Source of the DNA: Candidatus Woesearchaeota archaeon
GTDB taxonomy: Archaea; Nanobdellota; Nanobdellia; Woesearchaeales; GW2011-AR9
Assembly (NCBI GenBank): GCA_018676855.1
Contig: JABHDY010000003.1
Location: 62,001-126,000 of the forward strand
Length of the DNA stretch: 64,000 nucleotides
Direction of reading: 5' to 3'
Shown: positions 1-64,000 of the stretch, piece by piece
Layout: every line of letters starts with the position of its first letter
Numbering within the stretch: position 1 is the stretch's first letter
Program-made: the position numbers and the translations under genes
The notes under the pieces: generated by a model
Databases searched by the model: none
Told to the model about the DNA's origin: nothing
Seen by the model: the letters and a program-made list of their open reading frames with translations, nothing else

Positions 1-1361
1 TTACAATTAAAATCAATAGTGAAATCAGAACCACCACCGTTCTTCAAGAACTCTTTACAGTCTCGTAAATCGTGTATATCATTATCTGCACATTCTTGAG
101 GTCGTCTATCAATATTAAACATATAATCTTTGCATTCATCTTGATCAGTAATTCCTTCCGTTACACATTCAGGTGAATGAAGTTCCATCATTATTTTGTC
201 ACAAATTTCTCGACCTTCCCTTTCAGTTTCAGGTTCTGCTGCTAACAATGCTTCTTTACATTCTTCTGGAGCATGTAATTGTGTCATAACATTACCACAT
301 TCTTTAGCAGTAGTTGCACCTGCTTCGACACATTCTGGAGGCATATGCAAATCAAATCTTGCACCCTCGACTTCGCCCTCTAAATCATCAAAAACGTCCT
401 GTAAATGGTTAGGAAGTTCTGGCATGTCTAAATCATCTAATTTTCCACATGCAGCTTCATCTCCATTATCACACGCAACAGCAAGTGGTGCAGCTTTTGA
501 ACATGCTTGAGAAAATTCTGGGAATGGAATCTGGTCACATTGACAATCACGACCAGCAGATTCAAAACATTGTGACATGATTTTTCCAAACTTTTTAGCT
601 TCTTCAATCTGAGTTCCGGTTAAATCTTCATGCAAATCTTTTTGCCACTCAGGAGAATCCTCTTCAGTATTACACACTTCATAATATTGTGAGGGATCAA
701 TTTTTGATAAGTCTCTACATAGTTCGTTAATTTTACTTGCAATCTCTGCTGCTGTTGCAATTGAACTTTCTTGATTAAGAATATCATCAACAAATTCTTT
801 CCTATCATTCTCAGGAATTAAGTCTTCTAACTCTTCCATTACTTGTTTAATGACAGCAGCACTCAATAAAACATCTTCTCTTTCATCAGGAGATACTTCT
901 TTCTCTAATTCCAGTGCTTGTTTATAGTAATTTTGTAACGCAACTTTTGCAGCATCAATCTTCCCTTCTTCTATCATAACTTTAATCTCTGATACTTTTT
1001 CTTCTTTTATCTCAATAGTATTACCAAACGTATCAAATAACCTATCTAAGAAATACAGTGCACTATCGGGAGTCATTCCACCATCAACTATTGTTTTTGT
1101 AGGTTCACTGAGAGAAATAGGTTCATTCTGTTCATCAATATCGCCATTCAATACAACAATACAACGACCATTCTCAACACCACACGAAAAATCTCGTGTT
1201 GGTGGTAGGCACATTGCTACAGCGACAAAGTCTGATGGTGCACATGCATCACCACATGGTAAACAAAATAACGTATCTTTTTTTGTAGTATGTTCTTCAG
1301 CAGAAACTGTAACAATTAATAAACTTAAAACAAGTATAGTAAGGAATAACTTTTTCATCAT
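1..1361 (-). CDS. Cys-rich secreted protein, 3' end cut by window edge
   Basis: An open frame runs from a double ATG (MMKKLFLT...) at 1361 to the left edge without a stop, giving 453 visible codons. GAGGTG lies just upstream as a ribosome binding site. Residues 1-21 form a signal peptide ending near VSA. A mid-N-terminal stretch beginning TPDSALYFLDRLFD, followed by a long acidic helical region, resembles the DUF5667-like helical modules of archaeal surface proteins (tentative). The C-terminal half is rich in cysteines arranged as repeated PEC-x(6-9)-C units about 30-35 residues long. It is probably exported and disulfide-bonded, which fits the thiol-redox genes nearby. It diverges from the lipoprotein gene at 1457, with a TATA-like TTTATATAA at 1394-1402. 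Function unknown. Confidence 0.8.
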   Translation of the reverse strand, partial: MMKKLFLTILVLSLLIVTVSAEEHTTKKDTLFCLPCGDACAPSDFVAVAMCLPPTRDFSCGVENGRCIVVLNGDIDEQNEPISLSEPTKTIVDGGMTPDSALYFLDRLFDTFGNTIEIKEEKVSEIKVMIEEGKIDAAKVALQNYYKQALELEKEVSPDEREDVLLSAAVIKQVMEELEDLIPENDRKEFVDDILNQESSIATAAEIASKINELCRDLSKIDPSQYYEVCNTEEDSPEWQKDLHEDLTGTQIEEAKKFGKIMSQCFESAGRDCQCDQIPFPEFSQACSKAAPLAVACDNGDEAACGKLDDLDMPELPNHLQDVFDDLEGEVEGARFDLHMPPECVEAGATTAKECGNVMTQLHAPEECKEALLAAEPETEREGREICDKIMMELHSPECVTEGITDQDECKDYMFNIDRRPQECADNDIHDLRDCKEFLKNGGGSDFTIDFNC

Positions 1362-1456
1362 AAACACCTCTCTACTGTTTAGATAGTATTATGTTATATA
1401 AATGTAGCTTTTTGTTGTAAGCAATATTTAAATACTACAATTTACTTCTTATAATT

Positions 1457-1888
1457 ATGAAATACAAAACTTTATTTATAATAACAATCATAAGCATTCT
1501 CTTTATAGTGGGATGTACACCGAAAGAACCTAGCTTTACTGACATTAAAAACTCGCCAAACACATATCTTAACAAAGAAGTATCACTTGCTGGCTTTGTA
1601 GGATTACATATTACAGAAGAGTTTGGTTCAGGTAATGGTCATGCAGAGGCTTTCATTTTTGCAACGGAACAACAATCACAAATAGTAACTCAAAACCCGC
1701 ACACGTTCGGTTTTCCTTTATTTAACAATGGAGCATTTATTGAATGTTCAGAAAATAATGTAGGATCAACCTCATGCACTTCAGACATTGATAATGATCA
1801 TTATACCATCCGTGGGATTATTCGAGAAGCTAGTGGCAGGTTCTACATTGAAGTTGTTCACATGATTAAAACGAATGATTTGTATTGA
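1457..1888 (+). CDS. small lipoprotein, possible OB-fold
   Basis: The 143-residue product starts with a lipoprotein signal peptide (MKYKTLFIITIISILFIVGC), with the lipobox Cys at residue 20. The mature part (SFTDIKNSPNTYLNKEVSLAGFV... then YTIRGIIRE...FYIEVVHM) has the strand pattern of small OB-fold lipoproteins that begin with a 'pdeYlgk.V.v.G.V' motif; this fold is inferred from pattern only. A TATA-like TATTTAAATA at 1425-1434 sits about 27 bases before the ATG, so the transcript is probably leaderless. It converges on copA with only three bases between the stops. Function unknown. Confidence 0.75.
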   Translation: MKYKTLFIITIISILFIVGCTPKEPSFTDIKNSPNTYLNKEVSLAGFVGLHITEEFGSGNGHAEAFIFATEQQSQIVTQNPHTFGFPLFNNGAFIECSENNVGSTSCTSDIDNDHYTIRGIIREASGRFYIEVVHMIKTNDLY

Positions 1889-1891
1889 AGT

Positions 1892-4036
1892 TCACAATTT
1901 CTTCCGTTTCAATAACAAACTGTTTGTAATAACACTAACAGAACTTAGTGCCATTGCACCGCCAGCTATCATAGGATTAAGTAACCATCCTGTCCAGGGA
2001 TACAAAATACCTGCAGCGATTGGTATTCCAAGAGAATTATAAAATAATGCCCAGAACATGTTCTGTTTAATTTTACTCATTGTTAATTTGCTTAAATGAA
2101 TAGCTTTAGGAACATCTAACAAGGAATCTTTCATTAACACTACATTTCCCGTTTCCATTGCAACATCCGTACCTGAACCCATTGCAATGCCTATATCTGC
2201 CTGCGCTAACATTGGCGCATCGTTAATACCATCGCCAACAGCAGCTACTTTACCCTTCTTTTGTAATTTTCGAACGTACCGAGACTTTTCTTCAGGAAGA
2301 ACAGATGCAAAATAATTTTGTATACCTGCTTTCTTGGCAATTGCTTTTGCTGTTCGTTCATTATCACCAGTTATCATGTATACGTCAACACCTAATTCTC
2401 GTAATTGTCTAACAGCTTCTGGAGAGTCTTCTTTAATCTCATCAGCAACTGCTATCAAACCTAAAACTTTATCAGATGCCAGTATCATAACAGTCTTTCC
2501 TTCTGTTTCCATAGATTCAATTTTATCTTTAAACTTTGTAATATCAACTTTCTTCTCTTTCATCAACCTTACATTACCTAGATAATACTGTGTCTTACCA
2601 ATAGTTCCCTGAACACCACGTCCAACAAGAGCTTTAAACCCTGTAACTTTTTTCAATTCTCCAGTTGATTTTGCTACAATTGCGTCTGCAAGTGGATGTT
2701 CAGAACTTTTTTCTATACTTGCTGCAATGTCTATAACATCACCAACAACGTCCGTGACAACGGGCTTGCCCTTCGTTATCGTTCCCGTTTTATCAAACAC
2801 GACAGTTTTTAATTTATGTGCAGTTTCTAATGCTTCACCACCTTTAATCAAAATACCTTCTCGAGCACCCTTTCCCGTACCTACCATAATTGCAGTGGGC
2901 GTTGCTAGTCCAAGAGCGCACGGACATGCAATAACTAGGACAGCAACTGCTGCAATTAACGCAAATCCAACTCCTGAACCTAACCAAAATAAAAATGTTA
3001 TTAATGCTATTACAAGGACAGCAGGAACAAAATATGAAGATATCGTATCTGCAAACCGTTGAATTGGCGCTTTTGTTGTTTGTGCATCTTCAACCAATTT
3101 GATAATACGTGATAATGTTGTTTCCGAACCAACTTTTGTTGCTTTAAACGTGAAACTTCCATGCTTGTTAATTGTAGAACCAATAACTTGATCACCATCT
3201 TTTTTTTCAACAGGAATACTTTCTCCCGTGACAAGAGATTCGTCAAGTGTTGAATGGCCCTCTATTATAATACCATCAACGGGAACTTTCTCACCAGGTT
3301 TAACAATGACTCTATCACCCTTCTTCACATCATCAATAGGAATTTTCATTTCTTTTCCATTTCTAAAGACGGTCGCCGTCTTTGCACCTAACTTCATAAG
3401 TTTAGATATTGCGTCTGACGTCTTCCCTTTTGCAACAGCTTCTAAATATTTTCCAAAAATAACTAACGTAATAAGGACAGCAGATGCTTCAAAATACTGA
3501 TGACCCGTGCCGGATAACACAACATACACAGAATAAAAGTACGCTGCTGATGTTCCCATGGCAATTAACGTATCCATGTTAGACGTTTTATTTTTTAATG
3601 CGGCCCATGCACCCTGATAAAACTGTTTTCCAACATAGAATTGTACTGGTGTTGCAAGAACCCACATAATATAATTCTGGAACGGAATGGGATTTTTCAT
3701 AAAAAACATTCCCAAAATAAATGTTGGAATGGCAAAAAGTGCACTGATAAGAACTTTACGTTTTAACCTATTTAGTTCTTTTTTCTTTTTAGATTCATCA
3801 ACAGCAATAGAATGATCATGTTCCTTAACCACGTGTCCATCATATCCTTTCTTTTTAATAGTGTCAACCAATTTACGCTCATCAAGTATCTTAGGATCAT
3901 ACTCAATAGACGCTTTTTCTGTTGAAAAATTTATATTGGCAGATTTAACACCTTCCGTCTTTGTAAGGGCTTTTGTTAATACCGTTACACAACTTGCACA
4001 GTGCATTCCGCTTACTTTAATTATTGTTTTTTTCAT
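1892..4036 (-). CDS. copA: Cu+-exporting P1B-type ATPase CopA
   Basis: A 714-residue heavy-metal ATPase that pumps Cu+ (possibly Ag+) out of the cytoplasm. One N-terminal HMA domain occupies residues 1-70 with GMHCASC at 10-16. The transmembrane metal site CPC (IACPCALGLATP, about residue 370) defines the P1B-1 class. TGES (actuator), DKTGT (phosphorylated Asp), SEHP (P1B nucleotide-domain His-Pro) and GDGINDAP are all present, so it looks active. Length is usual for single-HMA CopA. Its ATG overlaps the stop of the ArsR gene (ATGA), so the two form one transcript. It is probably induced by copper through that regulator. Confidence 0.96.
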   Translation of the reverse strand: MKKTIIKVSGMHCASCVTVLTKALTKTEGVKSANINFSTEKASIEYDPKILDERKLVDTIKKKGYDGHVVKEHDHSIAVDESKKKKELNRLKRKVLISALFAIPTFILGMFFMKNPIPFQNYIMWVLATPVQFYVGKQFYQGAWAALKNKTSNMDTLIAMGTSAAYFYSVYVVLSGTGHQYFEASAVLITLVIFGKYLEAVAKGKTSDAISKLMKLGAKTATVFRNGKEMKIPIDDVKKGDRVIVKPGEKVPVDGIIIEGHSTLDESLVTGESIPVEKKDGDQVIGSTINKHGSFTFKATKVGSETTLSRIIKLVEDAQTTKAPIQRFADTISSYFVPAVLVIALITFLFWLGSGVGFALIAAVAVLVIACPCALGLATPTAIMVGTGKGAREGILIKGGEALETAHKLKTVVFDKTGTITKGKPVVTDVVGDVIDIAASIEKSSEHPLADAIVAKSTGELKKVTGFKALVGRGVQGTIGKTQYYLGNVRLMKEKKVDITKFKDKIESMETEGKTVMILASDKVLGLIAVADEIKEDSPEAVRQLRELGVDVYMITGDNERTAKAIAKKAGIQNYFASVLPEEKSRYVRKLQKKGKVAAVGDGINDAPMLAQADIGIAMGSGTDVAMETGNVVLMKDSLLDVPKAIHLSKLTMSKIKQNMFWALFYNSLGIPIAAGILYPWTGWLLNPMIAGGAMALSSVSVITNSLLLKRKKL

Positions 4037-4347
4037 TGTGTTCCACCCACTATTTTACAACAATACTTTTTCATATGTGCGTCTATGAGACTAAGAAGTG
4101 GTGTAATTGTTTTTTTGTTAACACTATAATACCTATGTTTACCTTTCTGTTCAACAAACACCATACCACACTTCTCTAACCTTTTTAGATTATGAGACAC
4201 CATTGTTTGTTCAAACCCAGTCTTTTCGCAAACTTCTGTTACGCACATAGATTTTGTTCGCAACGTATTAATTATTTCAAGCCTATTCGGATTAGAGAGA
4301 GAACCAAAGAATAGTTCGTACGCAGAGTTGTATGATTTATTAGTCAT
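4033..4347 (-). CDS. ArsR-family metal-responsive repressor
   Basis: A 104-residue winged-helix protein. The N-terminal helix SNPNRLEIINTL, the recognition region EKTGFEQTMVSHNLKRLEKCGMV and the wing EQKGKHRYYSV match ArsR/SmtB repressors. Candidate metal ligands are Cys35 and Cys41 near the start of the HTH, Cys61, and a C-terminal KYCCKIVGG pair. It overlaps copA by four bases and so probably controls copper export. A TATA-like TTTATATAG at about 4371-4379 precedes the ATG by about 25 bases, implying a leaderless mRNA. A perfect inverted repeat at 4346-4365 overlaps the expected start site and suggests autorepression. The identity of the metal is inferred from context. Confidence 0.88.
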   Translation of the reverse strand: MTNKSYNSAYELFFGSLSNPNRLEIINTLRTKSMCVTEVCEKTGFEQTMVSHNLKRLEKCGMVFVEQKGKHRYYSVNKKTITPLLSLIDAHMKKYCCKIVGGTQ

Positions 4348-4365
4348 ATGATGCGAGTATCATAT
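4346..4365. promoter_or_regulatory. inverted repeat, candidate ArsR operator
   Basis: Perfect 7-base arms ATATGAT and ATCATAT flank a 6-base centre (GCGAGT). The site lies between the TATA box and the start codon of the arsR-copA unit and touches the ATG, which is where a repressor would block a leaderless promoter. The upstream gene ends at 4380, so this 32-base gap is a dedicated promoter rather than chance spacing. Confidence 0.65.
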
Positions 4366-4379
4366 CTACTATATAAATG

Positions 4380-5057
4380 TTATGAAAATATACGGAATAC
4401 AAAGAGTAAATAGTATAATGAGATGACTAACATAATCAATCCAGCAATAATGTTAATGATACGTTTTCGCTGTGTCAAAAATCCAATAATTGTTTTACTT
4501 GCACCTGCGGAGATGAATGAAAAGATAAGTAATGGAAGTCCCATACCAATACCAAAAAACAAAAAGTTAAGAAAATTAGTCAGAACGTCCATAGTAGTTG
4601 TACTTACCGCAAAAAGTACTGCAAGAGATGCAGGGTTACATGGCAACACAATAATGCCAAAAAATATTCCAAACAAAAGAGAACTTAAGTAGGGATTTTG
4701 TAAAACGGGGGCATGTTTCTGTGGGAAAAAACGTCCAAGATCAAAATTGAATAATAATAGTATACTAATAACTGCAAGAATACCAAATGCAATAGGAGAC
4801 ACAATACCAATAGCTTTTGTTAATGATGCTTTGAGAAACGTACTAAAGATAAGTCCTACAAAAAGCATAGAGAGAACAACTCCCGCTGTAACCATAACAC
4901 CAAGAAGTGCAATAGTTTTTTTTGAATCTGATGTTGAAATTTTACTTGCTAAATATGATAAGAATCCAGGATAGAGTGGTAAAACACAGACTGCTCCGAT
5001 AGGAGCAAACAATCCTGCTGCAAAACTGATTCCAATATTAGTGAGTATTCCTACCAT
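4380..5057 (-). CDS. ccdA: CcdA-type transmembrane thiol-disulfide transporter
   Basis: A 225-residue membrane protein with about six hydrophobic segments in two halves, as in CcdA/DsbD-alpha, which carries reducing equivalents across the membrane. The paired cysteines sit in PIGAVCVLPLYPGFL (about residues 20-35) and in VLPCNPASLAVL in the second half, the expected positions for the redox pair. The stop of the thioredoxin-like lipoprotein gene lies 11 bases upstream, so electrons very likely pass from CcdA to that lipoprotein outside the cell. The pair would reduce exported disulfides or maturing metal sites. Confidence 0.9.
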   Translation of the reverse strand: MVGILTNIGISFAAGLFAPIGAVCVLPLYPGFLSYLASKISTSDSKKTIALLGVMVTAGVVLSMLFVGLIFSTFLKASLTKAIGIVSPIAFGILAVISILLLFNFDLGRFFPQKHAPVLQNPYLSSLLFGIFFGIIVLPCNPASLAVLFAVSTTTMDVLTNFLNFLFFGIGMGLPLLIFSFISAGASKTIIGFLTQRKRIINIIAGLIMLVISLYYLLFVFRIFS

Positions 5058-5068
5058 TTATCTACCAT

Positions 5069-5632
5069 TTAACAACCATTCGCAATTTCTTCTTGCAATT
5101 CTTCAACATCTTTCACACCGCCAGGTAAAAACCGTGCAGTATTATCTGGACATACTAAGACAACAGGTGCTCGAGGAGCATTAACAACACCAACACCAAA
5201 TTCTGCTATCAAACTTTTAACCATATCTGAAGGAGAAACTGCGTACCTCCAGTCAAAATCGTTTCGTGTTATATGTTCTAAGATTTGCGCTTCATCTTCA
5301 TTAGGATCCGTATCTAATGATATAGAAACAACTGTATCACCAACTTCTTGATGTAACTCTTTAATTATGTTCTGTTGTTTTGTACATGTTGGACACCATA
5401 CAGCAAAGCTTTCTAGCAAGACAGGAACGTCAAAGTCTGAAACTGTAAATTGTTCGCCAGTTCGTACATCTGTCAGTTCAACAGACTTCCAGTCAACAGT
5501 ATTAATCTCTTCAGTGATTACTTCGTCATTATTTTGTTCATTACTTTGTTCATTACTTTCAATAGGTGCGCAACCAACTACTACAAAAAAAGTAAAGACA
5601 AGTACTAATCCGAATATTATTGTTTTTTTCAT
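5069..5632 (-). CDS. thioredoxin-fold lipoprotein (TlpA/ResA-like)
   Basis: A 187-residue lipoprotein with signal MKKTIIFGLVLVFTFFVVVG and lipobox Cys at 21, followed by a Glu/Asn-rich linker. The redoxin domain has the active site FAVWCPTCTKQ (CPTC) and a later cis-Pro region NAPRAPVVLV. It is the expected extracytoplasmic partner of CcdA encoded immediately downstream. The role in disulfide reduction or metal-site assembly is inferred from the family and neighbours. Confidence 0.88.
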   Translation of the reverse strand: MKKTIIFGLVLVFTFFVVVGCAPIESNEQSNEQNNDEVITEEINTVDWKSVELTDVRTGEQFTVSDFDVPVLLESFAVWCPTCTKQQNIIKELHQEVGDTVVSISLDTDPNEDEAQILEHITRNDFDWRYAVSPSDMVKSLIAEFGVGVVNAPRAPVVLVCPDNTARFLPGGVKDVEELQEEIANGC

Positions 5633-5656
5633 TGTAAATGTTAAAAAATAAAAAAA

Positions 5657-5998
5657 TTATTTTTTAATTATTTTTCCAAGCCGTACAGGCATCATTACTA
5701 GTGCAATCAAGATTCCAAACAGCAAAACATAAATTCCAACCAGGATACGGCCAACACCGACAAGTTTAAGCCGTAATAAATCCGAAGGATATTGTTGAAT
5801 CTCTACAAGTTGTTGATTAATTTCAGAACCTGCAGGAGCAGAATCACGTGTTACTTTGTCCATTGAGAAATACGTCTCTTGTAAACCATGGAACTTTGCT
5901 TCTTCAGTACTCACTTGTGCATGCATACTAATTCCCCAGATGACAAATACTAAAGAGAGAACCATTATTGCCATCATTACAATCATTGATTTTTTCAT
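5657..5998 (-). CDS. two-TM membrane protein of unknown function
   Basis: A 113-residue protein with an N-terminal hydrophobic helix (residues 4-25) and a second near the C-terminus (about 80-103) followed by a basic tail. The roughly 55-residue middle is polar and would be extracytoplasmic. I do not recognise a family and see no Cys. It sits in the same strand series as the redox lipoproteins, 24 bases upstream of the next gene, so cotranscription is likely. Confidence 0.7.
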   Translation of the reverse strand: MKKSMIVMMAIMVLSLVFVIWGISMHAQVSTEEAKFHGLQETYFSMDKVTRDSAPAGSEINQQLVEIQQYPSDLLRLKLVGVGRILVGIYVLLFGILIALVMMPVRLGKIIKK

Positions 5999-6018
5999 TT
6001 TTATTAATACCTCTAATT

Positions 6019-6996
6019 TTATTCATATAATAACGTTTCAGGATGGAACGCATACCACGCGAACCAAAAATCCCTTTCTTTTACTATTTCTTCTCCACTC
6101 TCAGTCATGATCGTCACAACTCCTGCATTATCTCTCTCTACTTTAATGGAAATGTCATTAACTACATCATCAATCATTCCCATTTCAATCAAATCATCTT
6201 CTTTATACGCTTTATACATTCCGTCAATTTCTATTCCAAAAATAACTGTTTTTGCATGAATTCGTGCATCTTCATTTTCAACAGGGAAAATAAGGTAACT
6301 ATCCTCATAATAATTGCCGTAAGGATCAACACCGTATGATCTAAAAAAACCAGTATCTTGACTTAATACTTCTGAGTCAGGATGAGCTTGTTTCCAATCA
6401 CGCCATACAACAGTATCAATAGACATCTCAGTAAGTTCTTGACCAGTTAACTCTCCCACAATAGCTTTTCCGTCAATTTGTGTCCAGTACGTTTGCGTTT
6501 TACGGTCGTACATAACCAAATTAGAATTATACAATTTTCCGCTTGTACCAAACTCAACGTCTTCCCCACCAATAGTTCGTTCAAACGCAATTCCTGAACC
6601 ACATAAAGGACAGTACGTTATCAATACTGGATCACCTACAATGTTATCATTCACAATTTCGTGCCATACAAGGATTTGTAATGGATAAACACGTTTTACA
6701 CCTTTATGAATAATCGCTAACACTAATTCATTATCTTCAATCCATTCATCTGCGTCTGTTACAGAAACAAACTGTGGATTGTCAATGGAAGGAATACCAT
6801 CCATGGGAGGACCACCAGACAAAATCTTATCAGGATGAACGATATATTTCAACCCATCTTCTGTCATCATAATACCTTCTTCTTCAGACGCTTCCATGGG
6901 AACATCAACAAGAACAGATTCAGAAATGGTTGTGCCATTATTTCCGGAGCAACCAATAATAAAAACTATGAGAAAAATAATCAATAGTTGTTTCAT
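6019..6996 (-). CDS. DUF3179 family lipoprotein
   Basis: A 325-residue lipoprotein (MKQLLIIFLIVFIIGC, lipobox Cys at 16). The mature region carries DUF3179 hallmarks: KRVYPLQILVWHEIVND, the Cys pair in TYCPLCGSGIAF, and FGTSGKLYNSNLVMYDR with YWTQIDGKAI. DUF3179 proteins are secreted proteins of unknown biochemical function, often near copper or redox genes. The CPLC motif may bind metal or cycle as a disulfide, which would fit the CcdA and thioredoxin-like genes downstream; this is inference. Length is typical for the family. Confidence 0.88.
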   Translation of the reverse strand: MKQLLIIFLIVFIIGCSGNNGTTISESVLVDVPMEASEEEGIMMTEDGLKYIVHPDKILSGGPPMDGIPSIDNPQFVSVTDADEWIEDNELVLAIIHKGVKRVYPLQILVWHEIVNDNIVGDPVLITYCPLCGSGIAFERTIGGEDVEFGTSGKLYNSNLVMYDRKTQTYWTQIDGKAIVGELTGQELTEMSIDTVVWRDWKQAHPDSEVLSQDTGFFRSYGVDPYGNYYEDSYLIFPVENEDARIHAKTVIFGIEIDGMYKAYKEDDLIEMGMIDDVVNDISIKVERDNAGVVTIMTESGEEIVKERDFWFAWYAFHPETLLYE

Positions 6997-7050
6997 CTTT
7001 CGACCTCACTCGTGATTATCTTTCCCAAGTTTAAATATCTTTCCACATAA

Positions 7051-7329
7051 TTAATGCATGAAAGACTGTCGCACTTTATTTTTACTCTCTTCAACGCCCA
7101 TCTTTGTACGCATACCATTTTCCCAATGAACGTTGCATGCTTCAAACGCTGCTTGTGCAACTTTGTCCATTTTCTCACCATTATGTTTTTGATACAACAC
7201 TTTTATTTTTTCAATAAGTACTTCTTGCCACGCTCGTTCTGCCAAATGTATCATTTCATCGGTCATTGAACATCCCGTACCACAACAATTTTTCTTTTTT
7301 TCACACGATTTTGTTTCATCACAGTCCAT
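7051..7329 (-). CDS. small protein with Cys-rich N-terminus
   Basis: A 92-residue protein. Residues 1-20 hold five cysteines (MDCDETKSCEKKKNCCGTGC), suggesting metal or thiol binding; the rest is a helical domain (MTDEMIHLAERAWQEVL... then AFEACNVHWENGM). There is no signal peptide, so it is probably cytoplasmic. I do not recognise a named family. A TATA-like TTTATATAAA (about 7388-7399, minus strand) and an inverted repeat at 7374-7389 lie upstream. Location within the copper/thiol island suggests a metallochaperone-like role, which is speculative. Confidence 0.75.
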   Translation of the reverse strand: MDCDETKSCEKKKNCCGTGCSMTDEMIHLAERAWQEVLIEKIKVLYQKHNGEKMDKVAQAAFEACNVHWENGMRTKMGVEESKNKVRQSFMH

Positions 7330-7373
7330 TTGTATTCACCCCAGAGTATATTGTATTAAAATATCTCAAACAT

Positions 7374-7389
7374 ATTAACAATAGTTAAT
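7374..7389. promoter_or_regulatory. inverted repeat next to TATA box
   Basis: Perfect 6-base arms ATTAAC and GTTAAT around AATA, directly downstream of the TATA-like element for the Cys-rich small protein gene. Position fits a repressor site, but AT-rich arms can arise by chance. Confidence 0.4.
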
Positions 7390-7471
7390 TTATATAAATC
7401 TTCTGAAATAGTATTCTTTTTTGAATTAATTAAAAAATTATAGAAAAGAAAAAAAAGAAAAAAGAAAAATA

Positions 7472-7801
7472 TTAACAACCAGCTAATGACGCTAACCTTC
7501 CTAATGGCTGTTCACCAGGATATGATTCGCCGTTAACAATCCATGTTGGATATCCTGTCACGCCAGCAGCTTCACACACTGCTCTACTTTTATCACAGTC
7601 AACATAATTTATTAAACTAAACGAATCGCCAAACGCTTCTTTTTGATTTTGACAGTGTGAACACCATTCAGTACCATACATAACAACACCATTATCAGTT
7701 AAACATTGTGCAAGCGCATCATTTTCTGTACTGTTAGGAGTAGAACAACTAACAATAAATACCATAACACTAACCATAATTAATAATACAATTTTTTTCA
7801 T
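7472..7801 (-). CDS. thioredoxin-like lipoprotein with CSHC site
   Basis: The 109-residue product begins MKKIVLLIMVSVMVFIVSC, a lipoprotein signal. The ATG at 7801 is chosen over an in-frame GTG at 7810 because that GTG is part of the AAAGGTGG ribosome binding site. The mature domain has YGTEWCSHCQNQKEAFGD, VDCDKSRAVCEAAGV and GYPTWIVNGESYPG. This pattern matches the thioredoxin domain that accompanies or is fused to VKOR. It would exchange disulfides outside the cell. The half-size VKOR-like protein at 25813 is a possible partner, though distant. Confidence 0.9.
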   Translation of the reverse strand: MKKIVLLIMVSVMVFIVSCSTPNSTENDALAQCLTDNGVVMYGTEWCSHCQNQKEAFGDSFSLINYVDCDKSRAVCEAAGVTGYPTWIVNGESYPGEQPLGRLASLAGC

Positions 7802-7838
7802 GTAAACCACCTTTGAAGAGAAAAATCATTGAACATTT

Positions 7839-9287
7839 TTAAACTCTTCCTCCACCACAGCCACAACCGCCAGTACTGCCACCACATGAACCGCCAGCCG
7901 GAACGTCAACTTCGTTTAATACATCTGTAACAGAGTTAGCATCAACAGAGTCCTTGACAACAAAAACTCCTGGGATCATACCCATCCAACAACTCCACGA
8001 AATTGTTCCAGATTCTGTTGGTGTAAATTCAATTATTTGTTCACCAGGTGTAATGTCAAAGTTTAAACCATACTTTGGCACTTGTATAGCATTATTACAT
8101 CCGTTAATTTCTTTTCCTTCAATGATCCATTTTACGGGCACACCTTTTTGTAATACAAACTTTTCTGGGCTCCACCCGTACCTATTAACTTCCATCCTTA
8201 TTTCTTGATATCCGTCTTTAAACACTGGTACACCACCACCATCAACATCACCTTCAGCAGCTGCAAAAGGTACAATGTTTGTTGTTAAAGAGTTAAAATC
8301 ATAGCCACTTCCGGTTAATGCTAAACCACGATTTACCATTATTAAACCAAGAATGATAACAATAACGCCTGACGCCTTCAGAATCTTATGTGTTGCTTTC
8401 TTGCTAATTATACTTGTTACATATCCAAAACCTAACATAACAGGCAGCGTTCCAAGAGCAAACACAAATAATAGTTTTGCACCTTCAACCATACTTCCCG
8501 TTCCCGCTGCCATAATATAAATTGCTTGTAATGGTCCGCATGCAATCATTAAACCGTTAAGTAATCCGATTTTTAACGGACTGTTCTTATGCATCTTCGA
8601 TTCCTTACGAACAAATTTGGTAAGGAATGATGGCATTTTAATGTTAAATTTTCGTAACGCGGGAAATAAGTTAAGCATTTTTAAGCCAAAGATGACTAAA
8701 AACAAACCGGCAACGATTCCTGCAATGCCACGCATGGCAGGCGTAAATGCAATAATGCTTCCAATTAATCCAAAGAATGCACCAATAACAGTATACGAAA
8801 TTGTTTTTCCAATACCGTACGATAAATGTAACCTGTGAGGTTTCTTTCCTTCTTTAACACCCTTTGCAGTGTACGACACAACAAAACCGCCACACATACC
8901 AATACAATGAAATCCCGTAAGTAAACCAACAACGAATAATAATCCGTAGCCCATATTCTGGCTAATTTGTGGTAATTGAATAGTCCCATATATTTGCCAT
9001 GCAAAATACATCACAAGGATGAATCCAATACCTGCAAATGTCCATCCTAGCCACGATTTTTTTTGTTTATGAACATCTTCACAGACGTATCCTTTCTCTT
9101 CAATAGATTTTTTGATAGTGTTAAGATGTATTTTGTCTGCATCATACGTAACTTTTGCTTCTTCAGTTGCATAATCAACATCAATACTTTGTACTCCGTC
9201 TAACTTTAACGTTTGTCGTGCAATAATTAATTCGCAACTTGTACAAGTCATTCCCTTCGTTTTAAATTTCTGTGTTGTGATGCTCAT
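7839..9287 (-). CDS. HMA - SafE/DsbD-like membrane - cupredoxin fusion
   Basis: A 482-residue three-part protein. Residues 1-70 are an HMA copper-binding domain (GMTCTSC). Residues about 80-325 form a six-TM domain of the sulfite exporter/DsbD_2 type with GLLTGFHCIGMCGGF and GLLNGLMIACGPLQAIY, carrying conserved Cys. Residues about 355-455 are a cupredoxin-like domain (NRYGWSPEKFVLQKGVPVKW ... SWSCWMGMIPGVFVV) with Cys and Met ligands. The tail is Gly/Cys-rich (GGSCGGSTGGCGCGGG). It probably moves copper or electrons across the membrane and holds copper outside. Its ATG overlaps the stop of the small HMA gene by four bases. Confidence 0.9.
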   Translation of the reverse strand: MSITTQKFKTKGMTCTSCELIIARQTLKLDGVQSIDVDYATEEAKVTYDADKIHLNTIKKSIEEKGYVCEDVHKQKKSWLGWTFAGIGFILVMYFAWQIYGTIQLPQISQNMGYGLLFVVGLLTGFHCIGMCGGFVVSYTAKGVKEGKKPHRLHLSYGIGKTISYTVIGAFFGLIGSIIAFTPAMRGIAGIVAGLFLVIFGLKMLNLFPALRKFNIKMPSFLTKFVRKESKMHKNSPLKIGLLNGLMIACGPLQAIYIMAAGTGSMVEGAKLLFVFALGTLPVMLGFGYVTSIISKKATHKILKASGVIVIILGLIMVNRGLALTGSGYDFNSLTTNIVPFAAAEGDVDGGGVPVFKDGYQEIRMEVNRYGWSPEKFVLQKGVPVKWIIEGKEINGCNNAIQVPKYGLNFDITPGEQIIEFTPTESGTISWSCWMGMIPGVFVVKDSVDANSVTDVLNEVDVPAGGSCGGSTGGCGCGGGRV

Positions 9288-9484
9288 TCTACAAGATACC
9301 CCTCAACAACAATAGTTTTTTTAATTTTGTCAAGTGAAACTTTTTGTTCATCAAAATCAACAACAACCGTACCCTTATCATTATCAACTACAGTTTGTAC
9401 AACTCCAATATCTTCAAGAGCATCTTGAATAAGCATCCCACAACTTGCACAGTGCATTCCTTTCACATGTAATGTTATTTTCAT
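9284..9484 (-). CDS. CopZ-like HMA copper chaperone
   Basis: A 66-residue stand-alone HMA domain with KGMHCASCGMLI at residues 8-19 and the ferredoxin-like pattern of copper chaperones. It would carry Cu+ in the cytoplasm to CopA or to the HMA domain of the fusion protein encoded directly downstream, with which it overlaps by ATGA. It is the third HMA module in the cluster. Confidence 0.93.
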   Translation of the reverse strand: MKITLHVKGMHCASCGMLIQDALEDIGVVQTVVDNDKGTVVVDFDEQKVSLDKIKKTIVVEGYLVE

Positions 9485-9511
9485 TTTGTATCACCTTAAT
9501 ATATTCAATAC

Positions 9512-9946
9512 TTAGACAAACCTTGAAGCTCCTGCTGCAAGTTCTGCTTTACTAATTACTATGTTCCCATCTTCAATATAATGACTCAAGAAACTTGGCC
9601 AACAGCCGTATCCTTTATTCTTTGTTCCTAATCCGTCAATTCTAAATACTTTACCACAATTTCTACATTTAATATCAGTTCCTTGTTGTTCATATCCCTT
9701 GGATCCACCACATACGTCACACGCATCAAACGCAGTACGTACATTTCCGTCAGATCCAATAACTGCAAAGTACGTAACTGCAACACCATTTGCATCGTAC
9801 GTATATTTTTGTACAGTTTCTGATACTTGTTCTATAGGAATTGTGACAACACCATCTGGTCCAGGAGCAGATGATTTTCCTGAACAGCCAACAATGAGGA
9901 GTAATCCCACTAAAAGCAATCCGCTAATCAATATTTTTTGTTTCAT
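9512..9946 (-). CDS. DUF2318 lipoprotein
   Basis: A 144-residue lipoprotein (lipobox ...LLLIVGC, Cys 21). The core has FDACDVCGGSKGYEQQGTD, KCRNCGKVFRI and GYGCWPSFL, matching DUF2318, a predicted metal- or Fe-S-binding domain with two CxxC pairs. In bacteria the domain often sits with high-affinity iron or copper uptake systems. Here it heads the HMA genes 27 bases downstream. A 14-base palindrome lies just upstream of its TATA-like box (9987-10000). Confidence 0.88.
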   Translation of the reverse strand: MKQKILISGLLLVGLLLIVGCSGKSSAPGPDGVVTIPIEQVSETVQKYTYDANGVAVTYFAVIGSDGNVRTAFDACDVCGGSKGYEQQGTDIKCRNCGKVFRIDGLGTKNKGYGCWPSFLSHYIEDGNIVISKAELAAGASRFV

Positions 9947-9986
9947 TTTACATTACTTTGTATGAAACACCTTATAAAAGAACACG

Positions 9987-10000
9987 TGAAACTAGTTTCA
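9987..10000. promoter_or_regulatory. 14-base perfect palindrome upstream of DUF2318 operon promoter
   Basis: TGAAACTAGTTTCA is fully self-complementary. It lies about ten bases upstream of the minus-strand TATA-like CTTTTATAAGG (about 9970-9980) serving the DUF2318-HMA-HMA/cupredoxin genes, a position typical of archaeal activator or repressor sites around the BRE. Confidence 0.55.
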
Positions 10001-10025
10001 GGACGGGAAAAAAAGAAAAAAAAGA

Positions 10026-10271
10026 CTATTTATCAAGTTTTGTGTATACCCAAACGAACGCATACACTATCACAAAACTGATTACTGCAGCTTCAAGTAT
10101 TCCAGTAATAATTCCTAGGACACTTAACGAAAAAAATGCGTGCCATTGCATCATAGCGTTGACTGCTCCCATGTACCACCCTAAATTTCCAAAAATACCT
10201 AACAGAAGCATAAGTGCTCCAGAAATAATTGCTGCTGTATAACTTGCTGCCAAAGCGTTAATCTTTGCCAT
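10026..10271 (-). CDS. small two-TM protein, DUF5676-like
   Basis: An 81-residue hydrophobic protein with two membrane helices, a central GWYMGAVNAMMQWHAFFSLS stretch and a lysine-ended tail. The ATG at 10271 is chosen over an upstream GTG because that GTG is inside the GAGGTG ribosome binding site. Pattern and length resemble DUF5676 membrane proteins, which often accompany copper-handling genes; the match is from memory of the motif and uncertain. It follows the membrane-tethered regulator gene on the same strand. Confidence 0.75.
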   Translation of the reverse strand: MAKINALAASYTAAIISGALMLLLGIFGNLGWYMGAVNAMMQWHAFFSLSVLGIITGILEAAVISFVIVYAFVWVYTKLDK

Positions 10272-10323
10272 TACTATCACCTCTTTTTAAGAGATAATGA
10301 TGAAATACTTAAATATTTCCTAC

Positions 10324-10800
10324 CTATCTAAGAACAATAACGTTTGTCATACCACGCCGTTTACGTTCAATCAATCCTTTTCCTTCTAATTTATCAAGAA
10401 GCCGAGATACTTTTACTTTACTAACTTTTAATTCTTTAATCAAATCGCTTTGATAGACAGAACCCTCTTCTCTTAGAACAATATTCATAACTGATCGTTC
10501 TTCATCATCAAGATTTTCTAATTTTGTCTTTTTTTCTTCATCAGATATATGTTTCTTTTCAATATAGACTTTTTCATCTTTCATAAAAAATATCATGAAT
10601 AAACCTACTAACAACAGTAATCCCATTAAACCATAACTAATAATTTCTTGTGTTTGAAGGGTTGCTTGCATGGGACACATTTCTCCATGTGTACAACTTA
10701 ATTCAACAATACTATTGAGGGCTTTATTAAACGACATCACTATAAAGAAGAACAGTACAGAGATTCCTACAACTAAAATACCCACATGTTTATTTTTCAT
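10324..10800 (-). CDS. membrane-tethered winged-helix regulator
   Basis: The 158-residue protein has two N-terminal TM helices (about residues 6-28 and 53-71) joined by a short external loop containing ELSCTHGEMCPM. A cytoplasmic linker leads to a C-terminal winged helix (DDEERSVMNIVLREEGSVYQ; KVSKVKVSRLLDKLEGKGLI; RRRGM wing), MarR-like. The loop's Cys, His and Met are plausible copper or redox ligands, suggesting a one-component membrane sensor for the island; that is inference. A TATA-like TTTATATAG about 25 bases before the ATG implies a leaderless mRNA. Confidence 0.85.
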   Translation of the reverse strand: MKNKHVGILVVGISVLFFFIVMSFNKALNSIVELSCTHGEMCPMQATLQTQEIISYGLMGLLLLVGLFMIFFMKDEKVYIEKKHISDEEKKTKLENLDDEERSVMNIVLREEGSVYQSDLIKELKVSKVKVSRLLDKLEGKGLIERKRRGMTNVIVLR

Positions 10801-10857
10801 TATACAATAAATTCTATTCTTTCTATATAAATCTTCTTAATTCTAAAATTAGCGGAA

Positions 10858-10869
10858 AATTATATAAAC
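10858..10869 (+). promoter_or_regulatory. TATA-like box for uL11 gene
   Basis: AATTATATAAAC lies about 50 bases before the uL11 ATG, leaving a short leader with AAGGTGAA as ribosome binding site. It is one of the clearer leadered promoters in the window. Confidence 0.5.
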
Positions 10870-10917
10870 AGCCCCCTTATTTTAGTCCTGTTACGCACAA
10901 TTACAAGGTGAATACTT

Positions 10918-11637
10918 ATGGCAAAACAAACAGTCGAAACATTAATTGAAGGTGGAAAGGCAACAGCTGCACCACCGTTAGGACCAGCATTAGGACCAAC
11001 AGGTGTTAATATTGGTGAAGTAGTTGCAGAAATTAACAAAAAAACTGCAGATATGAAAGGAATGCAAGTTCCTGTTAAAGTTACTATTGATACTGAGACA
11101 AAATCGTTCAGTATTGAAATTGGAACTCCACCAGCAGCTGCACTTATCAAAAAGGAAGCTGGTGTACAAAAAGGATCAGGTAATCCTCTTGCAGATAAAG
11201 TTGCAGATTTACTTATTGAACAAATTATTAAAGTTGCAAAGATGAAAGAGGACGCTCTTCTCGGTGCAAACTTAAAGGCCAAGGTAAAAGAAATTGTAGG
11301 AACGTGCCAATCAATGGGAATTCTTGTTGAAGGTATGCCTGCACCTGATGCACTTAAAGCAATAGATGAAGGAAAGTTTGACGAAAAGATTAAATCCGGA
11401 AGAACTGAACTTACTGAAGAAGAGAAGCAACATCTTGCAGAAGAAAAGAAACGTCTTCAAGAAGAAATGGAAACAAAACGTGCCGATTTTGAAGTTACTG
11501 CAAAGGGTATCATGCAGAAGATTACTGATAATAAGAAAGCGCGGAAAGCAATGGTTGAAGCTGGTATTCCACAACCAATCATTGACGAACTTGCTCCAGA
11601 AGAGAAGAAAGACGCAGCAGCAACACCTTCTAAATAG
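10918..11637 (+). CDS. rpl11: ribosomal protein uL11 with C-terminal extension
   Basis: A 239-residue protein. Residues 1-160 are a complete uL11: GGKATAAPPLGPALGPTGVN near the N-terminus and GTCQSMGILVEG near the end of the RNA-binding domain. uL11 binds the GTPase-associated centre of 23S rRNA at the base of the P stalk. Usual archaeal uL11 is about 160 residues. Here roughly 75 further residues follow (coiled-coil TELTEEEKQHLAEEKKRLQE, then a small helical domain KARKAMVEAGIPQPIIDEL). The extension has no obvious family. The gene stands alone, away from the uL1-uL10-L12 operon at 53-55 kb. Confidence 0.95.
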   Translation: MAKQTVETLIEGGKATAAPPLGPALGPTGVNIGEVVAEINKKTADMKGMQVPVKVTIDTETKSFSIEIGTPPAAALIKKEAGVQKGSGNPLADKVADLLIEQIIKVAKMKEDALLGANLKAKVKEIVGTCQSMGILVEGMPAPDALKAIDEGKFDEKIKSGRTELTEEEKQHLAEEKKRLQEEMETKRADFEVTAKGIMQKITDNKKARKAMVEAGIPQPIIDELAPEEKKDAAATPSK

Positions 11638-11688
11638 AATTCTTTTTTTATTTTATTTATTTTTATATTTTACATAACAAAGAAAAAA

Positions 11689-11910
11689 CTACCTTCCACG
11701 TAATTTATCAAGTTCATCAATCTCAGCTTTCTTAATTTGAAGAATAGTTTCAGACAACTTACCTACAAGTTCACCTAACATCTTAGTCTTATTAAGCTGT
11801 TTTACAAGAAGAGAGATAACAACTATAGATTCTACTAATAGAAGAAACATGATAATGGCTAGTGAGAATACTACCTCCACTAGTGGAACATCTATACCAA
11901 ATACTAACAT
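11689..11910 (-). CDS. single-TM coiled-coil protein, unknown
   Basis: A 73-residue protein with one membrane helix (about residues 10-37) followed by a short amphipathic helix rich in Lys and Glu (KTKMLGELVGKLSETILQIKK). No family recognised. It converges with uL11 and lies 48 bases downstream of the beta-helix protein gene on the same strand. Confidence 0.6.
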   Translation of the reverse strand: MLVFGIDVPLVEVVFSLAIIMFLLLVESIVVISLLVKQLNKTKMLGELVGKLSETILQIKKAEIDELDKLRGR

Positions 11911-11958
11911 TCATTTACCTCTTTTACAGAAGAAGAGATTTTAATATTATAAATGTTT

Positions 11959-14900
11959 CTATCTGAGCACTAAAGGAAACTCGTTCTCAACAATTTCCTT
12001 CCCATTATGAAATATCTTAGTAACAATTGATACATTGCCAACATAAAACTCAGGATCATATTCTAACTGTTGCGCAAAGATAAACGTTTGTGCTTCTTTA
12101 ATCGTATAGGGACCATACAAATCGCTAAACAGCGTCGTTTTACCCCTATTAATATTGACTTCAAGAAGATATTCATTTTTTTGTGAAAAAAAGTCAGTTA
12201 TTGCACCGCCAGTAATAGAATTTGAACTTGCTTCTTCAAGAATTCTTTCATAAAATTCTGCAGGTGCAATAATAGCATACATGTCAATAAGTGAATTGTC
12301 TTGGTCAACATCTATCGCAGTACCGGAAACAGATTCTTCTTCAATCTCAACTTCTTGTTCCGAGACAACTTCGCCCAATGTCGTAAACTGAATCCTAATT
12401 TCTCGTGGTGCTACCAACCCAGCCTCTATCTGAAGAACCTGTTCAATTTTTTCACCAGGTTGAAGAATGATTTCTTCTGGGTTAAGTATCCTAGCTTCAA
12501 GAAGTCTGCCGGCAACAGAATCGTCCGAGTATGACATTCCTGCCATTCGACTGAACAACGAATCTTTATATCCTGTCGTTTTCTTTGTAACGATATAAAA
12601 TGGATCGTTAGATTCCTGCGATAGATCAGGAAACAAGTTCATTATTTGATCACCAGTATTTTCTAACGTAACGACAACTTCTGTTGTTCTTTCATCAGTT
12701 GTTTGTGTAGTTATTTCCTGTTTAATAAATTCCTTAGCTTCCGTTGCAGTATAAATGTTTGTTGACGTTCTTTTTTGTGCAGTTGACGGAGTTGCAGGAG
12801 TTGCAACAGCGGCAGAAGCTCCCGCAGATGATGAAGAAGAACCGCCACCGCCAGCAGAACCGCCACTGCCAAGGAAAACTTCTGTAACACATGCTTGAAT
12901 TTTAGGACCATAATCTGTAATATATCCAGAAGTAGTTTCACCAATATATCCATCTTCTATTTGTGTGTTAAGTAGATCAGAAACAGATTTGTTATAAGGC
13001 CAGTCAGCAGCAGCTATTGAAGTAACAGCATCAGCGTATCCATCACTGTTCGTATCAGACCCTTTATCACAATAATCATTATACGCGTTTCCTTGAGGAT
13101 AATCACTTACAGACGTATTAAATACAGAATTATCATTAATACCGTCTGAATAGAAAATATACCCTGAAAAAGAATTAAATGTATTATGGTATATTGAAAC
13201 TAAATCAGTGTTAGTTAACCAAATACCATAATAGCCGCTTGAAAATGTATTGTTTGTAATAGTAAAATTTTCTGATGTTGCTAACCTTAATAATGCAGTA
13301 CCACCATCATCAAAAATGCTTGTTGTAATTGACATATGGTTACTGCTATAAAAATACATTGACATTTCGTTATCTGTTGAATTAATATTTTTGTAAACTC
13401 CAGAATCAGAATTTTCAACATAGACACTCGCCGCATCGCTTACACTTTTAGCTCCGCTTTTAAATTTGGTCCCATTTAACGTGAAATTGTGAGCTTCATT
13501 TACATAAATACCTTTTTTATATCGACTAAATGTACATCCTTCTACTGTAACATTTTCGCCAGTAACTGTAAGTCCAGTATCGTAATAATAAATGGGTCCA
13601 TTTGGACCAGTAAATTCTGTATCATCGCACGTTACAACAACATTATCAGTATCAATAATCATATCGTACACGTCAAACGTTCCAGGACAAACAGTATTAG
13701 TTGCATTTGAAAAATTATAATCTATTGCTGGAGACACACAATCTAGTATCACGCTTAAATTAATCTCAGTACTATTAGTCTCGGAGATGTTTATGACACT
13801 AGAATTACTTGCATTTTGTGTTGACGTAGTATAAATGAAAGAAATGTTGTTTGGAGTTAAATACGAAACGCCACTTACATTCTTCAGTAGTTCAGAAACA
13901 ATCAATCGTGGTACTTCAAACCTGTAAGAAGTTGTCGATTCAAGTTCACCAGTAGAGTTGATAAATGCAGAGGCAGTTCCTCCAGATAATGAAAGACCAT
14001 CATTGTACGTAATGTTAACATCAACGTACCACTTCACAAAAACTGACGCGTTTTGTATTGACGTAATATTATCAATTCCAATTGAAGCGTTAACCAAGGA
14101 ATTGTTCGTCTCTGTAATACCGTCAGCGTACACATCATACGTGTTATTTCGTGAAACACTATCAAAAATACTATTGTTATTTGAATTGTTAAACACAATA
14201 CCCAGCGTATTATTAAACAGAAAAACGCGCGTAATGTTTGAATTGTTAGATCGATAAAAATTAATCCCCTCTGAAAAGTTTTGTATTGTTAAATCGCCTA
14301 TAGTAACATTATCCATCTCACTAATGTTAATTCCTGTTGAGGTACCTGTACCAGTCAAAGAATAATCATTACCAGTAATGACAATATTATCACTTCCAAT
14401 GATTAGTGCTGCATCGTCACAAGAATAATTATTTCCAAAGTAAAAGTTATGATATACAGAATCTCCACACCCTATTTCTTTTAACGATAAATTACTAGTT
14501 GCTCCAGATGTATTAAGCAAAGTTATAGATGTAGTATTTTCAGTATAATTATTTTTTGTAGCTGTAAATGTATGTGGTACAAGATAATAATTAACATTAT
14601 CATCACGATAATATTCTGTTAATGTAAACTGTGATAACCCGGTAGGGCTAGAAATATTTGTCTCAACTAAGTTTGATAACGAATCATATGAATTAATATT
14701 TACGCCCTCTAACGCAGAACCATCAGCGTCAGTAACGTTAATATCAACATACCACTGAACGTACACTCTCGAGCCAGAACCAACTGAAATGTTAGTTCTG
14801 TTAAATGATGAATTGATAATTGTTACATTTCTTTCTCTAGCTGATACCCGTACATCATAAAAATTTAAAGTAAAATTTGTGTTTATAACATAAATATCTT

Positions 14901-15657
14901 GTGTTGAAAGTTGATCGTAATTATCAACATAAATTCCTTCATCTAAGTTATTAGAGATTGTGTCCCCAACAACATAATTATTTCCGGCAGTACTATGAAA
15001 AAGATACCCAGGACTATTATTAGTTAATGTATTATCAGAAAAATTATTTCCTGACGGATCATCGTTTAACTGGCGTGAATATATCCCTACTTCATAATTG
15101 TTTGAAATTGTATTGTTTCCAATAAAATTACTATTTGATGAATTTAATGACATAGCAGCACAATCTAACAAATCGTCATCACAATCGACGACCAACGTAT
15201 CTTTTGAATATTCAATCGTATTGTTGATAACAGTATTATTACTAACAAGATGCAGATAAATTCCACGAGTTGATGTATTGAATACAGTATTATTTTGTAT
15301 GATAGAATTATTTGTTGAATAGAATTCAATACCCGTATCAAACTGAGAAACGTTACAATTCTTTACAGTGATAGCACTTAACGAACTAACTTGAGACGTT
15401 ACATTAGTAACATTAATACCAATAAAACTGGCACTTCCATTACCTTTTATTGCATAATTCTGACAATCTAACGTTAATTCATCAGCAACAATATTTAACC
15501 CATTACCATCACATTCTAAATCGCTCGACATAGTTATATCGCCAGAAATTGTATCTCCACAACTGCACGGCCATGAAGAACAGTCAGCTGCACTTACAGA
15601 ATTACTTGCTAAAACCGTTAAAACTGCTATAAATAGAAGAACAACTACTAGTTTCAT
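11959..15657 (-). CDS. giant secreted parallel beta-helix surface protein
   Basis: About 1232 residues. The ATG at 15657 is preferred: it gives a clean signal peptide (MKLVVVLLFIAVLTVLASNS) and has a purine-rich GAGGCGTGGTG just upstream; an in-frame ATG at 15681 is possible. The mature protein holds at least three NosD-like right-handed beta-helix blocks (repeats such as NNSIIQNNTVFNTSTRGIYL) opened by CGDTI or DYNF boxes, many N-x-S/T sequons, Ig-like insertions, a Gly/Ser/Ala-rich linker, then a beta-rich C-terminal domain with no final TM helix. It is likely a cell-surface or adhesion protein. Confidence 0.9.
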   Translation of the reverse strand: MKLVVVLLFIAVLTVLASNSVSAADCSSWPCSCGDTISGDITMSSDLECDGNGLNIVADELTLDCQNYAIKGNGSASFIGINVTNVTSQVSSLSAITVKNCNVSQFDTGIEFYSTNNSIIQNNTVFNTSTRGIYLHLVSNNTVINNTIEYSKDTLVVDCDDDLLDCAAMSLNSSNSNFIGNNTISNNYEVGIYSRQLNDDPSGNNFSDNTLTNNSPGYLFHSTAGNNYVVGDTISNNLDEGIYVDNYDQLSTQDIYVINTNFTLNFYDVRVSARERNVTIINSSFNRTNISVGSGSRVYVQWYVDINVTDADGSALEGVNINSYDSLSNLVETNISSPTGLSQFTLTEYYRDDNVNYYLVPHTFTATKNNYTENTTSITLLNTSGATSNLSLKEIGCGDSVYHNFYFGNNYSCDDAALIIGSDNIVITGNDYSLTGTGTSTGINISEMDNVTIGDLTIQNFSEGINFYRSNNSNITRVFLFNNTLGIVFNNSNNNSIFDSVSRNNTYDVYADGITETNNSLVNASIGIDNITSIQNASVFVKWYVDVNITYNDGLSLSGGTASAFINSTGELESTTSYRFEVPRLIVSELLKNVSGVSYLTPNNISFIYTTSTQNASNSSVINISETNSTEINLSVILDCVSPAIDYNFSNATNTVCPGTFDVYDMIIDTDNVVVTCDDTEFTGPNGPIYYYDTGLTVTGENVTVEGCTFSRYKKGIYVNEAHNFTLNGTKFKSGAKSVSDAASVYVENSDSGVYKNINSTDNEMSMYFYSSNHMSITTSIFDDGGTALLRLATSENFTITNNTFSSGYYGIWLTNTDLVSIYHNTFNSFSGYIFYSDGINDNSVFNTSVSDYPQGNAYNDYCDKGSDTNSDGYADAVTSIAAADWPYNKSVSDLLNTQIEDGYIGETTSGYITDYGPKIQACVTEVFLGSGGSAGGGGSSSSSAGASAAVATPATPSTAQKRTSTNIYTATEAKEFIKQEITTQTTDERTTEVVVTLENTGDQIMNLFPDLSQESNDPFYIVTKKTTGYKDSLFSRMAGMSYSDDSVAGRLLEARILNPEEIILQPGEKIEQVLQIEAGLVAPREIRIQFTTLGEVVSEQEVEIEEESVSGTAIDVDQDNSLIDMYAIIAPAEFYERILEEASSNSITGGAITDFFSQKNEYLLEVNINRGKTTLFSDLYGPYTIKEAQTFIFAQQLEYDPEFYVGNVSIVTKIFHNGKEIVENEFPLVLR

Positions 15658-15793
15658 CACCACGCCTCTTTTACTGTACATAATACAGAGATAGAGAAAT
15701 AATCTAGGTTTATAAATATTTGGCTTTAAGAGACATGAAAAAAATGAGTGTCAATTTCCAAACATTTTTATATCCCCTTTCCTTCCAAACCGC

Positions 15794-18391
15794 ATGCATA
15801 ATAAACCAATAAAAGAGGTTATGAAAGATCTCAATTCTACAGAACGCGGTTTATCAAAGCACGAAGCTGAGACACGTATCAATAAATATGGGTTTAATGA
15901 ACTTAAAGAACAAGATCATGTTCATCCGATAAGGATATTTCTTGAACAATTTGCAAGTCCATTGGTATGGATTTTATTGGTTGCCCTTATCATTTCAATT
16001 TCATTACATGAAACGATTGACGCCATTGTTATTGGCATAATAATTGTACTTAACGCTATATTAGGTTTCATACAAGAGTATCGTGCAGAGAAATCTATAG
16101 AAGCGTTACGAAAAATGGCATCTCTCAAAGCCAAGGTTCTTAGAGATGGTAAAGAAATAAAGATAGAAAGTAAATTTGTTGTCCCTGGTGACATTATCAT
16201 TCTTGAAACTGGCGATAAAATACCTGCAGATGCACGACTTATAGAAATTCATACATTAGAAACGCAGGAAGGTCCCCTTACAGGCGAATCGCAACCAGTA
16301 ACGAAAGATCTCACCGTACTCAAAGACAAAACGCCTCTTGCTGACAGAAAAAACATGGTATATTCTGCCACAGTTATTTCAAATGGACGGGGAAAAGCTG
16401 TCGTTGTATCAACGGGAATGAAAACTGAAGTTGGAAAGATTGCAACGTTAATCAAAGCATCTCATCCTAAACTGACACCGTTACAAAAAAAACTTAGACA
16501 ATTAGGAAAATATTTAACGATTGCGGTAGTTATAGTGGCAATTGTTGTCTTCCTTGCAGGAGTACTTTCCGGCAAAGCTGCATCAGTAATGTTTCTTACC
16601 GCAATTGCGTTAGCAGTTGCCGCAATACCTGAAGGTCTTCCAGCAGTCATTACAATATCATTAGCTCTTGGAGTACAACGTATGATTAAAAAGAATGCAC
16701 TTGTACGAAAATTGCCATCTGTCGAAACGTTGGGAAGTGTAAGTGTTATCTGTACCGATAAAACTGGCACGCTTACACATAACGAAATGACCGTTACCAA
16801 AATATGGGCTAACAATAATGTGTATGACATTACAGGTTCAGGATATGAAGCAGAAGGAACATTCTTAATTAAAAAGAAATTGGCAAACCCGGAACATTTG
16901 CATGCACTTCTTACAATAGGCGCACAATGTAACGATTCACATTTTGATGATAAAGAAGTTTTTGGAGATCCAACAGAAGCTGCCCTAATAATTTCTGCAC
17001 AGAAAGCCGGATTTACAAAGAAAGAATTAGAAAAGAAACAACCAAGGACAGATGAGATCCCATTTTCATCAGAACGTAAAATGATGACAACGTTCCATGG
17101 AAAAGTATCATACACGAAAGGTGCTCCTGATATACTTATAGAAATGTGTAACCGTATTCTTATCAATGGAAAAGTGCAACGATTAACACGAGACAAGATA
17201 AAAGAGATTATTAAACAGAACGAGTCATTTGCAGGAAATGCCCTTCGTGTTCTAGGATTTGCATATAATGAATCAGTAAAGAAAGCTGGTGCAGAAAAGA
17301 ACATGATATTTGTTGGATTACAAGCTATGATTGATCCGCCACGTGAAGAAGTTAAAGAAGCAATTAAACGATGTCAAGATGCAGGAATACGTGTTATCAT
17401 GATTACGGGTGACCAGATAACAACCGCAGAAGCAATTGCAAAAGAATTAGGTATAAATGGTAAGTCACTTACTGGTCAAGAATTAGATGCTCACAAAAAC
17501 CTTAAACAAGATATAAAAAATATTAGTATATTTGCACGTGTCAATCCTGAACATAAATTAAAAATTGTTGAAGCACTTAAGAAAGATGGTCAAGTAGTTG
17601 CAATGACTGGTGATGGTGTTAATGATGCACCTGCACTTAAGAAAGCTGATATTGGCATTTCTATGGGCATTACAGGAACGGACGTTGCAAAAGAAGCATC
17701 AGATATGATTCTTACAGATGATAACTTTACGTCCATCGTTAACGCTGTTGAAGAAGGACGAGGAATTTTTGAAAATATACGTAAATTTGTGAATTATTTA
17801 TTATCAAGTAATTTGGGTGAAATAACAGTTATTTTATTTGCATCATTATATTCATCAGTTCTTGGATTGAATTTAGGCCTTCCATTAACAGCTATCCAAA
17901 TATTATGGGTTAACCTTGTGACGGATGGTTTGCCTGCAACTGCGCTTAGTCTTGACCCACATTCTAAAGATATCATGGGCAGAAAACCACGACCTGCAAG
18001 AGAAAGTATCTTATCAAAAGAATTACGAAGTGACATTATTGTATTTGGTGTTCTCATGGGAATTATTTCACTTGTGCTCTTCATCCTATATCAAGATTCA
18101 GGTATTATTAAAGCCCAAACTATTGTCTTTACGTCACTTGTATTGTTTGAGCTTGTACGGTTACAAACAATTCGTGCAGAATACAAATTAAGCATGTTTA
18201 GTAACAGATGGTTATTAGCAGCAATTGTTGTGTCAGTATTATTACACTTTGCAACAATTTATACACCGCTAAATGTCTGGTTTAAAACGACACCTCTTGC
18301 ACTTGTAGATTGGGGAGTTCTTATCATTGCAAGTGGTGTACTGTACGGAGTGTACAGAATAATACATTATTTCATGAATGGAAAAAAATGA
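15794..18391 (+). CDS. P2-type cation (Ca2+-like) transporting ATPase
   Basis: An 865-residue P-type ATPase. An N-terminal cation ATPase domain begins LNSTERGLSKHEAETRINKYGFNEL (split here in mention at residue 14 onward). TGES in the actuator, IPEGLPAV in TM4 (the Ca2+-binding PEGLP of SERCA/PMR1-type pumps), DKTGTLTHNEM (phosphorylation), KGAPD (ATP binding) and TGDGVNDAPAL (hinge) are intact. Length and TM layout are usual for P2A/P2B-like prokaryotic pumps. It probably exports Ca2+ (or Mn2+). The next gene overlaps its stop by four bases and a Ca2+/Na+ exchanger follows, forming a cation homeostasis group. Confidence 0.93.
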   Translation: MHNKPIKEVMKDLNSTERGLSKHEAETRINKYGFNELKEQDHVHPIRIFLEQFASPLVWILLVALIISISLHETIDAIVIGIIIVLNAILGFIQEYRAEKSIEALRKMASLKAKVLRDGKEIKIESKFVVPGDIIILETGDKIPADARLIEIHTLETQEGPLTGESQPVTKDLTVLKDKTPLADRKNMVYSATVISNGRGKAVVVSTGMKTEVGKIATLIKASHPKLTPLQKKLRQLGKYLTIAVVIVAIVVFLAGVLSGKAASVMFLTAIALAVAAIPEGLPAVITISLALGVQRMIKKNALVRKLPSVETLGSVSVICTDKTGTLTHNEMTVTKIWANNNVYDITGSGYEAEGTFLIKKKLANPEHLHALLTIGAQCNDSHFDDKEVFGDPTEAALIISAQKAGFTKKELEKKQPRTDEIPFSSERKMMTTFHGKVSYTKGAPDILIEMCNRILINGKVQRLTRDKIKEIIKQNESFAGNALRVLGFAYNESVKKAGAEKNMIFVGLQAMIDPPREEVKEAIKRCQDAGIRVIMITGDQITTAEAIAKELGINGKSLTGQELDAHKNLKQDIKNISIFARVNPEHKLKIVEALKKDGQVVAMTGDGVNDAPALKKADIGISMGITGTDVAKEASDMILTDDNFTSIVNAVEEGRGIFENIRKFVNYLLSSNLGEITVILFASLYSSVLGLNLGLPLTAIQILWVNLVTDGLPATALSLDPHSKDIMGRKPRPARESILSKELRSDIIVFGVLMGIISLVLFILYQDSGIIKAQTIVFTSLVLFELVRLQTIRAEYKLSMFSNRWLLAAIVVSVLLHFATIYTPLNVWFKTTPLALVDWGVLIIASGVLYGVYRIIHYFMNGKK

Positions 18392-18747
18392 AAGTTTCAC
18401 CGCACGCAGGTCCCTTGTACAAATGGTTTAAAGAACATCGACGTATTTGGTTTCTCTCTTCATTCTTTATTGTCGCCATTTTTGTTATCTTTATAGGACT
18501 TTTTCCTCAAGAAATAGTAAACAAGGTGTATGGTATAGGACTATTAAGTATAGTTGGTATCCCTTTACTTGTTTTTATAGTTGAACAGATGAAATATAAC
18601 GTTGCATATGTTGGAAGGTATTCAAGTCCTTTAGCTGGATGTGTTCCAAGAAATAAACATCCCACTTTTTGGATTATATGGATATTTGTTCAGTTCATGA
18701 GTTTATTATTCATTCTTGGTTTTAGCGTATATTTAATAATCAAATAA
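18388..18747 (+). CDS. small three-TM membrane protein
   Basis: A 119-residue product beginning MKVSPHAGPLYKWFKEHRR, translationally coupled to the ATPase through an ATGA overlap. Three hydrophobic stretches (about residues 22-45, 50-68 and 93-117) are visible. No family recognised. Coupling suggests a role as an accessory to the pump, but there is no direct evidence. Confidence 0.75.
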   Translation: MKVSPHAGPLYKWFKEHRRIWFLSSFFIVAIFVIFIGLFPQEIVNKVYGIGLLSIVGIPLLVFIVEQMKYNVAYVGRYSSPLAGCVPRNKHPTFWIIWIFVQFMSLLFILGFSVYLIIK

Positions 18748-18832
18748 ACAGAAAACTAAAAAAAATGGAGTTCTGATAATTCCTCGTCTCGGAATAAATT
18801 TAAATACTAAGAAAAAATCATTATCATAAAAG

Positions 18833-19822
18833 ATGGTTGTTGTAACATTAATATTACTAGTAGTATCAATTATTCTTATTTGGAAAAGTTCTGATTGGAT
18901 AACAGATTCACTTGTCCCAATGGCAAAACATTTGGGAACAAGTTATATTGCCGTTACAACATTACTTGTTTCGTTAGTTGTAAGTTTACCAGAAATATTT
19001 ACAGCAACATATTCATACTTCCTTGGCCATTTAGACATTGGTTTAGGCGTTATTATTGGTTCAGTAATGGCCAACATAGGATTAATTGTGGGGATTAGTG
19101 CCATAATTAAACCGTTACGTGTTGAAAAGTCTGTCGTTATCCGTGACGGAATATTTATGGTGATTATTGCTGCTGTTGTTTTGTTATTCGGATCAGATTT
19201 ACAATACTCTCGTGTGGAGGGATGGGTTTTACTCCTATTATTTATTCCGTACGCAATTAATGTGTGGTCATTTGAAAAATGGCGACCTAAAAAAAGTCAA
19301 AAACTTAAAGTACAAAATGTTCAAAAAAGTCTTAGTTTAATTGGTCATAGTAAAATAAAACTAAAACCGTCTGCATTAACGTTTATCCTTGGCGCAATTG
19401 TTCTTGTAGGAGGAGCATACTTATTTTCTTCATCATTAATCAATCTTAATGCAATATTACAATTGCCAGAAATCCTTGTTGGTATTGTCTTTGGTGCAAT
19501 AGGAACAAGTATACCAAACATAGCAGCTGCAATACAGGGAACGAGGAAGGGATATGTTGACGCTGCCATAACGGAAACGTTCGGTTCAAACATCTTTACA
19601 TTGTTAGTTACTCTTGGAATTATTGTTGTTCTCTCGCCATTTTCTATTGCTGGAAACGTATTTTACTTTGATTTAACATGGATGATAGTTATGACGTTAC
19701 TCTTTGTTGCGCTTATCTTTAAAGGTTATAGGTATAAAGAAGAATCTCTGACACGATATGAGGGTGTTGCGTTGTTGTTATTTTATCTTACACTGTTAGT
19801 GATACATATTGTGGCGTTTTAG
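18833..19822 (+). CDS. CaCA-family Na+/Ca2+ exchanger-like antiporter
   Basis: A 329-residue membrane protein with about ten TM helices in two inverted halves. Alpha-1 repeat: SLVVSLPEIFTATYS and IIGSVMANIGLIVG; alpha-2 repeat: GAIGTSIPNIAAAIQG and ETFGSNIFTLLVTLG. These contain the Glu and Asn positions used for ion coordination in CaCA exchangers, although the first repeat has LPE where most have PEL/SLPE, and the second has SIPN rather than SLPE, so the ion may differ. It lies 85 bases after the ATPase group. Confidence 0.9.
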   Translation: MVVVTLILLVVSIILIWKSSDWITDSLVPMAKHLGTSYIAVTTLLVSLVVSLPEIFTATYSYFLGHLDIGLGVIIGSVMANIGLIVGISAIIKPLRVEKSVVIRDGIFMVIIAAVVLLFGSDLQYSRVEGWVLLLLFIPYAINVWSFEKWRPKKSQKLKVQNVQKSLSLIGHSKIKLKPSALTFILGAIVLVGGAYLFSSSLINLNAILQLPEILVGIVFGAIGTSIPNIAAAIQGTRKGYVDAAITETFGSNIFTLLVTLGIIVVLSPFSIAGNVFYFDLTWMIVMTLLFVALIFKGYRYKEESLTRYEGVALLLFYLTLLVIHIVAF

Positions 19823-19855
19823 AAAGAAAAAAGAATTAACAATAGAACACTAAAT

Positions 19856-22144
19856 CTATCCAAAATACTCTGCTTTACCTTCTTTAATTTGTTTCGCACG
19901 AGCAACACTAAAGTAATTCTCTAACTGTTTATACGTTTCTTCAATTTCTTTATCAACAGACGGCTTTACAACGTCAAGAGCACCATCAAAATGTTCCCAG
20001 CTAATTTCTTTTGCAGTAATGTCTTTACGTAACGCTACCATTGCTGCTTCTCTACATACACCTTCAATATCAGAACCAACGTACCCCTCTGTTTTCTTTG
20101 CTAATGAAGATATATCAACATCCTTCGCGAGTGGCATTTTCTGTAAATAAATTTCAAATATTTTCTTTCGACCTTTTTCGTCTGGAACGGGCGTTAAAAT
20201 AACTCTATCAAATCGTCCCTGTCGTAACAACGCAGGATCGACAATGTCCGGTCTATTGGTAGCGGCAATAATAACAACGTCGTTTAAACTTTCAAGACCG
20301 TCCATTTCTGTTAACATTTGGTTCACGATACGTTCATTAACTTTTGAATCACTACCACTATTTCTTCTTGGAACAAGAGCATCAATCTCATCAAAGAACA
20401 AAATTGTTGGTGATGTTTGACGTGCTTTTCTAAATATTTCACGTACAGCTTTTTCAGATTCGCCAACCCATTTACTTAAAAGACTCGGACCATTAACCAA
20501 AATAAAGTTTGCTTCACTTTCTTTTGCAACTGCCTTTGCTAATAACGTTTTTCCCGTACCAGGAGGACCGTACAATAAAATTCCTCGTGGTGGACGAATA
20601 CCCATTCGTGTAAATATTTCCGGTTTATTTAAGGGCCATTCAACAGCTTCCTTCAACTTACCTTTCACTTCTTCTAATCCACCAACGTCTGACCAATTAA
20701 CGTCAGGCGTTTCAACAAGAACTTCTCGCATTGCACTAGGCCGAACAATCTTTAACGATTCAATAAAATCTTTCTGTGTAATCATAAGTTTTGCAAGGAT
20801 TTCCTCAGGAATAACTTCACCCTCTTCTACGCCAGCTTTCTTCAAATCTGGAAGTACTCGTCTGAGAACAATCATTGCAGCTTCCTTTGCAAGCGCATTC
20901 AAATCTGCACCAACAAAACCGTGCGTTACTTTTGCAATTTCTTTAAGATTAATATTTTTCTCTAACGGCATATTCCGTGTATGAATTTTAAGTACTTCTA
21001 AACGACCGTTCTTATCAGGAACACCAATTTCTATCTCTCTATCAAACCGTCCAGGACGACGTAAAGCAGGATCAAGAACGTTTGGCATGTTCGTAGCAGC
21101 AATGACAATAACTTTACCACGAGATTTCATACCGTCCATTAAACCTAACAACTGTGCAACGACACGTTTCTCAACGTCACCTTTAGTTTCTTCCCGTTTC
21201 GTTGCGATAGCATCAATTTCATCCAAGAATATTATGGAAGGTGCATTCTGTTCCGCCTCTTCAAATTTCTTCCTAAGGTTAGCTTCTGATTCACCATAAA
21301 ATTTTGAAATAACTTCAGGACCGTTAATAAGTATAAAATGTGAATTCGTTTCCGATGCAACTGCCTTTGCCAATAATGTCTTTCCTGTCCCTGGAGGACC
21401 GTGTAACAACACCCCTTTTGGTGGTTCAATTCCTAACTTTTCAAATATTTCTGGATGTTTCAATGGTAATTCTACCATCTCTCGAACTTTTTTAATTTCA
21501 TCTCCAAGTCCACCAATATCTTCATAATTTATTCCAAGACTAAGACTATCCTCTTCTTTCAATTCAACTGCTTGAGGATTAAATTGTACTTCAGTTTCGT
21601 GTGTAATAACAACAATTTCCTTTTTAGGATTTGTATCTACAACAACAAACTTAAGATCGCCAAAACCGAATCCTGCAAATTGCTGTTCCCTCATAGAAAA
21701 AACGTTTTCTACATCACTTGGTGTATGAGATTTTCTACGCGGTCTACCAAGAGACACAATGTCTCCTTTCACTAACGCTTTTCCAAGAAGACCTTGTTTA
21801 AACAATTGTGGTGATGCTTTAATTAAAATACCTTTACTTGCTGGAGCAATTGACACTTTTGTTGCACTCTTCACTTCAGCTTTTTCAATAGTTACCATTT
21901 CGCCGATAGACGTTTTTGCATTTCTTCGTATATTACCATCCATCCGGATAATGTTTAAACCAATATCGCCAGGATACGCCCTATCAACAAGAGCTGCCGT
22001 TGTCCTTTCACCAGTTATTTGTACAATATCACCAGCATTAACACCAATTTGTTTCATAAAATTAGAATCAATTTTAACAATACCTTTGTTAACATCGTCC
22101 TGTACAGCTTCCATAACTTTAAGTGTAATTTGAGGTAATTGCAT
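19856..22144 (-). CDS. cdc48: Cdc48/p97-type AAA ATPase
   Basis: A 762-residue VCP-like unfoldase. Residues 1-180 are the double-psi barrel and 4-beta N-domain. Two AAA modules follow, each with [15 protein letters not shown] (Walker A), FLDEID or FFDEID (Walker B) and second region of homology arginines ([19 protein letters not shown]). Usual length. It unfolds proteins for degradation and disassembles complexes. The C-terminus ends ...KAEYFG, without a clear HbYX proteasome-docking motif. A TATA-like sequence at about 22162-22175 (minus) precedes the ATG by about 25 bases. Confidence 0.97.
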
Positions 22145-22264
22145 AGTATATTTTTGAGGTCGTTACTATATAAATATTGTGGTATACAAAAACAAGAATT
22201 TTTGACTTATTATTAAATAATAATAATAATAATATAAATTAAATAAAAAAATTAAAGAAGAGAT

Positions 22265-22708
22265 TTACTCTTTCTTTTCTTCTGGTTTAACTTCTTCAGC
22301 GGGAGAACTTGGCTTAACCTTTGGTAGTGGAAGTGGAGATGGTAAACTTACTTCTTCACTAATTTTAATTGCCTGTACGTTTCCTTTATGAAGAGCAGCA
22401 TTCACAATCTGTTCCATAATTTCTATTGGAATTTTTTTATCTTTGTCCCAGCCGTCAAGAATTTCCTTAACTTTATCTTCTGCTTCAACAAAAAGTACTT
22501 GACCTTCAACTTCGATCTTTCCTAGATCTGGTTCGTATCCGCAACTAAAGGAAAATGTAAATCTGATACCTTTCTTTCCTTCAACAGCAAAGTCCATACT
22601 TTCAACATTTTTTAAAGAAACGTTATTGTTAATCTTTATCTGACCACCTTTTGCGTCAAGACTTCTATCCGCGTGTACTTTATGTAAATTAATTTTCACA
22701 ATTGTCAT
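22265..22708 (-). CDS. conserved hypothetical protein with Pro/Lys/Glu tail
   Basis: A 147-residue protein. The ATG at 22708 is chosen because AAAGGTGG lies seven bases upstream; earlier in-frame starts would run into the promoter. The N-terminal two-thirds alternate short beta strands (TIVKINLHKVHADRSL, IKINNNVSLKNVESM, KGIRFTFSFSCGYEPDLGKI), resembling SecB-like or preprotein-binding beta folds, but this is only a pattern resemblance. The tail (from about 120) is disordered. Function unknown. A perfect inverted repeat at 22736-22750 lies in its promoter. Confidence 0.75.
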   Translation of the reverse strand: MTIVKINLHKVHADRSLDAKGGQIKINNNVSLKNVESMDFAVEGKKGIRFTFSFSCGYEPDLGKIEVEGQVLFVEAEDKVKEILDGWDKDKKIPIEIMEQIVNAALHKGNVQAIKISEEVSLPSPLPLPKVKPSSPAEEVKPEEKKE

Positions 22709-22735
22709 AGTAAACCACCTTTTTAGTTTTAATAT

Positions 22736-22750
22736 ACCTCTCGGAGAGGT
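22736..22750. promoter_or_regulatory. inverted repeat between TATA box and gene start
   Basis: ACCTCT-CGG-AGAGGT, perfect 6-base arms with relatively high GC for this genome. It sits just downstream of the minus-strand TATA-like CTTTATAAATG (about 22754-22764) and upstream of the 147-residue gene, as a repressor operator or start-site hairpin would. Confidence 0.5.
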
Positions 22751-22781
22751 GGACATTTATAAAGTTTGCTGAATTAAAGAA

Positions 22782-25061
22782 TCACTTCTTTACTTTCTTC
22801 TTCTTAGCAACCTTTTTCTTCACAACTTTCTTTTTCTTGTCACCAGGCTTCTTTACAATAGGATTAGCGACATCAACAACACCCTTCACAATTTTCATCA
22901 TTGTTTGACATTTAGGATAGCCTGAACATCCTAAGAATTCTCCATAAAAACTTTTCCTAAGAATCATCTTTCCTTCTTTACACGTAGGACAGACCATATC
23001 TTGTTCAGGATACTTCTTTTCAACGGGTGTATCATCTTTTTTATTCTCAGCAAGTGTAACTGTTGCTTTTTTCCTACCAGTACCAGCTTCAATAATTGGA
23101 AAACCAGTTTCATCATCAACCTTACCAGTAAATTTTAAAATGCCAGTTTTAGGAACATTAACAATAGTTTTACAATCGGGATATTTATCACAACCAACAA
23201 ACCTGCCAAATTTACCACGCCGTACCATTAACCGTCCATCACATTTTGGACATGGACCCATATAATTTGAAGCGTCAATAGTTTCACGTAACGATTTTAA
23301 AATATCTTCACCAATAACCTTTTCCTTCTTTTTAAAATCTCCAAGTAATTTTGTAAGGAATTTTTTAGCCTTTTCCAACACATTTTCTTGTTTTTCTTTT
23401 CCCTGCCGAATTTTATCCATATCCTCTTCAAAATCAGCTGTTAATTTTTCATCAGTTATTTCTGGAGCGTACCTTTCAAGGACACCAATAGTTTCAATAC
23501 CTAACTGTGTTACTGTTATTTTAACACCTTCAACATAACCACGTTGAAAAAGTCTATCAAGAATGTCTGCTCTCGTTGCTTTCGTACCCAGATTACGTTT
23601 CTCAAGCTCTTTAATGATAGATGATTGGTTGAACCGTTTTGGTGGTTGTGTTTCCTTATCCATTTTTTCAATCTTATTAATGGAAACAACATCATTTTCT
23701 TTCATATCAGGAAGGCTTACCTCTTCAAGTTTAACGTACGGTTTATAGAATACGTGCCAATTTTCTTGAAGTGTTCTTGTACCTTTAGTAATAAAATTCT
23801 CTTGATTAACATCTAACGATACTTCCATCGTTTCACGAACAGCAGGATCGGCAAACGTTGCCAGGAAACGTTTTACAATAAGATCGTACACTTTATCTTC
23901 ACGCGGTTTAAGTTCCTTTGGTCGAAGACCTGTCGGATAAATTGCGGGATGAGCAGGATCGGTTTTCTTACCGTTATTAGGATTTAACTGTTTCTTTTTC
24001 AATAATGCATCTGCAAGATCTTTATATTCTGCTTGTGAAGATAACTGAGATAGTATTTTTTGAAATCCTAGTTTTGGATCAAGTTTTTGAGATGACGTTC
24101 TTGGATATGAAGTTACTCCCATAAGATATAATGATTGTGCGTGCGAAAGAGTTTCTTTTGGAGTTATTTTAAAATGGTTATACGCTTCTGATTGAAGGGT
24201 TGTTAAATCAAACGGAAATGGTGGTGCTTGATTACGCTGTGTTCTCTTAACAGATGTTACAGTAGCTTCTTTAGCTCCTTGTACTTTTGTTAATATTTCA
24301 GTAACAACTTTTTCATCAAATATTTTATCTTTCTGATGCCATGCTTCAACAGGACTTTTAACATATGTTCCATCTAACCTAATAAGCCAAAATGGTTCAG
24401 GTACAAATGCTTGAATTTCTTTCTCTCTATCAACTAACAATTTTAATGCTGGACCTTGAACACGACCAGACGACATTACTTTAAACGATCCTGCCGCTTT
24501 AACTGACGCCGTTAATGCCCTACTAAGATTAATTCCATAGAACCAATCAAGTTTGTGTCTTGTCTCACCAGCAAATGCTTGACCCCAATCAAGATGTTTG
24601 ATTTTGTTTTCATACGATTTTATAAGATCACCTTTTGTAAGAGTAGAAAATTTCATCCTGTTTGCATCTTTTTGTTTACATGCAAAACGCACAACGTTTA
24701 ATCCTATTACTTCTCCCTCAACGTCATAATCGCATGCAACTGTAAATTCATCAGCTTGTTTTGATAAGGTTTTGATAGTATAAACATAATCCTTTACATA
24801 ATCAAGATTTTTAGAATTTTTATACGATTCTTCCCATTTAATATCAAAAACTGGATATGTCCATCCTTTCTTTTCACTTTCTACTAGACCATATAGATGG
24901 CCAACAGCAGATGTGACAATAATAGGATGTTTATTATGTGTTAGTTCGTAATATGAAGACTTTTTACTTTTCTTTTTTACAGGAGTTGTATCAGCGAGTG
25001 CTTCTGCTAATTTCTTTGCTGAACTGGGTTTCTCTGTAATGATAAGTTCTACCATGTACAT
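22782..25061 (-). CDS. topA: DNA topoisomerase IA
   Basis: A 759-residue type IA topoisomerase that relaxes negative supercoils. The TOPRIM domain has TEKPSSAKKLAEAL and CDYDVEGEVIGL (the Mg2+-binding acidic triad). The catalytic Tyr is in SYPRTSSQKL. Two C-terminal four-Cys zinc fingers are visible (CPKC...GCDKYPDC and CPTC...GCSGYPKC), then a lysine-rich tail. No reverse gyrase helicase is attached, consistent with a mesophile. The first ATG is 25061; a second at 25055 (MVELIITEKP) is equally plausible given the TATA-like TTTTTAAATC about 25 bases upstream. Confidence 0.97.
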   Translation of the reverse strand: MYMVELIITEKPSSAKKLAEALADTTPVKKKSKKSSYYELTHNKHPIIVTSAVGHLYGLVESEKKGWTYPVFDIKWEESYKNSKNLDYVKDYVYTIKTLSKQADEFTVACDYDVEGEVIGLNVVRFACKQKDANRMKFSTLTKGDLIKSYENKIKHLDWGQAFAGETRHKLDWFYGINLSRALTASVKAAGSFKVMSSGRVQGPALKLLVDREKEIQAFVPEPFWLIRLDGTYVKSPVEAWHQKDKIFDEKVVTEILTKVQGAKEATVTSVKRTQRNQAPPFPFDLTTLQSEAYNHFKITPKETLSHAQSLYLMGVTSYPRTSSQKLDPKLGFQKILSQLSSQAEYKDLADALLKKKQLNPNNGKKTDPAHPAIYPTGLRPKELKPREDKVYDLIVKRFLATFADPAVRETMEVSLDVNQENFITKGTRTLQENWHVFYKPYVKLEEVSLPDMKENDVVSINKIEKMDKETQPPKRFNQSSIIKELEKRNLGTKATRADILDRLFQRGYVEGVKITVTQLGIETIGVLERYAPEITDEKLTADFEEDMDKIRQGKEKQENVLEKAKKFLTKLLGDFKKKEKVIGEDILKSLRETIDASNYMGPCPKCDGRLMVRRGKFGRFVGCDKYPDCKTIVNVPKTGILKFTGKVDDETGFPIIEAGTGRKKATVTLAENKKDDTPVEKKYPEQDMVCPTCKEGKMILRKSFYGEFLGCSGYPKCQTMMKIVKGVVDVANPIVKKPGDKKKKVVKKKVAKKKKVKK

Positions 25062-25110
25062 GAAGAATTTTCAACCTGATTTAAAAATGTGTCGAAAGAA
25101 AATGTTTTAC

Positions 25111-25449
25111 TCAGTTCCATTGATATGTCCTTTCTGGACCTGTTTGAGTGTATTCAACAGTATTTCGAATAACACCATCTCTTTCAAGTTTTATTGCAAT
25201 AGAAACATAATCAGATGAATCAAGATCATTACCATTAAGATAATTAATTATAAATTCTGGACCTAAACAATGAATAGCACTATCGACAGCATCTTCAAGT
25301 GGAACAAGTTGTGGAAACGGTTCTTCTTTATGTTGCCTTTCAACTATACTAGCAATCCTGCTTTGAATTTGTCTTGGTAAACTCATATTTTCTACAGAAA
25401 ATACAGAACTTATAAAGATTATGAAAATAAGGATAACCTTTAAAAACAT
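25111..25449 (-). CDS. putative exported small protein
   Basis: From the ATG at 25449 the 112-residue product starts MFLKVILIFIIFISSVFS, a likely signal peptide, followed by a mostly helical domain (EDAVDSAIHCLGPEFIINYL) and a short C-terminal strand region. It is transcribed away from the SRP RNA gene and its start region overlaps the SRP promoter. A start further upstream would need TTG. No family recognised. Confidence 0.55.
   Translation of the reverse strand: MFLKVILIFIIFISSVFSVENMSLPRQIQSRIASIVERQHKEEPFPQLVPLEDAVDSAIHCLGPEFIINYLNGNDLDSSDYVSIAIKLERDGVIRNTVEYTQTGPERTYQWN
25438..25447 (+). promoter_or_regulatory. TATA-like box for SRP RNA
   Basis: CTTTAAAAAC lies about 30 bases upstream of the first paired base of the SRP RNA, the expected distance. 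It is embedded in the start of the opposite-strand gene at 25449. Confidence 0.5.
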
Positions 25450-25473
25450 CCACCATACTATGCACAAAAAGAA

Positions 25474-25754
25474 ACGAGGGGAGAGCTAGGCTGGCGCGCT
25501 TGTCCTGCGTTGTTACTGTGAACGGACATTACACAGAGCCGAAGCCCAATTAAGGGCCGATTTTGTTTTGTTGGTCCCTGTTATCTTTGCTGACGGCTTG
25601 TCCTTTGGGATGGGCGTGCTGGGAATTTGGTCAGATCAGGAATGAAGCAGCCATAACCTTTACGTTCCATGTTCAGAGGGTTGCAAGTCCGAGAAGTTTC
25701 AGGGAGTCAATCAACGAGGCTTAGTTGGTTCGACTGCGGGTGTGCCCCTAACCG
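25474..25754 (+). ncRNA. archaeal signal recognition particle 7S RNA
   Basis: The helix 8 signature is at 25629-25652: GGTCAG, then GGAA on the SRP54-binding side and AGCAGCC, the strongly conserved element of all SRP RNAs. The ends pair as helix 1 (AGGGG at 25477-25481 with CCCCT at 25745-25749). The total of about 280 bases is right for archaeal SRP RNA with the SRP19-binding helix 6. A T-rich tail (GTTTTTT, 25754-25760) follows as terminator. The region is markedly GC-richer than its surroundings. Exact ends are uncertain by a few bases. Confidence 0.93.
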
Positions 25755-25760
25755 TTTTTT
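25754..25760 (+). terminator. oligo-T terminator after SRP RNA
   Basis: GTTTTTT directly follows the helix 1 closing strand; oligo-T tracts on the non-template strand terminate archaeal transcription. Confidence 0.6.
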
Positions 25761-25812
25761 AATTTAATTTCTTGAACAAAAGTTTAAATACACCTACAAC
25801 TTCTCTTAACTC

Positions 25813-26025
25813 ATGAAAAAAGATACCATACTCAAAATCATTGCAACAATTGCCGCTGCAGGAATACTCTTTTCAGGATATTTATCGTACGGAGAATTGT
25901 TTCAGAAAACATGTCCTGTTGAAGGATGTTCATATATGTTAGGAATGCCCGCATGTATTTATGGGTTTATAATGTATCTTGCCGTATTTATCATTAGCAT
26001 AATAGGAATTACAAAAAGTAAATAA
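25813..26025 (+). CDS. half-size VKOR-like membrane protein
   Basis: A 70-residue protein with two TM helices (about 8-30 and 48-66). Between them is KTCPVEGCSYMLGMPACIYGFIMYL, read here as CPVEGC followed by GMPAC and YGFIMY; full VKOR proteins have a comparable Cys pair and Gly-x-Pro element in a four-helix bundle. It may work as a dimer that oxidises thioredoxin-like partners. TATA-like TTTAAATA about 27 bases before the ATG implies a leaderless mRNA. The thioredoxin-like lipoprotein at 7472-7801 is a candidate partner. Confidence 0.75.
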   Translation: MKKDTILKIIATIAAAGILFSGYLSYGELFQKTCPVEGCSYMLGMPACIYGFIMYLAVFIISIIGITKSK

Positions 26026-26029
26026 AAAA

Positions 26030-26230
26030 TTATTCAATCTCAATCGTATCAACAGTTTCAAAATCAATATCGTCCAACTCTTTCTCAAGAGCGTCCAATT
26101 CATCTAAATCACTAAAACCATTAACAATTTCTTGCTCCTCTGAACTCACATCATCAACCATTTCAGGAACTGCACAGCCTATTAAGAAGAGACAGACAAT
26201 CAGCAAACCAATAACAATTTTTGTTTTCAT
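26030..26230 (-). CDS. small acidic lipoprotein
   Basis: A 66-residue product (MKTKIVIGLLIVCLFLIGC) with a lipobox Cys at 19. The mature 48 residues are strongly acidic (many Asp/Glu, ending TVDTIEIE). The ATG at 26230 is chosen because it gives a proper signal peptide; upstream in-frame codons overlap the previous gene. Only 37 bases separate it from the stop of the helical secreted protein upstream, so the two are probably cotranscribed. Function unknown. Confidence 0.7.
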   Translation of the reverse strand: MKTKIVIGLLIVCLFLIGCAVPEMVDDVSSEEQEIVNGFSDLDELDALEKELDDIDFETVDTIEIE

Positions 26231-26267
26231 AATCTTAAAAAAAAGAAAGAAAGAATAAAAATGTTTC

Positions 26268-27236
26268 TTATTCCTCACCAGTAGTTCGCAAGGATTTATA
26301 TTCGTCCATGAACATACGAAGAAGTTCTCGTGTATTCTTCAAATCATTTTTGAGAATGTCTTGTGTTCGTTTCCATTCAACGATATCTTGCTCTCCCGTT
26401 TTTACCTGCACCCACACGTCTTTTGCACGAGCATGATCTTCTTCTAATGTCACAACCCTTTCTGCAAATTCAGATGCTAAATTATCAAGTTTACCTGTAT
26501 CTACACCCTGCTCATTAAGATCGGCTATACGCATTTCCATTCCGTTATGATATTCACCATGTTTCTCAACAAGATTATCCCATTTTGATTTAGAAAGTGC
26601 TGCTATAACCATTCGTTGTTCTTTCCTAATTTCTTGCCACGAAGATTTTAGTTCTTTGATAGCGTCGCGAAGTTCTTCAGCAGATGCGTCCTCTTCCATT
26701 GCATTAACATCATCTTTAAGTACCGTTAAATCCTCTTCTAATAGAGTGATTTTTTCAAGCGTACTTTCTTTTTCTTCATCTGTAAGTTGTGTAGATTCAG
26801 AAACTCGTTCAATAAGTTTATCTAATGATCGAAGAATTAAATCGCTTGTTTTAACTAAATGATTTTTAACACCAACTTTCAAATTTCCTTTAATTTCTTT
26901 ACATTCTTCAGATTCATCTTCACATAATCGTGCTCTATCACGAACTTGTAACAATTCTTCTTTGTGTTCAGTAAATCTCTTTTTTGTATCTGCATACTTT
27001 TCTTTTGCTGCAAGATATCCTTTATTTGCATTGCCTAATCGTTCACGCACTTTTTCCATTTTTTGTTTTGCGTTAACAGCAATTCCTTGTCCAAAAAGTT
27101 CTGGTCTTTCAGTATCTTCAGAAACATCTGCACCCGCTCTTTCACGAGTACCACCATTATCTGCAAATGCCATCGGGACAACACTTACAACAAATATCAT
27201 CAGCACACACAGTGCCATTATTTTTTTCATATCCAT
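26268..27236 (-). CDS. secreted helical coiled-coil protein
   Basis: A 322-residue protein with signal peptide (MDMKKIMALCVLMIFVVSVVP...FA). The mature part is almost wholly charged helices (ANKGYLAAKEKYADTKKRF; long Glu/Lys repeats) with one Cys pair (ARLCEDESEEC). The ATG at 27236 is chosen because an earlier in-frame ATG lies inside the GGAGGTTA ribosome binding site, which is six bases upstream. No family recognised; such proteins are common in DPANN surfaces. The small acidic lipoprotein gene follows. Confidence 0.8.
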   Translation of the reverse strand: MDMKKIMALCVLMIFVVSVVPMAFADNGGTRERAGADVSEDTERPELFGQGIAVNAKQKMEKVRERLGNANKGYLAAKEKYADTKKRFTEHKEELLQVRDRARLCEDESEECKEIKGNLKVGVKNHLVKTSDLILRSLDKLIERVSESTQLTDEEKESTLEKITLLEEDLTVLKDDVNAMEEDASAEELRDAIKELKSSWQEIRKEQRMVIAALSKSKWDNLVEKHGEYHNGMEMRIADLNEQGVDTGKLDNLASEFAERVVTLEEDHARAKDVWVQVKTGEQDIVEWKRTQDILKNDLKNTRELLRMFMDEYKSLRTTGEE

Positions 27237-27389
27237 GTTAATAACCTCCATACGTACTTATGTGATATCATTACTTTTTAAAGATACTTTTTACAACACT
27301 TTCAAAAAAGACAATTTTTGGCTCTAAATACTTGATAAAACTTTATAGAATGGTTAAAAGACAAATAGAAAGAAAAAAAAGAAAAAGAA

Positions 27390-29261
27390 TTAATAGTGTA
27401 ATAACACTTCTGCGTCCTTTCCAAAGATAGTTTTAATGTCTTCGAACACTGGTTCTTTAATGAAAACTCGTTTAGGAAATTTCATTTGAGCAAGTTCTTT
27501 TTCAAACTCTTCAATAGAACTTTTTTCTTTTGTTCCTAGGCTTCCATCAGGATTCAATTGCGCTTTTTCAATGATTTGATCTTTTGCATCAATATCGTGT
27601 ATGACAAACGCAACTTTATCAAACAAGATAATCTCACCGTATTTTTCTCCATGTTTAATACGTATCTTTGCACGTTCCATTTCCTTACCACGTTTTCTCT
27701 GCATGTACTCAACAAGGAACCTAATCAAACCTGAACTTCCCTTACGAGCTTTTTCAATGTCTGTCTTCGTTAACTTTTTAGCATCGTGTTTAGTTTTTGC
27801 TTCAACAATTTCGTTTAGATCTCTAAGGTACCGTGCAGGAACTTTGCCCGTACTTATCAATTCATCTTCAAACAACTTAATTATTTCTGTATCCTGTGCA
27901 CGATCAATTCCTTCCTGTTTAAGAACGTCCCTGATTATTGTTACAATCTCATCGTACAATAAAAGAACACTCTTTTCGTTATGTTTCATTTCAATTTCTG
28001 TAAACAATTCGCGAATACGTTTCAAAAACTTTTCTGCATTCTTCACGTACGTGTCAAGTTCTGTACCTGAAAGTTCTTTCTTATCACCATGTTCAATTTT
28101 CTTTCGTAGGTCAACATTTGCTCTCAAGATTTTAACATATTCTGGTTCAAGTAATTTTTCTTTCTTGACAAAGATTTCTTCTAAGACATCAGGAGTTTCA
28201 CGAGGCGTTGGCGGTGGAAGACCGTACAACATAATAGCTGCCTGTGAGGGTGTTAAGATAGCATAAAACGTATCTTCCATACCCATAGTTTTTAACGTGT
28301 TCTTCACACGCTTCACGCTTTGTTCACCCGTACTCATGAAAAGGTCAATAGCTTCACGGCTCGGTTTAATTCTGCCCATACGTAACAACTGTTTCCATGG
28401 CATGAAAATTCCTCTATCATAGAACGGTACACCGTCTCGTAACAATGTAAAGATGATTGGGTTTGCTTCTTTTAACGAATCCCAGAAGTCTGTTAAAATA
28501 TAAACCTGAATATTTAGTTTATTTTTTATTCCTGTCATTTCTCCCGCTTCAGCGCCCATACCTATAATGATAGCACGTAACTTATCCTTTAACTCTGTCC
28601 GTGACATCTTTTTAACATCTGTATCATCAATAACAATCCATACATCAATATCAGATGTTGCCGTTGCCTTTCCCTGCGTAAGAGATCCTGCAAGAACATA
28701 ACTTAAAATATACTTTTCAAATTTCTTAAGAACCATTGTCTTATGAATTTCTGATATCTTAATCGCTGCAAGCATACCAGTATCATATATTGGCGCGCCC
28801 ATAGAAATTAAACGGTTAAGATCATACTTTGCATCATAACAGTTCATCCAAATGTCTGTAAGAAGAATACTTTGAGGTACAATATTTTTATCAATTTCTT
28901 CTGCAAATTTACTAATAATAGTAGAAAATTTGTGATGAAGTTCATCCTTTGACATTTTTTTACTTGTCGTATCATCAACAACTACAAGAACATCAATTTT
29001 GTCTGGATTGTGAGGTTTTTCTTTCTCACCTTCTTTAGGTTTTGTAGGTTTTTCTGGTGGTAAAATTGTAATACCAACAATATAATCGCCAAACTTTTCA
29101 ATAACATCATCTTTAAATTTGTCTAACTTTACTTTTAATGATTTTAATTTCTTTTCCAATTCAGGTGGTAATTTAGAAGTTTCTGCTGGAGTCCTTGGTT
29201 GAGCAGTTTTAATTGATTTTGGTTTAATAGATTTTGATTTCTGTTTTGTTTGTTTTACCAT
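27390..29261 (-). CDS. tandem nucleotidyltransferase-fold protein
   Basis: A 623-residue protein. A Lys-rich N-terminus precedes two nucleotidyltransferase-fold repeats: the first (about 40-150) has KIDVLVVVDD but lacks the GS motif; the second (about 185-290) has AGSLTQGKATATSDIDVWIV, a full GS...DxD catalytic pattern. Both end with a similar ILTDIW/ILTDFW and PxYDxG/PFYDRG element, so they arose by duplication. A helical region follows (about 310-440) that includes RKKIEHG, an R-x4-H pattern seen in HEPN domains, but this is weak evidence. C-terminal about 130 residues are mixed. Substrate unknown. Confidence 0.75.
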   Translation of the reverse strand: MVKQTKQKSKSIKPKSIKTAQPRTPAETSKLPPELEKKLKSLKVKLDKFKDDVIEKFGDYIVGITILPPEKPTKPKEGEKEKPHNPDKIDVLVVVDDTTSKKMSKDELHHKFSTIISKFAEEIDKNIVPQSILLTDIWMNCYDAKYDLNRLISMGAPIYDTGMLAAIKISEIHKTMVLKKFEKYILSYVLAGSLTQGKATATSDIDVWIVIDDTDVKKMSRTELKDKLRAIIIGMGAEAGEMTGIKNKLNIQVYILTDFWDSLKEANPIIFTLLRDGVPFYDRGIFMPWKQLLRMGRIKPSREAIDLFMSTGEQSVKRVKNTLKTMGMEDTFYAILTPSQAAIMLYGLPPPTPRETPDVLEEIFVKKEKLLEPEYVKILRANVDLRKKIEHGDKKELSGTELDTYVKNAEKFLKRIRELFTEIEMKHNEKSVLLLYDEIVTIIRDVLKQEGIDRAQDTEIIKLFEDELISTGKVPARYLRDLNEIVEAKTKHDAKKLTKTDIEKARKGSSGLIRFLVEYMQRKRGKEMERAKIRIKHGEKYGEIILFDKVAFVIHDIDAKDQIIEKAQLNPDGSLGTKEKSSIEEFEKELAQMKFPKRVFIKEPVFEDIKTIFGKDAEVLLHY

Positions 29262-29339
29262 TTTTATACAAATCCCCCTGTGACTTTATTGTCACGGTCT
29301 TTATTATATAGTTTATATACTTATAATTCTTTTTGTTCA

Positions 29340-29361
29340 CAATGAGACATTTTGGTCATTG
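29340..29361. promoter_or_regulatory. inverted repeat in divergent intergenic region
   Basis: CAATGA and TCATTG arms flank ten bases between the divergent nucleotidyltransferase and 224-residue genes. A second weaker repeat GTGAC/GTCAC lies at about 29280-29295. Either could be an operator serving both sides; short arms make chance possible. Confidence 0.35.
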
Positions 29362-29403
29362 TTATTAAGAAAGGAAATGTTTAAATAATATAGTTTTTTA
29401 ATT

Positions 29404-30078
29404 ATGCATATGAGTGATGATAAAAAAAAGAAAGATCCATGGCATAAAGATAACATCGATAAGACAATAAAATCTAGACAGAATGATCAACGTAACTTAC
29501 TTAACGTCATTCAAGCAATGGATTCACAACTTCAACATGAAGTCACTAATATTCTTAAAGCAAAGGCTGGAGAAGGAATTCCTGACTGGTCATTATTAGA
29601 TAGAGAAAGTAGTAAGTATGACAAAAAAGTAGCTGATTCTGTACGGGCAAAAATTGATGAAGTATACTCAATCGATTCAAAACTCCATCCTTTAGCAGGA
29701 GTTATTAAGAAAGCAGGATTAGATAATAATTATTTTAATAAAAAGCTTATTGAAGGGATATATTTCAAACATACTGATGCTCTTAAGAAAAATGTTGGAG
29801 CTAAGGATTATATGGCAGTTATGAAAAGTGTTCATAAAAATAATCTTGATAAAGTTGAAGAGCAATCACTTGAACATTTGCTTTCTGATGTTGACTCTGA
29901 AAAACATGGAGATGGTGTCGTTGATTATATTCATGGAAAGCACAAGTTTGATAAATCAAAAGTTAATTCTGATTTAATGAAATATAATCCACAAGGACTT
30001 TTAAGAAGTCATATGGGTGGAGACCTCAATAAAGATACAATTCATAGACAATATAGAGCAGGCAAAAAAAAGAAATAG
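29404..30078 (+). CDS. unknown helical protein, paralogue of next gene
   Basis: A 224-residue basic, helical protein with no signal peptide or TM helix (MHMSDDKKKKDPWHKDNIDK...KKKK). The central 140 residues align by eye with the 212-residue protein encoded next: D-x-L-x-P-x-x-GVI, then Y-x3-L, F-x-H-x-x-A, and a later SD-x-x-x-EH/EKH. I do not recognise the family. A TATA-like TTTAAATAAT about 20 bases upstream suggests a leaderless mRNA. Function unknown. Confidence 0.7.
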   Translation: MHMSDDKKKKDPWHKDNIDKTIKSRQNDQRNLLNVIQAMDSQLQHEVTNILKAKAGEGIPDWSLLDRESSKYDKKVADSVRAKIDEVYSIDSKLHPLAGVIKKAGLDNNYFNKKLIEGIYFKHTDALKKNVGAKDYMAVMKSVHKNNLDKVEEQSLEHLLSDVDSEKHGDGVVDYIHGKHKFDKSKVNSDLMKYNPQGLLRSHMGGDLNKDTIHRQYRAGKKKK

Positions 30079-30125
30079 TGACCACTTAAAAGTAACAGAA
30101 AGATTTATATATCACTTCTTAAATT

Positions 30126-30764
30126 ATGTATAAAATGGTAAGACATGTAGTTGAAGAAAGAGCAAGAGATTTTACTAATTATATGAACACTATTAAAGCA
30201 GTTGAAGCAGGTTTATTATTCCATATGCATCAAAAAGTACAAGAAGATACTGCTGACAATCCTGGAGAGCTTCCAGATTATTCTCAAATTTCTGGAAATG
30301 ACGCTTTACAAGCAAGTCTTAAAGGAATTGTCGATAACACATATTCCGCAGATAACGAATTAAGTCCTTTTAATGGTGTTATTAATCAAGACGCAGCAGG
30401 AAGAAACTTTTATACAAATTCATTATTAACTAACTTACTTTTTCCTCATATAGGTGCTGTAAAATCTGCTATTGGTGAAGACGGATTAGTACAAAAAATT
30501 GGCGGGTATGCACAAAAAACTCAAAATGAATTGGCTCAAAGATTGTTAGGAATAGCTGCAAGTGACATTGTCGCAGAACATGACTTGGTAAGTCTACAAG
30601 AGCATTTAAAGGATACGTATGCAGGAATAAATCCAACAATTGTTGACAGTGCAGAAAAAGATAGGTTAGTACCTGCTATCGGTTTAGATTTATTAAGAGT
30701 TACTGGGTACGACGATGTAACTCATAAAAGAATAGAAGATGCAATCCTTGGACGGCAGGGATAA
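30126..30764 (+). CDS. unknown protein, paralogue of previous gene
   Basis: A 212-residue protein. Shared positions with the upstream neighbour include a helical N-terminus, GELPDYSQI versus GEGIPDWSLL, DNELSPFNGVI versus DSKLHPLAGVI and LLFPHIGAVK versus IYFKHTDALK. The copy is acidic where the neighbour is basic, so the two might bind each other. Its own TATA-like GATTTATATATC lies about 20 bases upstream; an in-frame ATG at 30135 is also possible. Function unknown. Confidence 0.7.
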   Translation: MYKMVRHVVEERARDFTNYMNTIKAVEAGLLFHMHQKVQEDTADNPGELPDYSQISGNDALQASLKGIVDNTYSADNELSPFNGVINQDAAGRNFYTNSLLTNLLFPHIGAVKSAIGEDGLVQKIGGYAQKTQNELAQRLLGIAASDIVAEHDLVSLQEHLKDTYAGINPTIVDSAEKDRLVPAIGLDLLRVTGYDDVTHKRIEDAILGRQG

Positions 30765-30773
30765 TTATTTTAT

Positions 30774-31355
30774 TTATTCACTTTTCTGTATATCTTCCGC
30801 AATTTGTTGTCGAACATCTTCTTCACGAATGACTTTTCCAACATCAAATTTGTAAGAATTAAGAATTCTTTTAATTTGTGCATAGACGTACGCCGTATCT
30901 TCTGATAGTTGTCCAGGAAATCCTGCTTCTTGTGGCCATCGATACACAAACTTGTTAATAACTCCTTTCATGAACCATACAAACGGTTTCATGCCCCACC
31001 GCGATTGATAGTCAGTTAAGAGCCATGCATCAATGTACATTTGTACATCGCCTTTCTGAAACTTTCTTTTCTCGTTATTAAACTCTTCAACAGTTTCTGT
31101 TATATTATCTAACGTAATTTTAATTTTGATAAGAAGTTCAGCATAATTGTTTATAACTTTAAACGGTCGAAGTTCAACGTATGTTCTTCTTCCAGCTTCC
31201 GTTACAGTTTCTTCAGTTTTCTTTTCCCTTTTTGTATACCCTCGTTGTTCAAGTGCTCGATTAATCGTACTAAAAAGTTCGTCCGCACGAAAAATTCCTT
31301 TATACACCAATTCCCGATTATTAATAACCAGGTTTTTTTCATAATGATTTTGCAT
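30774..31355 (-). CDS. unknown protein, tandem paralogue A
   Basis: A 193-residue protein with no signal peptide. It aligns with the 170-residue protein encoded two bases upstream: ELVYKGIFRADELFSTI versus KFSYEGLFNASELYSLI, then LRPFKVINNYAELLIKIKI versus LEPWKSTSDYHVLQMRIKF, and MKPFVWFMKGVINKF versus SKPFYWFLSIIFEKY. The conserved Trp/Phe helix near residue 125 suggests a membrane-apposed segment. Family not recognised, though similar tandem pairs occur in DPANN genomes as far as I recall. Confidence 0.75.
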   Translation of the reverse strand: MQNHYEKNLVINNRELVYKGIFRADELFSTINRALEQRGYTKREKKTEETVTEAGRRTYVELRPFKVINNYAELLIKIKITLDNITETVEEFNNEKRKFQKGDVQMYIDAWLLTDYQSRWGMKPFVWFMKGVINKFVYRWPQEAGFPGQLSEDTAYVYAQIKRILNSYKFDVGKVIREEDVRQQIAEDIQKSE

Positions 31356-31357
31356 TT

Positions 31358-31870
31358 TTATTGTTGGTACGTGTACTTAAACACGTTTAAATAACTTTTA
31401 ATTTTTGTATGAAGATCGTCTACATCGCTTGCGATCCACGTTTCTAATTTTCTAAAATGTCGTTTGAAAAAATATTTTTCAAAGATGATACTTAAGAACC
31501 AATAAAAAGGTTTACTTGTCCATATACCAAACCTATCGCTCTTAACATATCCATCAAAATAAATTCTGACAACACCATGATTTACACGAACTTTTTCTCC
31601 ATCCTTTTCAACTTCAACTTCAGTAACATCAATCATATTAAACTTTATCCTCATTTGAAGTACATGATAATCACTTGTAGATTTCCATGGTTCTAAGACA
31701 ATATGTATCTGTTTACCTCTCGGCGTTATAATTTCATCATTCATTTTCTCGTACCAATCCCACCCCTTTTCAAAAAACCAGCCAGAAATAAGTGAGTACA
31801 GCTCAGATGCGTTAAAGAGTCCTTCATAGCTGAATTTCAAATGATCTACAATTAATACACGTTCTACCAT
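31358..31870 (-). CDS. unknown protein, tandem paralogue B
   Basis: A 170-residue protein, first of a two-gene unit with paralogue A. Predicted pattern is a beta-rich N-terminal half (IHIVLEPWK, QMRIKFNMIDVTEVEV, VVRIYFDGYV) and an aromatic C-terminal helix (KPFYWFLSIIFEKYFF). No catalytic motif is evident. It lacks the charged C-terminal extension of paralogue A. Function unknown. Confidence 0.75.
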   Translation of the reverse strand: MVERVLIVDHLKFSYEGLFNASELYSLISGWFFEKGWDWYEKMNDEIITPRGKQIHIVLEPWKSTSDYHVLQMRIKFNMIDVTEVEVEKDGEKVRVNHGVVRIYFDGYVKSDRFGIWTSKPFYWFLSIIFEKYFFKRHFRKLETWIASDVDDLHTKIKSYLNVFKYTYQQ

Positions 31871-32030
31871 CTTTTTATAGGAGAATAAGATATTCTATAC
31901 TTATAAATTATTCTGTTTTAGAATTGAATCAAAATTTAAATACCCAAAACCATACTAGTACACTACCAAAAACTTTAAGAAGAAGTGATAAAACCTCAAA
32001 CTAAGAAAAAAAGAGTGGGTGTAAAAATAG

Positions 32031-32669
32031 ATGGTAAAATCATTTTTCAAAAATCTTCTGAGTAAGCTTAAGTTTAACCCGTTTGCACGGAAAAGTCATG
32101 TTAAACTAGGATTGTACGGACCGCCAAACGGTGGTAAGAGTACTTTAGCGAACAAAATATGTCAAGATTGGTTAGGGGAAGATATGTCTTCTGTATCGCA
32201 TGTTGCCCATGAAACACGAGAAATTAACATTAAAGAACAAGTATCAATCAAAAATAAGAAAGGAAAAGAATTAACATTTTCGCTTGTTGATACTCCAGGA
32301 ATAGCAACAAAGATTGATTATGAAGAATTCCTTAAGAAAGGTATGAAAAAGAAAGTTGCAAAAGTACGAGCAAAAGAAGCAACAAAAGGTGTCATTGACG
32401 CAATTAAATGGTTAGATAACATGGATTCTGTTGTTGTCGTATTAGATTCAACTAAAGATCCATACTCACAAGTTAACATTACAATTATAGGAAATCTTCA
32501 AGCACGTAATATTCCTGTATTGATTGCAGCGAACAAAGTTGACCTTAAAAAATCTAATTTGGACGTTATCAAAGCAGCATTTCCACAGTATGAAATTGTT
32601 GGAATTTCTGCTAAGTATGGGAAGAACGTTGAAGATTTTTATGAACAATTATTCAAACTTGCAAAGTAA
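32031..32669 (+). CDS. arvA: ArvA/OapA-like small GTPase
   Basis: A 212-residue Era/Ras-like GTPase. Motifs: G1 GPPNGGKST (residues 30-38), G3 DTPG (about 88), G4 NKVD (about 167), G5 SAKYG (about 193). Downstream are a DUF2073 protein and a zinc-ribbon protein, the arrangement known in Haloferax as OapABC/ArvABC, where the GTPase drives extracellular vesicle formation. The same function here is inference from gene order and motifs. A TATA-like TTTAAATA near 31933-31942 gives a leader of about 65 bases; the ribosome binding site GGGTG is weakly placed. Confidence 0.85.
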   Translation: MVKSFFKNLLSKLKFNPFARKSHVKLGLYGPPNGGKSTLANKICQDWLGEDMSSVSHVAHETREINIKEQVSIKNKKGKELTFSLVDTPGIATKIDYEEFLKKGMKKKVAKVRAKEATKGVIDAIKWLDNMDSVVVVLDSTKDPYSQVNITIIGNLQARNIPVLIAANKVDLKKSNLDVIKAAFPQYEIVGISAKYGKNVEDFYEQLFKLAK

Positions 32670-32730
32670 ATAAAAAAATAAACATTTAAATAGAGATAAA
32701 AATTACTATATGTAGAAAAGAGGTATATCA

Positions 32731-33135
32731 ATGGTTACATTTCAATTTATTCCATTCCACGACATTGACGGATTATCATCCGCAAAACGAGTTAATAAAC
32801 TTCTTAACATAGTAAAAGAAGATAAGATAGTTATCATGGAAGGGCGACTTAAGAGAGAAGAAGAAGCAGATTTAATAGAAATTACTATGGAAGAAATAGG
32901 TCCTAAATTTAAGGGAGTAGAATTGAGTGTTATTTATCCAGATAAAAATAAACAAGATTTAAAACGGCGTGTTAAAGGAAAATTTGCTAACCTTCTTCTG
33001 GGAGATAGGCAGGGAATGACCATCATTGGCCCTGCGTCAATCGTTAAAAAGATTGAAAAGAATCCTGATAAAATAGAACTTTTTACAAAGGAAAGTACAA
33101 AGCGATACAGAGCAAAACCAAAAAAGAAGAGATAA
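32731..33135 (+). CDS. arvB: DUF2073 protein, ArvB/OapB-like
   Basis: A 134-residue protein. The core pattern KINxxx...EDKIVIMEGRLKREEEADLI, IEITMEEIGPKFKGVEL and RQGMTIIGPASIVKKIEK (each read from short segments) matches DUF2073, which occurs next to ArvA-type GTPases in Euryarchaeota. GAGGTAT eight bases before the ATG is the ribosome binding site. Its own TATA-like box (ACATTTAAATAG, about 32681) suggests it can also be transcribed separately. It is presumed to work with the GTPase on membranes. Confidence 0.85.
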   Translation: MVTFQFIPFHDIDGLSSAKRVNKLLNIVKEDKIVIMEGRLKREEEADLIEITMEEIGPKFKGVELSVIYPDKNKQDLKRRVKGKFANLLLGDRQGMTIIGPASIVKKIEKNPDKIELFTKESTKRYRAKPKKKR

Positions 33136-33138
33136 ACA

Positions 33139-33513
33139 ATGCCACATCAATGCGTTCGGTGTAATATTCTTTATGAAGATGGTGCACAAGAAATTCTAAA
33201 AGGGTGTAGTTGTGGTGCTCGACTATTTTTCTATATCAAGAAGAAAAACATTGAAGAAGGAAAAAAGATAATTAATGATTTATCTGTTGAAGAGAAAAAT
33301 CATATTCAAAAGGATGTTGCAGAGATTCTTCACATAAAAGATGAAGATAAAGATAGGCCAGTTGTATTAGACTTAGAGTCTATTCGTATTCTTAAACCAG
33401 GAAAGTATGAACTTGATTTAGTACATTTGTTCAAGAAAGATCCGTTAATCATAAAATTAGAAGAAGGAAAGTATATGATTGATCTTGGACAGGCATTTAA
33501 AGAAGGAAAATAA
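33139..33513 (+). CDS. arvC: zinc-ribbon protein, ArvC/OapC-like (DUF2072)
   Basis: A 124-residue protein starting MPHQCVRCNILYEDGAQEIL and GCSCGARLFFY: two Cys pairs forming a zinc ribbon with the MPHQC opening typical of the OapC/ArvC family. The C-terminal half is repetitive (LKPGKYELDLVHLFKKDP then LEEGKYMIDLGQAFKEG), possibly two short strand-helix units. It lies three bases after the DUF2073 gene, so it is the third gene of the module. Confidence 0.87.
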   Translation: MPHQCVRCNILYEDGAQEILKGCSCGARLFFYIKKKNIEEGKKIINDLSVEEKNHIQKDVAEILHIKDEDKDRPVVLDLESIRILKPGKYELDLVHLFKKDPLIIKLEEGKYMIDLGQAFKEGK

Positions 33514-34026
33514 TTATAATTTGCTTTTCTGCGCTTTATCCGATATGATAGCTGAATGACCTGACGGATCTTCAATAATAATTTTTAACTTTTCTCTTCC
33601 AACAAGAACTTTACCTAATTTCTTAACTAAATTCTTTGCTTTTTTCTTTGCAGAGGGATCATCTTCCGATTCGCCAGCAGATTGTATCTTCTTTTTTATT
33701 CTTTCAAGAAATCCTTCAACATTTGTTACGTACCCCTCCGATGCAGGACCGGACTCAATCGTGATAACGTGCGGTATTTTTATTGATGCTGATCCAGACT
33801 TTACAATTTTAATGTTTAAATCATCTTCAGATGAGACTTCAAGTGTAAATTTACATGGTTCCTTGCTTTCTACAGGTTCAACATCAGATTTTCGTGTATT
33901 ACATGCAGAACAGTCCATTGAAAAGACAAATACCCTTCCAAAGTATGGAATTTCAATTTCTTCTTCATTTAAAGTACATTTCTTTGCACCGCAAAACGGG
34001 CACGGCTGATTTTTTATTTCAGGCAT
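33514..34026 (-). CDS. ZPR1-type zinc finger protein
   Basis: A 170-residue protein with NQPCPFCGAKKC and a second pair DCSACNTRKSDV, the four-Cys ZPR1 zinc finger, followed by the all-beta ZPR1 domain (SASIKIPHVITIESGP) and a helical region. Archaea have single-repeat ZPR1 homologues of about this length. The eukaryotic protein assists translation elongation factor 1A folding; the archaeal role is presumed similar. It converges tail-to-tail with the Arv-like module with no gap. Confidence 0.9.
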   Translation of the reverse strand: MPEIKNQPCPFCGAKKCTLNEEEIEIPYFGRVFVFSMDCSACNTRKSDVEPVESKEPCKFTLEVSSEDDLNIKIVKSGSASIKIPHVITIESGPASEGYVTNVEGFLERIKKKIQSAGESEDDPSAKKKAKNLVKKLGKVLVGREKLKIIIEDPSGHSAIISDKAQKSKL

Positions 34027-34131
34027 ATCTTGTTAATAGTGGTTGTGTTTAAAAATATTTTGTTTCTGGACGATAAATTATAATTAGAAGTGGGAAATTT
34101 TATAAAGGGAGCTTGAAATATCCTTTGTATC

Positions 34132-34203
34132 GCACCGGTAGTTTAATGGCTAGAATCCGGGCCTTCCAAGCCTGTGATCCGAGTTCGAATCTCGGCCGGT
34201 GCA
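34132..34203 (+). tRNA. tRNA-Gly(UCC)
   Basis: Acceptor GCACCGG pairs with CCGGTGC; anticodon stem CGGGC/GCCTG with loop CTTCCAA gives anticodon TCC; T arm CCGAG-TTCGAAT-CTCGG is perfect; discriminator A at 34203. No CCA is encoded. A TATA-like TTTTATAAAG about 30 bases upstream (34098-34107) matches the expected promoter. Confidence 0.95.
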
Positions 34204-34377
34204 CATTCTTTTTTACCTTACATCAGTGGTAAGAAACTATTATATAAATAGAAAGAATTCAATGAATAAGCCAGGCGTATGCGATAACGCAGGGAGTTTA
34301 GCTTAGAAAATCCATATGGTTCGCTTTTTTTAGCTGTAAAACTTCCATTGTTCGCAAGATACTACCTGGTCTTTCTT
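34204..34377 (+). other. leader or small RNA region before msrA
   Basis: The stretch has a TATA-like TATTATATAAATAG at about 34235-34248, a GCGT/ACGC hairpin near 34276-34291 and an oligo-T run (CTTTTTTTA, 34323-34332) before the msrA start. It could be a leader of about 110 bases with an internal terminator, or an independent small RNA of about 60 bases. No coding frame or known riboswitch is recognised. Confidence 0.3.
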
Positions 34378-34971
34378 ATGAAATGGACAATAGTACTTAT
34401 TGCAATGATACTCGTCGGTTGTGCACAGGAAATACCTGAAAGTGAAGTTCCTTCAGAAGCTGATGTTGCAACATTTGCAGGAGGATGTTTTTGGTGTATG
34501 GAAGCAGCATTTCAAGGATATGCTGGTGTGTTTGATGTCATTTCTGGATATGCAGGAGGAGATGTTAAAGATCCAACATATGAACACGTTCTGAGTGGAA
34601 AAACGGGACATCGTGAGTCTGTTCAAGTATTTTATGATAAATCCGTTATATCGTACGAAGAATTGGTACGATTATTCTGGCGACAAATTGAGCCAACAGA
34701 TGCTGGCGGTCAGTTCTCAGATAGAGGTGAACAATATACAACTGCAATATTTTATCATACTGAAAAACAAAAAGTTGCTGCTGAAAAGTCAAAAAGTGAA
34801 ATTGCAAAAAAATTTACTGAACCAATCGCTACACAAATAATTCCATTTACGACGTTCTATAAAGCAGAAGAGTATCATCAAGATTATTCTTTAAAGAGAA
34901 CACGACAATATGAACAATATGCGAAAGGTTCAGGAAGAAAAGGGTATATTGAAAGAGTATGGGGAAAATAA
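34378..34971 (+). CDS. msrA: lipoprotein peptide methionine sulfoxide reductase A
   Basis: A 197-residue lipoprotein MsrA. Signal MKWTIVLIAMILVGC (lipobox Cys 15) is followed by the MsrA domain with the active site AGGCFWCMEAAFQ, SGYAGG, HRESVQVFYD and RQIEPTDAGGQFSDRG. It repairs oxidised methionine (S-sulfoxide) in exported proteins, relying on the CcdA/thioredoxin-type supply of electrons. The ATG at 34378 is preferred to an upstream TTG because it begins the signal peptide. Confidence 0.95.
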   Translation: MKWTIVLIAMILVGCAQEIPESEVPSEADVATFAGGCFWCMEAAFQGYAGVFDVISGYAGGDVKDPTYEHVLSGKTGHRESVQVFYDKSVISYEELVRLFWRQIEPTDAGGQFSDRGEQYTTAIFYHTEKQKVAAEKSKSEIAKKFTEPIATQIIPFTTFYKAEEYHQDYSLKRTRQYEQYAKGSGRKGYIERVWGK

Positions 34972-35001
34972 AAATAAATTATAAGAAAAAAAAGTAATCA
35001 A

Positions 35002-35967
35002 CTATTCTCTCACAATACCATTTCCAGGACGTCTTTGTAAAGCTGTAGACTTCTGACCAGCAGTATGATACGTTGCTCTTCCAACTCCTCGTAAAGCTTG
35101 TTCTGAATCTCGTAATACATCTAGATTAAACGTCATCAATGCTGCACGATGTGTAAGATTTGTTTTTCCATCCAATGATCCTTGTTGTACAGATGTAACA
35201 TATTTTCCACCAACACCAACCTGTTCCGGTTCGTAAAGACCAGTACATTGACCCATTTCAATAACGCCACCAAAACGATCAAGAAGAGCTTCTTTTACCT
35301 GACCATTAACTAATGAAGGACTCATTCCAAACGCAAGTTTTTCAGTATTAATAACTGCTGCATATGCCTGCATACCATCAACAATAACTGTCGAAGGAAC
35401 ATTTGTAATAAGATCTCCAAATCCAGCAACCATTCCCCTTATATTTTCTTCTTCTGCCTGATTTGTATCAGCATTTGTTGGACCAGTACTTAATATGGCA
35501 ACACTTGCTTCCATAGGTCTTAAGCTATTAGGAAATTGTCGTACATAATTATTAAAATCTACTCCATGAACAACACCAAACATGTTTTCATTAAATTGAA
35601 ATCCATTGTATGTATATTCTTTTCTTGGCTGAGAATCTAAAGGATCAAACCTTGTTGGCTCAAATCCTTCAAATGATTCTCTTAAAGAGTAAGCTGAACC
35701 AGAATCAAAAACGCCAACAGTATAAATAGTTTTTATAGGAGTTTCTGTCTTTTCTCCAATTCTGTGAGCAAGATGACTTAACTGAGCAACAACACGACTA
35801 AGTTCGTGTGGAAATCGAGTATATTTCGCTGCAACCAAAGCTTCATCTTGTCTATCACTTTGTGCTAACGCATTAAAATTTACATCTCCTCTCGCAAGAG
35901 CAGTTTTTGCAAGTCGTTCAAGAGGTGCACCAGATGCCCCTCGTACCATAAATTTATCATCAGTCAT
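35002..35967 (-). CDS. unknown conserved protein
   Basis: A 321-residue soluble protein without signal peptide or TM helix. The ATG at 35967 has GAGGG ten bases upstream; an in-frame TTG/ATG-rich extension upstream lies in AT-rich promoter sequence. The mid-region (TPIKTIYTVGVFDSGSAYSL; VHGVDFNNYV; VASVAILSTGPTNAD; STVIVDGMQAYAAV, each abbreviated) looks alpha/beta. I do not recognise a family. It diverges from smc. Confidence 0.65.
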   Translation of the reverse strand: MTDDKFMVRGASGAPLERLAKTALARGDVNFNALAQSDRQDEALVAAKYTRFPHELSRVVAQLSHLAHRIGEKTETPIKTIYTVGVFDSGSAYSLRESFEGFEPTRFDPLDSQPRKEYTYNGFQFNENMFGVVHGVDFNNYVRQFPNSLRPMEASVAILSTGPTNADTNQAEEENIRGMVAGFGDLITNVPSTVIVDGMQAYAAVINTEKLAFGMSPSLVNGQVKEALLDRFGGVIEMGQCTGLYEPEQVGVGGKYVTSVQQGSLDGKTNLTHRAALMTFNLDVLRDSEQALRGVGRATYHTAGQKSTALQRRPGNGIVRE

Positions 35968-36120
35968 TTTGTAATTTCCCTCATTTTTATATTTGTTATC
36001 ATTTATTAGTGATAATAAATAGCTATTTATAAACTTTTCCATCCAATTTGTATATCCTCATATTCCAAAACCTTTATAAACCAAAACAAAACAATTCTAC
36101 ACTGAAAAGAGGGAATATTT

Positions 36121-39100
36121 ATGACAAAAATAAACAGAATACATATTCATGGATTTAAGAGCTTTGCACATAAGACAGAGATTCCATTTAGTAATGAGTT
36201 TAACTGTATCCTTGGACCGAACGGTTCTGGGAAAAGTAATATAGGAGACGCATTATGTTTCGTTCTAGGAAGATTATCTGCAAAATCTATGCGAGCAGAA
36301 AAAGCTGCTAACTTAATATTTAACGGTGGAAAGAAAAAACAACCATCACAAGCTGGAAGTGTTGAGATAGCTTTTTGCAACAAAAATAAAGTATTTCCAT
36401 TAGAGGAAAAAGAAATTATTATTAATAGAACTATTAAAAAAAGTGGTAGTAGTGTGTACCGCGTTAACAGTAAAAAGAAAACACGAACAGAAATTCTTGA
36501 TCTTCTTGCACATGCAAAAATTAATCCAGAGGGATACAATATAATTCTTCAGGGTGACATTACAAGGTTTGTTACTATGCCTACAACTGAAAGAAGAAAG
36601 GTTATCGAAGAAATCAGTGATGTATCATTATATGAAGAAAAGAAACATAAAGCTGTTTTAGAATTAAACAAAGTTGAAGATAAATTAAATAATGCAGCAA
36701 TTATTCTTAAAGAACGGGGAACGTACCTTAAAGAACTTAAAAAAGATCGTGATCAAGCACTTAGGTTCAAAGATCTCCAGGGAAAGATTGGTTCATTAAA
36801 GGCTACGCACCTTCATCATCAAATTCAAGAAAAAGAAACTGTTAAACAAAAATTTGATACGGAAGTTGAAAAACATCAACAGAAAATATCGAATTCTGAA
36901 AAGAAAATTGATACTTTAAAAGAGACAATCCAAACAATAAAAGATAAAACATCTTCTATAAATAAAGAGATTGAACAGAAAGGTGAAAAGGAACAGGTTA
37001 AGGTTCATAGAGAAATTGAAGATCTTAAAGTTAACGTTACGAAAGATAAAGCAAGAATATCAACCGTTAAAGATGAAATTAATAAGATTAAACTAAGAAA
37101 GGATCAGTTCAATGAAGAAATTAAAGATTTAAAAGAAAGATCATCATCATTTTCGCAAAAAAATAAAGAATTGAAACTTGCACTTCAGAAAAAGAGTAAT
37201 GAAAAGAAAGATGTTGAACAAAGTATTGAACAGTTCAAAAAGAAACATAAAATTGAATCTTCACAAGAACTAGATACAGAAATTGAACAGAAGGATACGT
37301 TAATTGAAAAGAAACAAGAAGAAATTCAAACAATACGGCAACGTCAACAAGAATTGTTAAGAGAAAAGGATAGAATTGAATATCAACTACAAACTATTGA
37401 TGAACGTATTAAAAAAGTTAGAGAAGTTGAACAACAAAATAAGGGCCAGATAAAAACGTTACAAAATAACAAATCTAATTTTAAAGAAGCGACAATTAAA
37501 CTTAACCAATGTCTTGATAAAGATAGTAGTTTTGCGTCACAGGTTGCAAATGCACGACGAAACCTTGTTGATGTACAAGAAAAACATGCAAAATGTAACG
37601 CACGATCAATGACCATGCAAGCAGGACTTGCTAATAATAAGGCTCTTCAAAGCATCCTTAGTAATAAAAATAAATTTAAGGGTGTTCATGGAACCATTGC
37701 AGAACTTGGTCAGGTACAAAAGAAATTTACTGGCGCATTAGAAGCAACTGCGGGAAGTAGAATGCAAAACATAGTTGTAGATACTGATAAAACTGCTGCT
37801 GAATGTATTACCTATCTAAAAAGTAATAAGTTAGGATCTGCATCATTTATTCCATTAAACAAGATTAAATATAGAGAAATTGCAACGCAAGACAAAGCAT
37901 TCTTGAAACAATCAGGAGTTCATGACTTTGCATTAAACTTAGTTTCTTTCAGTCCACAATATAAAAAAGCGTTTTCATACGTATTTGGTAATTCCCTTGT
38001 TGTTGATGATATTAATGTAGCAAGGAATATTGGCATTGGGAAGGTTAAAATGACAACATTAGACGGCAATATTGCAGAAGCTAGTGGTGTTATGCGTGGT
38101 GGTTTTATGAACAGAAGGAGTTCTTTAGGATTTAAAGAAAAGGATTCTTTGGACGAACTAAAAAAGTTAGATGGAGAAATGGCAGAATTTCAAAACGTTA
38201 TTTCTGCAGTTGAAACTAAGAGAGAAGCAAATGAACAAGAAATATCATCATTACGTACATTAAGAGCAGAGTTAGAAGCCAGTATTATTACATTAGAAAA
38301 AACGTTACATCTCGACACAGGTGATTTAGATGCAACGGCAACAGCAAAGAAAGAGTTTGTTGAATCATTGAAAGGCATTGATAACGAGTTACAGACTGTT
38401 CAAAGTAGCGTATCATCAATCAATAAAGAGTTAGCATCGTTAAAAACAAGTAAACAAATGTTACGATCAAAAGTTAACGAACTACGTAATCCACGTTTAC
38501 TTGCACAACTTAGTGCATTTGAAGATTCAAAACAACAATGTAGGGAAGAAATTGTACGGTTAGAGAACGATATTAAGAATAGTACAATACAAACTGAACA
38601 ACTTATAGGACCTGAACAGGAAAAAATTCAAGAGATTATGAAACAGCATGATAAAGAAGAAACGTCATTTATACAAGAAAGTAAAACTCTTGCAGTTACG
38701 ATAGCACAGAAAGAAAAAGAACTTGTACAGAAAGAAAAAGCAAGTAAAGAATTCTATTCGAAATATAGACAGTTATTTACAGAAAGAGAAAAATTAAACT
38801 CACAGATGAACTCTAACGAGAACGAAATTGAAATGATGAGAGAAAAGTCGCGTGTAAGTGAGAGAGAAGTTAACCTTATGTCATTAAAGAACGCTGAAAT
38901 TAAAGCACGTCTTGCCGGGTTAAATGAAGAGTTTGCAAAATATAAAGATGCAGAACTGTTAAAAAATAAGAACGTTACTGAATTACAACAGGAAATTAAC
39001 AAGTTTGAAGTTATGCTTTCACAGATGTCTTCTGTTAACATGAAAGCTCTTGAAGTGTATGAACAAGTTGATGTAGAATTTAAAAAGTTGATTGAAAAGA

Positions 39101-39612
39101 AAGATTCGTTACATACAGAAAAAACTGACGTTATGACTATGATGAACGAAATTGAAACTAAAAAGAAGGACCATTTTATGAAAACGTTTGATCAAGCAAA
39201 TAAGAATTTCCAAAACATTTTTGGTACTTTGTTTAAGAAAGGAAAAGCGTACCTACAATTAGACAATCCTAACAAACCGTTTGATGACGGCCTTAGCATT
39301 AAAGTTAAACTTTCTGGGAACAGGTTCATGGATCTTAAATCGTTATCTGGTGGAGAGAAAACTCTTACCGCATTATCTTTTATCTTCGCTGTTCAAGAAT
39401 ATCAACCTGCAACATTTTATATCTTGGATGAGATTGATGCTGCACTTGACAAACACAATTCTGAGAAGTTATCTAAACTTATTAAGAATTATTCAGGCAA
39501 TGCACAATACATTATGATATCGCACAATGATTCTATAATTTCTGAAGCAGATACGTTGTTCGGTGTAAGCATGAACGAAGGTGTGAGTAAAATAACTAGT
39601 TTACAAATTTAA
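36121..39612 (+). CDS. smc: chromosome segregation protein SMC
   Basis: A 1163-residue SMC ATPase. N-terminal head: FKSFAHKTEIPF and GPNGSGKSNIGDAL (Walker A, about residues 33-46). Long coiled coils flank a hinge at about residues 520-660 (FKGVHGTIAELG ... TLDGNIAEASGVMRGG). C-terminal head: SLSGGEKTLTALSF (signature) and FYILDEIDAALD (Walker B), with an H-loop MISHN. It organises and segregates chromosomes as a dimer. No ScpA/ScpB gene is adjacent. A TATA-like CTTTATAAAC lies about 45 bases upstream with GAGGG before the ATG. Confidence 0.97.
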   Translation: MTKINRIHIHGFKSFAHKTEIPFSNEFNCILGPNGSGKSNIGDALCFVLGRLSAKSMRAEKAANLIFNGGKKKQPSQAGSVEIAFCNKNKVFPLEEKEIIINRTIKKSGSSVYRVNSKKKTRTEILDLLAHAKINPEGYNIILQGDITRFVTMPTTERRKVIEEISDVSLYEEKKHKAVLELNKVEDKLNNAAIILKERGTYLKELKKDRDQALRFKDLQGKIGSLKATHLHHQIQEKETVKQKFDTEVEKHQQKISNSEKKIDTLKETIQTIKDKTSSINKEIEQKGEKEQVKVHREIEDLKVNVTKDKARISTVKDEINKIKLRKDQFNEEIKDLKERSSSFSQKNKELKLALQKKSNEKKDVEQSIEQFKKKHKIESSQELDTEIEQKDTLIEKKQEEIQTIRQRQQELLREKDRIEYQLQTIDERIKKVREVEQQNKGQIKTLQNNKSNFKEATIKLNQCLDKDSSFASQVANARRNLVDVQEKHAKCNARSMTMQAGLANNKALQSILSNKNKFKGVHGTIAELGQVQKKFTGALEATAGSRMQNIVVDTDKTAAECITYLKSNKLGSASFIPLNKIKYREIATQDKAFLKQSGVHDFALNLVSFSPQYKKAFSYVFGNSLVVDDINVARNIGIGKVKMTTLDGNIAEASGVMRGGFMNRRSSLGFKEKDSLDELKKLDGEMAEFQNVISAVETKREANEQEISSLRTLRAELEASIITLEKTLHLDTGDLDATATAKKEFVESLKGIDNELQTVQSSVSSINKELASLKTSKQMLRSKVNELRNPRLLAQLSAFEDSKQQCREEIVRLENDIKNSTIQTEQLIGPEQEKIQEIMKQHDKEETSFIQESKTLAVTIAQKEKELVQKEKASKEFYSKYRQLFTEREKLNSQMNSNENEIEMMREKSRVSEREVNLMSLKNAEIKARLAGLNEEFAKYKDAELLKNKNVTELQQEINKFEVMLSQMSSVNMKALEVYEQVDVEFKKLIEKKDSLHTEKTDVMTMMNEIETKKKDHFMKTFDQANKNFQNIFGTLFKKGKAYLQLDNPNKPFDDGLSIKVKLSGNRFMDLKSLSGGEKTLTALSFIFAVQEYQPATFYILDEIDAALDKHNSEKLSKLIKNYSGNAQYIMISHNDSIISEADTLFGVSMNEGVSKITSLQI

Positions 39613-39625
39613 GAATTAATTTTTT

Positions 39626-40570
39626 TTATTTTAATAATTTCAACACTTTAGGTTGAATCTGTGCCTTTCGGGACACAACTTTAGGCAAATACATAATACC
39701 ACCGGATAAACCAGCAAATTTTTCAATTTTTTTATGGAACAATTTCTTCACTTTCTCTTCATCACCTGCAAAGAATAAGTATGTGTTTGTTGCAATAACA
39801 TCTGTCACCATTAAAAACGTTGCAATATAATTACGTTTTTGGTATTGGACTAATGCACGAAGTAGTTCTTCTTTCCTCTCCATTATTGTATCAAAACCAA
39901 TAACGGGAACCTGTCCCACGCCCACTTTTGTATCACCATGCCTGTACGTTTTAAAATCTCCAAGGATAAGTTGTCGTGCCGTATGATTAAGAACGTCACA
40001 GCCAGCTTCTAACATTGCATGACCATATTTTTGAATGTCAATACGTGCAATCTTTGCTAACTTTCGCACCAACACACGATCTTTAGGAATTGTTGTTGGA
40101 CTTTTTAATAAGACAGTATCAGACAAGATTGCAGAGACAATTAACCCAGCAATTTTTCGTGGGATTGGTATTCTGAACCATGAAAATCTATCTGCAATAA
40201 TGGCAGCCGTTGCACCTCTTGGTTCATTTTCAAACGGTATTGGATGAATTGTCTCAACATCACCAATACGATGATGATCAATAATCTCTAAGATATTTGC
40301 ATGACGAACGTTCTTAGCAGAAATGTCAATCTCGTTATGGTCAACAATGATAACATTCTTCCCTGTAGCATCTCTTAATAATACTGGAATCTTAACACCC
40401 CATTTCTTTAATACAAACTTAGTTTCTGGGTTTAATTCTCCAATACGTGCAGGCACAACGTTATGTTTATGTCTTTCTTTAAGAAAATGAGCGTACACAA
40501 TAGCAGAACAAATTGAATCTGTATCTGGATGTGTGTGACCAAATATATAAATTGTTTTTTTATGTGCCAT
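39626..40570 (-). CDS. ppaC: manganese-dependent (class II) inorganic pyrophosphatase
   Basis: A 314-residue DHH-family enzyme that hydrolyses PPi. Motifs: FGHTHPDTDSICSA (residues 10-23), IIVDHNE, EIIDHHRIGD (the DHH motif), then a C-terminal DHHA2 domain (SRK-type ...RKAQIQPK). Length matches the family. It converges on smc. Presence of a class II enzyme rather than the class I form usual in many archaea is notable but known in DPANN. Confidence 0.95.
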   Translation of the reverse strand: MAHKKTIYIFGHTHPDTDSICSAIVYAHFLKERHKHNVVPARIGELNPETKFVLKKWGVKIPVLLRDATGKNVIIVDHNEIDISAKNVRHANILEIIDHHRIGDVETIHPIPFENEPRGATAAIIADRFSWFRIPIPRKIAGLIVSAILSDTVLLKSPTTIPKDRVLVRKLAKIARIDIQKYGHAMLEAGCDVLNHTARQLILGDFKTYRHGDTKVGVGQVPVIGFDTIMERKEELLRALVQYQKRNYIATFLMVTDVIATNTYLFFAGDEEKVKKLFHKKIEKFAGLSGGIMYLPKVVSRKAQIQPKVLKLLK

Positions 40571-40659
40571 CTATCACTATATAAGGTAATTCTTAGGGTT
40601 TAAATAATTAACCCTCCAAGACCAAACCTTTATATACAATATCAACAAGTATTTTTAGT

Positions 40660-41007
40660 ATGGGGAAGAGACACATTTTAGGACTTACTGAAGCTATAAC
40701 TATTAGTAATAAAGATGGAGATAGTAAGTCGTATACTGCTAGAATAGATACTGGAGCAACAGCATCGTCCATTGATCAAACAATTGCAAGTGAATTAAAG
40801 TTAGGCCCAATAACACGAATTAAAATTATTAAATCTGCATCAGGTATTGGAAAACGACCAATAGTTGTTGCAACTGTTAAAATTGGAGATTTAACTGTTG
40901 AAGAAGAGTTTACCCTTGCAGATAGAAGTCATATGACATATCCACTTCTCATAGGACAGAATATATTAAAAATTGGAAAGTTTTTGATTGATCCACTTAA
41001 AAAATGA
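40660..41007 (+). CDS. retropepsin-like protease (PF05618 type)
   Basis: A 115-residue protein with the aspartic protease motif IDTGATASSID near residue 30, and the closing LLIGQNIL segment typical of the family called ATP-dependent zinc protease (RimK-associated). It probably works as a dimer. It overlaps the ATP-grasp gene by four bases (ATGA). Together the two may add and remove amino acid tails on a protein, which is inference. Confidence 0.88.
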   Translation: MGKRHILGLTEAITISNKDGDSKSYTARIDTGATASSIDQTIASELKLGPITRIKIIKSASGIGKRPIVVATVKIGDLTVEEEFTLADRSHMTYPLLIGQNILKIGKFLIDPLKK

Positions 41008-42095
41008 AAGCAGCACTCATATCATTAGGAAGTACAAGTTCAGTAATGGTAGCAGATGCAATGAAAAAGTATTTTGATCAGGTTGATATGATTCAATTAA
41101 AAGAAATTGAAGTTGGTTTAGGAAAAGATGGTGGTATCTTGTATCAGGGGGAACCACTTGAGCAATATGATTGTGTTTATTTGAAGGGTTCTTTCAGGTA
41201 CGCACATTTACTTCGATCAATTGCTGCTATGTTAGAAGGTAAAGTTCCGTTCATGCCACTTACTGCTGACGCATTCACAACTGTTCATAATAAATTATTA
41301 ACACATTTAGTATTACAACAACATACTATTCCAATGCCGAAAACGTACATATCATCAACTGTTGAGGCAGCAAAAGAATTGTTAAAAAAAGTTAATTATC
41401 CAATTGTCATGAAGTTTCCTGAAGGAACACAGGGCAAAGGCGTCATGTTTGCCGATTCTATAAGTTCTGCATCATCATTACTTGATGCATTAGGAGCATT
41501 AAATCAACCGTTCATTATTCAAGAATACGTTGAAACTGGTGGTACTGACATTAGAGCACATGTTGTAGGCGACAAGGTTGTTGCTGCAATGCGACGTAAA
41601 TCGCAAACTGAAGAAAAACGATCAAATATTCATGCAGGAGGAACGGGAGAATCTGTTCAGCTTAACCGTGAATCAATTACCATTGCACTTAAAACTGCAA
41701 AAGCGTTACGTGCAGACATTTGTGGTGTTGATATTTTAGAAAGTCCCCTTGGACCACTCGTAATAGAGGCAAACATTTCTCCAGGATTACAAGGAATAAG
41801 TGAAGTGTCTACAATTAACATTCCTGACCAGATTGCACAATTTTTGTATAGAAAAACAAAAGAAGTTGTTGATAAAGAAAAGAAAGTTGCTGCGGCAGAA
41901 GTATTAAAAGACATTTCATTAAATGATGACTCATCCATTTCAATAGGTCAAGAAATAATTTCTGATTTACAATTTCGTGGCGAAAGAATTCTTCTTCCAG
42001 AACTTATCACAAAACTTACTGGATTTAGTGATAGAAAAGAATATACCATTAAAGCAAGGAAGGGTAAGGTAGAAATTGAAGAATTTGAGATGTAA
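41004..42095 (+). CDS. RimK-like ATP-grasp ligase
   Basis: A 363-residue ATP-grasp enzyme. Motifs: PIVMKFPEGTQGKGVMFADS (ATP-binding Lys and Gly-rich loop), FIIQEYVE, DIRAHVVGDKVVAAMRR and GVDILESPLGPLVIEANISPG (metal-binding E-x-N). This is the RimK/LysX family that ligates amino acids such as Glu to a protein or cofactor. A C-terminal extension of about 65 residues (ILLPELITKLTGFSDRKEYT) is unusual for RimK. Coupled to the protease gene upstream. Confidence 0.92.
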   Translation: MKAALISLGSTSSVMVADAMKKYFDQVDMIQLKEIEVGLGKDGGILYQGEPLEQYDCVYLKGSFRYAHLLRSIAAMLEGKVPFMPLTADAFTTVHNKLLTHLVLQQHTIPMPKTYISSTVEAAKELLKKVNYPIVMKFPEGTQGKGVMFADSISSASSLLDALGALNQPFIIQEYVETGGTDIRAHVVGDKVVAAMRRKSQTEEKRSNIHAGGTGESVQLNRESITIALKTAKALRADICGVDILESPLGPLVIEANISPGLQGISEVSTINIPDQIAQFLYRKTKEVVDKEKKVAAAEVLKDISLNDDSSISIGQEIISDLQFRGERILLPELITKLTGFSDRKEYTIKARKGKVEIEEFEM

Positions 42096-42133
42096 CTAAA
42101 AATAAAATAAAAAAATTAAATGTCATTACAACA

Positions 42134-42400
42134 TTATTTTTTCTTTGTCGTTTTTTTCTTTTGCAATTTTTTTTGTACTGCAACAAATTTCTGATTCTTA
42201 GGTTTGAACCACAACAAATAGATTATGGGTAACAATCCAAGTGTGTTAAAGATAAGAATTACAACGAACCATCCTTTTTGTTTGTTACGTGCAGAATGCC
42301 ACATTCCGATTCCTTTCCAGATAACAGTTCAGATGGATCCAATAAGGAGTATAAGGATTGACCACATGGGTTGTTGAGAAATGTCATATAATAATACCAT
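42134..42400 (-). pseudogene. DUF5652-like membrane protein broken by in-frame TGA
   Basis: From ATG 42400 (GGAGG upstream) an 88-codon frame runs to TAA at 42134-42136, interrupted only by TGA at 42329-42331 (codon 24). After the stop the frame reads TVIWKGIGMWHSARNKQKGW then FVVILIFNTLGLLPIIYLL, the hallmark of DUF5652 two-TM proteins. In that family a Trp often stands just before this motif, so one G-to-A change (TGG to TGA) explains the break. Elsewhere in the window TGA is a normal stop (ATGA overlaps), so recoding is unlikely. Either a recent pseudogene or a sequencing error. Confidence 0.8.
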
Positions 42401-42505
42401 TTTTATGTATACCTCCATTTACTCAAAAAATTGAATTAGTATTTAAATATTATTACAAAGCATTATAAATCAAATATGCTTCCTTCTACAAAAAGAGGTT
42501 ATACT

Positions 42506-44617
42506 ATGGGTTTAAAAGCGTTCTGGCAATGGTTCACGACCAATAAGGCAAAGAAAGAAAAGAACGTTGAACAAAAGCTCGTAGTGCAACAAAAAGCTGC
42601 CCAACCAGTACAAAAACAAATACAAAAAGAAGAGATTTCTCAAGAAACGATTACTCAGCATACAACAAAGAAAAAGAAGTTGGGTTCAGGCGTTATCTTA
42701 TTTATATTAATAAATTCAATTTTGGGAAGTTCGTTATTCTACCTTCCAAGTTTAGGCGTTATCAGTTCAGGAGCCGCATCAATCATTGGATGGATAGCTA
42801 TTTTTATCCTTGCTATTTTTATTATGTTATACATTGGAGAATTGATTACGTTACATCCAACATCAGGAGGAACATATGCGTTCTGTCGCAAAGCATACGG
42901 CCGGTTCGTTTCATTTATTGCAGGTTGGTTAATATGGATTGGCGGAAATTTTGGCATGGCACTTGGGGTTGTTGCTGCTGCAGAATATTTCATCCCCACA
43001 TCATATGCAAATTATTTTATTCTTAGAATAGTATTTGCAGCCATATGGATACTTGTATTGAATTTCATGGCATTTAGAGGAATAGATGCAGGAGCAACCA
43101 TGTTAGTTGTCTTTGGTATCATAGCATCTGTTGTTGTTGTTGCAATGACCCTTCCATCATTTCTTGACATTCCAGCACTTTTTTCAGGAACTCTTCAAAG
43201 TCCGTTCAATGTAGAGTTTTTACGTCCATTCTTTCAACATGAAGGAATAAGCATACTTTCGTATCTTGGATTAACAATGCTTCTTATTAGTGAAGCTTTT
43301 TTTGGATTTGAAGCAGTAACGTATATGGCAAACGAAGTTGAAGATCCAAAAAAACTTCCTAAGATTCTTATTACATCAATTGTTATATGTGGAGGCATAA
43401 TGTCGTTATACGTTTTCAGTTCGTTAGGAACTGTTGCATACCATGACTATGTACAGAATGCACGGCCCTTCGCAGTACAAGCATTGAACACCATGGGAAC
43501 ACTGGGAGAAACTGTTGTTGTATTTGGTATGTATTTAGTTATTATAGGTGCAGTTGCCGCATGGCCAATAGTAGGTTCACGATTATTACAGGCAATGGCA
43601 AAAGACAGGTTATTTTTGCAACATTTTGAAGTTCTTCATCCAAAACATAAGTCTCCTCATAGAGCAGTATATTTTCAAACAATTGCTGTTTCATTATTTT
43701 CATGGTTCGTTTTTCGAGGCTATATTGTTCAGTGGGGAAATCCATACAGAACAATATATCTTATTTATGTATTACTAAGTCTTGCAGTATTATCACTAAT
43801 CCTTCTTGCTGTTCCTATATTAAGACGGAAAGAAAAAGATGTTGAAAGACCTTTCAAGGCACCATTTGGAAGAAGCGTCCCATATTTATTTGTTGTTTTG
43901 TTTATTGTCCTTATATGGAACTGGGTACATATAGAGGGTGGAACAGCAATTTCCATTCTCATGCTAACTGGGTCGTTCATTCTTTTTGGCGTACCTTTCT
44001 ATTTCCTTGTTGAAATGTTTTATAATCAAAAGTCTATTGTGCAAGTTAATGAATGGCTGTCATACGTCGCACTATTTAGTGAAAAGATATTTTTTCCACT
44101 TACAATACGAAAGAAAGTTCTTAATGACATTGGTGATGCACATGGGAAAACAATTTTAGAGTATGGTTGTTCCGTTGGAACATTAACAAAAAAGCTTGCA
44201 CCAAAAGTTGGTGATAGAGGAAGAATATTTGCAACAGACTTATCACTAAAGAAAGTTCAGATTGCTGATAAGAGAACAAGACATATTAAACATGTTAGTG
44301 TTCATCATCACCCACATTTAGATGACTTTAAATTAGAACTCACACAGAAAGTTGATGGAGTTATTTCTATTGGTATGCTTTCATATATGCAACAGCCACA
44401 AAGAATATTAAAGAACCTTAGTAAACATGTTGTGCGTGGTGGTGAGATTGTATTTGTAGATTATGACAAATTTTTCTGGTTTATTCCTAATGTTAAATGG
44501 ATAGAAAATGATTCAATGTTAGTTTCACTTTTTAAGAATGCCGGATTTGACGTTACTGTAGAACGAAAGAATGGTTTGTTATGGCAATATATATTGATTA
44601 AAGGAACAAAAATATAA
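42506..44617 (+). CDS. APC-type amino acid permease fused to SAM methyltransferase
   Basis: 703 residues. The ATG at 42506 has GAGGTTAT seven bases upstream; an earlier ATG at 42476 would be nearly leaderless. After a charged N-terminal tail, about 12 TM helices form an APC permease (ILINSILGSSLFYLPSLGV; TSGGTYAFCRKAYG; EAFFGFEAVTYMANEVEDPKK). The last 180 residues are a Rossmann methyltransferase: KTILEYGCSVGTLTKKLAP (motif I), IFATDLSLKKVQ, VDGVISIGMLSY, and ILKNLSKHVVRGGEIVFVDY. A permanent permease-methyltransferase fusion is unusual. Confidence 0.88.
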   Translation: MGLKAFWQWFTTNKAKKEKNVEQKLVVQQKAAQPVQKQIQKEEISQETITQHTTKKKKLGSGVILFILINSILGSSLFYLPSLGVISSGAASIIGWIAIFILAIFIMLYIGELITLHPTSGGTYAFCRKAYGRFVSFIAGWLIWIGGNFGMALGVVAAAEYFIPTSYANYFILRIVFAAIWILVLNFMAFRGIDAGATMLVVFGIIASVVVVAMTLPSFLDIPALFSGTLQSPFNVEFLRPFFQHEGISILSYLGLTMLLISEAFFGFEAVTYMANEVEDPKKLPKILITSIVICGGIMSLYVFSSLGTVAYHDYVQNARPFAVQALNTMGTLGETVVVFGMYLVIIGAVAAWPIVGSRLLQAMAKDRLFLQHFEVLHPKHKSPHRAVYFQTIAVSLFSWFVFRGYIVQWGNPYRTIYLIYVLLSLAVLSLILLAVPILRRKEKDVERPFKAPFGRSVPYLFVVLFIVLIWNWVHIEGGTAISILMLTGSFILFGVPFYFLVEMFYNQKSIVQVNEWLSYVALFSEKIFFPLTIRKKVLNDIGDAHGKTILEYGCSVGTLTKKLAPKVGDRGRIFATDLSLKKVQIADKRTRHIKHVSVHHHPHLDDFKLELTQKVDGVISIGMLSYMQQPQRILKNLSKHVVRGGEIVFVDYDKFFWFIPNVKWIENDSMLVSLFKNAGFDVTVERKNGLLWQYILIKGTKI

Positions 44618-44621
44618 GAAA

Positions 44622-45566
44622 TTATTTCTTTTTACTTTTAGATGGAACAGATTTCTTTTTAATAGACACTTTCGCAATATTCTTTTTAACAATTTTTTTA
44701 GGTACAGTTTTGAATGCACCCATCGTACTAATCTTTGACAAATCATCAATAATATCTGATGCAATAAATGCATATCCTTTTTTCTTCTTTAATAACTGAT
44801 CACCAACAAAACCGTTAATGTATGATGCAGCAACAGCACTTTTGAACAAGTCTCGTGTCTTTGCTAAGAAGCCAACTGCGAGACCTGCAAGAACATCTCC
44901 CGTTCCTGCTTTTGTCATCCCCTGATTACCTGTTCTATTGTACGCAATCTTATTTCGTGACAAAATAATGTCTGTTGGTCCTTTAAGCAACAACACATTA
45001 TTATTTTGTAAAAAATATCGTAAATTTCCTTGTAAGATTTCTGCTTTTTCCTTTGCGTTAGATTGACGCAATTTTGGAAGTAAGAAATCTTTATGACTAT
45101 TTACAAGAAGCATTTCCAATTCTGTTTCATGCGGCGTAATAATAGAATTCTGAAAATCTTTAAACGACATTGACTTAAGTGCATCCGCATCAACGACTTT
45201 AAGTTGCGGAGATTTTTTAATAAAATAGGAACAAAATTTATCAGCTTTCCGCGTAATGCCATTTCCAATAAGGGTTGCATCAAACTTATCAGCGTTCTTT
45301 ACCATTTCCTTTGCCAACTTTACAGTAAATGCAAATTTTACTTTCTGTGTAATAAGATCGGGAGCATATTTGTTCACTGCCCACGCAACTTTTTCGGGAG
45401 TTGCAACGGTAACAACATCACATCCTGCACGCAACGCTGCAAGACCAGCTAATGCCACAGCACCAACATATTCTTCTGAACCACCGATTATTAATGACCG
45501 CCCATTCTCTCCTTTTCTGGACGTTTTCTTCCGTTCCATCAATTTTTTGACTTGATTTAGGTTCAT
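44622..45566 (-). CDS. nnrD: ADP/ATP-dependent NAD(P)H-hydrate dehydratase
   Basis: A 314-residue YjeF-C/ribokinase-like protein. The ATG at 45566 follows GGAG by six bases. Motifs: GRSLIIGGSEEYVGAVAL, VVDADALK, IITPHETELEML, KGPTDIIL and GNQGMTKAGTGDVLAGLAVG (the substrate/nucleotide-binding signature). It repairs damaged NAD(P)H hydrates. The YjeF N-terminal epimerase domain is absent here. The C-terminus has an unusual lysine-rich tail of about 35 residues. TATA-like AGTATAAATACC about 27 bases upstream. Confidence 0.92.
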   Translation of the reverse strand: MNLNQVKKLMERKKTSRKGENGRSLIIGGSEEYVGAVALAGLAALRAGCDVVTVATPEKVAWAVNKYAPDLITQKVKFAFTVKLAKEMVKNADKFDATLIGNGITRKADKFCSYFIKKSPQLKVVDADALKSMSFKDFQNSIITPHETELEMLLVNSHKDFLLPKLRQSNAKEKAEILQGNLRYFLQNNNVLLLKGPTDIILSRNKIAYNRTGNQGMTKAGTGDVLAGLAVGFLAKTRDLFKSAVAASYINGFVGDQLLKKKKGYAFIASDIIDDLSKISTMGAFKTVPKKIVKKNIAKVSIKKKSVPSKSKKK

Positions 45567-45778
45567 TCTATTCTCCAATTCTTCTTTTGAAGGTATTTAT
45601 ACTTTTGTTGTAATTTAGTAGTGAATATACACAGAAAAGGCGTTTTCTTTATAAATAATAGGAAAAAGAAGTACGTTCCTTTTTAAATGAAGAGAAATGA
45701 TATAATGAGCAAGAAATGTGTTATAGACATGCTGCAAAGAAAACCTTTTAAATACAGTCCCTCTTACCCACACCAATT

Positions 45779-45897
45779 GGCCCTGTAGCTTAGTCTGGCC
45801 GAGCGCCGGTCTTATACGACCACTGATGGTTCAATATGTTCATACCATCAGAAGCTTAGAAAGCCGGAGGTCGGGGGTTCAACTCCCCCCAGGGCCA
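45779..45897 (+). tRNA. tRNA-Ile(UAU) with intron
   Basis: Acceptor GGCCCTG pairs with CAGGGCC, discriminator A at 45897. D arm GCTT/GAGC; anticodon stem CCGGT/GCCGG; loop begins CTTATA, so the anticodon is TAT (45813-45815). T arm GGGGG-TTCAACT-CCCCC. About 45 bases (about 45817-45861) interrupt the loop after position 37, the usual archaeal intron site; within it CTGATGGT (45823-45830) pairs with ACCATCAG (45844-45851). Most archaea read AUA with tRNA-Ile(CAU); a UAU anticodon is known mainly in a few lineages. TATA-like CTTTTAAATAC about 30 bases upstream. Confidence 0.9.
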
Positions 45898-45962
45898 CGT
45901 TTTTACTTATTAGTGATTGTTCTAAGAAAAATTTATAAAACCTCAATGCTCCAAGATATTAT

Positions 45963-46424
45963 ATGGATTTAATTCGCAAACTAGGATTTGGTACATTTGG
46001 TACAATAAACGGAGCTATAGAGGGAGGCGTTGCCTCGTTCTTTACCCCAACATATTTACGATGGACAAGAGGTGCAATTCAAGAACAAGAAAGAAGGGCT
46101 CAAACATATGAACGTGATGAACCTGTATTTGGTTCTGATTGGCGAGCGTATGGTTTTTCTAAAGAAGTTGTTGGAAGAATTGCAGCTCTCGGTAGCAATG
46201 TATATGTAACTACCCTTATGGTAGATACGGTCTCCCAAAGTGGAGATTTCAATGGAGCACAAAAAGTATATCTCGCCACAAATTTGATATTTGGAGCATA
46301 TGAACTTGTTCGTGGTAGTATCATAGCTTTACAAAAAGCTAGAGCTAGACGATTCCACAAGTGTTCTATTGATGATACAATAACTGATAATAAACCAGTT
46401 ACAAATCCAAACGCCACACAATAA
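45963..46424 (+). CDS. unknown protein between tRNA-Ile and its duplicated 3' end
   Basis: A 153-residue protein (starting MDLIRKLGFGTFGTINGAIE) with weak hydrophobic helices (about 5-28, 75-95, 103-122) and a polar C-terminus. No family recognised; no integrase, replication or toxin motif is seen. TATA-like AATTTATAAAAC about 28 bases before the ATG implies a leaderless mRNA. It is the only gene between the tRNA and the partial repeat of its 3' end at 46465-46480, so it may be the cargo or remnant of an integrated element. Confidence 0.7.
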   Translation: MDLIRKLGFGTFGTINGAIEGGVASFFTPTYLRWTRGAIQEQERRAQTYERDEPVFGSDWRAYGFSKEVVGRIAALGSNVYVTTLMVDTVSQSGDFNGAQKVYLATNLIFGAYELVRGSIIALQKARARRFHKCSIDDTITDNKPVTNPNATQ

Positions 46425-46464
46425 GTTATCCTAGAATCTTCATTTTAAGATACTAATGTTTTAT

Positions 46465-46480
46465 AACTCCCCCAGGGCCA
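46465..46480 (+). repeat. duplicated 3' end of tRNA-Ile, candidate att site
   Basis: AACTCCCCCAGGGCCA copies the last 17 bases of the upstream tRNA-Ile (T loop to discriminator) except for one missing C. A GC-rich island of this kind in AT-rich intergenic DNA is very unlikely by chance. The layout matches attL/attR left by integration into a tRNA 3' end, or a partial tRNA duplication. Confidence 0.75.
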
Positions 46481-46536
46481 TCTTTATTCTTCAGATAGCA
46501 ACAATTATAAATAAAAAACAAATTCCACTATATTAA

Positions 46537-47148
46537 ATGAAACCTGGAAGTGGAGAAGATAAGATATATAACACATGGACAAAAGGTAAAGATACATTAC
46601 TATCACCGATTATTAGCATATTACTCTTTTTAAGAATAAAACCCTACATGATTACGTATGGTAGTATCGTTTCAATGATACTGTTCTTTATTACGTTAAG
46701 AACAAATATTACCATTGCTGCTGTATTTCTTCTTATAACAATTCTTTCAGACATATTTGATGGAGCTCTTGCTCGTAAAAATAAAAGCTGTTCCGACAAA
46801 GGAAAATTTCAAGATATTGTTGCAGACAATGTTAATTTTAGCATTTTTACTTTTGGTATTGTCTATGCAGGGTTTCTTACGGGATTTTGGGGAATGATTA
46901 TTGTCTATTTTATGCTTCTATCAAAAGTGTTGAGAATAATTTTTCATAGTCGAGAGTATTCTTCAGATTGGTGGTTTAAAGCTATCGCAGGTGCACTTCC
47001 TAACGTTGTTGTATTACTATCAGTTATAGCATTTTTTATTCTTCTTCTTGGTGGATATAATGTGTTTAATTTGATCACTCCACTTCTTGCAGGAGTGCTT
47101 GCAATTGATTCAGTGTTTTACTTTATCAGAATTGTTTCACAAAAATGA
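46537..47148 (+). CDS. CDP-alcohol phosphatidyltransferase 1
   Basis: A 203-residue membrane protein with about five to six TM helices and the full catalytic signature D-G-x2-A-R-x8-G-x3-D-x3-D (FDGALAR...GKFQDIVAD, about residues 74-97). It transfers an alcohol headgroup onto a CDP-linked lipid, in archaea a CDP-archaeol. It heads a three-gene unit with a PHP-domain protein and a second enzyme of the same superfamily. Substrate unknown. Confidence 0.9.
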   Translation: MKPGSGEDKIYNTWTKGKDTLLSPIISILLFLRIKPYMITYGSIVSMILFFITLRTNITIAAVFLLITILSDIFDGALARKNKSCSDKGKFQDIVADNVNFSIFTFGIVYAGFLTGFWGMIIVYFMLLSKVLRIIFHSREYSSDWWFKAIAGALPNVVVLLSVIAFFILLLGGYNVFNLITPLLAGVLAIDSVFYFIRIVSQK

Positions 47149-47948
47149 AATATAATATTGATTGCCATTTTCATCCTAACATTAGTCGTAATGATACAAA
47201 AGCTGTCAAACAATGTACAAAACGGTGGAATGAATTAAAAGAAAAAAATGTTACTGTTGTAATATCTACAGAACATGCGTATAAAAATCCGGAACGTGCA
47301 TACAAGTTTATGCAAAAAACAAAACCAGAAAATTGTTTCTTATTTCCAGGAGTAGAATATGTTACTAAAGAAAATGTTGATTTGATTATCTTTTCTGATA
47401 ATGAAAGGATATATACCCATAAAGAATTAGAACCGTTTACAATGACTTTACAACAAACTGTTGATTTTGTTTCTAAAAATAACTTGTATTGTTCTGTACC
47501 ACATCCACATACATTAGGGTTAACATCAATTCTTAAAAAGAAGGGAGTTAAAGAATATCAAAAATATGCAGCATTGTTTGGTGCTGTTGAAATTTCCAAT
47601 ACTGCATTTGAAAATTTGCGATTACTTTTTTCACTTCCAATTCTACGGTGGTTTTCTAAAAAGAAAATTATATCATGTGACAAAACTAGTGTATTACCGA
47701 AGGAAGATTATCCTCAAAAATATACATTTCTTACTGCTGGAAGTGATGCACATTTTTATGGTGAAGCTGGAACATACATAACAGTATCATGTACTTCTCA
47801 AGACTTATTTCAAACTATTGTAACGAATAAAAATCCTGAGGTTACAGTTCATAAACAAGAAAAAATAGATTTTAGGCTTCTAGTAAGAGGAGCGCATGTT
47901 GCTCTGACTGAGTTTTTAATAAAATTAAGAATAAAAGTATTTCGTTAG
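47145..47948 (+). CDS. PHP-domain metal-dependent phosphoesterase
   Basis: A 267-residue PHP protein overlapping the preceding gene by ATGA. Metal-binding motifs: DCHFHP (residues 6-11), STEHAY (about 44), VPHPHT (about 120) and SDAHFYG (about 205). PHP proteins hydrolyse phosphate monoesters or diesters. Sitting between two lipid headgroup transferases, it may dephosphorylate a phosphatidyl-headgroup intermediate (as PGP phosphatase would), which is inference. Confidence 0.9.
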   Translation: MKYNIDCHFHPNISRNDTKAVKQCTKRWNELKEKNVTVVISTEHAYKNPERAYKFMQKTKPENCFLFPGVEYVTKENVDLIIFSDNERIYTHKELEPFTMTLQQTVDFVSKNNLYCSVPHPHTLGLTSILKKKGVKEYQKYAALFGAVEISNTAFENLRLLFSLPILRWFSKKKIISCDKTSVLPKEDYPQKYTFLTAGSDAHFYGEAGTYITVSCTSQDLFQTIVTNKNPEVTVHKQEKIDFRLLVRGAHVALTEFLIKLRIKVFR

Positions 47949-47999
47949 TGTATTGAGTAGTAACACAATATTAATAAATAAAAAGATGATAGAAAGACC

Positions 48000-48581
48000 A
48001 TGACAGCATTAGGATCAAAAACTATAGAACGAGTACAAGAATTTAGAACAAAATATTTTTTAGGTGTTGGAAAAGCACTTGCAAAAGTTGGATTTACTGC
48101 TAACTCCATCACGGGTTTATCATTACTGTTTGGAATCGCTGCATTCTTTTTGTTTGGATATAACCACTTTCTTTTTGTCCTAGCAATTATTATTCATCTT
48201 CTTACTGATGCTGTTGATGGTTTAGTTGCAAGAGCAACAAACACGTCTTCAACATTTGGAGATTATTTTGACCATATTTCTGATGGATTTGTTGGATTCT
48301 TATTATTGCTTAAGATTGCATGGGTACTGAACGATTATTTTGCGTACATCGTTGCTGCAATATATTTTATTAACCAAGCAACACACTTCATTTCAAAACG
48401 ACAATTACCTGCAATCTTCACAAGAACATTTGTGTCTATTGGATTATTGTTTTATGTCCCAGGAATTATCGGTTTAACAGTGTATGTTCCAGTACTAGTA
48501 TATTTAGTGTCGGGAATCTTTTCAGTATATTCTTTAGTTCTTCAATTGCAATGGTTTGTGAAGAATGTTGTAAGAAAGTAA
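48000..48581 (+). CDS. CDP-alcohol phosphatidyltransferase 2
   Basis: A 193-residue membrane protein with the same D-G-x2-A-R-x8-G-x3-D-x3-D signature (VDGLVAR...GDYFDHISD, about residues 71-94). It differs clearly in sequence from the first transferase, so the two probably use different headgroups or act in sequence. A short gap of 51 bases after the PHP gene suggests cotranscription. It converges with aIF2-gamma. Confidence 0.9.
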   Translation: MTALGSKTIERVQEFRTKYFLGVGKALAKVGFTANSITGLSLLFGIAAFFLFGYNHFLFVLAIIIHLLTDAVDGLVARATNTSSTFGDYFDHISDGFVGFLLLLKIAWVLNDYFAYIVAAIYFINQATHFISKRQLPAIFTRTFVSIGLLFYVPGIIGLTVYVPVLVYLVSGIFSVYSLVLQLQWFVKNVVRK

Positions 48582-48583
48582 GT

Positions 48584-49861
48584 TTACTTTAAAATTCCGT
48601 AACCAATAAGCCTAAACCTATCTCCTACACGCCTAGATATGGTTATTCGAGCACCTTTCTCTGCACAGATAGGTTTCTTTAATGCACAGGTAGTGTTCTT
48701 CTTTGATGGGTCAACTACTACACCAACGGTAGCAGCAGAGTTTACGTTAAGCATTAACATTTCTTTCTTTGCAAGAGGTTTAACATCAGTTTCTTCCTTT
48801 GTTCCTACGACACGTTTAAGAAGATGTGTATCAAGAGAAATTTGATAATGTAGCTCAGGTAGTTTTCCAGGAAGACCGACCAATGCACCAGTTAACGAAT
48901 CTGATTTAACAATAGTAGGATCTAATGACGTACCTAGTGCCATACTTCCACCAGGAAGAATAGTATCAACGGGTTGACCCCCAGAAAATATTCCAGTAAT
49001 CTTTGTCTTTAACGATTTCCAGACTTTCTTATTCTTTTCTTCAACCATATATCCTGGATTAATTTCAATTTCGTCTCCCACTTTAAAAGATCCTTGACGT
49101 ACAGTTCCTCCAACAATCCCACCAACTAATTTTGCTGGCATACTTCCAGGTTTATTAATATCAAAAGAACGAGCAACAAGCATTATTGGGTAACCTTTTG
49201 TATCTTTTCTTACTGGTGTTGGTAAGTATTCTTGTATAGCTTCAACAAGAACGTCAACATTCACGTTTGCCCGTGCTGATAAAGGAATAATAGGAACATC
49301 TTTATAGTCCGTACCCGCCAAAAAATCTTTAATCTGTTGATAATTTTTTAGTGCTTCTTCTTTAGTTACCAAATCAATTTTGTTTTGAATAACAATAATG
49401 TTCTTTATACCAGAAATTTGTAATGCCATTAGATGTTCTTTAGTTTGTGGCTGAGGACATTTCTCGTTTGCTGCAATTAATAATAATGCACCATCAACAA
49501 TCGCTGCACCACTTAACATCGTTGCCATTAACGATTCGTGGCCAGGAGCGTCAACTAATGAAATTTTACGTTGTAATGTTGTATCTCCATTACATTTAAT
49601 ACATTTATCTTTTGTTGTAAAAAAATCGCATTTATCGCACTTGTACACAGAAAAATCAGCATACCCTAACCTAATCGTGATACCACGTTTCATTTCTTCT
49701 GAATGTGTATCTGTCCACTTTCCAGACAATCTTTCTGTTACTGTCGTTTTTCCATGATCTACATGGCCAACAAGTGCAAGATTAAATTCTGGTTGAACAA
49801 ATTCGTGTGAAGATTTTTTAATAGTCTTCTTTTTTACAGGAGTTTTTTTCTTTACAGGCAT
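48584..49861 (-). CDS. eif2g: translation initiation factor aIF2 gamma
   Basis: A 425-residue GTPase that brings initiator Met-tRNA to the small subunit. After a Lys-rich tail: GHVDHGKTT (G1), a zinc knuckle CDKCDFF...CIKC typical of aIF2 gamma, DAPGHE (G3), NKIDLV (G4), SARANVNVD (G5) and domains II and III. Length is usual. The alpha and beta subunits are not in this window. eS17 lies upstream on the same strand. Confidence 0.97.
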   Translation of the reverse strand: MPVKKKTPVKKKTIKKSSHEFVQPEFNLALVGHVDHGKTTVTERLSGKWTDTHSEEMKRGITIRLGYADFSVYKCDKCDFFTTKDKCIKCNGDTTLQRKISLVDAPGHESLMATMLSGAAIVDGALLLIAANEKCPQPQTKEHLMALQISGIKNIIVIQNKIDLVTKEEALKNYQQIKDFLAGTDYKDVPIIPLSARANVNVDVLVEAIQEYLPTPVRKDTKGYPIMLVARSFDINKPGSMPAKLVGGIVGGTVRQGSFKVGDEIEINPGYMVEEKNKKVWKSLKTKITGIFSGGQPVDTILPGGSMALGTSLDPTIVKSDSLTGALVGLPGKLPELHYQISLDTHLLKRVVGTKEETDVKPLAKKEMLMLNVNSAATVGVVVDPSKKNTTCALKKPICAEKGARITISRRVGDRFRLIGYGILK

Positions 49862-49934
49862 TACTATTGCAGAAAGGAGAGTTATTTATAAAGGTTTACT
49901 GTAAAAAGAAGATTAAGAAATAATAAATAAAGAT

Positions 49935-50120
49935 CTATTCTCTTCTCTTAAGGCGCGTCATATATCCAGCAATTACATTACGTAATTTCTTACTTTGTAC
50001 TTCTATATGACGGCCAGCAATCTCTTTGTTCTTAGAAAAATCAGTTGTGAATGAATCTCCATGCTTTTTCAAGAGTTCCTTTGTCTTTCGTTTAATGAAT
50101 GTTGTTTTGATACGTCCCAT
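49935..50120 (-). CDS. rps17e: ribosomal protein eS17
   Basis: The 61-residue product MGRIKTTFIKRKTKELLKKH ... SKKLRNVIAGYMTRLKRR is a complete archaeal eS17, found only in archaea and eukaryotes on the small subunit. The ATG at 50120 is chosen because MGRI is the family's usual start; a longer frame upstream would be a hydrophobic non-family leader. A TATA-like TTTATAAAC lies about 25-30 bases upstream (50145-50153, minus). Confidence 0.96.
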   Translation of the reverse strand: MGRIKTTFIKRKTKELLKKHGDSFTTDFSKNKEIAGRHIEVQSKKLRNVIAGYMTRLKRRE

Positions 50121-50268
50121 GTTTATGTATAAATTGAGTGGTTTATTTATAAACATTGTGGTCAGAGAGTGTAAAGGAGTTAAGAGAAAATAGATGAACA
50201 TATAAAACACATATTCTCCAGTATACGTTTCAGTAATATTTATATATTAACATCGTTTTCTGTACACA

Positions 50269-50667
50269 ATGGTTATTCTCTTTGACCAATTCAATTTACC
50301 GGACGACATTTATAAAGTCATCTTTGCTACTGAACAGCAAGAGATAGTCGGTAAAATGCTTATAAAATACATGTGGGATAATGGTGGAGAGATAGGAAAA
50401 ACTGAGATGAGTCTGTTTGCAACTGCATTACATGAAGGAAAAGCGATTATTAAAGAGAAAGGAAAATCTCCGTTAGATAAAGAACAACGTATATCCTATA
50501 ACAAACGACAATTTTATGATAGAATTCTGACACCTATGCGTGGCATGGGCCTTATAGACTATGATTTGTATAAGAAGACATACAGAGTTTCTGACAAATT
50601 TAACAAAATGATGATTCGTGTAGGTTTAATGTGGTTAAGAGAAATAGAAAAAAATAAGAAAAATTAA
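50269..50667 (+). CDS. small protein with winged-helix-like C-terminal half
   Basis: A 132-residue protein. The middle (GGEIGKTEMSLFATAL; YNKRQFYDRILTPMRGMGLI; YKKTYRVSDKFNKMM) has a helix-helix-helix-wing pattern like archaeal winged-helix regulators. No ligand domain is seen. TATA-like TATTTATATATT about 25-30 bases upstream implies a leaderless mRNA. Its regulatory target is unknown. It converges with metK. Confidence 0.7.
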   Translation: MVILFDQFNLPDDIYKVIFATEQQEIVGKMLIKYMWDNGGEIGKTEMSLFATALHEGKAIIKEKGKSPLDKEQRISYNKRQFYDRILTPMRGMGLIDYDLYKKTYRVSDKFNKMMIRVGLMWLREIEKNKKN

Positions 50668-50672
50668 AAAAA

Positions 50673-51854
50673 TTACAAACTTGAAGAACCAACACCAGAT
50701 TCCCTTTTCAATGCATCTACTTTATCAGTTTTTTCCCATGTAAAGTCGGGATCGTCTCGACCGAAGTGACCATATGATGCAGTTTTTTTATAGATTGGTC
50801 GTCGTAGTTGTAATTGATCAATCATTGCCTTTGGTCGGAAGTCAAAATTTTTCCGTACTGCTTCAACAATCTGTTCTTCAGGTATTTTTGCTGTACCAAA
50901 CGTATCAACAAGAATACTCATAGGTTGTGCAACTCCAATAGCATATGCTACTTGTACTTCACACTTGTCTGCAAGACCTGCAGCAACGATGTTTTTTGCA
51001 ACGTACCGGCAATAATATGCACCTGAACGGTCAACTTTACTTGGATCCTTTCCAGAAAATGCGCCGCCACCATGCCGAGAATATCCACCATAGGTATCAA
51101 CAATAATCTTTCTACCAGTTAAACCAGCATCTGCAACGGGACCACCAAGAACAAATTTGCCAGTTGGATTAACAAAATATTTTGTATTGTCATCTAACCA
51201 TTCACCACAAATAGGTTTGATAATCTTTTCAACAAGTTCTCTTCTGATAGTTTCTAAATCAACGTCGGGATGATGATGTGTTGAGACAACAACAGCATCT
51301 ACACGTTTCGGCTTATCATTTTCATATTCAACGGTAACTTGTGATTTACCGTCAGGACGTAAGTACCATATTTCTCCTCTCTTCCGAGCAGAAGCCAACC
51401 TTTGAGTTAATTTATGTGCAAGTACAATTGGAAGGGGCATATATTCAGGTGTTTCATTGGTTGCAAACCCAAACATTAATCCCTGGTCACCAGCACCCTG
51501 TTCTTCATGTAAACCTGCTCCTTCATCAACGCCCTGTGCAATGTCAGGAGATTGTTCAGAGATAGCAACTAAAACGCCGCATGTTAAACCTTCAAACCCA
51601 TATTCTGGTTTATCATATCCAATTTCTAAAAGAGTATCTCGTGCTATTTTTTGAATATCAACATATGTAGTTGTCGTAACTTCACCAGCAACGACTACAA
51701 ATCCCGTCTTAGTTAGACATTCAACTGCTACTCGTGCATTTGGATCTTCTTTATAGATTGCGTCTAAAACGCCGTCTGATATCTGATCGCAGACTTTATC
51801 CGGATGTCCTTCAGTTACGCTTTCACTTGTAAAAAAATATTTGTTTTGTGCCAT
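50673..51854 (-). CDS. metK: S-adenosylmethionine synthetase, bacterial MetK type
   Basis: A 393-residue enzyme making SAM from Met and ATP. The ATG at 51854 gives the standard MetK start ([20 protein letters not shown]). Other motifs: [42 protein letters not shown] and GVAQPMSI. This is the bacterial/eukaryotic family, not the unrelated archaeal AdoMet synthetase, so the gene probably came by transfer. GAGGT lies about 10 bases upstream and a TATA-like TTTATATAAA at 51899-51908. The divergent neighbour is an HTH-CBS regulator. Confidence 0.97.
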
Positions 51855-51922
51855 TGTATAATATACCTCAATTGCCTTTTTTGTAAATTTAATGAAGTTT
51901 TTATATAAACTCTCTTGACAAC

Positions 51923-51942
51923 AATATTCCAATAGGAATATT
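51923..51942. promoter_or_regulatory. inverted repeat between metK and HTH-CBS regulator
   Basis: AATATTCC and GGAATATT flank AATA, a perfect 8-base-arm repeat. It overlaps the BRE/TATA of the regulator (TTTATAAA at 51941-51948) and lies about 15 bases upstream of the metK TATA box, so one bound protein could govern both divergent promoters. The HTH-CBS product is the obvious candidate. Confidence 0.65.
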
Positions 51943-51970
51943 TATAAAGAAACTATATTCTTTAATAGGT

Positions 51971-52522
51971 ATGATACATAACTTAGATGAGATTAAGAGA
52001 ATACGAAAAAAACATGACCTTAATCAAAAAGAACTTGCTGAGAGAGCAGGAGTATCTCAAAGTTTGATTGCCAAAATTGAAGCGGGAGTGATTGAGCCTT
52101 CTTTTACTAAAGCACAACAAATATTTCAAGCATTAGAAGAAATGCGTGAAAGGAAAGAACAAAAAGCGGAAGAATTGATGAACAAGAACGTTGTTTTTGT
52201 TAAAGGTAATGATACTGTAAAAGAAAGTGTTAAGATTATGAAAAAGAGGGGCATATCACAAATGCCCGTACTATGTAATGGAAAAGTATGTGGCCTTATA
52301 ACTGAAGGAACAATAATAAAAAGTATAACTGATAATCCTGAAAAGATTAATATTACCAAAGTGAACGATATTATGGAAGATGCTCCCCCAATTATCTCTA
52401 TAAAAACAGGGATAAAGACAGTGTTAGAATTGTTAAAAGATAATCAGATACTTTTAGTCGCAGAGAGAGGAGACATACAGGGGATCATATCAAAAAGTGA
52501 TTTGTTAGGAAAAATTGAATAA
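51971..52522 (+). CDS. HTH (XRE) regulator with paired CBS domains
   Basis: A 183-residue protein. Residues 1-58 are an XRE-type HTH (IRKKHDLNQKELAERAGVSQ; SLIAKIEAG). Residues about 65-183 are two CBS motifs (VKESVKIMKKRGISQMPVL and IKTVLELLKDNQILLVAE). CBS pairs sense AMP, ATP or SAM; in some archaeal CBS proteins SAM binding is documented. Divergence from metK suggests a SAM- or Met-sensing regulator, which is inference. The ATG is about 25 bases after its TATA box, so the mRNA is probably leaderless. Confidence 0.9.
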   Translation: MIHNLDEIKRIRKKHDLNQKELAERAGVSQSLIAKIEAGVIEPSFTKAQQIFQALEEMRERKEQKAEELMNKNVVFVKGNDTVKESVKIMKKRGISQMPVLCNGKVCGLITEGTIIKSITDNPEKINITKVNDIMEDAPPIISIKTGIKTVLELLKDNQILLVAERGDIQGIISKSDLLGKIE

Positions 52523-52523
52523 T

Positions 52524-53390
52524 TTATTCGTTAGTTGCTTGAAATGCTAAAATATCTTCTGTGCTTAATTTACGACCTTTCTTTAACTTATCTTTAACCT
52601 CGGCCGTTCTTTCTTTTACTTTTGATTTAAAACTTCGCGTGTCTGCTTCTTTAAAATTCTTTGATAATTCAGTAACACGTTGCATAACTTGTTCAAGTTG
52701 TTTCTTTTTCTCTTCATACTGAGTTTTTAGTTTTACATACGAATCGGTAATAGGTTTCTCTTGATCACGTAATGATTTAATTTCTTTGTACAACTTTTGT
52801 ACTTGCTCATGTTTTTCTTGTGACTCTTGTGCTTTTAATTGTACAAGTTTATGCGCTTCCTGTGCTTTTCGACGATGATCAGAAAAGTCTTCAGATGCAG
52901 AATTAATTTCTTTCCACATATCACCCAATTCTTTCACTTTAGAATATTTTGTTTTTATTTCTTTTAACTGCTTCCGTAACTGTTGCTCTTTAGAATATTG
53001 CATAACTTCCGTTTCAAGTTTTTCTTCAATCTGTGCAATATCTTTTTTAAGTTTTCCTGGATCCTCACGTACAGCATTTTTATCAAGAAGATCTTTCTTA
53101 CGTTGATCAACTACTTTCCGTGTTGAAGACTTTGCTTGAACTGATGCGTTTAATGTATCACGTGTTACTTTAAGTTTCTTAACTTCCTTCGTCATAGAAT
53201 CCCGTTTCTCTTTTGACTCTTTAACTTGAGACGTTTTTGTCTTAATAGCATCACGTAAAGAACGTAATTTCTGATACGCATCTTCTTTTTCTTTATTCTT
53301 AGAAGTTAATTGTGAACGAAGCTCTGCTACTTCTTTCTTTTTGTTCTTAAACTCTTCTCGAGGTTCTTTCAAATCACCATCTGTTTCCAT
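52524..53390 (-). CDS. archaeal coiled-coil protein (COG1340-like)
   Basis: A 288-residue protein almost entirely coiled coil (Glu/Lys/Gln heptads), with a short C-terminal helix KLSTEDILAFQ. Similar archaeal coiled-coil proteins of about 290 residues (COG1340) recur near ribosomal protein genes. Here it is the last gene after uL1-uL10-L12. Its role is unknown; an association with ribosomes or translation is plausible from synteny only. Confidence 0.8.
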   Translation of the reverse strand: METDGDLKEPREEFKNKKKEVAELRSQLTSKNKEKEDAYQKLRSLRDAIKTKTSQVKESKEKRDSMTKEVKKLKVTRDTLNASVQAKSSTRKVVDQRKKDLLDKNAVREDPGKLKKDIAQIEEKLETEVMQYSKEQQLRKQLKEIKTKYSKVKELGDMWKEINSASEDFSDHRRKAQEAHKLVQLKAQESQEKHEQVQKLYKEIKSLRDQEKPITDSYVKLKTQYEEKKKQLEQVMQRVTELSKNFKEADTRSFKSKVKERTAEVKDKLKKGRKLSTEDILAFQATNE

Positions 53391-53454
53391 AAGTATTCAC
53401 TTGTTGTTGAAATTGTATAGTTAAAAAATGAAAAAAAATGAAAAAGAAACGCTT

Positions 53455-53772
53455 TTATCCAAATAGTGCGCCCAAACCAGCAGCAGCTGATTCTTCCGCT
53501 TTCTTTTCTTCCGCAGCGTCTTTCTTTTCGTCTTTCTTTTCTTCAGGTGCAGCATCTCCACTACCACTTACAGCGGCAGCAACAGGAGCAGCAACAACGG
53601 CAGCTTTTTGTATAGCTTCGTCAATGTTAACTCCTTCAAGTGCAGCAACTAATGCTTTAACTCGTGCCTCATCAACGGTAACTCCCGCTGCAGTTAAAAC
53701 ACTTTTAACAGTATCTTCTGTAATATCCTTTCCTGCTTTATGAAGCAGCATTGCAGTATAAACGTATTCCAT
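53455..53772 (-). CDS. rpl12: ribosomal stalk protein P1/L12
   Basis: A 105-residue archaeal P1: N-terminal dimerisation domain ([36 protein letters not shown]), Ala-rich hinge, charged tail and the conserved GLGALFG end that contacts elongation factors. GGAGG stands ten bases before the ATG. It follows uL10 by 38 bases, in the usual stalk order. Confidence 0.97.
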
Positions 53773-53810
53773 TTTTTTATTTCCTCCATTATGTTCTTGT
53801 GAGTATTATT

Positions 53811-54650
53811 TTACAGATTAGCATCTTTCTTTACGGAAAGAGCTTGTTGTTCTGATCGTGCTAAAATGTCTCCTTTTGTATCTTCTGTCATGAACGCAGA
53901 TTCAACCGAGATAGTTCGTGCATCCCGTCCTGCTTTTTGGACAAGTAATTCCATTGTTTCTCTGGTAGGATATGCGATTTCAATTGCTAAATTCATTGCT
54001 GACCGAGCAGCATCCATAATATTTTGAGCAAACTCTTTCTCATCAACATGAAGTTGTTTCGCATCAAAAACTAGACCATTTTCCCATACAGCAACTAAAT
54101 CTAATCCAACTTCCATTGGAGCAATATCAAGTCTTTTTAACATATCTGCTAATGTTTGACTGATAACATCTCCCTCTTTTGCAACAGTTGTATCGTCAAT
54201 GATTGCTAATTTACCATTTTCAACTTTTGTTTTAATACCAACAGTAGCTAATTCTGAGATAATAGGTCCAGGTGCAAAGTTTGTAGCACCGGCTTTTACA
54301 ACTATTTCTTTTGGTGATGTTTGACCAGCTTTTGCAGGCGCTTCTGACTTGTTTCTTTGAAGAGTTGCATACAAACTGAATGGATTATCTTTACTGAACA
54401 ATAATGCAGGCATTCCTTTTATTTTTTCTATAAGTTTTTCAATATCTGAATTTTTTGATTCTTTAAGAGCAAGAGTAATAAGACGTTTCCGTGCCATTGA
54501 AATAATAACACCTTTTTCTCGTAACATTGCACGCATTTTTTGTAATTGCTGTGCAGGTAAATTTTCAAAATTAACAATAGCAACGATAGGATATTCTTTA
54601 ATAGCACGAACCAATTCTTGTACTAATTTTTTCTTTGTATCGGATACCAT
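53811..54650 (-). CDS. rpl10: ribosomal protein uL10 (P0), short C-terminus
   Basis: A 279-residue P0: RNA-binding domain (KKLVQELVRAIKEYPIVAIV; MRAMLREKGVIISMARKRLI), insertion domain II, then the P1-binding helices. It anchors P1 dimers to 23S rRNA. Most archaeal P0 proteins are about 300-340 residues and end in the same acidic GxGxLF tail as P1. Here the protein stops soon after the first C-terminal helices, with no such tail. It starts two bases after the uL1 stop. Confidence 0.95.
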   Translation of the reverse strand: MVSDTKKKLVQELVRAIKEYPIVAIVNFENLPAQQLQKMRAMLREKGVIISMARKRLITLALKESKNSDIEKLIEKIKGMPALLFSKDNPFSLYATLQRNKSEAPAKAGQTSPKEIVVKAGATNFAPGPIISELATVGIKTKVENGKLAIIDDTTVAKEGDVISQTLADMLKRLDIAPMEVGLDLVAVWENGLVFDAKQLHVDEKEFAQNIMDAARSAMNLAIEIAYPTRETMELLVQKAGRDARTISVESAFMTEDTKGDILARSEQQALSVKKDANL

Positions 54651-54652
54651 TT

Positions 54653-55291
54653 TTATATATTAACTGGCTTACTCATTGTAAGCTTAAGAGTTATATTTTT
54701 AATATTCTGTATTTCGTTTGGTAAATGTTTCACAACAGCATTGTATACTGTCAGAATATTATCAATTATCTCGCTTTCAGGCTGAGATTCCTTGCCTACC
54801 ATACACTGAAGATTCATACCTTTCTTTGTTGATAAACGAACAGAAGATGCAAGTTTCTTTTTTAGTTGTTCTAAATTTGCACTTGGTGGAACAACACATC
54901 CAATTTTAGGATTTGGCATTTTTCCACGTATTCCAAGACTCTTACCAAATGCTGCTGCAACTTTTGGCATTAATGTTGCTTGTGCAACAAAATAATCGTA
55001 ACCTTTAGCTAATTTCTTTGCTTCTTTAGCATCTTTATATTTTGGAAAGTCAGCTTCTGAGATAGTAACATCAAAATGTTTATCTGATTGTTCCTCTAAT
55101 TGCTGATCTACAAATCCTGCTATTTTGATGGGTCTGCTTAAAGGATAATGTAATGTTACGAAGAAATCTAACGGATTTTTCTTTACTTCAAAATTCTTAA
55201 GATTAATAATCAAATCGTATGATTGTGAGAATTTCTTCTTTGGAAGTTGTTTAAGTTCGTTTAATGCTTTTTGAATTTGTTCTTTATCCAT
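54653..55291 (-). CDS. rpl1: ribosomal protein uL1
   Basis: A 212-residue uL1 with FSQSYDLIINLKNFEVKKNP and the KSLGIRGKMPNPK signature; it forms the mobile L1 stalk. The ATG at 55291 is chosen because AGGAGG lies seven bases upstream and upstream residues are promoter-derived. It heads the uL1-uL10-L12 operon. A TATA-like CTTTATAAATG (about 55355-55365) gives a leader of about 45 bases carrying a hairpin (55302-55322) next to the ribosome binding site. Confidence 0.96.
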   Translation of the reverse strand: MDKEQIQKALNELKQLPKKKFSQSYDLIINLKNFEVKKNPLDFFVTLHYPLSRPIKIAGFVDQQLEEQSDKHFDVTISEADFPKYKDAKEAKKLAKGYDYFVAQATLMPKVAAAFGKSLGIRGKMPNPKIGCVVPPSANLEQLKKKLASSVRLSTKKGMNLQCMVGKESQPESEIIDNILTVYNAVVKHLPNEIQNIKNITLKLTMSKPVNI

Positions 55292-55301
55292 TTGAATCCT
55301 C

Positions 55302-55322
55302 CTACCAGCTTTTTTATGGTAG
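55302..55322 (-). promoter_or_regulatory. hairpin in uL1 mRNA leader beside ribosome binding site
   Basis: On the mRNA, CTACCA and TGGTAG pair around a 9-base loop, and the 3' arm runs directly into the AGGAGG ribosome binding site. uL1 controls its own translation in bacteria and methanogens by binding its mRNA, so this hairpin is a candidate autoregulatory element. It does not show an evident copy of the 23S uL1-binding motif. Confidence 0.45.
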
Positions 55323-55377
55323 TGATAACGGTTTATACTCTTGGATTGTAGGTCATTTATAAAGATTGTGGTGATAT

Positions 55378-56484
55378 TCACCCAAAAATCTTCTTAAAGA
55401 AACTTTTTGAAGGTTTCTCTTCTTTTAGCTGTTTAATCAAGTCTTTTTGTTTTTTAGATACTTTTTTGGGAACTGTTACTTTAACTTTAACCATCTGATC
55501 CCCATGGCCATGATGCAGAGAGGGTAACCCTTTATTTTTCATCCTAAATATTGTCTCTGATTCAGTTCCAGCAGGTATTTTAAGTGACGCATTACCATTT
55601 ATTGTTGGCACGTCAATATCATCACCAATGGTTGCCTGTGTAAAACTTATAGGGACAGTAATTTTAATATCGTCACCATTTCGTACAAAATATTTGTGCG
55701 GAGTAACATTAACTTCAACATATAAATCGCCTGAGGGGCCATCATTTGTTCCTACCTCTCCCTCTCCACGTACACGAAGACGCATACCATCATCAATACC
55801 TGCAGGAATAGTAACGTCAATCTTTTTTTGTTTTCGTACAAGGCCCTCACCACCGCACGTTTTACATGAATCTTGTGGTAGCTCACCTTTACTATGACAG
55901 TACGGGCATGGACTTGTTTGCTGAAACAATCCAAATGGTGTACGTTGTGTTCGTTTCATGTATCCTGAACCGTTACAATGATGGCATGAATCAAACTTGT
56001 GTGCTCCTTTTCCACTACAATCTTTACAATGTTCAAGTTTGTTTAACGGAATGGTTTTTGTTGTTCCTTCTGCAACATTTTCTAACGTAATTTCTGTTTC
56101 ATATAATAAGTCTGAACCTCTACGTGCATGTGAATGTTGTCGCCTTCCTCCACCAAATAAACTGTCAAACACGTCATCAAAATCGCCAAAAGAACCTGAC
56201 CTAAAATGTGACATGATATCAGAATAGTCAAATCCTTGTGATGTCTGACCACCTTGGAATGCATTACTGCCAAATTGATCATACTGTTGACGTTTTTTTT
56301 CATCTCCAAGAACAGATGCAGCTTCACTTATTTCTTTAAACTTTTCTTCATACTCTTTCTTCTTCTCTTCAGGTGCTTTATCAGGATGATACTTCATTGC
56401 TAATTTCTTGTAGGCTTTCTTAATCTCCTCTTTAGTTGCACCTTTCTGCACTCCAAGTAATTCATAATAATCTTTATCTGCCAT
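55378..56484 (-). CDS. dnaJ: chaperone DnaJ (Hsp40)
   Basis: A 368-residue type I DnaJ. J domain at residues 1-66 with YHPDKAP (HPD); Gly/Phe-rich region (about 70-110); four zinc-binding CxxCxGxG-type repeats ([36 protein letters not shown]); then C-terminal substrate-binding domains. It stimulates DnaK. Its ATG overlaps the end of the PEP-swivel/HD gene by 11 bases, so it is translated from the interrupted chaperone operon. Confidence 0.97.
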
Positions 56485-58558
56485 TGTTTAATTGTTCTTT
56501 TAGTTGATCTGGTGTGAATGGTAAATGTTCAAACAATTTTTGTTCTTCTCGTTTTATAATTGTAATTCTTTTGTTCCAATATTGTTGATCTCTTGAATAT
56601 CGTATTTGTAAGTCCACCATCCGATCATCTAATGCAATAACACCATTATCTTTTGTACGCCAATCTGCGTAATGACTAACACTTTCTTCAACAGTTTTAT
56701 CTTCTTTTAATGGATCGCTTGAATTTAATGACGCAACTGCCAGTTCTGGATAATCCTCCTTCAAAAATGTGTAGAGGGCTTCTGATTCGTGCATCTCAGG
56801 ATATTTCTCTTTAAGATGTTTCCACATTGCAATCTCCTCTTCAGAATATTCATGAGGATAAAATTTGGTTGGAGCAAGATTTTGTATAACAACAACTTTA
56901 AACAAATCGTGTAATAATGACATTCGATCAACAAACTCAACATTTATGTCAACACCATTTTCCCTCAATTTTTGTGCAAGAAATATTGCAACTTTCTGTA
57001 CACTAATACAATGTTCTCTAATATTTTGAGGAACTTTATATGTTTCAAACAGTTCAAGACATTCTTGTTCGGTTGGAAGGTTCATTGAATGTAAAGAATC
57101 TTGAGTTTCTTTTTCAATCTTTCTAACAATACCAGTATTTGCATCTACTTCAACTAAATCTCCATCTTTGAATACTTTAGTTGCATTTAATGTACCAATA
57201 ACACAAGGCACCCCAAATTCTCTAGAAATAATTGCTGCATGTGAACATATTCCACCTTCATTCGTTACAATCGCACTTGCTTTAGCTATTGCAGGAAGGA
57301 ACTCTGGACGTGTTTGTGAAGCAACCAAGATTTGTCCTTTTTTCATCTCTTGCATTTGTTTAGCAATGTCTTGAACATTCATATGCAATATTTTTACTAT
57401 TCCTTTAGCATAACCCTTGTTTGCGATATTACCTTTCAGTTCATCTCCTTTATATGTCTTGAATAGACTGTTAGTCTCAACATAATCTTCAGCTTCTTTA
57501 TTTGTTCTAAAATAAAATAAGGAATTTTTTAGACAAGCAACATAGAATTTCTTTCTATCCTCTATCTCTTCACTAGAAACTCTTTTATTATTTATCATTA
57601 CATTTTCAAGTTCTTCTATAGTATAATAGTTAATATCTTCTAAATCTAAAGAAAATCTATTACTTACTTCATGGAAAATATTACGTAATGCCCATTCTCC
57701 ACAAGTCCAAGTCATCCGCAATTTTAGTCTAATATTAGAAAACTCTTTTATTTTCTTTAATAATTCTTTTATCTCTAAAGAAATCTGATATTTATTAATT
57801 GATTCTAGTTGTTCTTCTTTTATTTTATTGAATCCTTCTTTGATATTGATAATTTCTTCTTTGTATTTTTCTTTTTTATTAATATCTTCATCATACTTTT
57901 GTTCATAGTCTTCTACTGTTTTTGGTTTTATTCCTTCTCCAGTTCCTAAGAAATCATATTTATTATAATACTCTTCAATTAAATATTTTTTCTTACTTTC
58001 GTCGGTGTTAAGAAGAGAAAACCAATCCAATTCCGCTTGTTTTAGAATGCTAGGTTCTGTTGGAGTGGTTAAGACTAAGAACTGTTCTGTTATATTGGGA
58101 ATCTTCAAAGTTTCCAAGTAGTCAACTATTTCTTTTTGTACTAATTCAAAACATTGTGGTTGAGTAGTATGGTACACTCCAAATACTTCATTTATTTGTC
58201 GATTAACTTCTATAAATAAATGTACTAATTCTTCATCGCTTATTTTAGAAAGATCTTTATTATAAACATCCCTAAGAAAAACTAATTTGTCTTCAATGAT
58301 TTCTTTAGCTTTTTCCAATAATTGATTTGACCTAATAGGATCTGAAAATAATTTTAATCCTTGTTCAGCTTCTATCTTCATATCTTCTTTTGAATAAAAA
58401 GTCTCAGCCGAACCATTTTTTACTACCATGATAGAATTTGTATAATTAGTTCCTAGATATTTCTTAAGGATATTCCCAGTTGATAACAAATTTAGTTGAG
58501 CGAAGACTAGAAAAAAGTTACTTGATTCCCAAACTTTTTGATAATTTACTTCATTCAT
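56474..58558 (-). CDS. PEP-utilising swivel domain fused to HD domain
   Basis: 694 residues. The first about 390 are helical and charged with no family I can name. Residues about 395-475 are the phosphohistidine swivel domain of PEP-utilising enzymes ([40 protein letters not shown], His in the SHA motif). Residues about 500-680 are an HD hydrolase-like domain ([38 protein letters not shown]). The ATP-grasp and PEP-barrel domains of PEP synthases are absent. It lies inside the chaperone operon, overlapping both neighbours, and looks more AT-rich than dnaK and dnaJ. Function unknown. Confidence 0.82.
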
Positions 58559-59102
58559 TTTTTCTCAATAATTTTTCTAATGTTTTTTCTGCTAATCTCT
58601 TAGATTCAGCACAAACTTTAGCATAGGCTTTAGATGTCTGTGGTTTTATTTTGCCCCTGTACAATTTACCATCATTTGGATAGTAAGCATCATCAACATT
58701 CAGTATTTCTGGGTTAACATTTTCTGTTCCAAGAATAAAACCCCTAACAGTCATTACATATTCCGCAAAATCGGGAAACATTTCCCTTATTTGATTTCTC
58801 ATTTCTACATTATAAGTTAAAACTAAATCCGATTTCTGAAGAACTTCTCTATCAACCATTTTTACTTTATGATTTTGTATTTCTGTTATTCCCTGCCTAA
58901 CCAAAATATTTTTTACTAAAGGTTCAGCTCCCAAATCACTAGTTTTATGGAAACCTTCTATCACTCGAAAATTTACTCCGGCAGAATCTATATTAATTCC
59001 ATCAATTTTTTTTTCTGTCAATAAGTGTTGCATATATGCATGATAAGAAGCACTTCTACCTTTATTTGCACTGCAAACAACTAAAATGTTGTATTCTTTC
59101 AT
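58551..59102 (-). CDS. low-molecular-weight phosphatase-like protein
   Basis: A 183-residue LMW-PTP fold protein. The phosphate loop VVCSANKGRSASYH fits C-x5-R-S, and DDAYYPN late in the chain stands where the family's general acid Asp lies. Such proteins dephosphorylate tyrosine or small phosphates, or reduce arsenate. It overlaps the PEP-swivel/HD gene by eight bases, so the two are coupled; both together interrupt dnaK and dnaJ. A phospho-group relay (swivel His and phosphatase) is speculative. Confidence 0.85.
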   Translation of the reverse strand: MKEYNILVVCSANKGRSASYHAYMQHLLTEKKIDGINIDSAGVNFRVIEGFHKTSDLGAEPLVKNILVRQGITEIQNHKVKMVDREVLQKSDLVLTYNVEMRNQIREMFPDFAEYVMTVRGFILGTENVNPEILNVDDAYYPNDGKLYRGKIKPQTSKAYAKVCAESKRLAEKTLEKLLRKNE

Positions 59103-59140
59103 TCTCAGTAAAAATAAAAAGAAAGGTTAAATAACCATTT

Positions 59141-61015
59141 CTATTTAGTATTATCTTTCTTCTCCTCCTTCTTCTCCTCAAATTCAGCGTCAACAACTTT
59201 CTCGCCATTTTCTCCTTTATCATCTTTAGGAGCTTCCTTACCGGCTTTAGCTTGTTCAGCTTGAGCAGCGTCAGCGTACACTTTCTGACCAATTTCCTGT
59301 ACAATCTTGTTCAAAGATTCAATCTTTGCATTGATTTCGTCAGGAGTACCAGATGCACGTGCATCTTCAACTTCTTTGATACCATCTTCAATTTTCTTCT
59401 TTGTCTTAGCATCAATTTTATCTTTAAACTCTGTCAGAGCATTTTTGGTTTGAAAGACAACAGAATCAGCATTATTTTCTGCATCAATCTTCGCTTTCTT
59501 CTTTTCATCTTCTGCAGCATACTTTTTTGCATCTTCTTTCATTTTTTCAACATCATCTTTATTCAAGTTACTTGAACCAGTAATTTTAATTTTCTGTTCT
59601 TTACCCGTTCCTTTATCCTGTGCAGATACATGAAGAATACCATTTGCATCAATGTCAAACGTTACTTCAACTTGTGGTACGCCACGTGGTGCAGGTGGAA
59701 TTCCTACCAAATCAAACTGGCCAAGATGTTTGTTATCAGCAAACATTGGTCTTTCACCCTGTGCAACTCGAATCGTAACCGCTGATTGATTATCTGCAGC
59801 CGTACTAAACACTTGCGACTTCTTTGTTGGAATGGTAGTATTCTTTTCAATGATTTGTGTAAAGACACCGCCAAGAGTTTCAATACCAAGAGATAAAGGT
59901 GTTACATCTAACAATAAAATGTCTTTAACATCTCCTGCAAGGATACCTGCTTGAATCGCAGCACCAAGAGCAACAGCTTCATCTGGATTAACAGATTTAT
60001 CTCCATCTTTCCCAATAATACCTTTCACTAATGTTTGAACGGATGGTATACGTGTTGAACCACCAACAAAAATCACTTTATGAATTTTGTCTGCAGTTAA
60101 ATTTGCATCTTTCAAAGACGTCTTTACTGGACCTTCTAGTCGTCGAAGAACATCAGCAATCAATTCTTCAAATTTAGCGCGAGTCAAATCTTCTTTAATA
60201 TGTTTAGGACCGTTTTGATCAGCTGTAATGAATGGTATGCTAATTTCAACTTTTGTCTTAGACGATAATTCAATCTTTGCCTTTTCTGCAGCTTCTTTTA
60301 ATCGTTGCATTGCCGTTGGATCACTTTGTAATTTAATACCTGTAGATTTACTAAAATTGTCTGCCAAGTAATTAATGATAAGGTCATCAATATCATCTCC
60401 ACCTAACATATTATCTCCAGATGTTGATTTAACTTCAAATATTCCTTCACCCAACTCAAGAACTGAAACGTCAAATGTTCCACCACCAAAATCAAACACC
60501 ATAATTGTTTGTTCGGTTTTTAATTTATCTAATCCGTATGCAAGTGCTGCAGCAGTAGGTTCGTTAACTATTCGAAGAACGTTTAATCCTGCAATCTCAC
60601 CAGCATTCTTTGTTGCTTGTCTCTGTGAATCATTAAAATATGCTGGTACAGTAACAACCGCATTATTAACTGGCTGACCAAGGTATGCTTCTGCATCTTT
60701 TTTCATTTTCTGAAGAACCATTGCAGATACTTGTTCAGGTGTATATTCCTTGCCACCAACTTCAATCTTTTCATTTGATCCCATCTTCCTTTTAATGGAT
60801 CGTACTGTGTGTAAGGGGTCTACAATAGCTTGGTTACGTGCTATCTGACCGACGATAACTTCATCATCTTTAATATGGACGACACTTGGTGTCGTTCGTG
60901 TACCCTCAGCGTTTGATATGATTGCAGGTTTACCTGCTTCCATAACTGCCATTGCTGAGAATGTTGTACCTAAATCAATTCCTATTGTTGCTCCTGTAAT
61001 ATTTTTATCTGTCAT
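59141..61015 (-). CDS. dnaK: chaperone DnaK (Hsp70)
   Basis: A 624-residue Hsp70. ATPase domain: [48 protein letters not shown] and [11 protein letters not shown]. Substrate domain from about 385 ([17 protein letters not shown]) and a helical lid, ending in an acidic tail. Length is usual for bacterial-type DnaK. Many archaea lack this system; those that have it gained it from bacteria. GAGG-type site precedes the ATG. Operon order is grpE-dnaK-phosphatase-swivel/HD-dnaJ. Confidence 0.98.
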
Positions 61016-61036
61016 TTTGAATTTCCTCCGAAATCA

Positions 61037-61510
61037 TTATTGTTTTTTTCCTGCACTTACCTTAACTTTTGCATGCCTAATAACATGCCCATGTAACATG
61101 AATCCCTTCTGAAATTCTTCTACAACTGTATTCTCAGGTAAATCTGATGCAACTTTCATCAACGCTTCATGAAAATATGGATCAAACATTTCACCGTCTG
61201 TTTTTATTGATTCAACGCTGTTATCTGTTAATATTGTGTTTAATTGTGCGTAAATTAATTCAACACCTTGAACAAAATCATCTTTCTGAGTTCCTTTATT
61301 TTTCAATGCCAATTCAAGATTGTCAAGAATCGGAAGAAACTGTTCAATAATGCTTTTTGCAGCCATTTGTTCCATCTCTTCAACACGTTTCTCTGTTTGT
61401 TTACGATAATTTTCAAAATGTGCTTGTGTTCGTTGAAGGAGTTCTCTCATTTCTCCCAAGGGATCTTGTTGTGGTTGTGTCTCTTTGTTCTTTTGTTTTT
61501 TGTCTGCCAT
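61037..61510 (-). CDS. grpE: nucleotide exchange factor GrpE
   Basis: A 157-residue GrpE. Long N-terminal helix (LLQRTQAHFENYRKQTEKRV), four-helix bundle (FLPILDNLELALKN) and beta-wing (GEMFDPYFHEALMKV; GFMLHGHVIRHAKVKVS). It releases ADP from DnaK. The ATG at 61510 is preferred over an upstream TTG. Its leader contains a perfect inverted repeat (61521-61537) and the TATA-like TTTATATATT lies at about 61560-61570, so it starts the chaperone operon. Confidence 0.95.
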   Translation of the reverse strand: MADKKQKNKETQPQQDPLGEMRELLQRTQAHFENYRKQTEKRVEEMEQMAAKSIIEQFLPILDNLELALKNKGTQKDDFVQGVELIYAQLNTILTDNSVESIKTDGEMFDPYFHEALMKVASDLPENTVVEEFQKGFMLHGHVIRHAKVKVSAGKKQ

Positions 61511-61520
61511 AGTGTATGTT

Positions 61521-61537
61521 GTTGACTTCAAGTCAAC
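61521..61537. promoter_or_regulatory. inverted repeat at grpE operon start, candidate heat-shock operator
   Basis: GTTGACT-TCA-AGTCAAC, perfect 7-base arms, lies between the grpE TATA box and ATG at the expected transcription start. A divergent winged-helix regulator gene starts at 61613. Position and symmetry suggest a repressor site like those of archaeal Phr or bacterial HrcA, though the sequence itself is different from CIRCE. Confidence 0.6.
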
Positions 61538-61612
61538 CTAAACCATTTAGAACGCAACTAATATATAAATCTTTTGGGAAAAGTTTAAGAATATGTGTCA
61601 CATCACTATCGT

Positions 61613-62008
61613 ATGGCCAGTAAGATAACCCTTGTTAGAATCAGACGAACACCACACGAAAACATTAACCAAGAACTTCAATGGTTTGGCAATTCTTTAG
61701 GATTATTTAACCTTCGTGACAAGGATAGTAGTTGTTTCCGTGTTTTTATCACATTAGTACGAAAAGCAAAGCGAAATGAAACCATTTCTTCAGACGACAT
61801 ATCAGATAAGCTAAACTTGAGTAGGGGAACGGTTGTACACCACCTTACAAAATTGATGAATTCGGGTTTAGTTGTACGTGAAAAAGGAGGATATTTGTTA
61901 AGATCAAACAATCTTTCTAAAGTCATACGAGACATACAACGAGACGTTTCTGCAATGTTTAATGAGTTAGAAGATGTTGCAAAGGAAATTGATGATAAGT
62001 TAGGATAA
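61613..62008 (+). CDS. winged-helix regulator, divergent from chaperone operon
   Basis: A 131-residue protein. The centre is a winged helix (SSDDISDKLNLSRGTVVHHL; KLMNSGLVVREKGGYLLRS) and the C-terminus a helix (VIRDIQRDVSAMFNELEDVA), like ArsR-type archaeal repressors such as Phr in layout. The ATG at 61613 is preferred; an in-frame GTG at 61595 exists. It shares a 102-base promoter region with grpE, so it is a likely heat-shock or chaperone regulator; this is inference from position. Confidence 0.8.
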   Translation: MASKITLVRIRRTPHENINQELQWFGNSLGLFNLRDKDSSCFRVFITLVRKAKRNETISSDDISDKLNLSRGTVVHHLTKLMNSGLVVREKGGYLLRSNNLSKVIRDIQRDVSAMFNELEDVAKEIDDKLG

Positions 62009-62056
62009 AATCTTAAATCCCAAATATTTTTATACAATAACTCTATCCTAGACACA

Positions 62057-63952
62057 ATGCACGTCAATGAGTTTCGTACATCATGTGAACTAAATAAATA
62101 CCCACAGGAAAAGATACATCTTTTTCAAAAAGCGATTGATATTGCACGAACAACATTCTCAGAAAAAAAACGTATAGCAGGAGATTCATTTTTTGACCAT
62201 AACATGCGCGTCGCAACGATTCTTACAGAAAGCAATTCTGAAGCAGAATCTGTCATTGCAGGAATTTTGCAGGGTATACTTCCCCACATGAAAAAAGAAG
62301 AATTAAAAATTCATTTTGGTACAGAAATTGTTCGTTTACTAGAAGAAGTGGACGAACTTAAGGAAATAAAAAGTAGAAACAATCAACTAAGCGCAGAATC
62401 ATTACGAAAAATTATCATAACGACAGCCCAAGACATCAGATCAATTTTTGTTAAGTTTGCAAACAAGTTAGATAACATGAGAAGCATTATAGTTCTTCCT
62501 CAAGCAGAACAAAAAAAGATAGCACAAGATGTATTGGACATATATGCTCCCCTTGCATATAGACTTGGAGCAGAACGAATTCGTACACAACTTGAAGACA
62601 TTGCATTTAAAGTTCTTAACCCACGAAAGTCAGAAGAAATCATTACATATCTTGAAGAGTCACGTGAACAACGACAGAAAAGTATTGATGAAGCAATTAC
62701 ACTTATACAAAGAACATGCTCTGAAAAAGTTGACATCATTAAAATTAAAGGACGGCCAAAGCATGTATACAGTATTTATAAAAAAATTCAAGCAAAGAAA
62801 GTTGGCCTTAACCAATTGTTTGACCTTCTCGGTCTTCGAGTAATTGTGGCGGAAGAAAAGGATTGTTATACACTTCTAGGAATACTACACGAAGCATTTG
62901 AACCCAGCCCAGGACGGTTAAAAGACTTTATTGCAACGCCTAAACCTAACTTTTACAGGTCTATCCACACAGGCGTAATGTTACCTAATGGTAAAGTAGC
63001 AGAAGTACAAATTCGAACTCCAGAAATGGAAGAGTTTGCAGAAGAAGGATTAGCATCACATTGGAGATACAAGAAAATCAAATCAGATGATTTGTTTGAA
63101 CGACGAGTTGCCTGGTTACGAAATGTTTTAGAAATGCAAAAGAACCTTGAAAATAAAGAGCTTTTACAAACAATTAAAGTCGATTTGTTTGGTGATAAGA
63201 TTTATTGTTATACTCCAAAAGGAGATGTAAAAGAATTGCCAAAAAATGCAACCATACTTGACTTTGCCTACCTTGTGCATGAACATATTGGCAATAAAAC
63301 AGTGGGTGCCCGTGTTAATGGAAGGTTTGTCCCCATAAAACATAAATTAATTTCTGGAGATGTTGTTGAGATTGTTACAAACAAAAATCAGAGGCCTCGG
63401 AGAAGTTGGATAAAAATTGTATTGTCTGCAAAAGCTCGACAACGAATACGTAAGTCACTTAAAGAATATGAAAAACTGCCAGCATTATACTTCAGACGAA
63501 TAAAACCATCAGTAACGGAAGAACAAGGAGTATTAGTTCAGTCAGAAGATTTTCCTAAAGCAGTATGTGTTTTAGCAAAGTGTTGTCGAGCAATTCCTGA
63601 CGAAGAAATCGTAGGAATTATTACAAAACGGAAGATTATCTCTGTACATACAAAAGAATGTAAAGCTGCATTAAAAGAAGAAGAACGATGGATTCCAGTC
63701 CAATGGAAGGACACGTTTAATCAAAGAATTAGATTTTATGTTCGAGCAACCGAAAGAAGTGGCCTTTTAGCAGATTTGTTACATACGATCGTTAACGCAA
63801 AGTTTGAAGTGAAGGAAGCGAAAGCAAAAATGATTGGAGAAAATGTTGCTGAATGTTCATTTTCTGTCATTCCACGAGATTTAGATCATCTTAAAGAATT
63901 GATACGACGTCTTGGTAAAGTGAACGGGTTTAAAAGAATTAGTTTTGAATAG
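62057..63952 (+). CDS. rel: RelA/SpoT homologue, hydrolase site lost
   Basis: A 631-residue long RSH. Residues 1-180 align with the HD hydrolase domain but its HDxxED is replaced by LQGILPH and the NKLD... motif is altered, so (p)ppGpp hydrolysis should be absent. The synthetase domain (about 215-345) keeps GRPKHVYSIYKK, FDLLGLRVIV, GRLKDFIATPKP (an RxKD-type loop), NFYRSIHT and EVQIRT, so it may be active. TGS (about 388-450, DLFGDKIYCYTPKG) and a C-terminal ACT domain (from about 560) follow. TATA-like ATTTTTATAC about 27 bases upstream implies a leaderless mRNA. Long RSH proteins are rare in archaea. Confidence 0.93.
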   Translation: MHVNEFRTSCELNKYPQEKIHLFQKAIDIARTTFSEKKRIAGDSFFDHNMRVATILTESNSEAESVIAGILQGILPHMKKEELKIHFGTEIVRLLEEVDELKEIKSRNNQLSAESLRKIIITTAQDIRSIFVKFANKLDNMRSIIVLPQAEQKKIAQDVLDIYAPLAYRLGAERIRTQLEDIAFKVLNPRKSEEIITYLEESREQRQKSIDEAITLIQRTCSEKVDIIKIKGRPKHVYSIYKKIQAKKVGLNQLFDLLGLRVIVAEEKDCYTLLGILHEAFEPSPGRLKDFIATPKPNFYRSIHTGVMLPNGKVAEVQIRTPEMEEFAEEGLASHWRYKKIKSDDLFERRVAWLRNVLEMQKNLENKELLQTIKVDLFGDKIYCYTPKGDVKELPKNATILDFAYLVHEHIGNKTVGARVNGRFVPIKHKLISGDVVEIVTNKNQRPRRSWIKIVLSAKARQRIRKSLKEYEKLPALYFRRIKPSVTEEQGVLVQSEDFPKAVCVLAKCCRAIPDEEIVGIITKRKIISVHTKECKAALKEEERWIPVQWKDTFNQRIRFYVRATERSGLLADLLHTIVNAKFEVKEAKAKMIGENVAECSFSVIPRDLDHLKELIRRLGKVNGFKRISFE

Positions 63953-64000
63953 TTCATCCTATAAATTTTATCATGTCTACCATTCTGTTACTGTAACCCC

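Follow-up and report, generated by a model that had tools for sequence, protein, structure and literature searches.

What does an archaeon do with a full-length Rel protein that has lost its hydrolase residues? The question is raised by a gene of a Candidatus Woesearchaeota archaeon at positions 62,057–63,952 of the window, i.e., the whole stretch of 64,000 nucleotides analyzed here. To our knowledge, the stringent response was long regarded as largely missing in archaea, and we know of no report of archaeal (p)ppGpp by 2021; both species tested lack an RSH, which we count against the explanation favored below. A 2011 survey described long RSHs as absent from archaea (PMC3153485), and a survey from 2021 recorded RelA/SpoT in 41.7% of Woesearchaeota and inferred transfer from bacteria (PMC8407392). 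In our own search of 371 genomes from the phylum, 173 had RSH matches, about 110 of them long RSHs (an approximate count, made by eye from the match list) and the rest partial or weak. With these numbers, the remark in an earlier sequence-only reading of this DNA that long RSHs are rarely reported from archaea is outdated. What is new is the family-wide pattern of dead HD domains, of which we found no description in the literature searched, rather than archaeal long RSH as such.

The gene is an uninterrupted forward-strand reading frame with an ATG start, and the features described within it lie on the same strand. It encodes 631 amino acids that combine pseudo-HD, synthetase, TGS, helical, zinc-finger (ZFD), and ACT regions in a single chain, the architecture of long RSHs. 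Pfam domains appeared in the long-RSH order, all above their cut-offs (HD_4, aa 26–172; RelA_SpoT, aa 232–340; TGS, aa 382–441; ACT_4, aa 558–624), and the score against NCBIfam TIGR00691 (546.4 bits; curated cut-off 499.2) places the protein in the long RSH family. Nearest by sequence among solved structures were 6yxa (B. subtilis Rel), 8fr8 (RelA, a longer GTP pyrophosphokinase), and 5iqr (ribosome-bound E. coli RelA). An AlphaFold2 model of the 631-aa protein (mean pLDDT 79.7, pTM 0.59) gave fold matches to ribosome-bound RelA, B. subtilis Rel, and the catalytic domains of S. aureus Rel. The TGS domain (63,200–63,379; Pfam and alignment) includes a conserved histidine, H408, assumed to occupy the same column as E. 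coli RelA H432; all four zinc-finger ligands identified by alignment, C509, C510, H531, and C535 (63,581–63,661), are conserved; and the ACT domain (63,728–63,928) shows unusually high conservation in the window's family.

About 25 nt 5' of the start codon lies a TATA-like stretch, ATTTTTATA (62,026–62,034, forward strand), the position of which would fit a leaderless archaeal transcript of the RSH gene. Upstream is a winged-helix regulator (ArsR/Lrs14-like by profile matches; 61,595–62,008, forward strand), found beside RSH in the same genus only, among the loci compared. Convergent RSH and GAPDH genes were seen at 10 of 10 further loci examined, with an RsmB-like and then an AmpS-like gene usually next. 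The genome assembly comprises 943,853 bp in four contigs and is 92.8% complete with 0.03% contamination. Since the gene sits on a 704,354-bp contig near archaeal eS8 and uL1, the 16S rRNA fragment of the genome scored best as archaeal, contamination is this low, and 40 of the 49 genomes of the window's family carry an orthologue, we rejected contamination, the source that the sequence-only reading had held in reserve should no archaeal relatives be found.

We compared the HD_4 domain (62,132–62,572) with bifunctional Rel and found its catalytic residues gone. In the alignment, LLHDVVEDT corresponds to ILQGILPHM, so that the HDxxED site reads Q-G-I-L-P-H (aa 72–77; 62,270–62,287), and LADRLHN corresponds to FANKLDN (aa 134–140; 62,456–62,476). 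Going from RelSeq to the archaeal protein, H77 becomes Q72, D78 becomes G73, E81 becomes P76, D82 becomes H77, and D144 becomes N136; E81 and D82 are catalytic residues in the RSH hydrolase family. R39, H48, and N140, equivalent to RelSeq R44, H53, and N148, are retained. In RelSeq, Mn2+ is held by H53, H77, and D144, and the guanine contacts include R44 and N148 (PMC13299517); of the three metal ligands, H53 alone is kept. There is no HD dipeptide anywhere in the 631-aa protein, and the hydrolase site is therefore not restored by a shifted motif, the finding that would have spoken against the sequence-only reading.

The synthetase domain (62,750–63,076; Pfam and alignment) presents a different picture. 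R233, K235, S239, K243, D256, R261, K289, K296, N298, Y300, H304, E316, and Q318 are present; the motifs GRPKHVYS, RLKD (the loop, aa 287–290), NFYRSIHT, and EVQIRT are retained; and R233, K235, S239, D256, R261, K289, D290, N298, Y300, S302, H304, E316, Q318, R320, and T321 are identical in 27 of 27 first-set members. At the motif level, the intact synthetase site and RxKD loop are those of bifunctional Rel[HS], and the combination of inactive HD with active-type synthetase is that of RelA[hS], the ExDD loop of which is lacking: the archaeal protein has RLKD where E. coli RelA has EFDD. The earlier description of this protein, namely all four RSH regions, HD-ED replaced, LADRxHN changed to FANKLDN, and a synthetase keeping GRPKHVYS, an RxKD-type loop, and EVQIRT, is thus borne out by domain matches and alignment, and a synthetase-only long Rel in an archaeon is supported at the sequence level.

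The same pattern extends through the family. Of its 49 genomes, 40 carry this long RSH, none with an intact HDxxED, and the motif is fully dead in 39. The 40th (L030, genome G138) is 42% identical, has HS...KK for HD/ED with D144 and H147 kept, and looks like a possible intermediate in hydrolase loss. Grouping by sequence gave 40 f1-type rows: 39 come from the family, and one from G187, which belongs to the phylum sample and to another family. All 40 keep R44, H53, and N148 (RelSeq numbering here and below), whereas the catalytic positions are variable; at position 147, His has given way to D or E in 39 rows (D in 35). E. coli RelA, by alignment, has lost R44, H53, and N148. The loop ends in KD in 40/40 f1-type rows (RLKD/KLKD-type) and in 18/20 other dead-HD archaeal sequences, i.e., xxKD in 58/60, and it reads xxDD in 19/42 archaeal Rel with intact HD (L033, L037–L045, L049, L050, L062, L065, L069, L072, L074, L075, and L084), a combination that the bacterial set almost lacks (3/77 intact, among the matches listed). 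In proteobacteria, a dead HD is coupled with ExDD (PMC3153485). Because dead-HD archaeal rows are mostly xxKD and 19/42 intact ones are xxDD, this coupling is no rule there, and the RxKD/ExDD rule fails in Rel of these archaea. The retention of RxKD pointed out in the sequence-only reading thus stands, but the contrast with RelA is less distinctive than suggested there.

We next asked how strongly the pseudo-HD is constrained, using pairs matched for synthetase identity (58–68%). HD identity was 51.6% in the window's family, 60.5% in intact archaeal Rel, and 61.8% in bacteria; the corresponding values were 64.9%, 35.6%, and 27.8% for ACT and 59.7%, 44.3%, and 59.0% for ZFD. Against the genus sister, dN/dS was 0.067 in HD, 0.115 in the synthetase, and 0.084 overall (rough values, dS being near 1). 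With intact frames and these ratios, we rejected a decaying pseudogene, and the pseudo-HD is, on the sequence evidence, not decaying debris. The simplest reading is that the HD pocket would be retained for binding or synthetase contact, without catalysis; retention of R44, H53, and N148 may instead serve folding. The dead HD of E. coli RelA controls its synthetase (PMC8012599).

A tree of 69 sequences was built from the synthetase-to-ACT region with HD left out, alongside a separate quick tree of 105 rows; the bacterial sequences were drawn from the matches listed, a sampling that fixes neither the root nor a bacterial donor. Bacterial sequences, including one RelA-like row, formed one group (100/99), and archaeal Rel formed two deep groups. 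The window's gene fell among archaeal Rel, apart from proteobacterial RelA, and its family was sister to f80, another family with dead HD. Direct descent from proteobacterial RelA is not supported by this tree. The analogy with RelA drawn in the sequence-only reading, which had proposed such a phylogeny as a check, therefore holds as convergence and fails as descent, given this grouping and the residues kept here and lost in RelA. Dead HD needs six label changes on the tree (5–6 in the bootstrap; at least three forced by strongly supported branches), which suggests that the hydrolase was lost about five to six times in the class. Within the window's family, long Rel is inherited vertically.

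We also searched for a separate alarmone hydrolase. Profile searches of the 92.8% complete assembly detected no second HD_4 (the RSH gene being the sole match), no second RelA_SpoT, and no NUDIX domain, the last being matched in 14/14 control genomes; such HD_4 and NUDIX searches would miss a divergent hydrolase of another fold. Neither a partner SpoT nor the stand-alone hydrolase (SAH) that the sequence-only reading had suggested looking for was thus seen, and a replacement small hydrolase was likewise not found by the HD_4 profile. A hydrolase could lie in the missing part of the assembly, though 34/40 family genomes show the same absence. A small intact-HDxxED protein occurs in 6/40 family genomes with long RSH, one of which also has a second Rel. 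In G054, two long Rel occur together (L006, L086), one with dead HD and one, from the other archaeal clade, with intact HDxxED. Small HD_4 proteins were present in 7/8 genomes of f80 and in 2/41 genomes with intact Rel (Fisher tests, descriptive since they ignore relatedness: f80 vs. intact, p = 3e-6; f80 vs. window's family, p = 2e-4; window's family vs. intact, p = 0.15). Of the seven f80 motifs, five were HDTLEN or HDILEN, one was HDTLED, and one was HDTLEE, so that the second acidic HDxxED residue is N in 5/7 of these proteins (L205–L208 and L210–L212). Since hydrolase loss is near-universal in the window's family and a replacement is found in few of its genomes, how the alarm is switched off becomes a testable question.

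A synthetase whose product is not turned over should be toxic, and E. coli RelA needs SpoT. This expectation favors a synthetase-only Rel whose HD has been replaced by a non-RSH hydrolase, as do the small HD_4 proteins that accompany the dead Rel of f80. One candidate lies in the window itself (56,474–58,558, reverse strand), flanked by dnaJ on one side and a gene for a low-molecular-weight phosphatase on the other, next to dnaK-grpE: a 694-aa protein in which a PEP-utilizer mobile domain (aa 406–476) is fused to a TIGR00295-like HD part that matches stand-alone frames of ~215 aa in many family genomes. Another is a second HD protein, of 229 aa, on the same contig. However, the TIGR00295-like module belongs to a different HD family and also occurs with intact Rel (18/60 matched; none in f80, f64, or f69), and it therefore does not track hydrolase loss; as a loss-linked replacement it is unsupported, and we consider this kind of explanation unlikely. 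The PEP-mobile-domain region had 12–20 matches per genome in G169, G080, G104, G376, and G085, some with internal stops, which suggests that some members of the archaeal family have a large set of such paralogs.

Hydrolysis by the HD domain itself, through a rearranged metal site, would draw on H53 and the fixed acidic residue at 147. Yet H77 and D144, two of the three metal ligands, are gone from this protein together with D78, E81, and D82, there is free variation at these positions within the family, and D78A and R44Q each abolish RelSeq hydrolysis, as cited in PMC13299517, so that continued hydrolysis is hardly credible. That the protein makes no alarmone in the cell, and acts as a ribosome-associated or amino-acid-sensing scaffold or as synthetase of some other pyrophosphorylated product, would suit the ACT, ZFD, and helical regions, which, compared with other Rel, are under the strongest constraint; against it, the synthetase catalytic residues are invariant and RLKD/KLKD-type loops are found in 40/40, and we regard it as very unlikely.

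The reading we favor, and hold to be probable, is that of a ribosome-gated, synthetase-only full-length Rel of DPANN archaea in which the pseudo-HD is kept as a regulatory and perhaps alarmone-sensing module; we infer its catalytic activity, its gating by the ribosome, and ligand binding by the pseudo-HD. The protein would make (p)ppGpp or a related alarmone without being able to hydrolyze it. On a stalled ribosome, its C-terminal half (TGS, zinc finger, and ACT) would recognize deacylated tRNA, as in bacterial Rel/RelA, and thereby release the synthetase. The dead HD, having lost metal binding and catalysis, would persist as a pseudo-enzyme; because the guanine-contact residues R44 and N148 are kept, it most likely still binds the alarmone or a guanine nucleotide, or at least brakes the synthetase conformationally. 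Alarmone removal would fall to some further enzyme, dilution, or the reverse reaction. More tentatively, and less likely than not, a whole archaeal family might run a synthetase with no dedicated hydrolase, its old hydrolase pocket serving as a (p)ppGpp/guanine-nucleotide sensor and regulatory site for gating the synthetase on archaeal ribosomes, with loss repeated several times in the phylum, one clade using a separate small hydrolase and the window's family other means.

That long Rel is under strong constraint and vertically inherited throughout a DPANN family suggests a native alarmone system. The repeated losses of the hydrolase, some accompanied by a replacement small hydrolase and some not, offer natural replicates of the RelA/SpoT split, and both the role of a pseudo-hydrolase domain and the way a cell copes with a synthetase when it has no known hydrolase become directly testable.

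Compared with known systems, the protein is closest to bifunctional Rel (6yxa; S. aureus Rel, 7oiw; RelSeq, 1vj7/24io), which supplies its best sequence and fold matches and agrees with it in the order of domains, in synthetase motifs and the RxKD-type loop, and in the TGS histidine and zinc-finger cysteines, but does not share its loss of HDxxED and of two of three metal ligands. With beta- and gamma-proteobacterial RelA[hS], such as E. coli RelA, it shares a long RSH with inactive HD and intact synthetase; in contrast, RelA is a separate lineage with ExDD, has lost R44, H53, and N148, and works beside SpoT, whereas no partner hydrolase was found in the archaeal genome. Intact long Rel of the same phylum (e.g., L035, L063, and L039) are likewise archaeal long RSHs and 34–40% identical, but keep HDxxED, and 19/42 carry xxDD. 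The dead-HD Rel of f80 (L029, L052, and L056) belong to the sister clade; unlike the window's protein, they have a far more eroded HD and are accompanied by a small HD_4 protein in 7/8 genomes.
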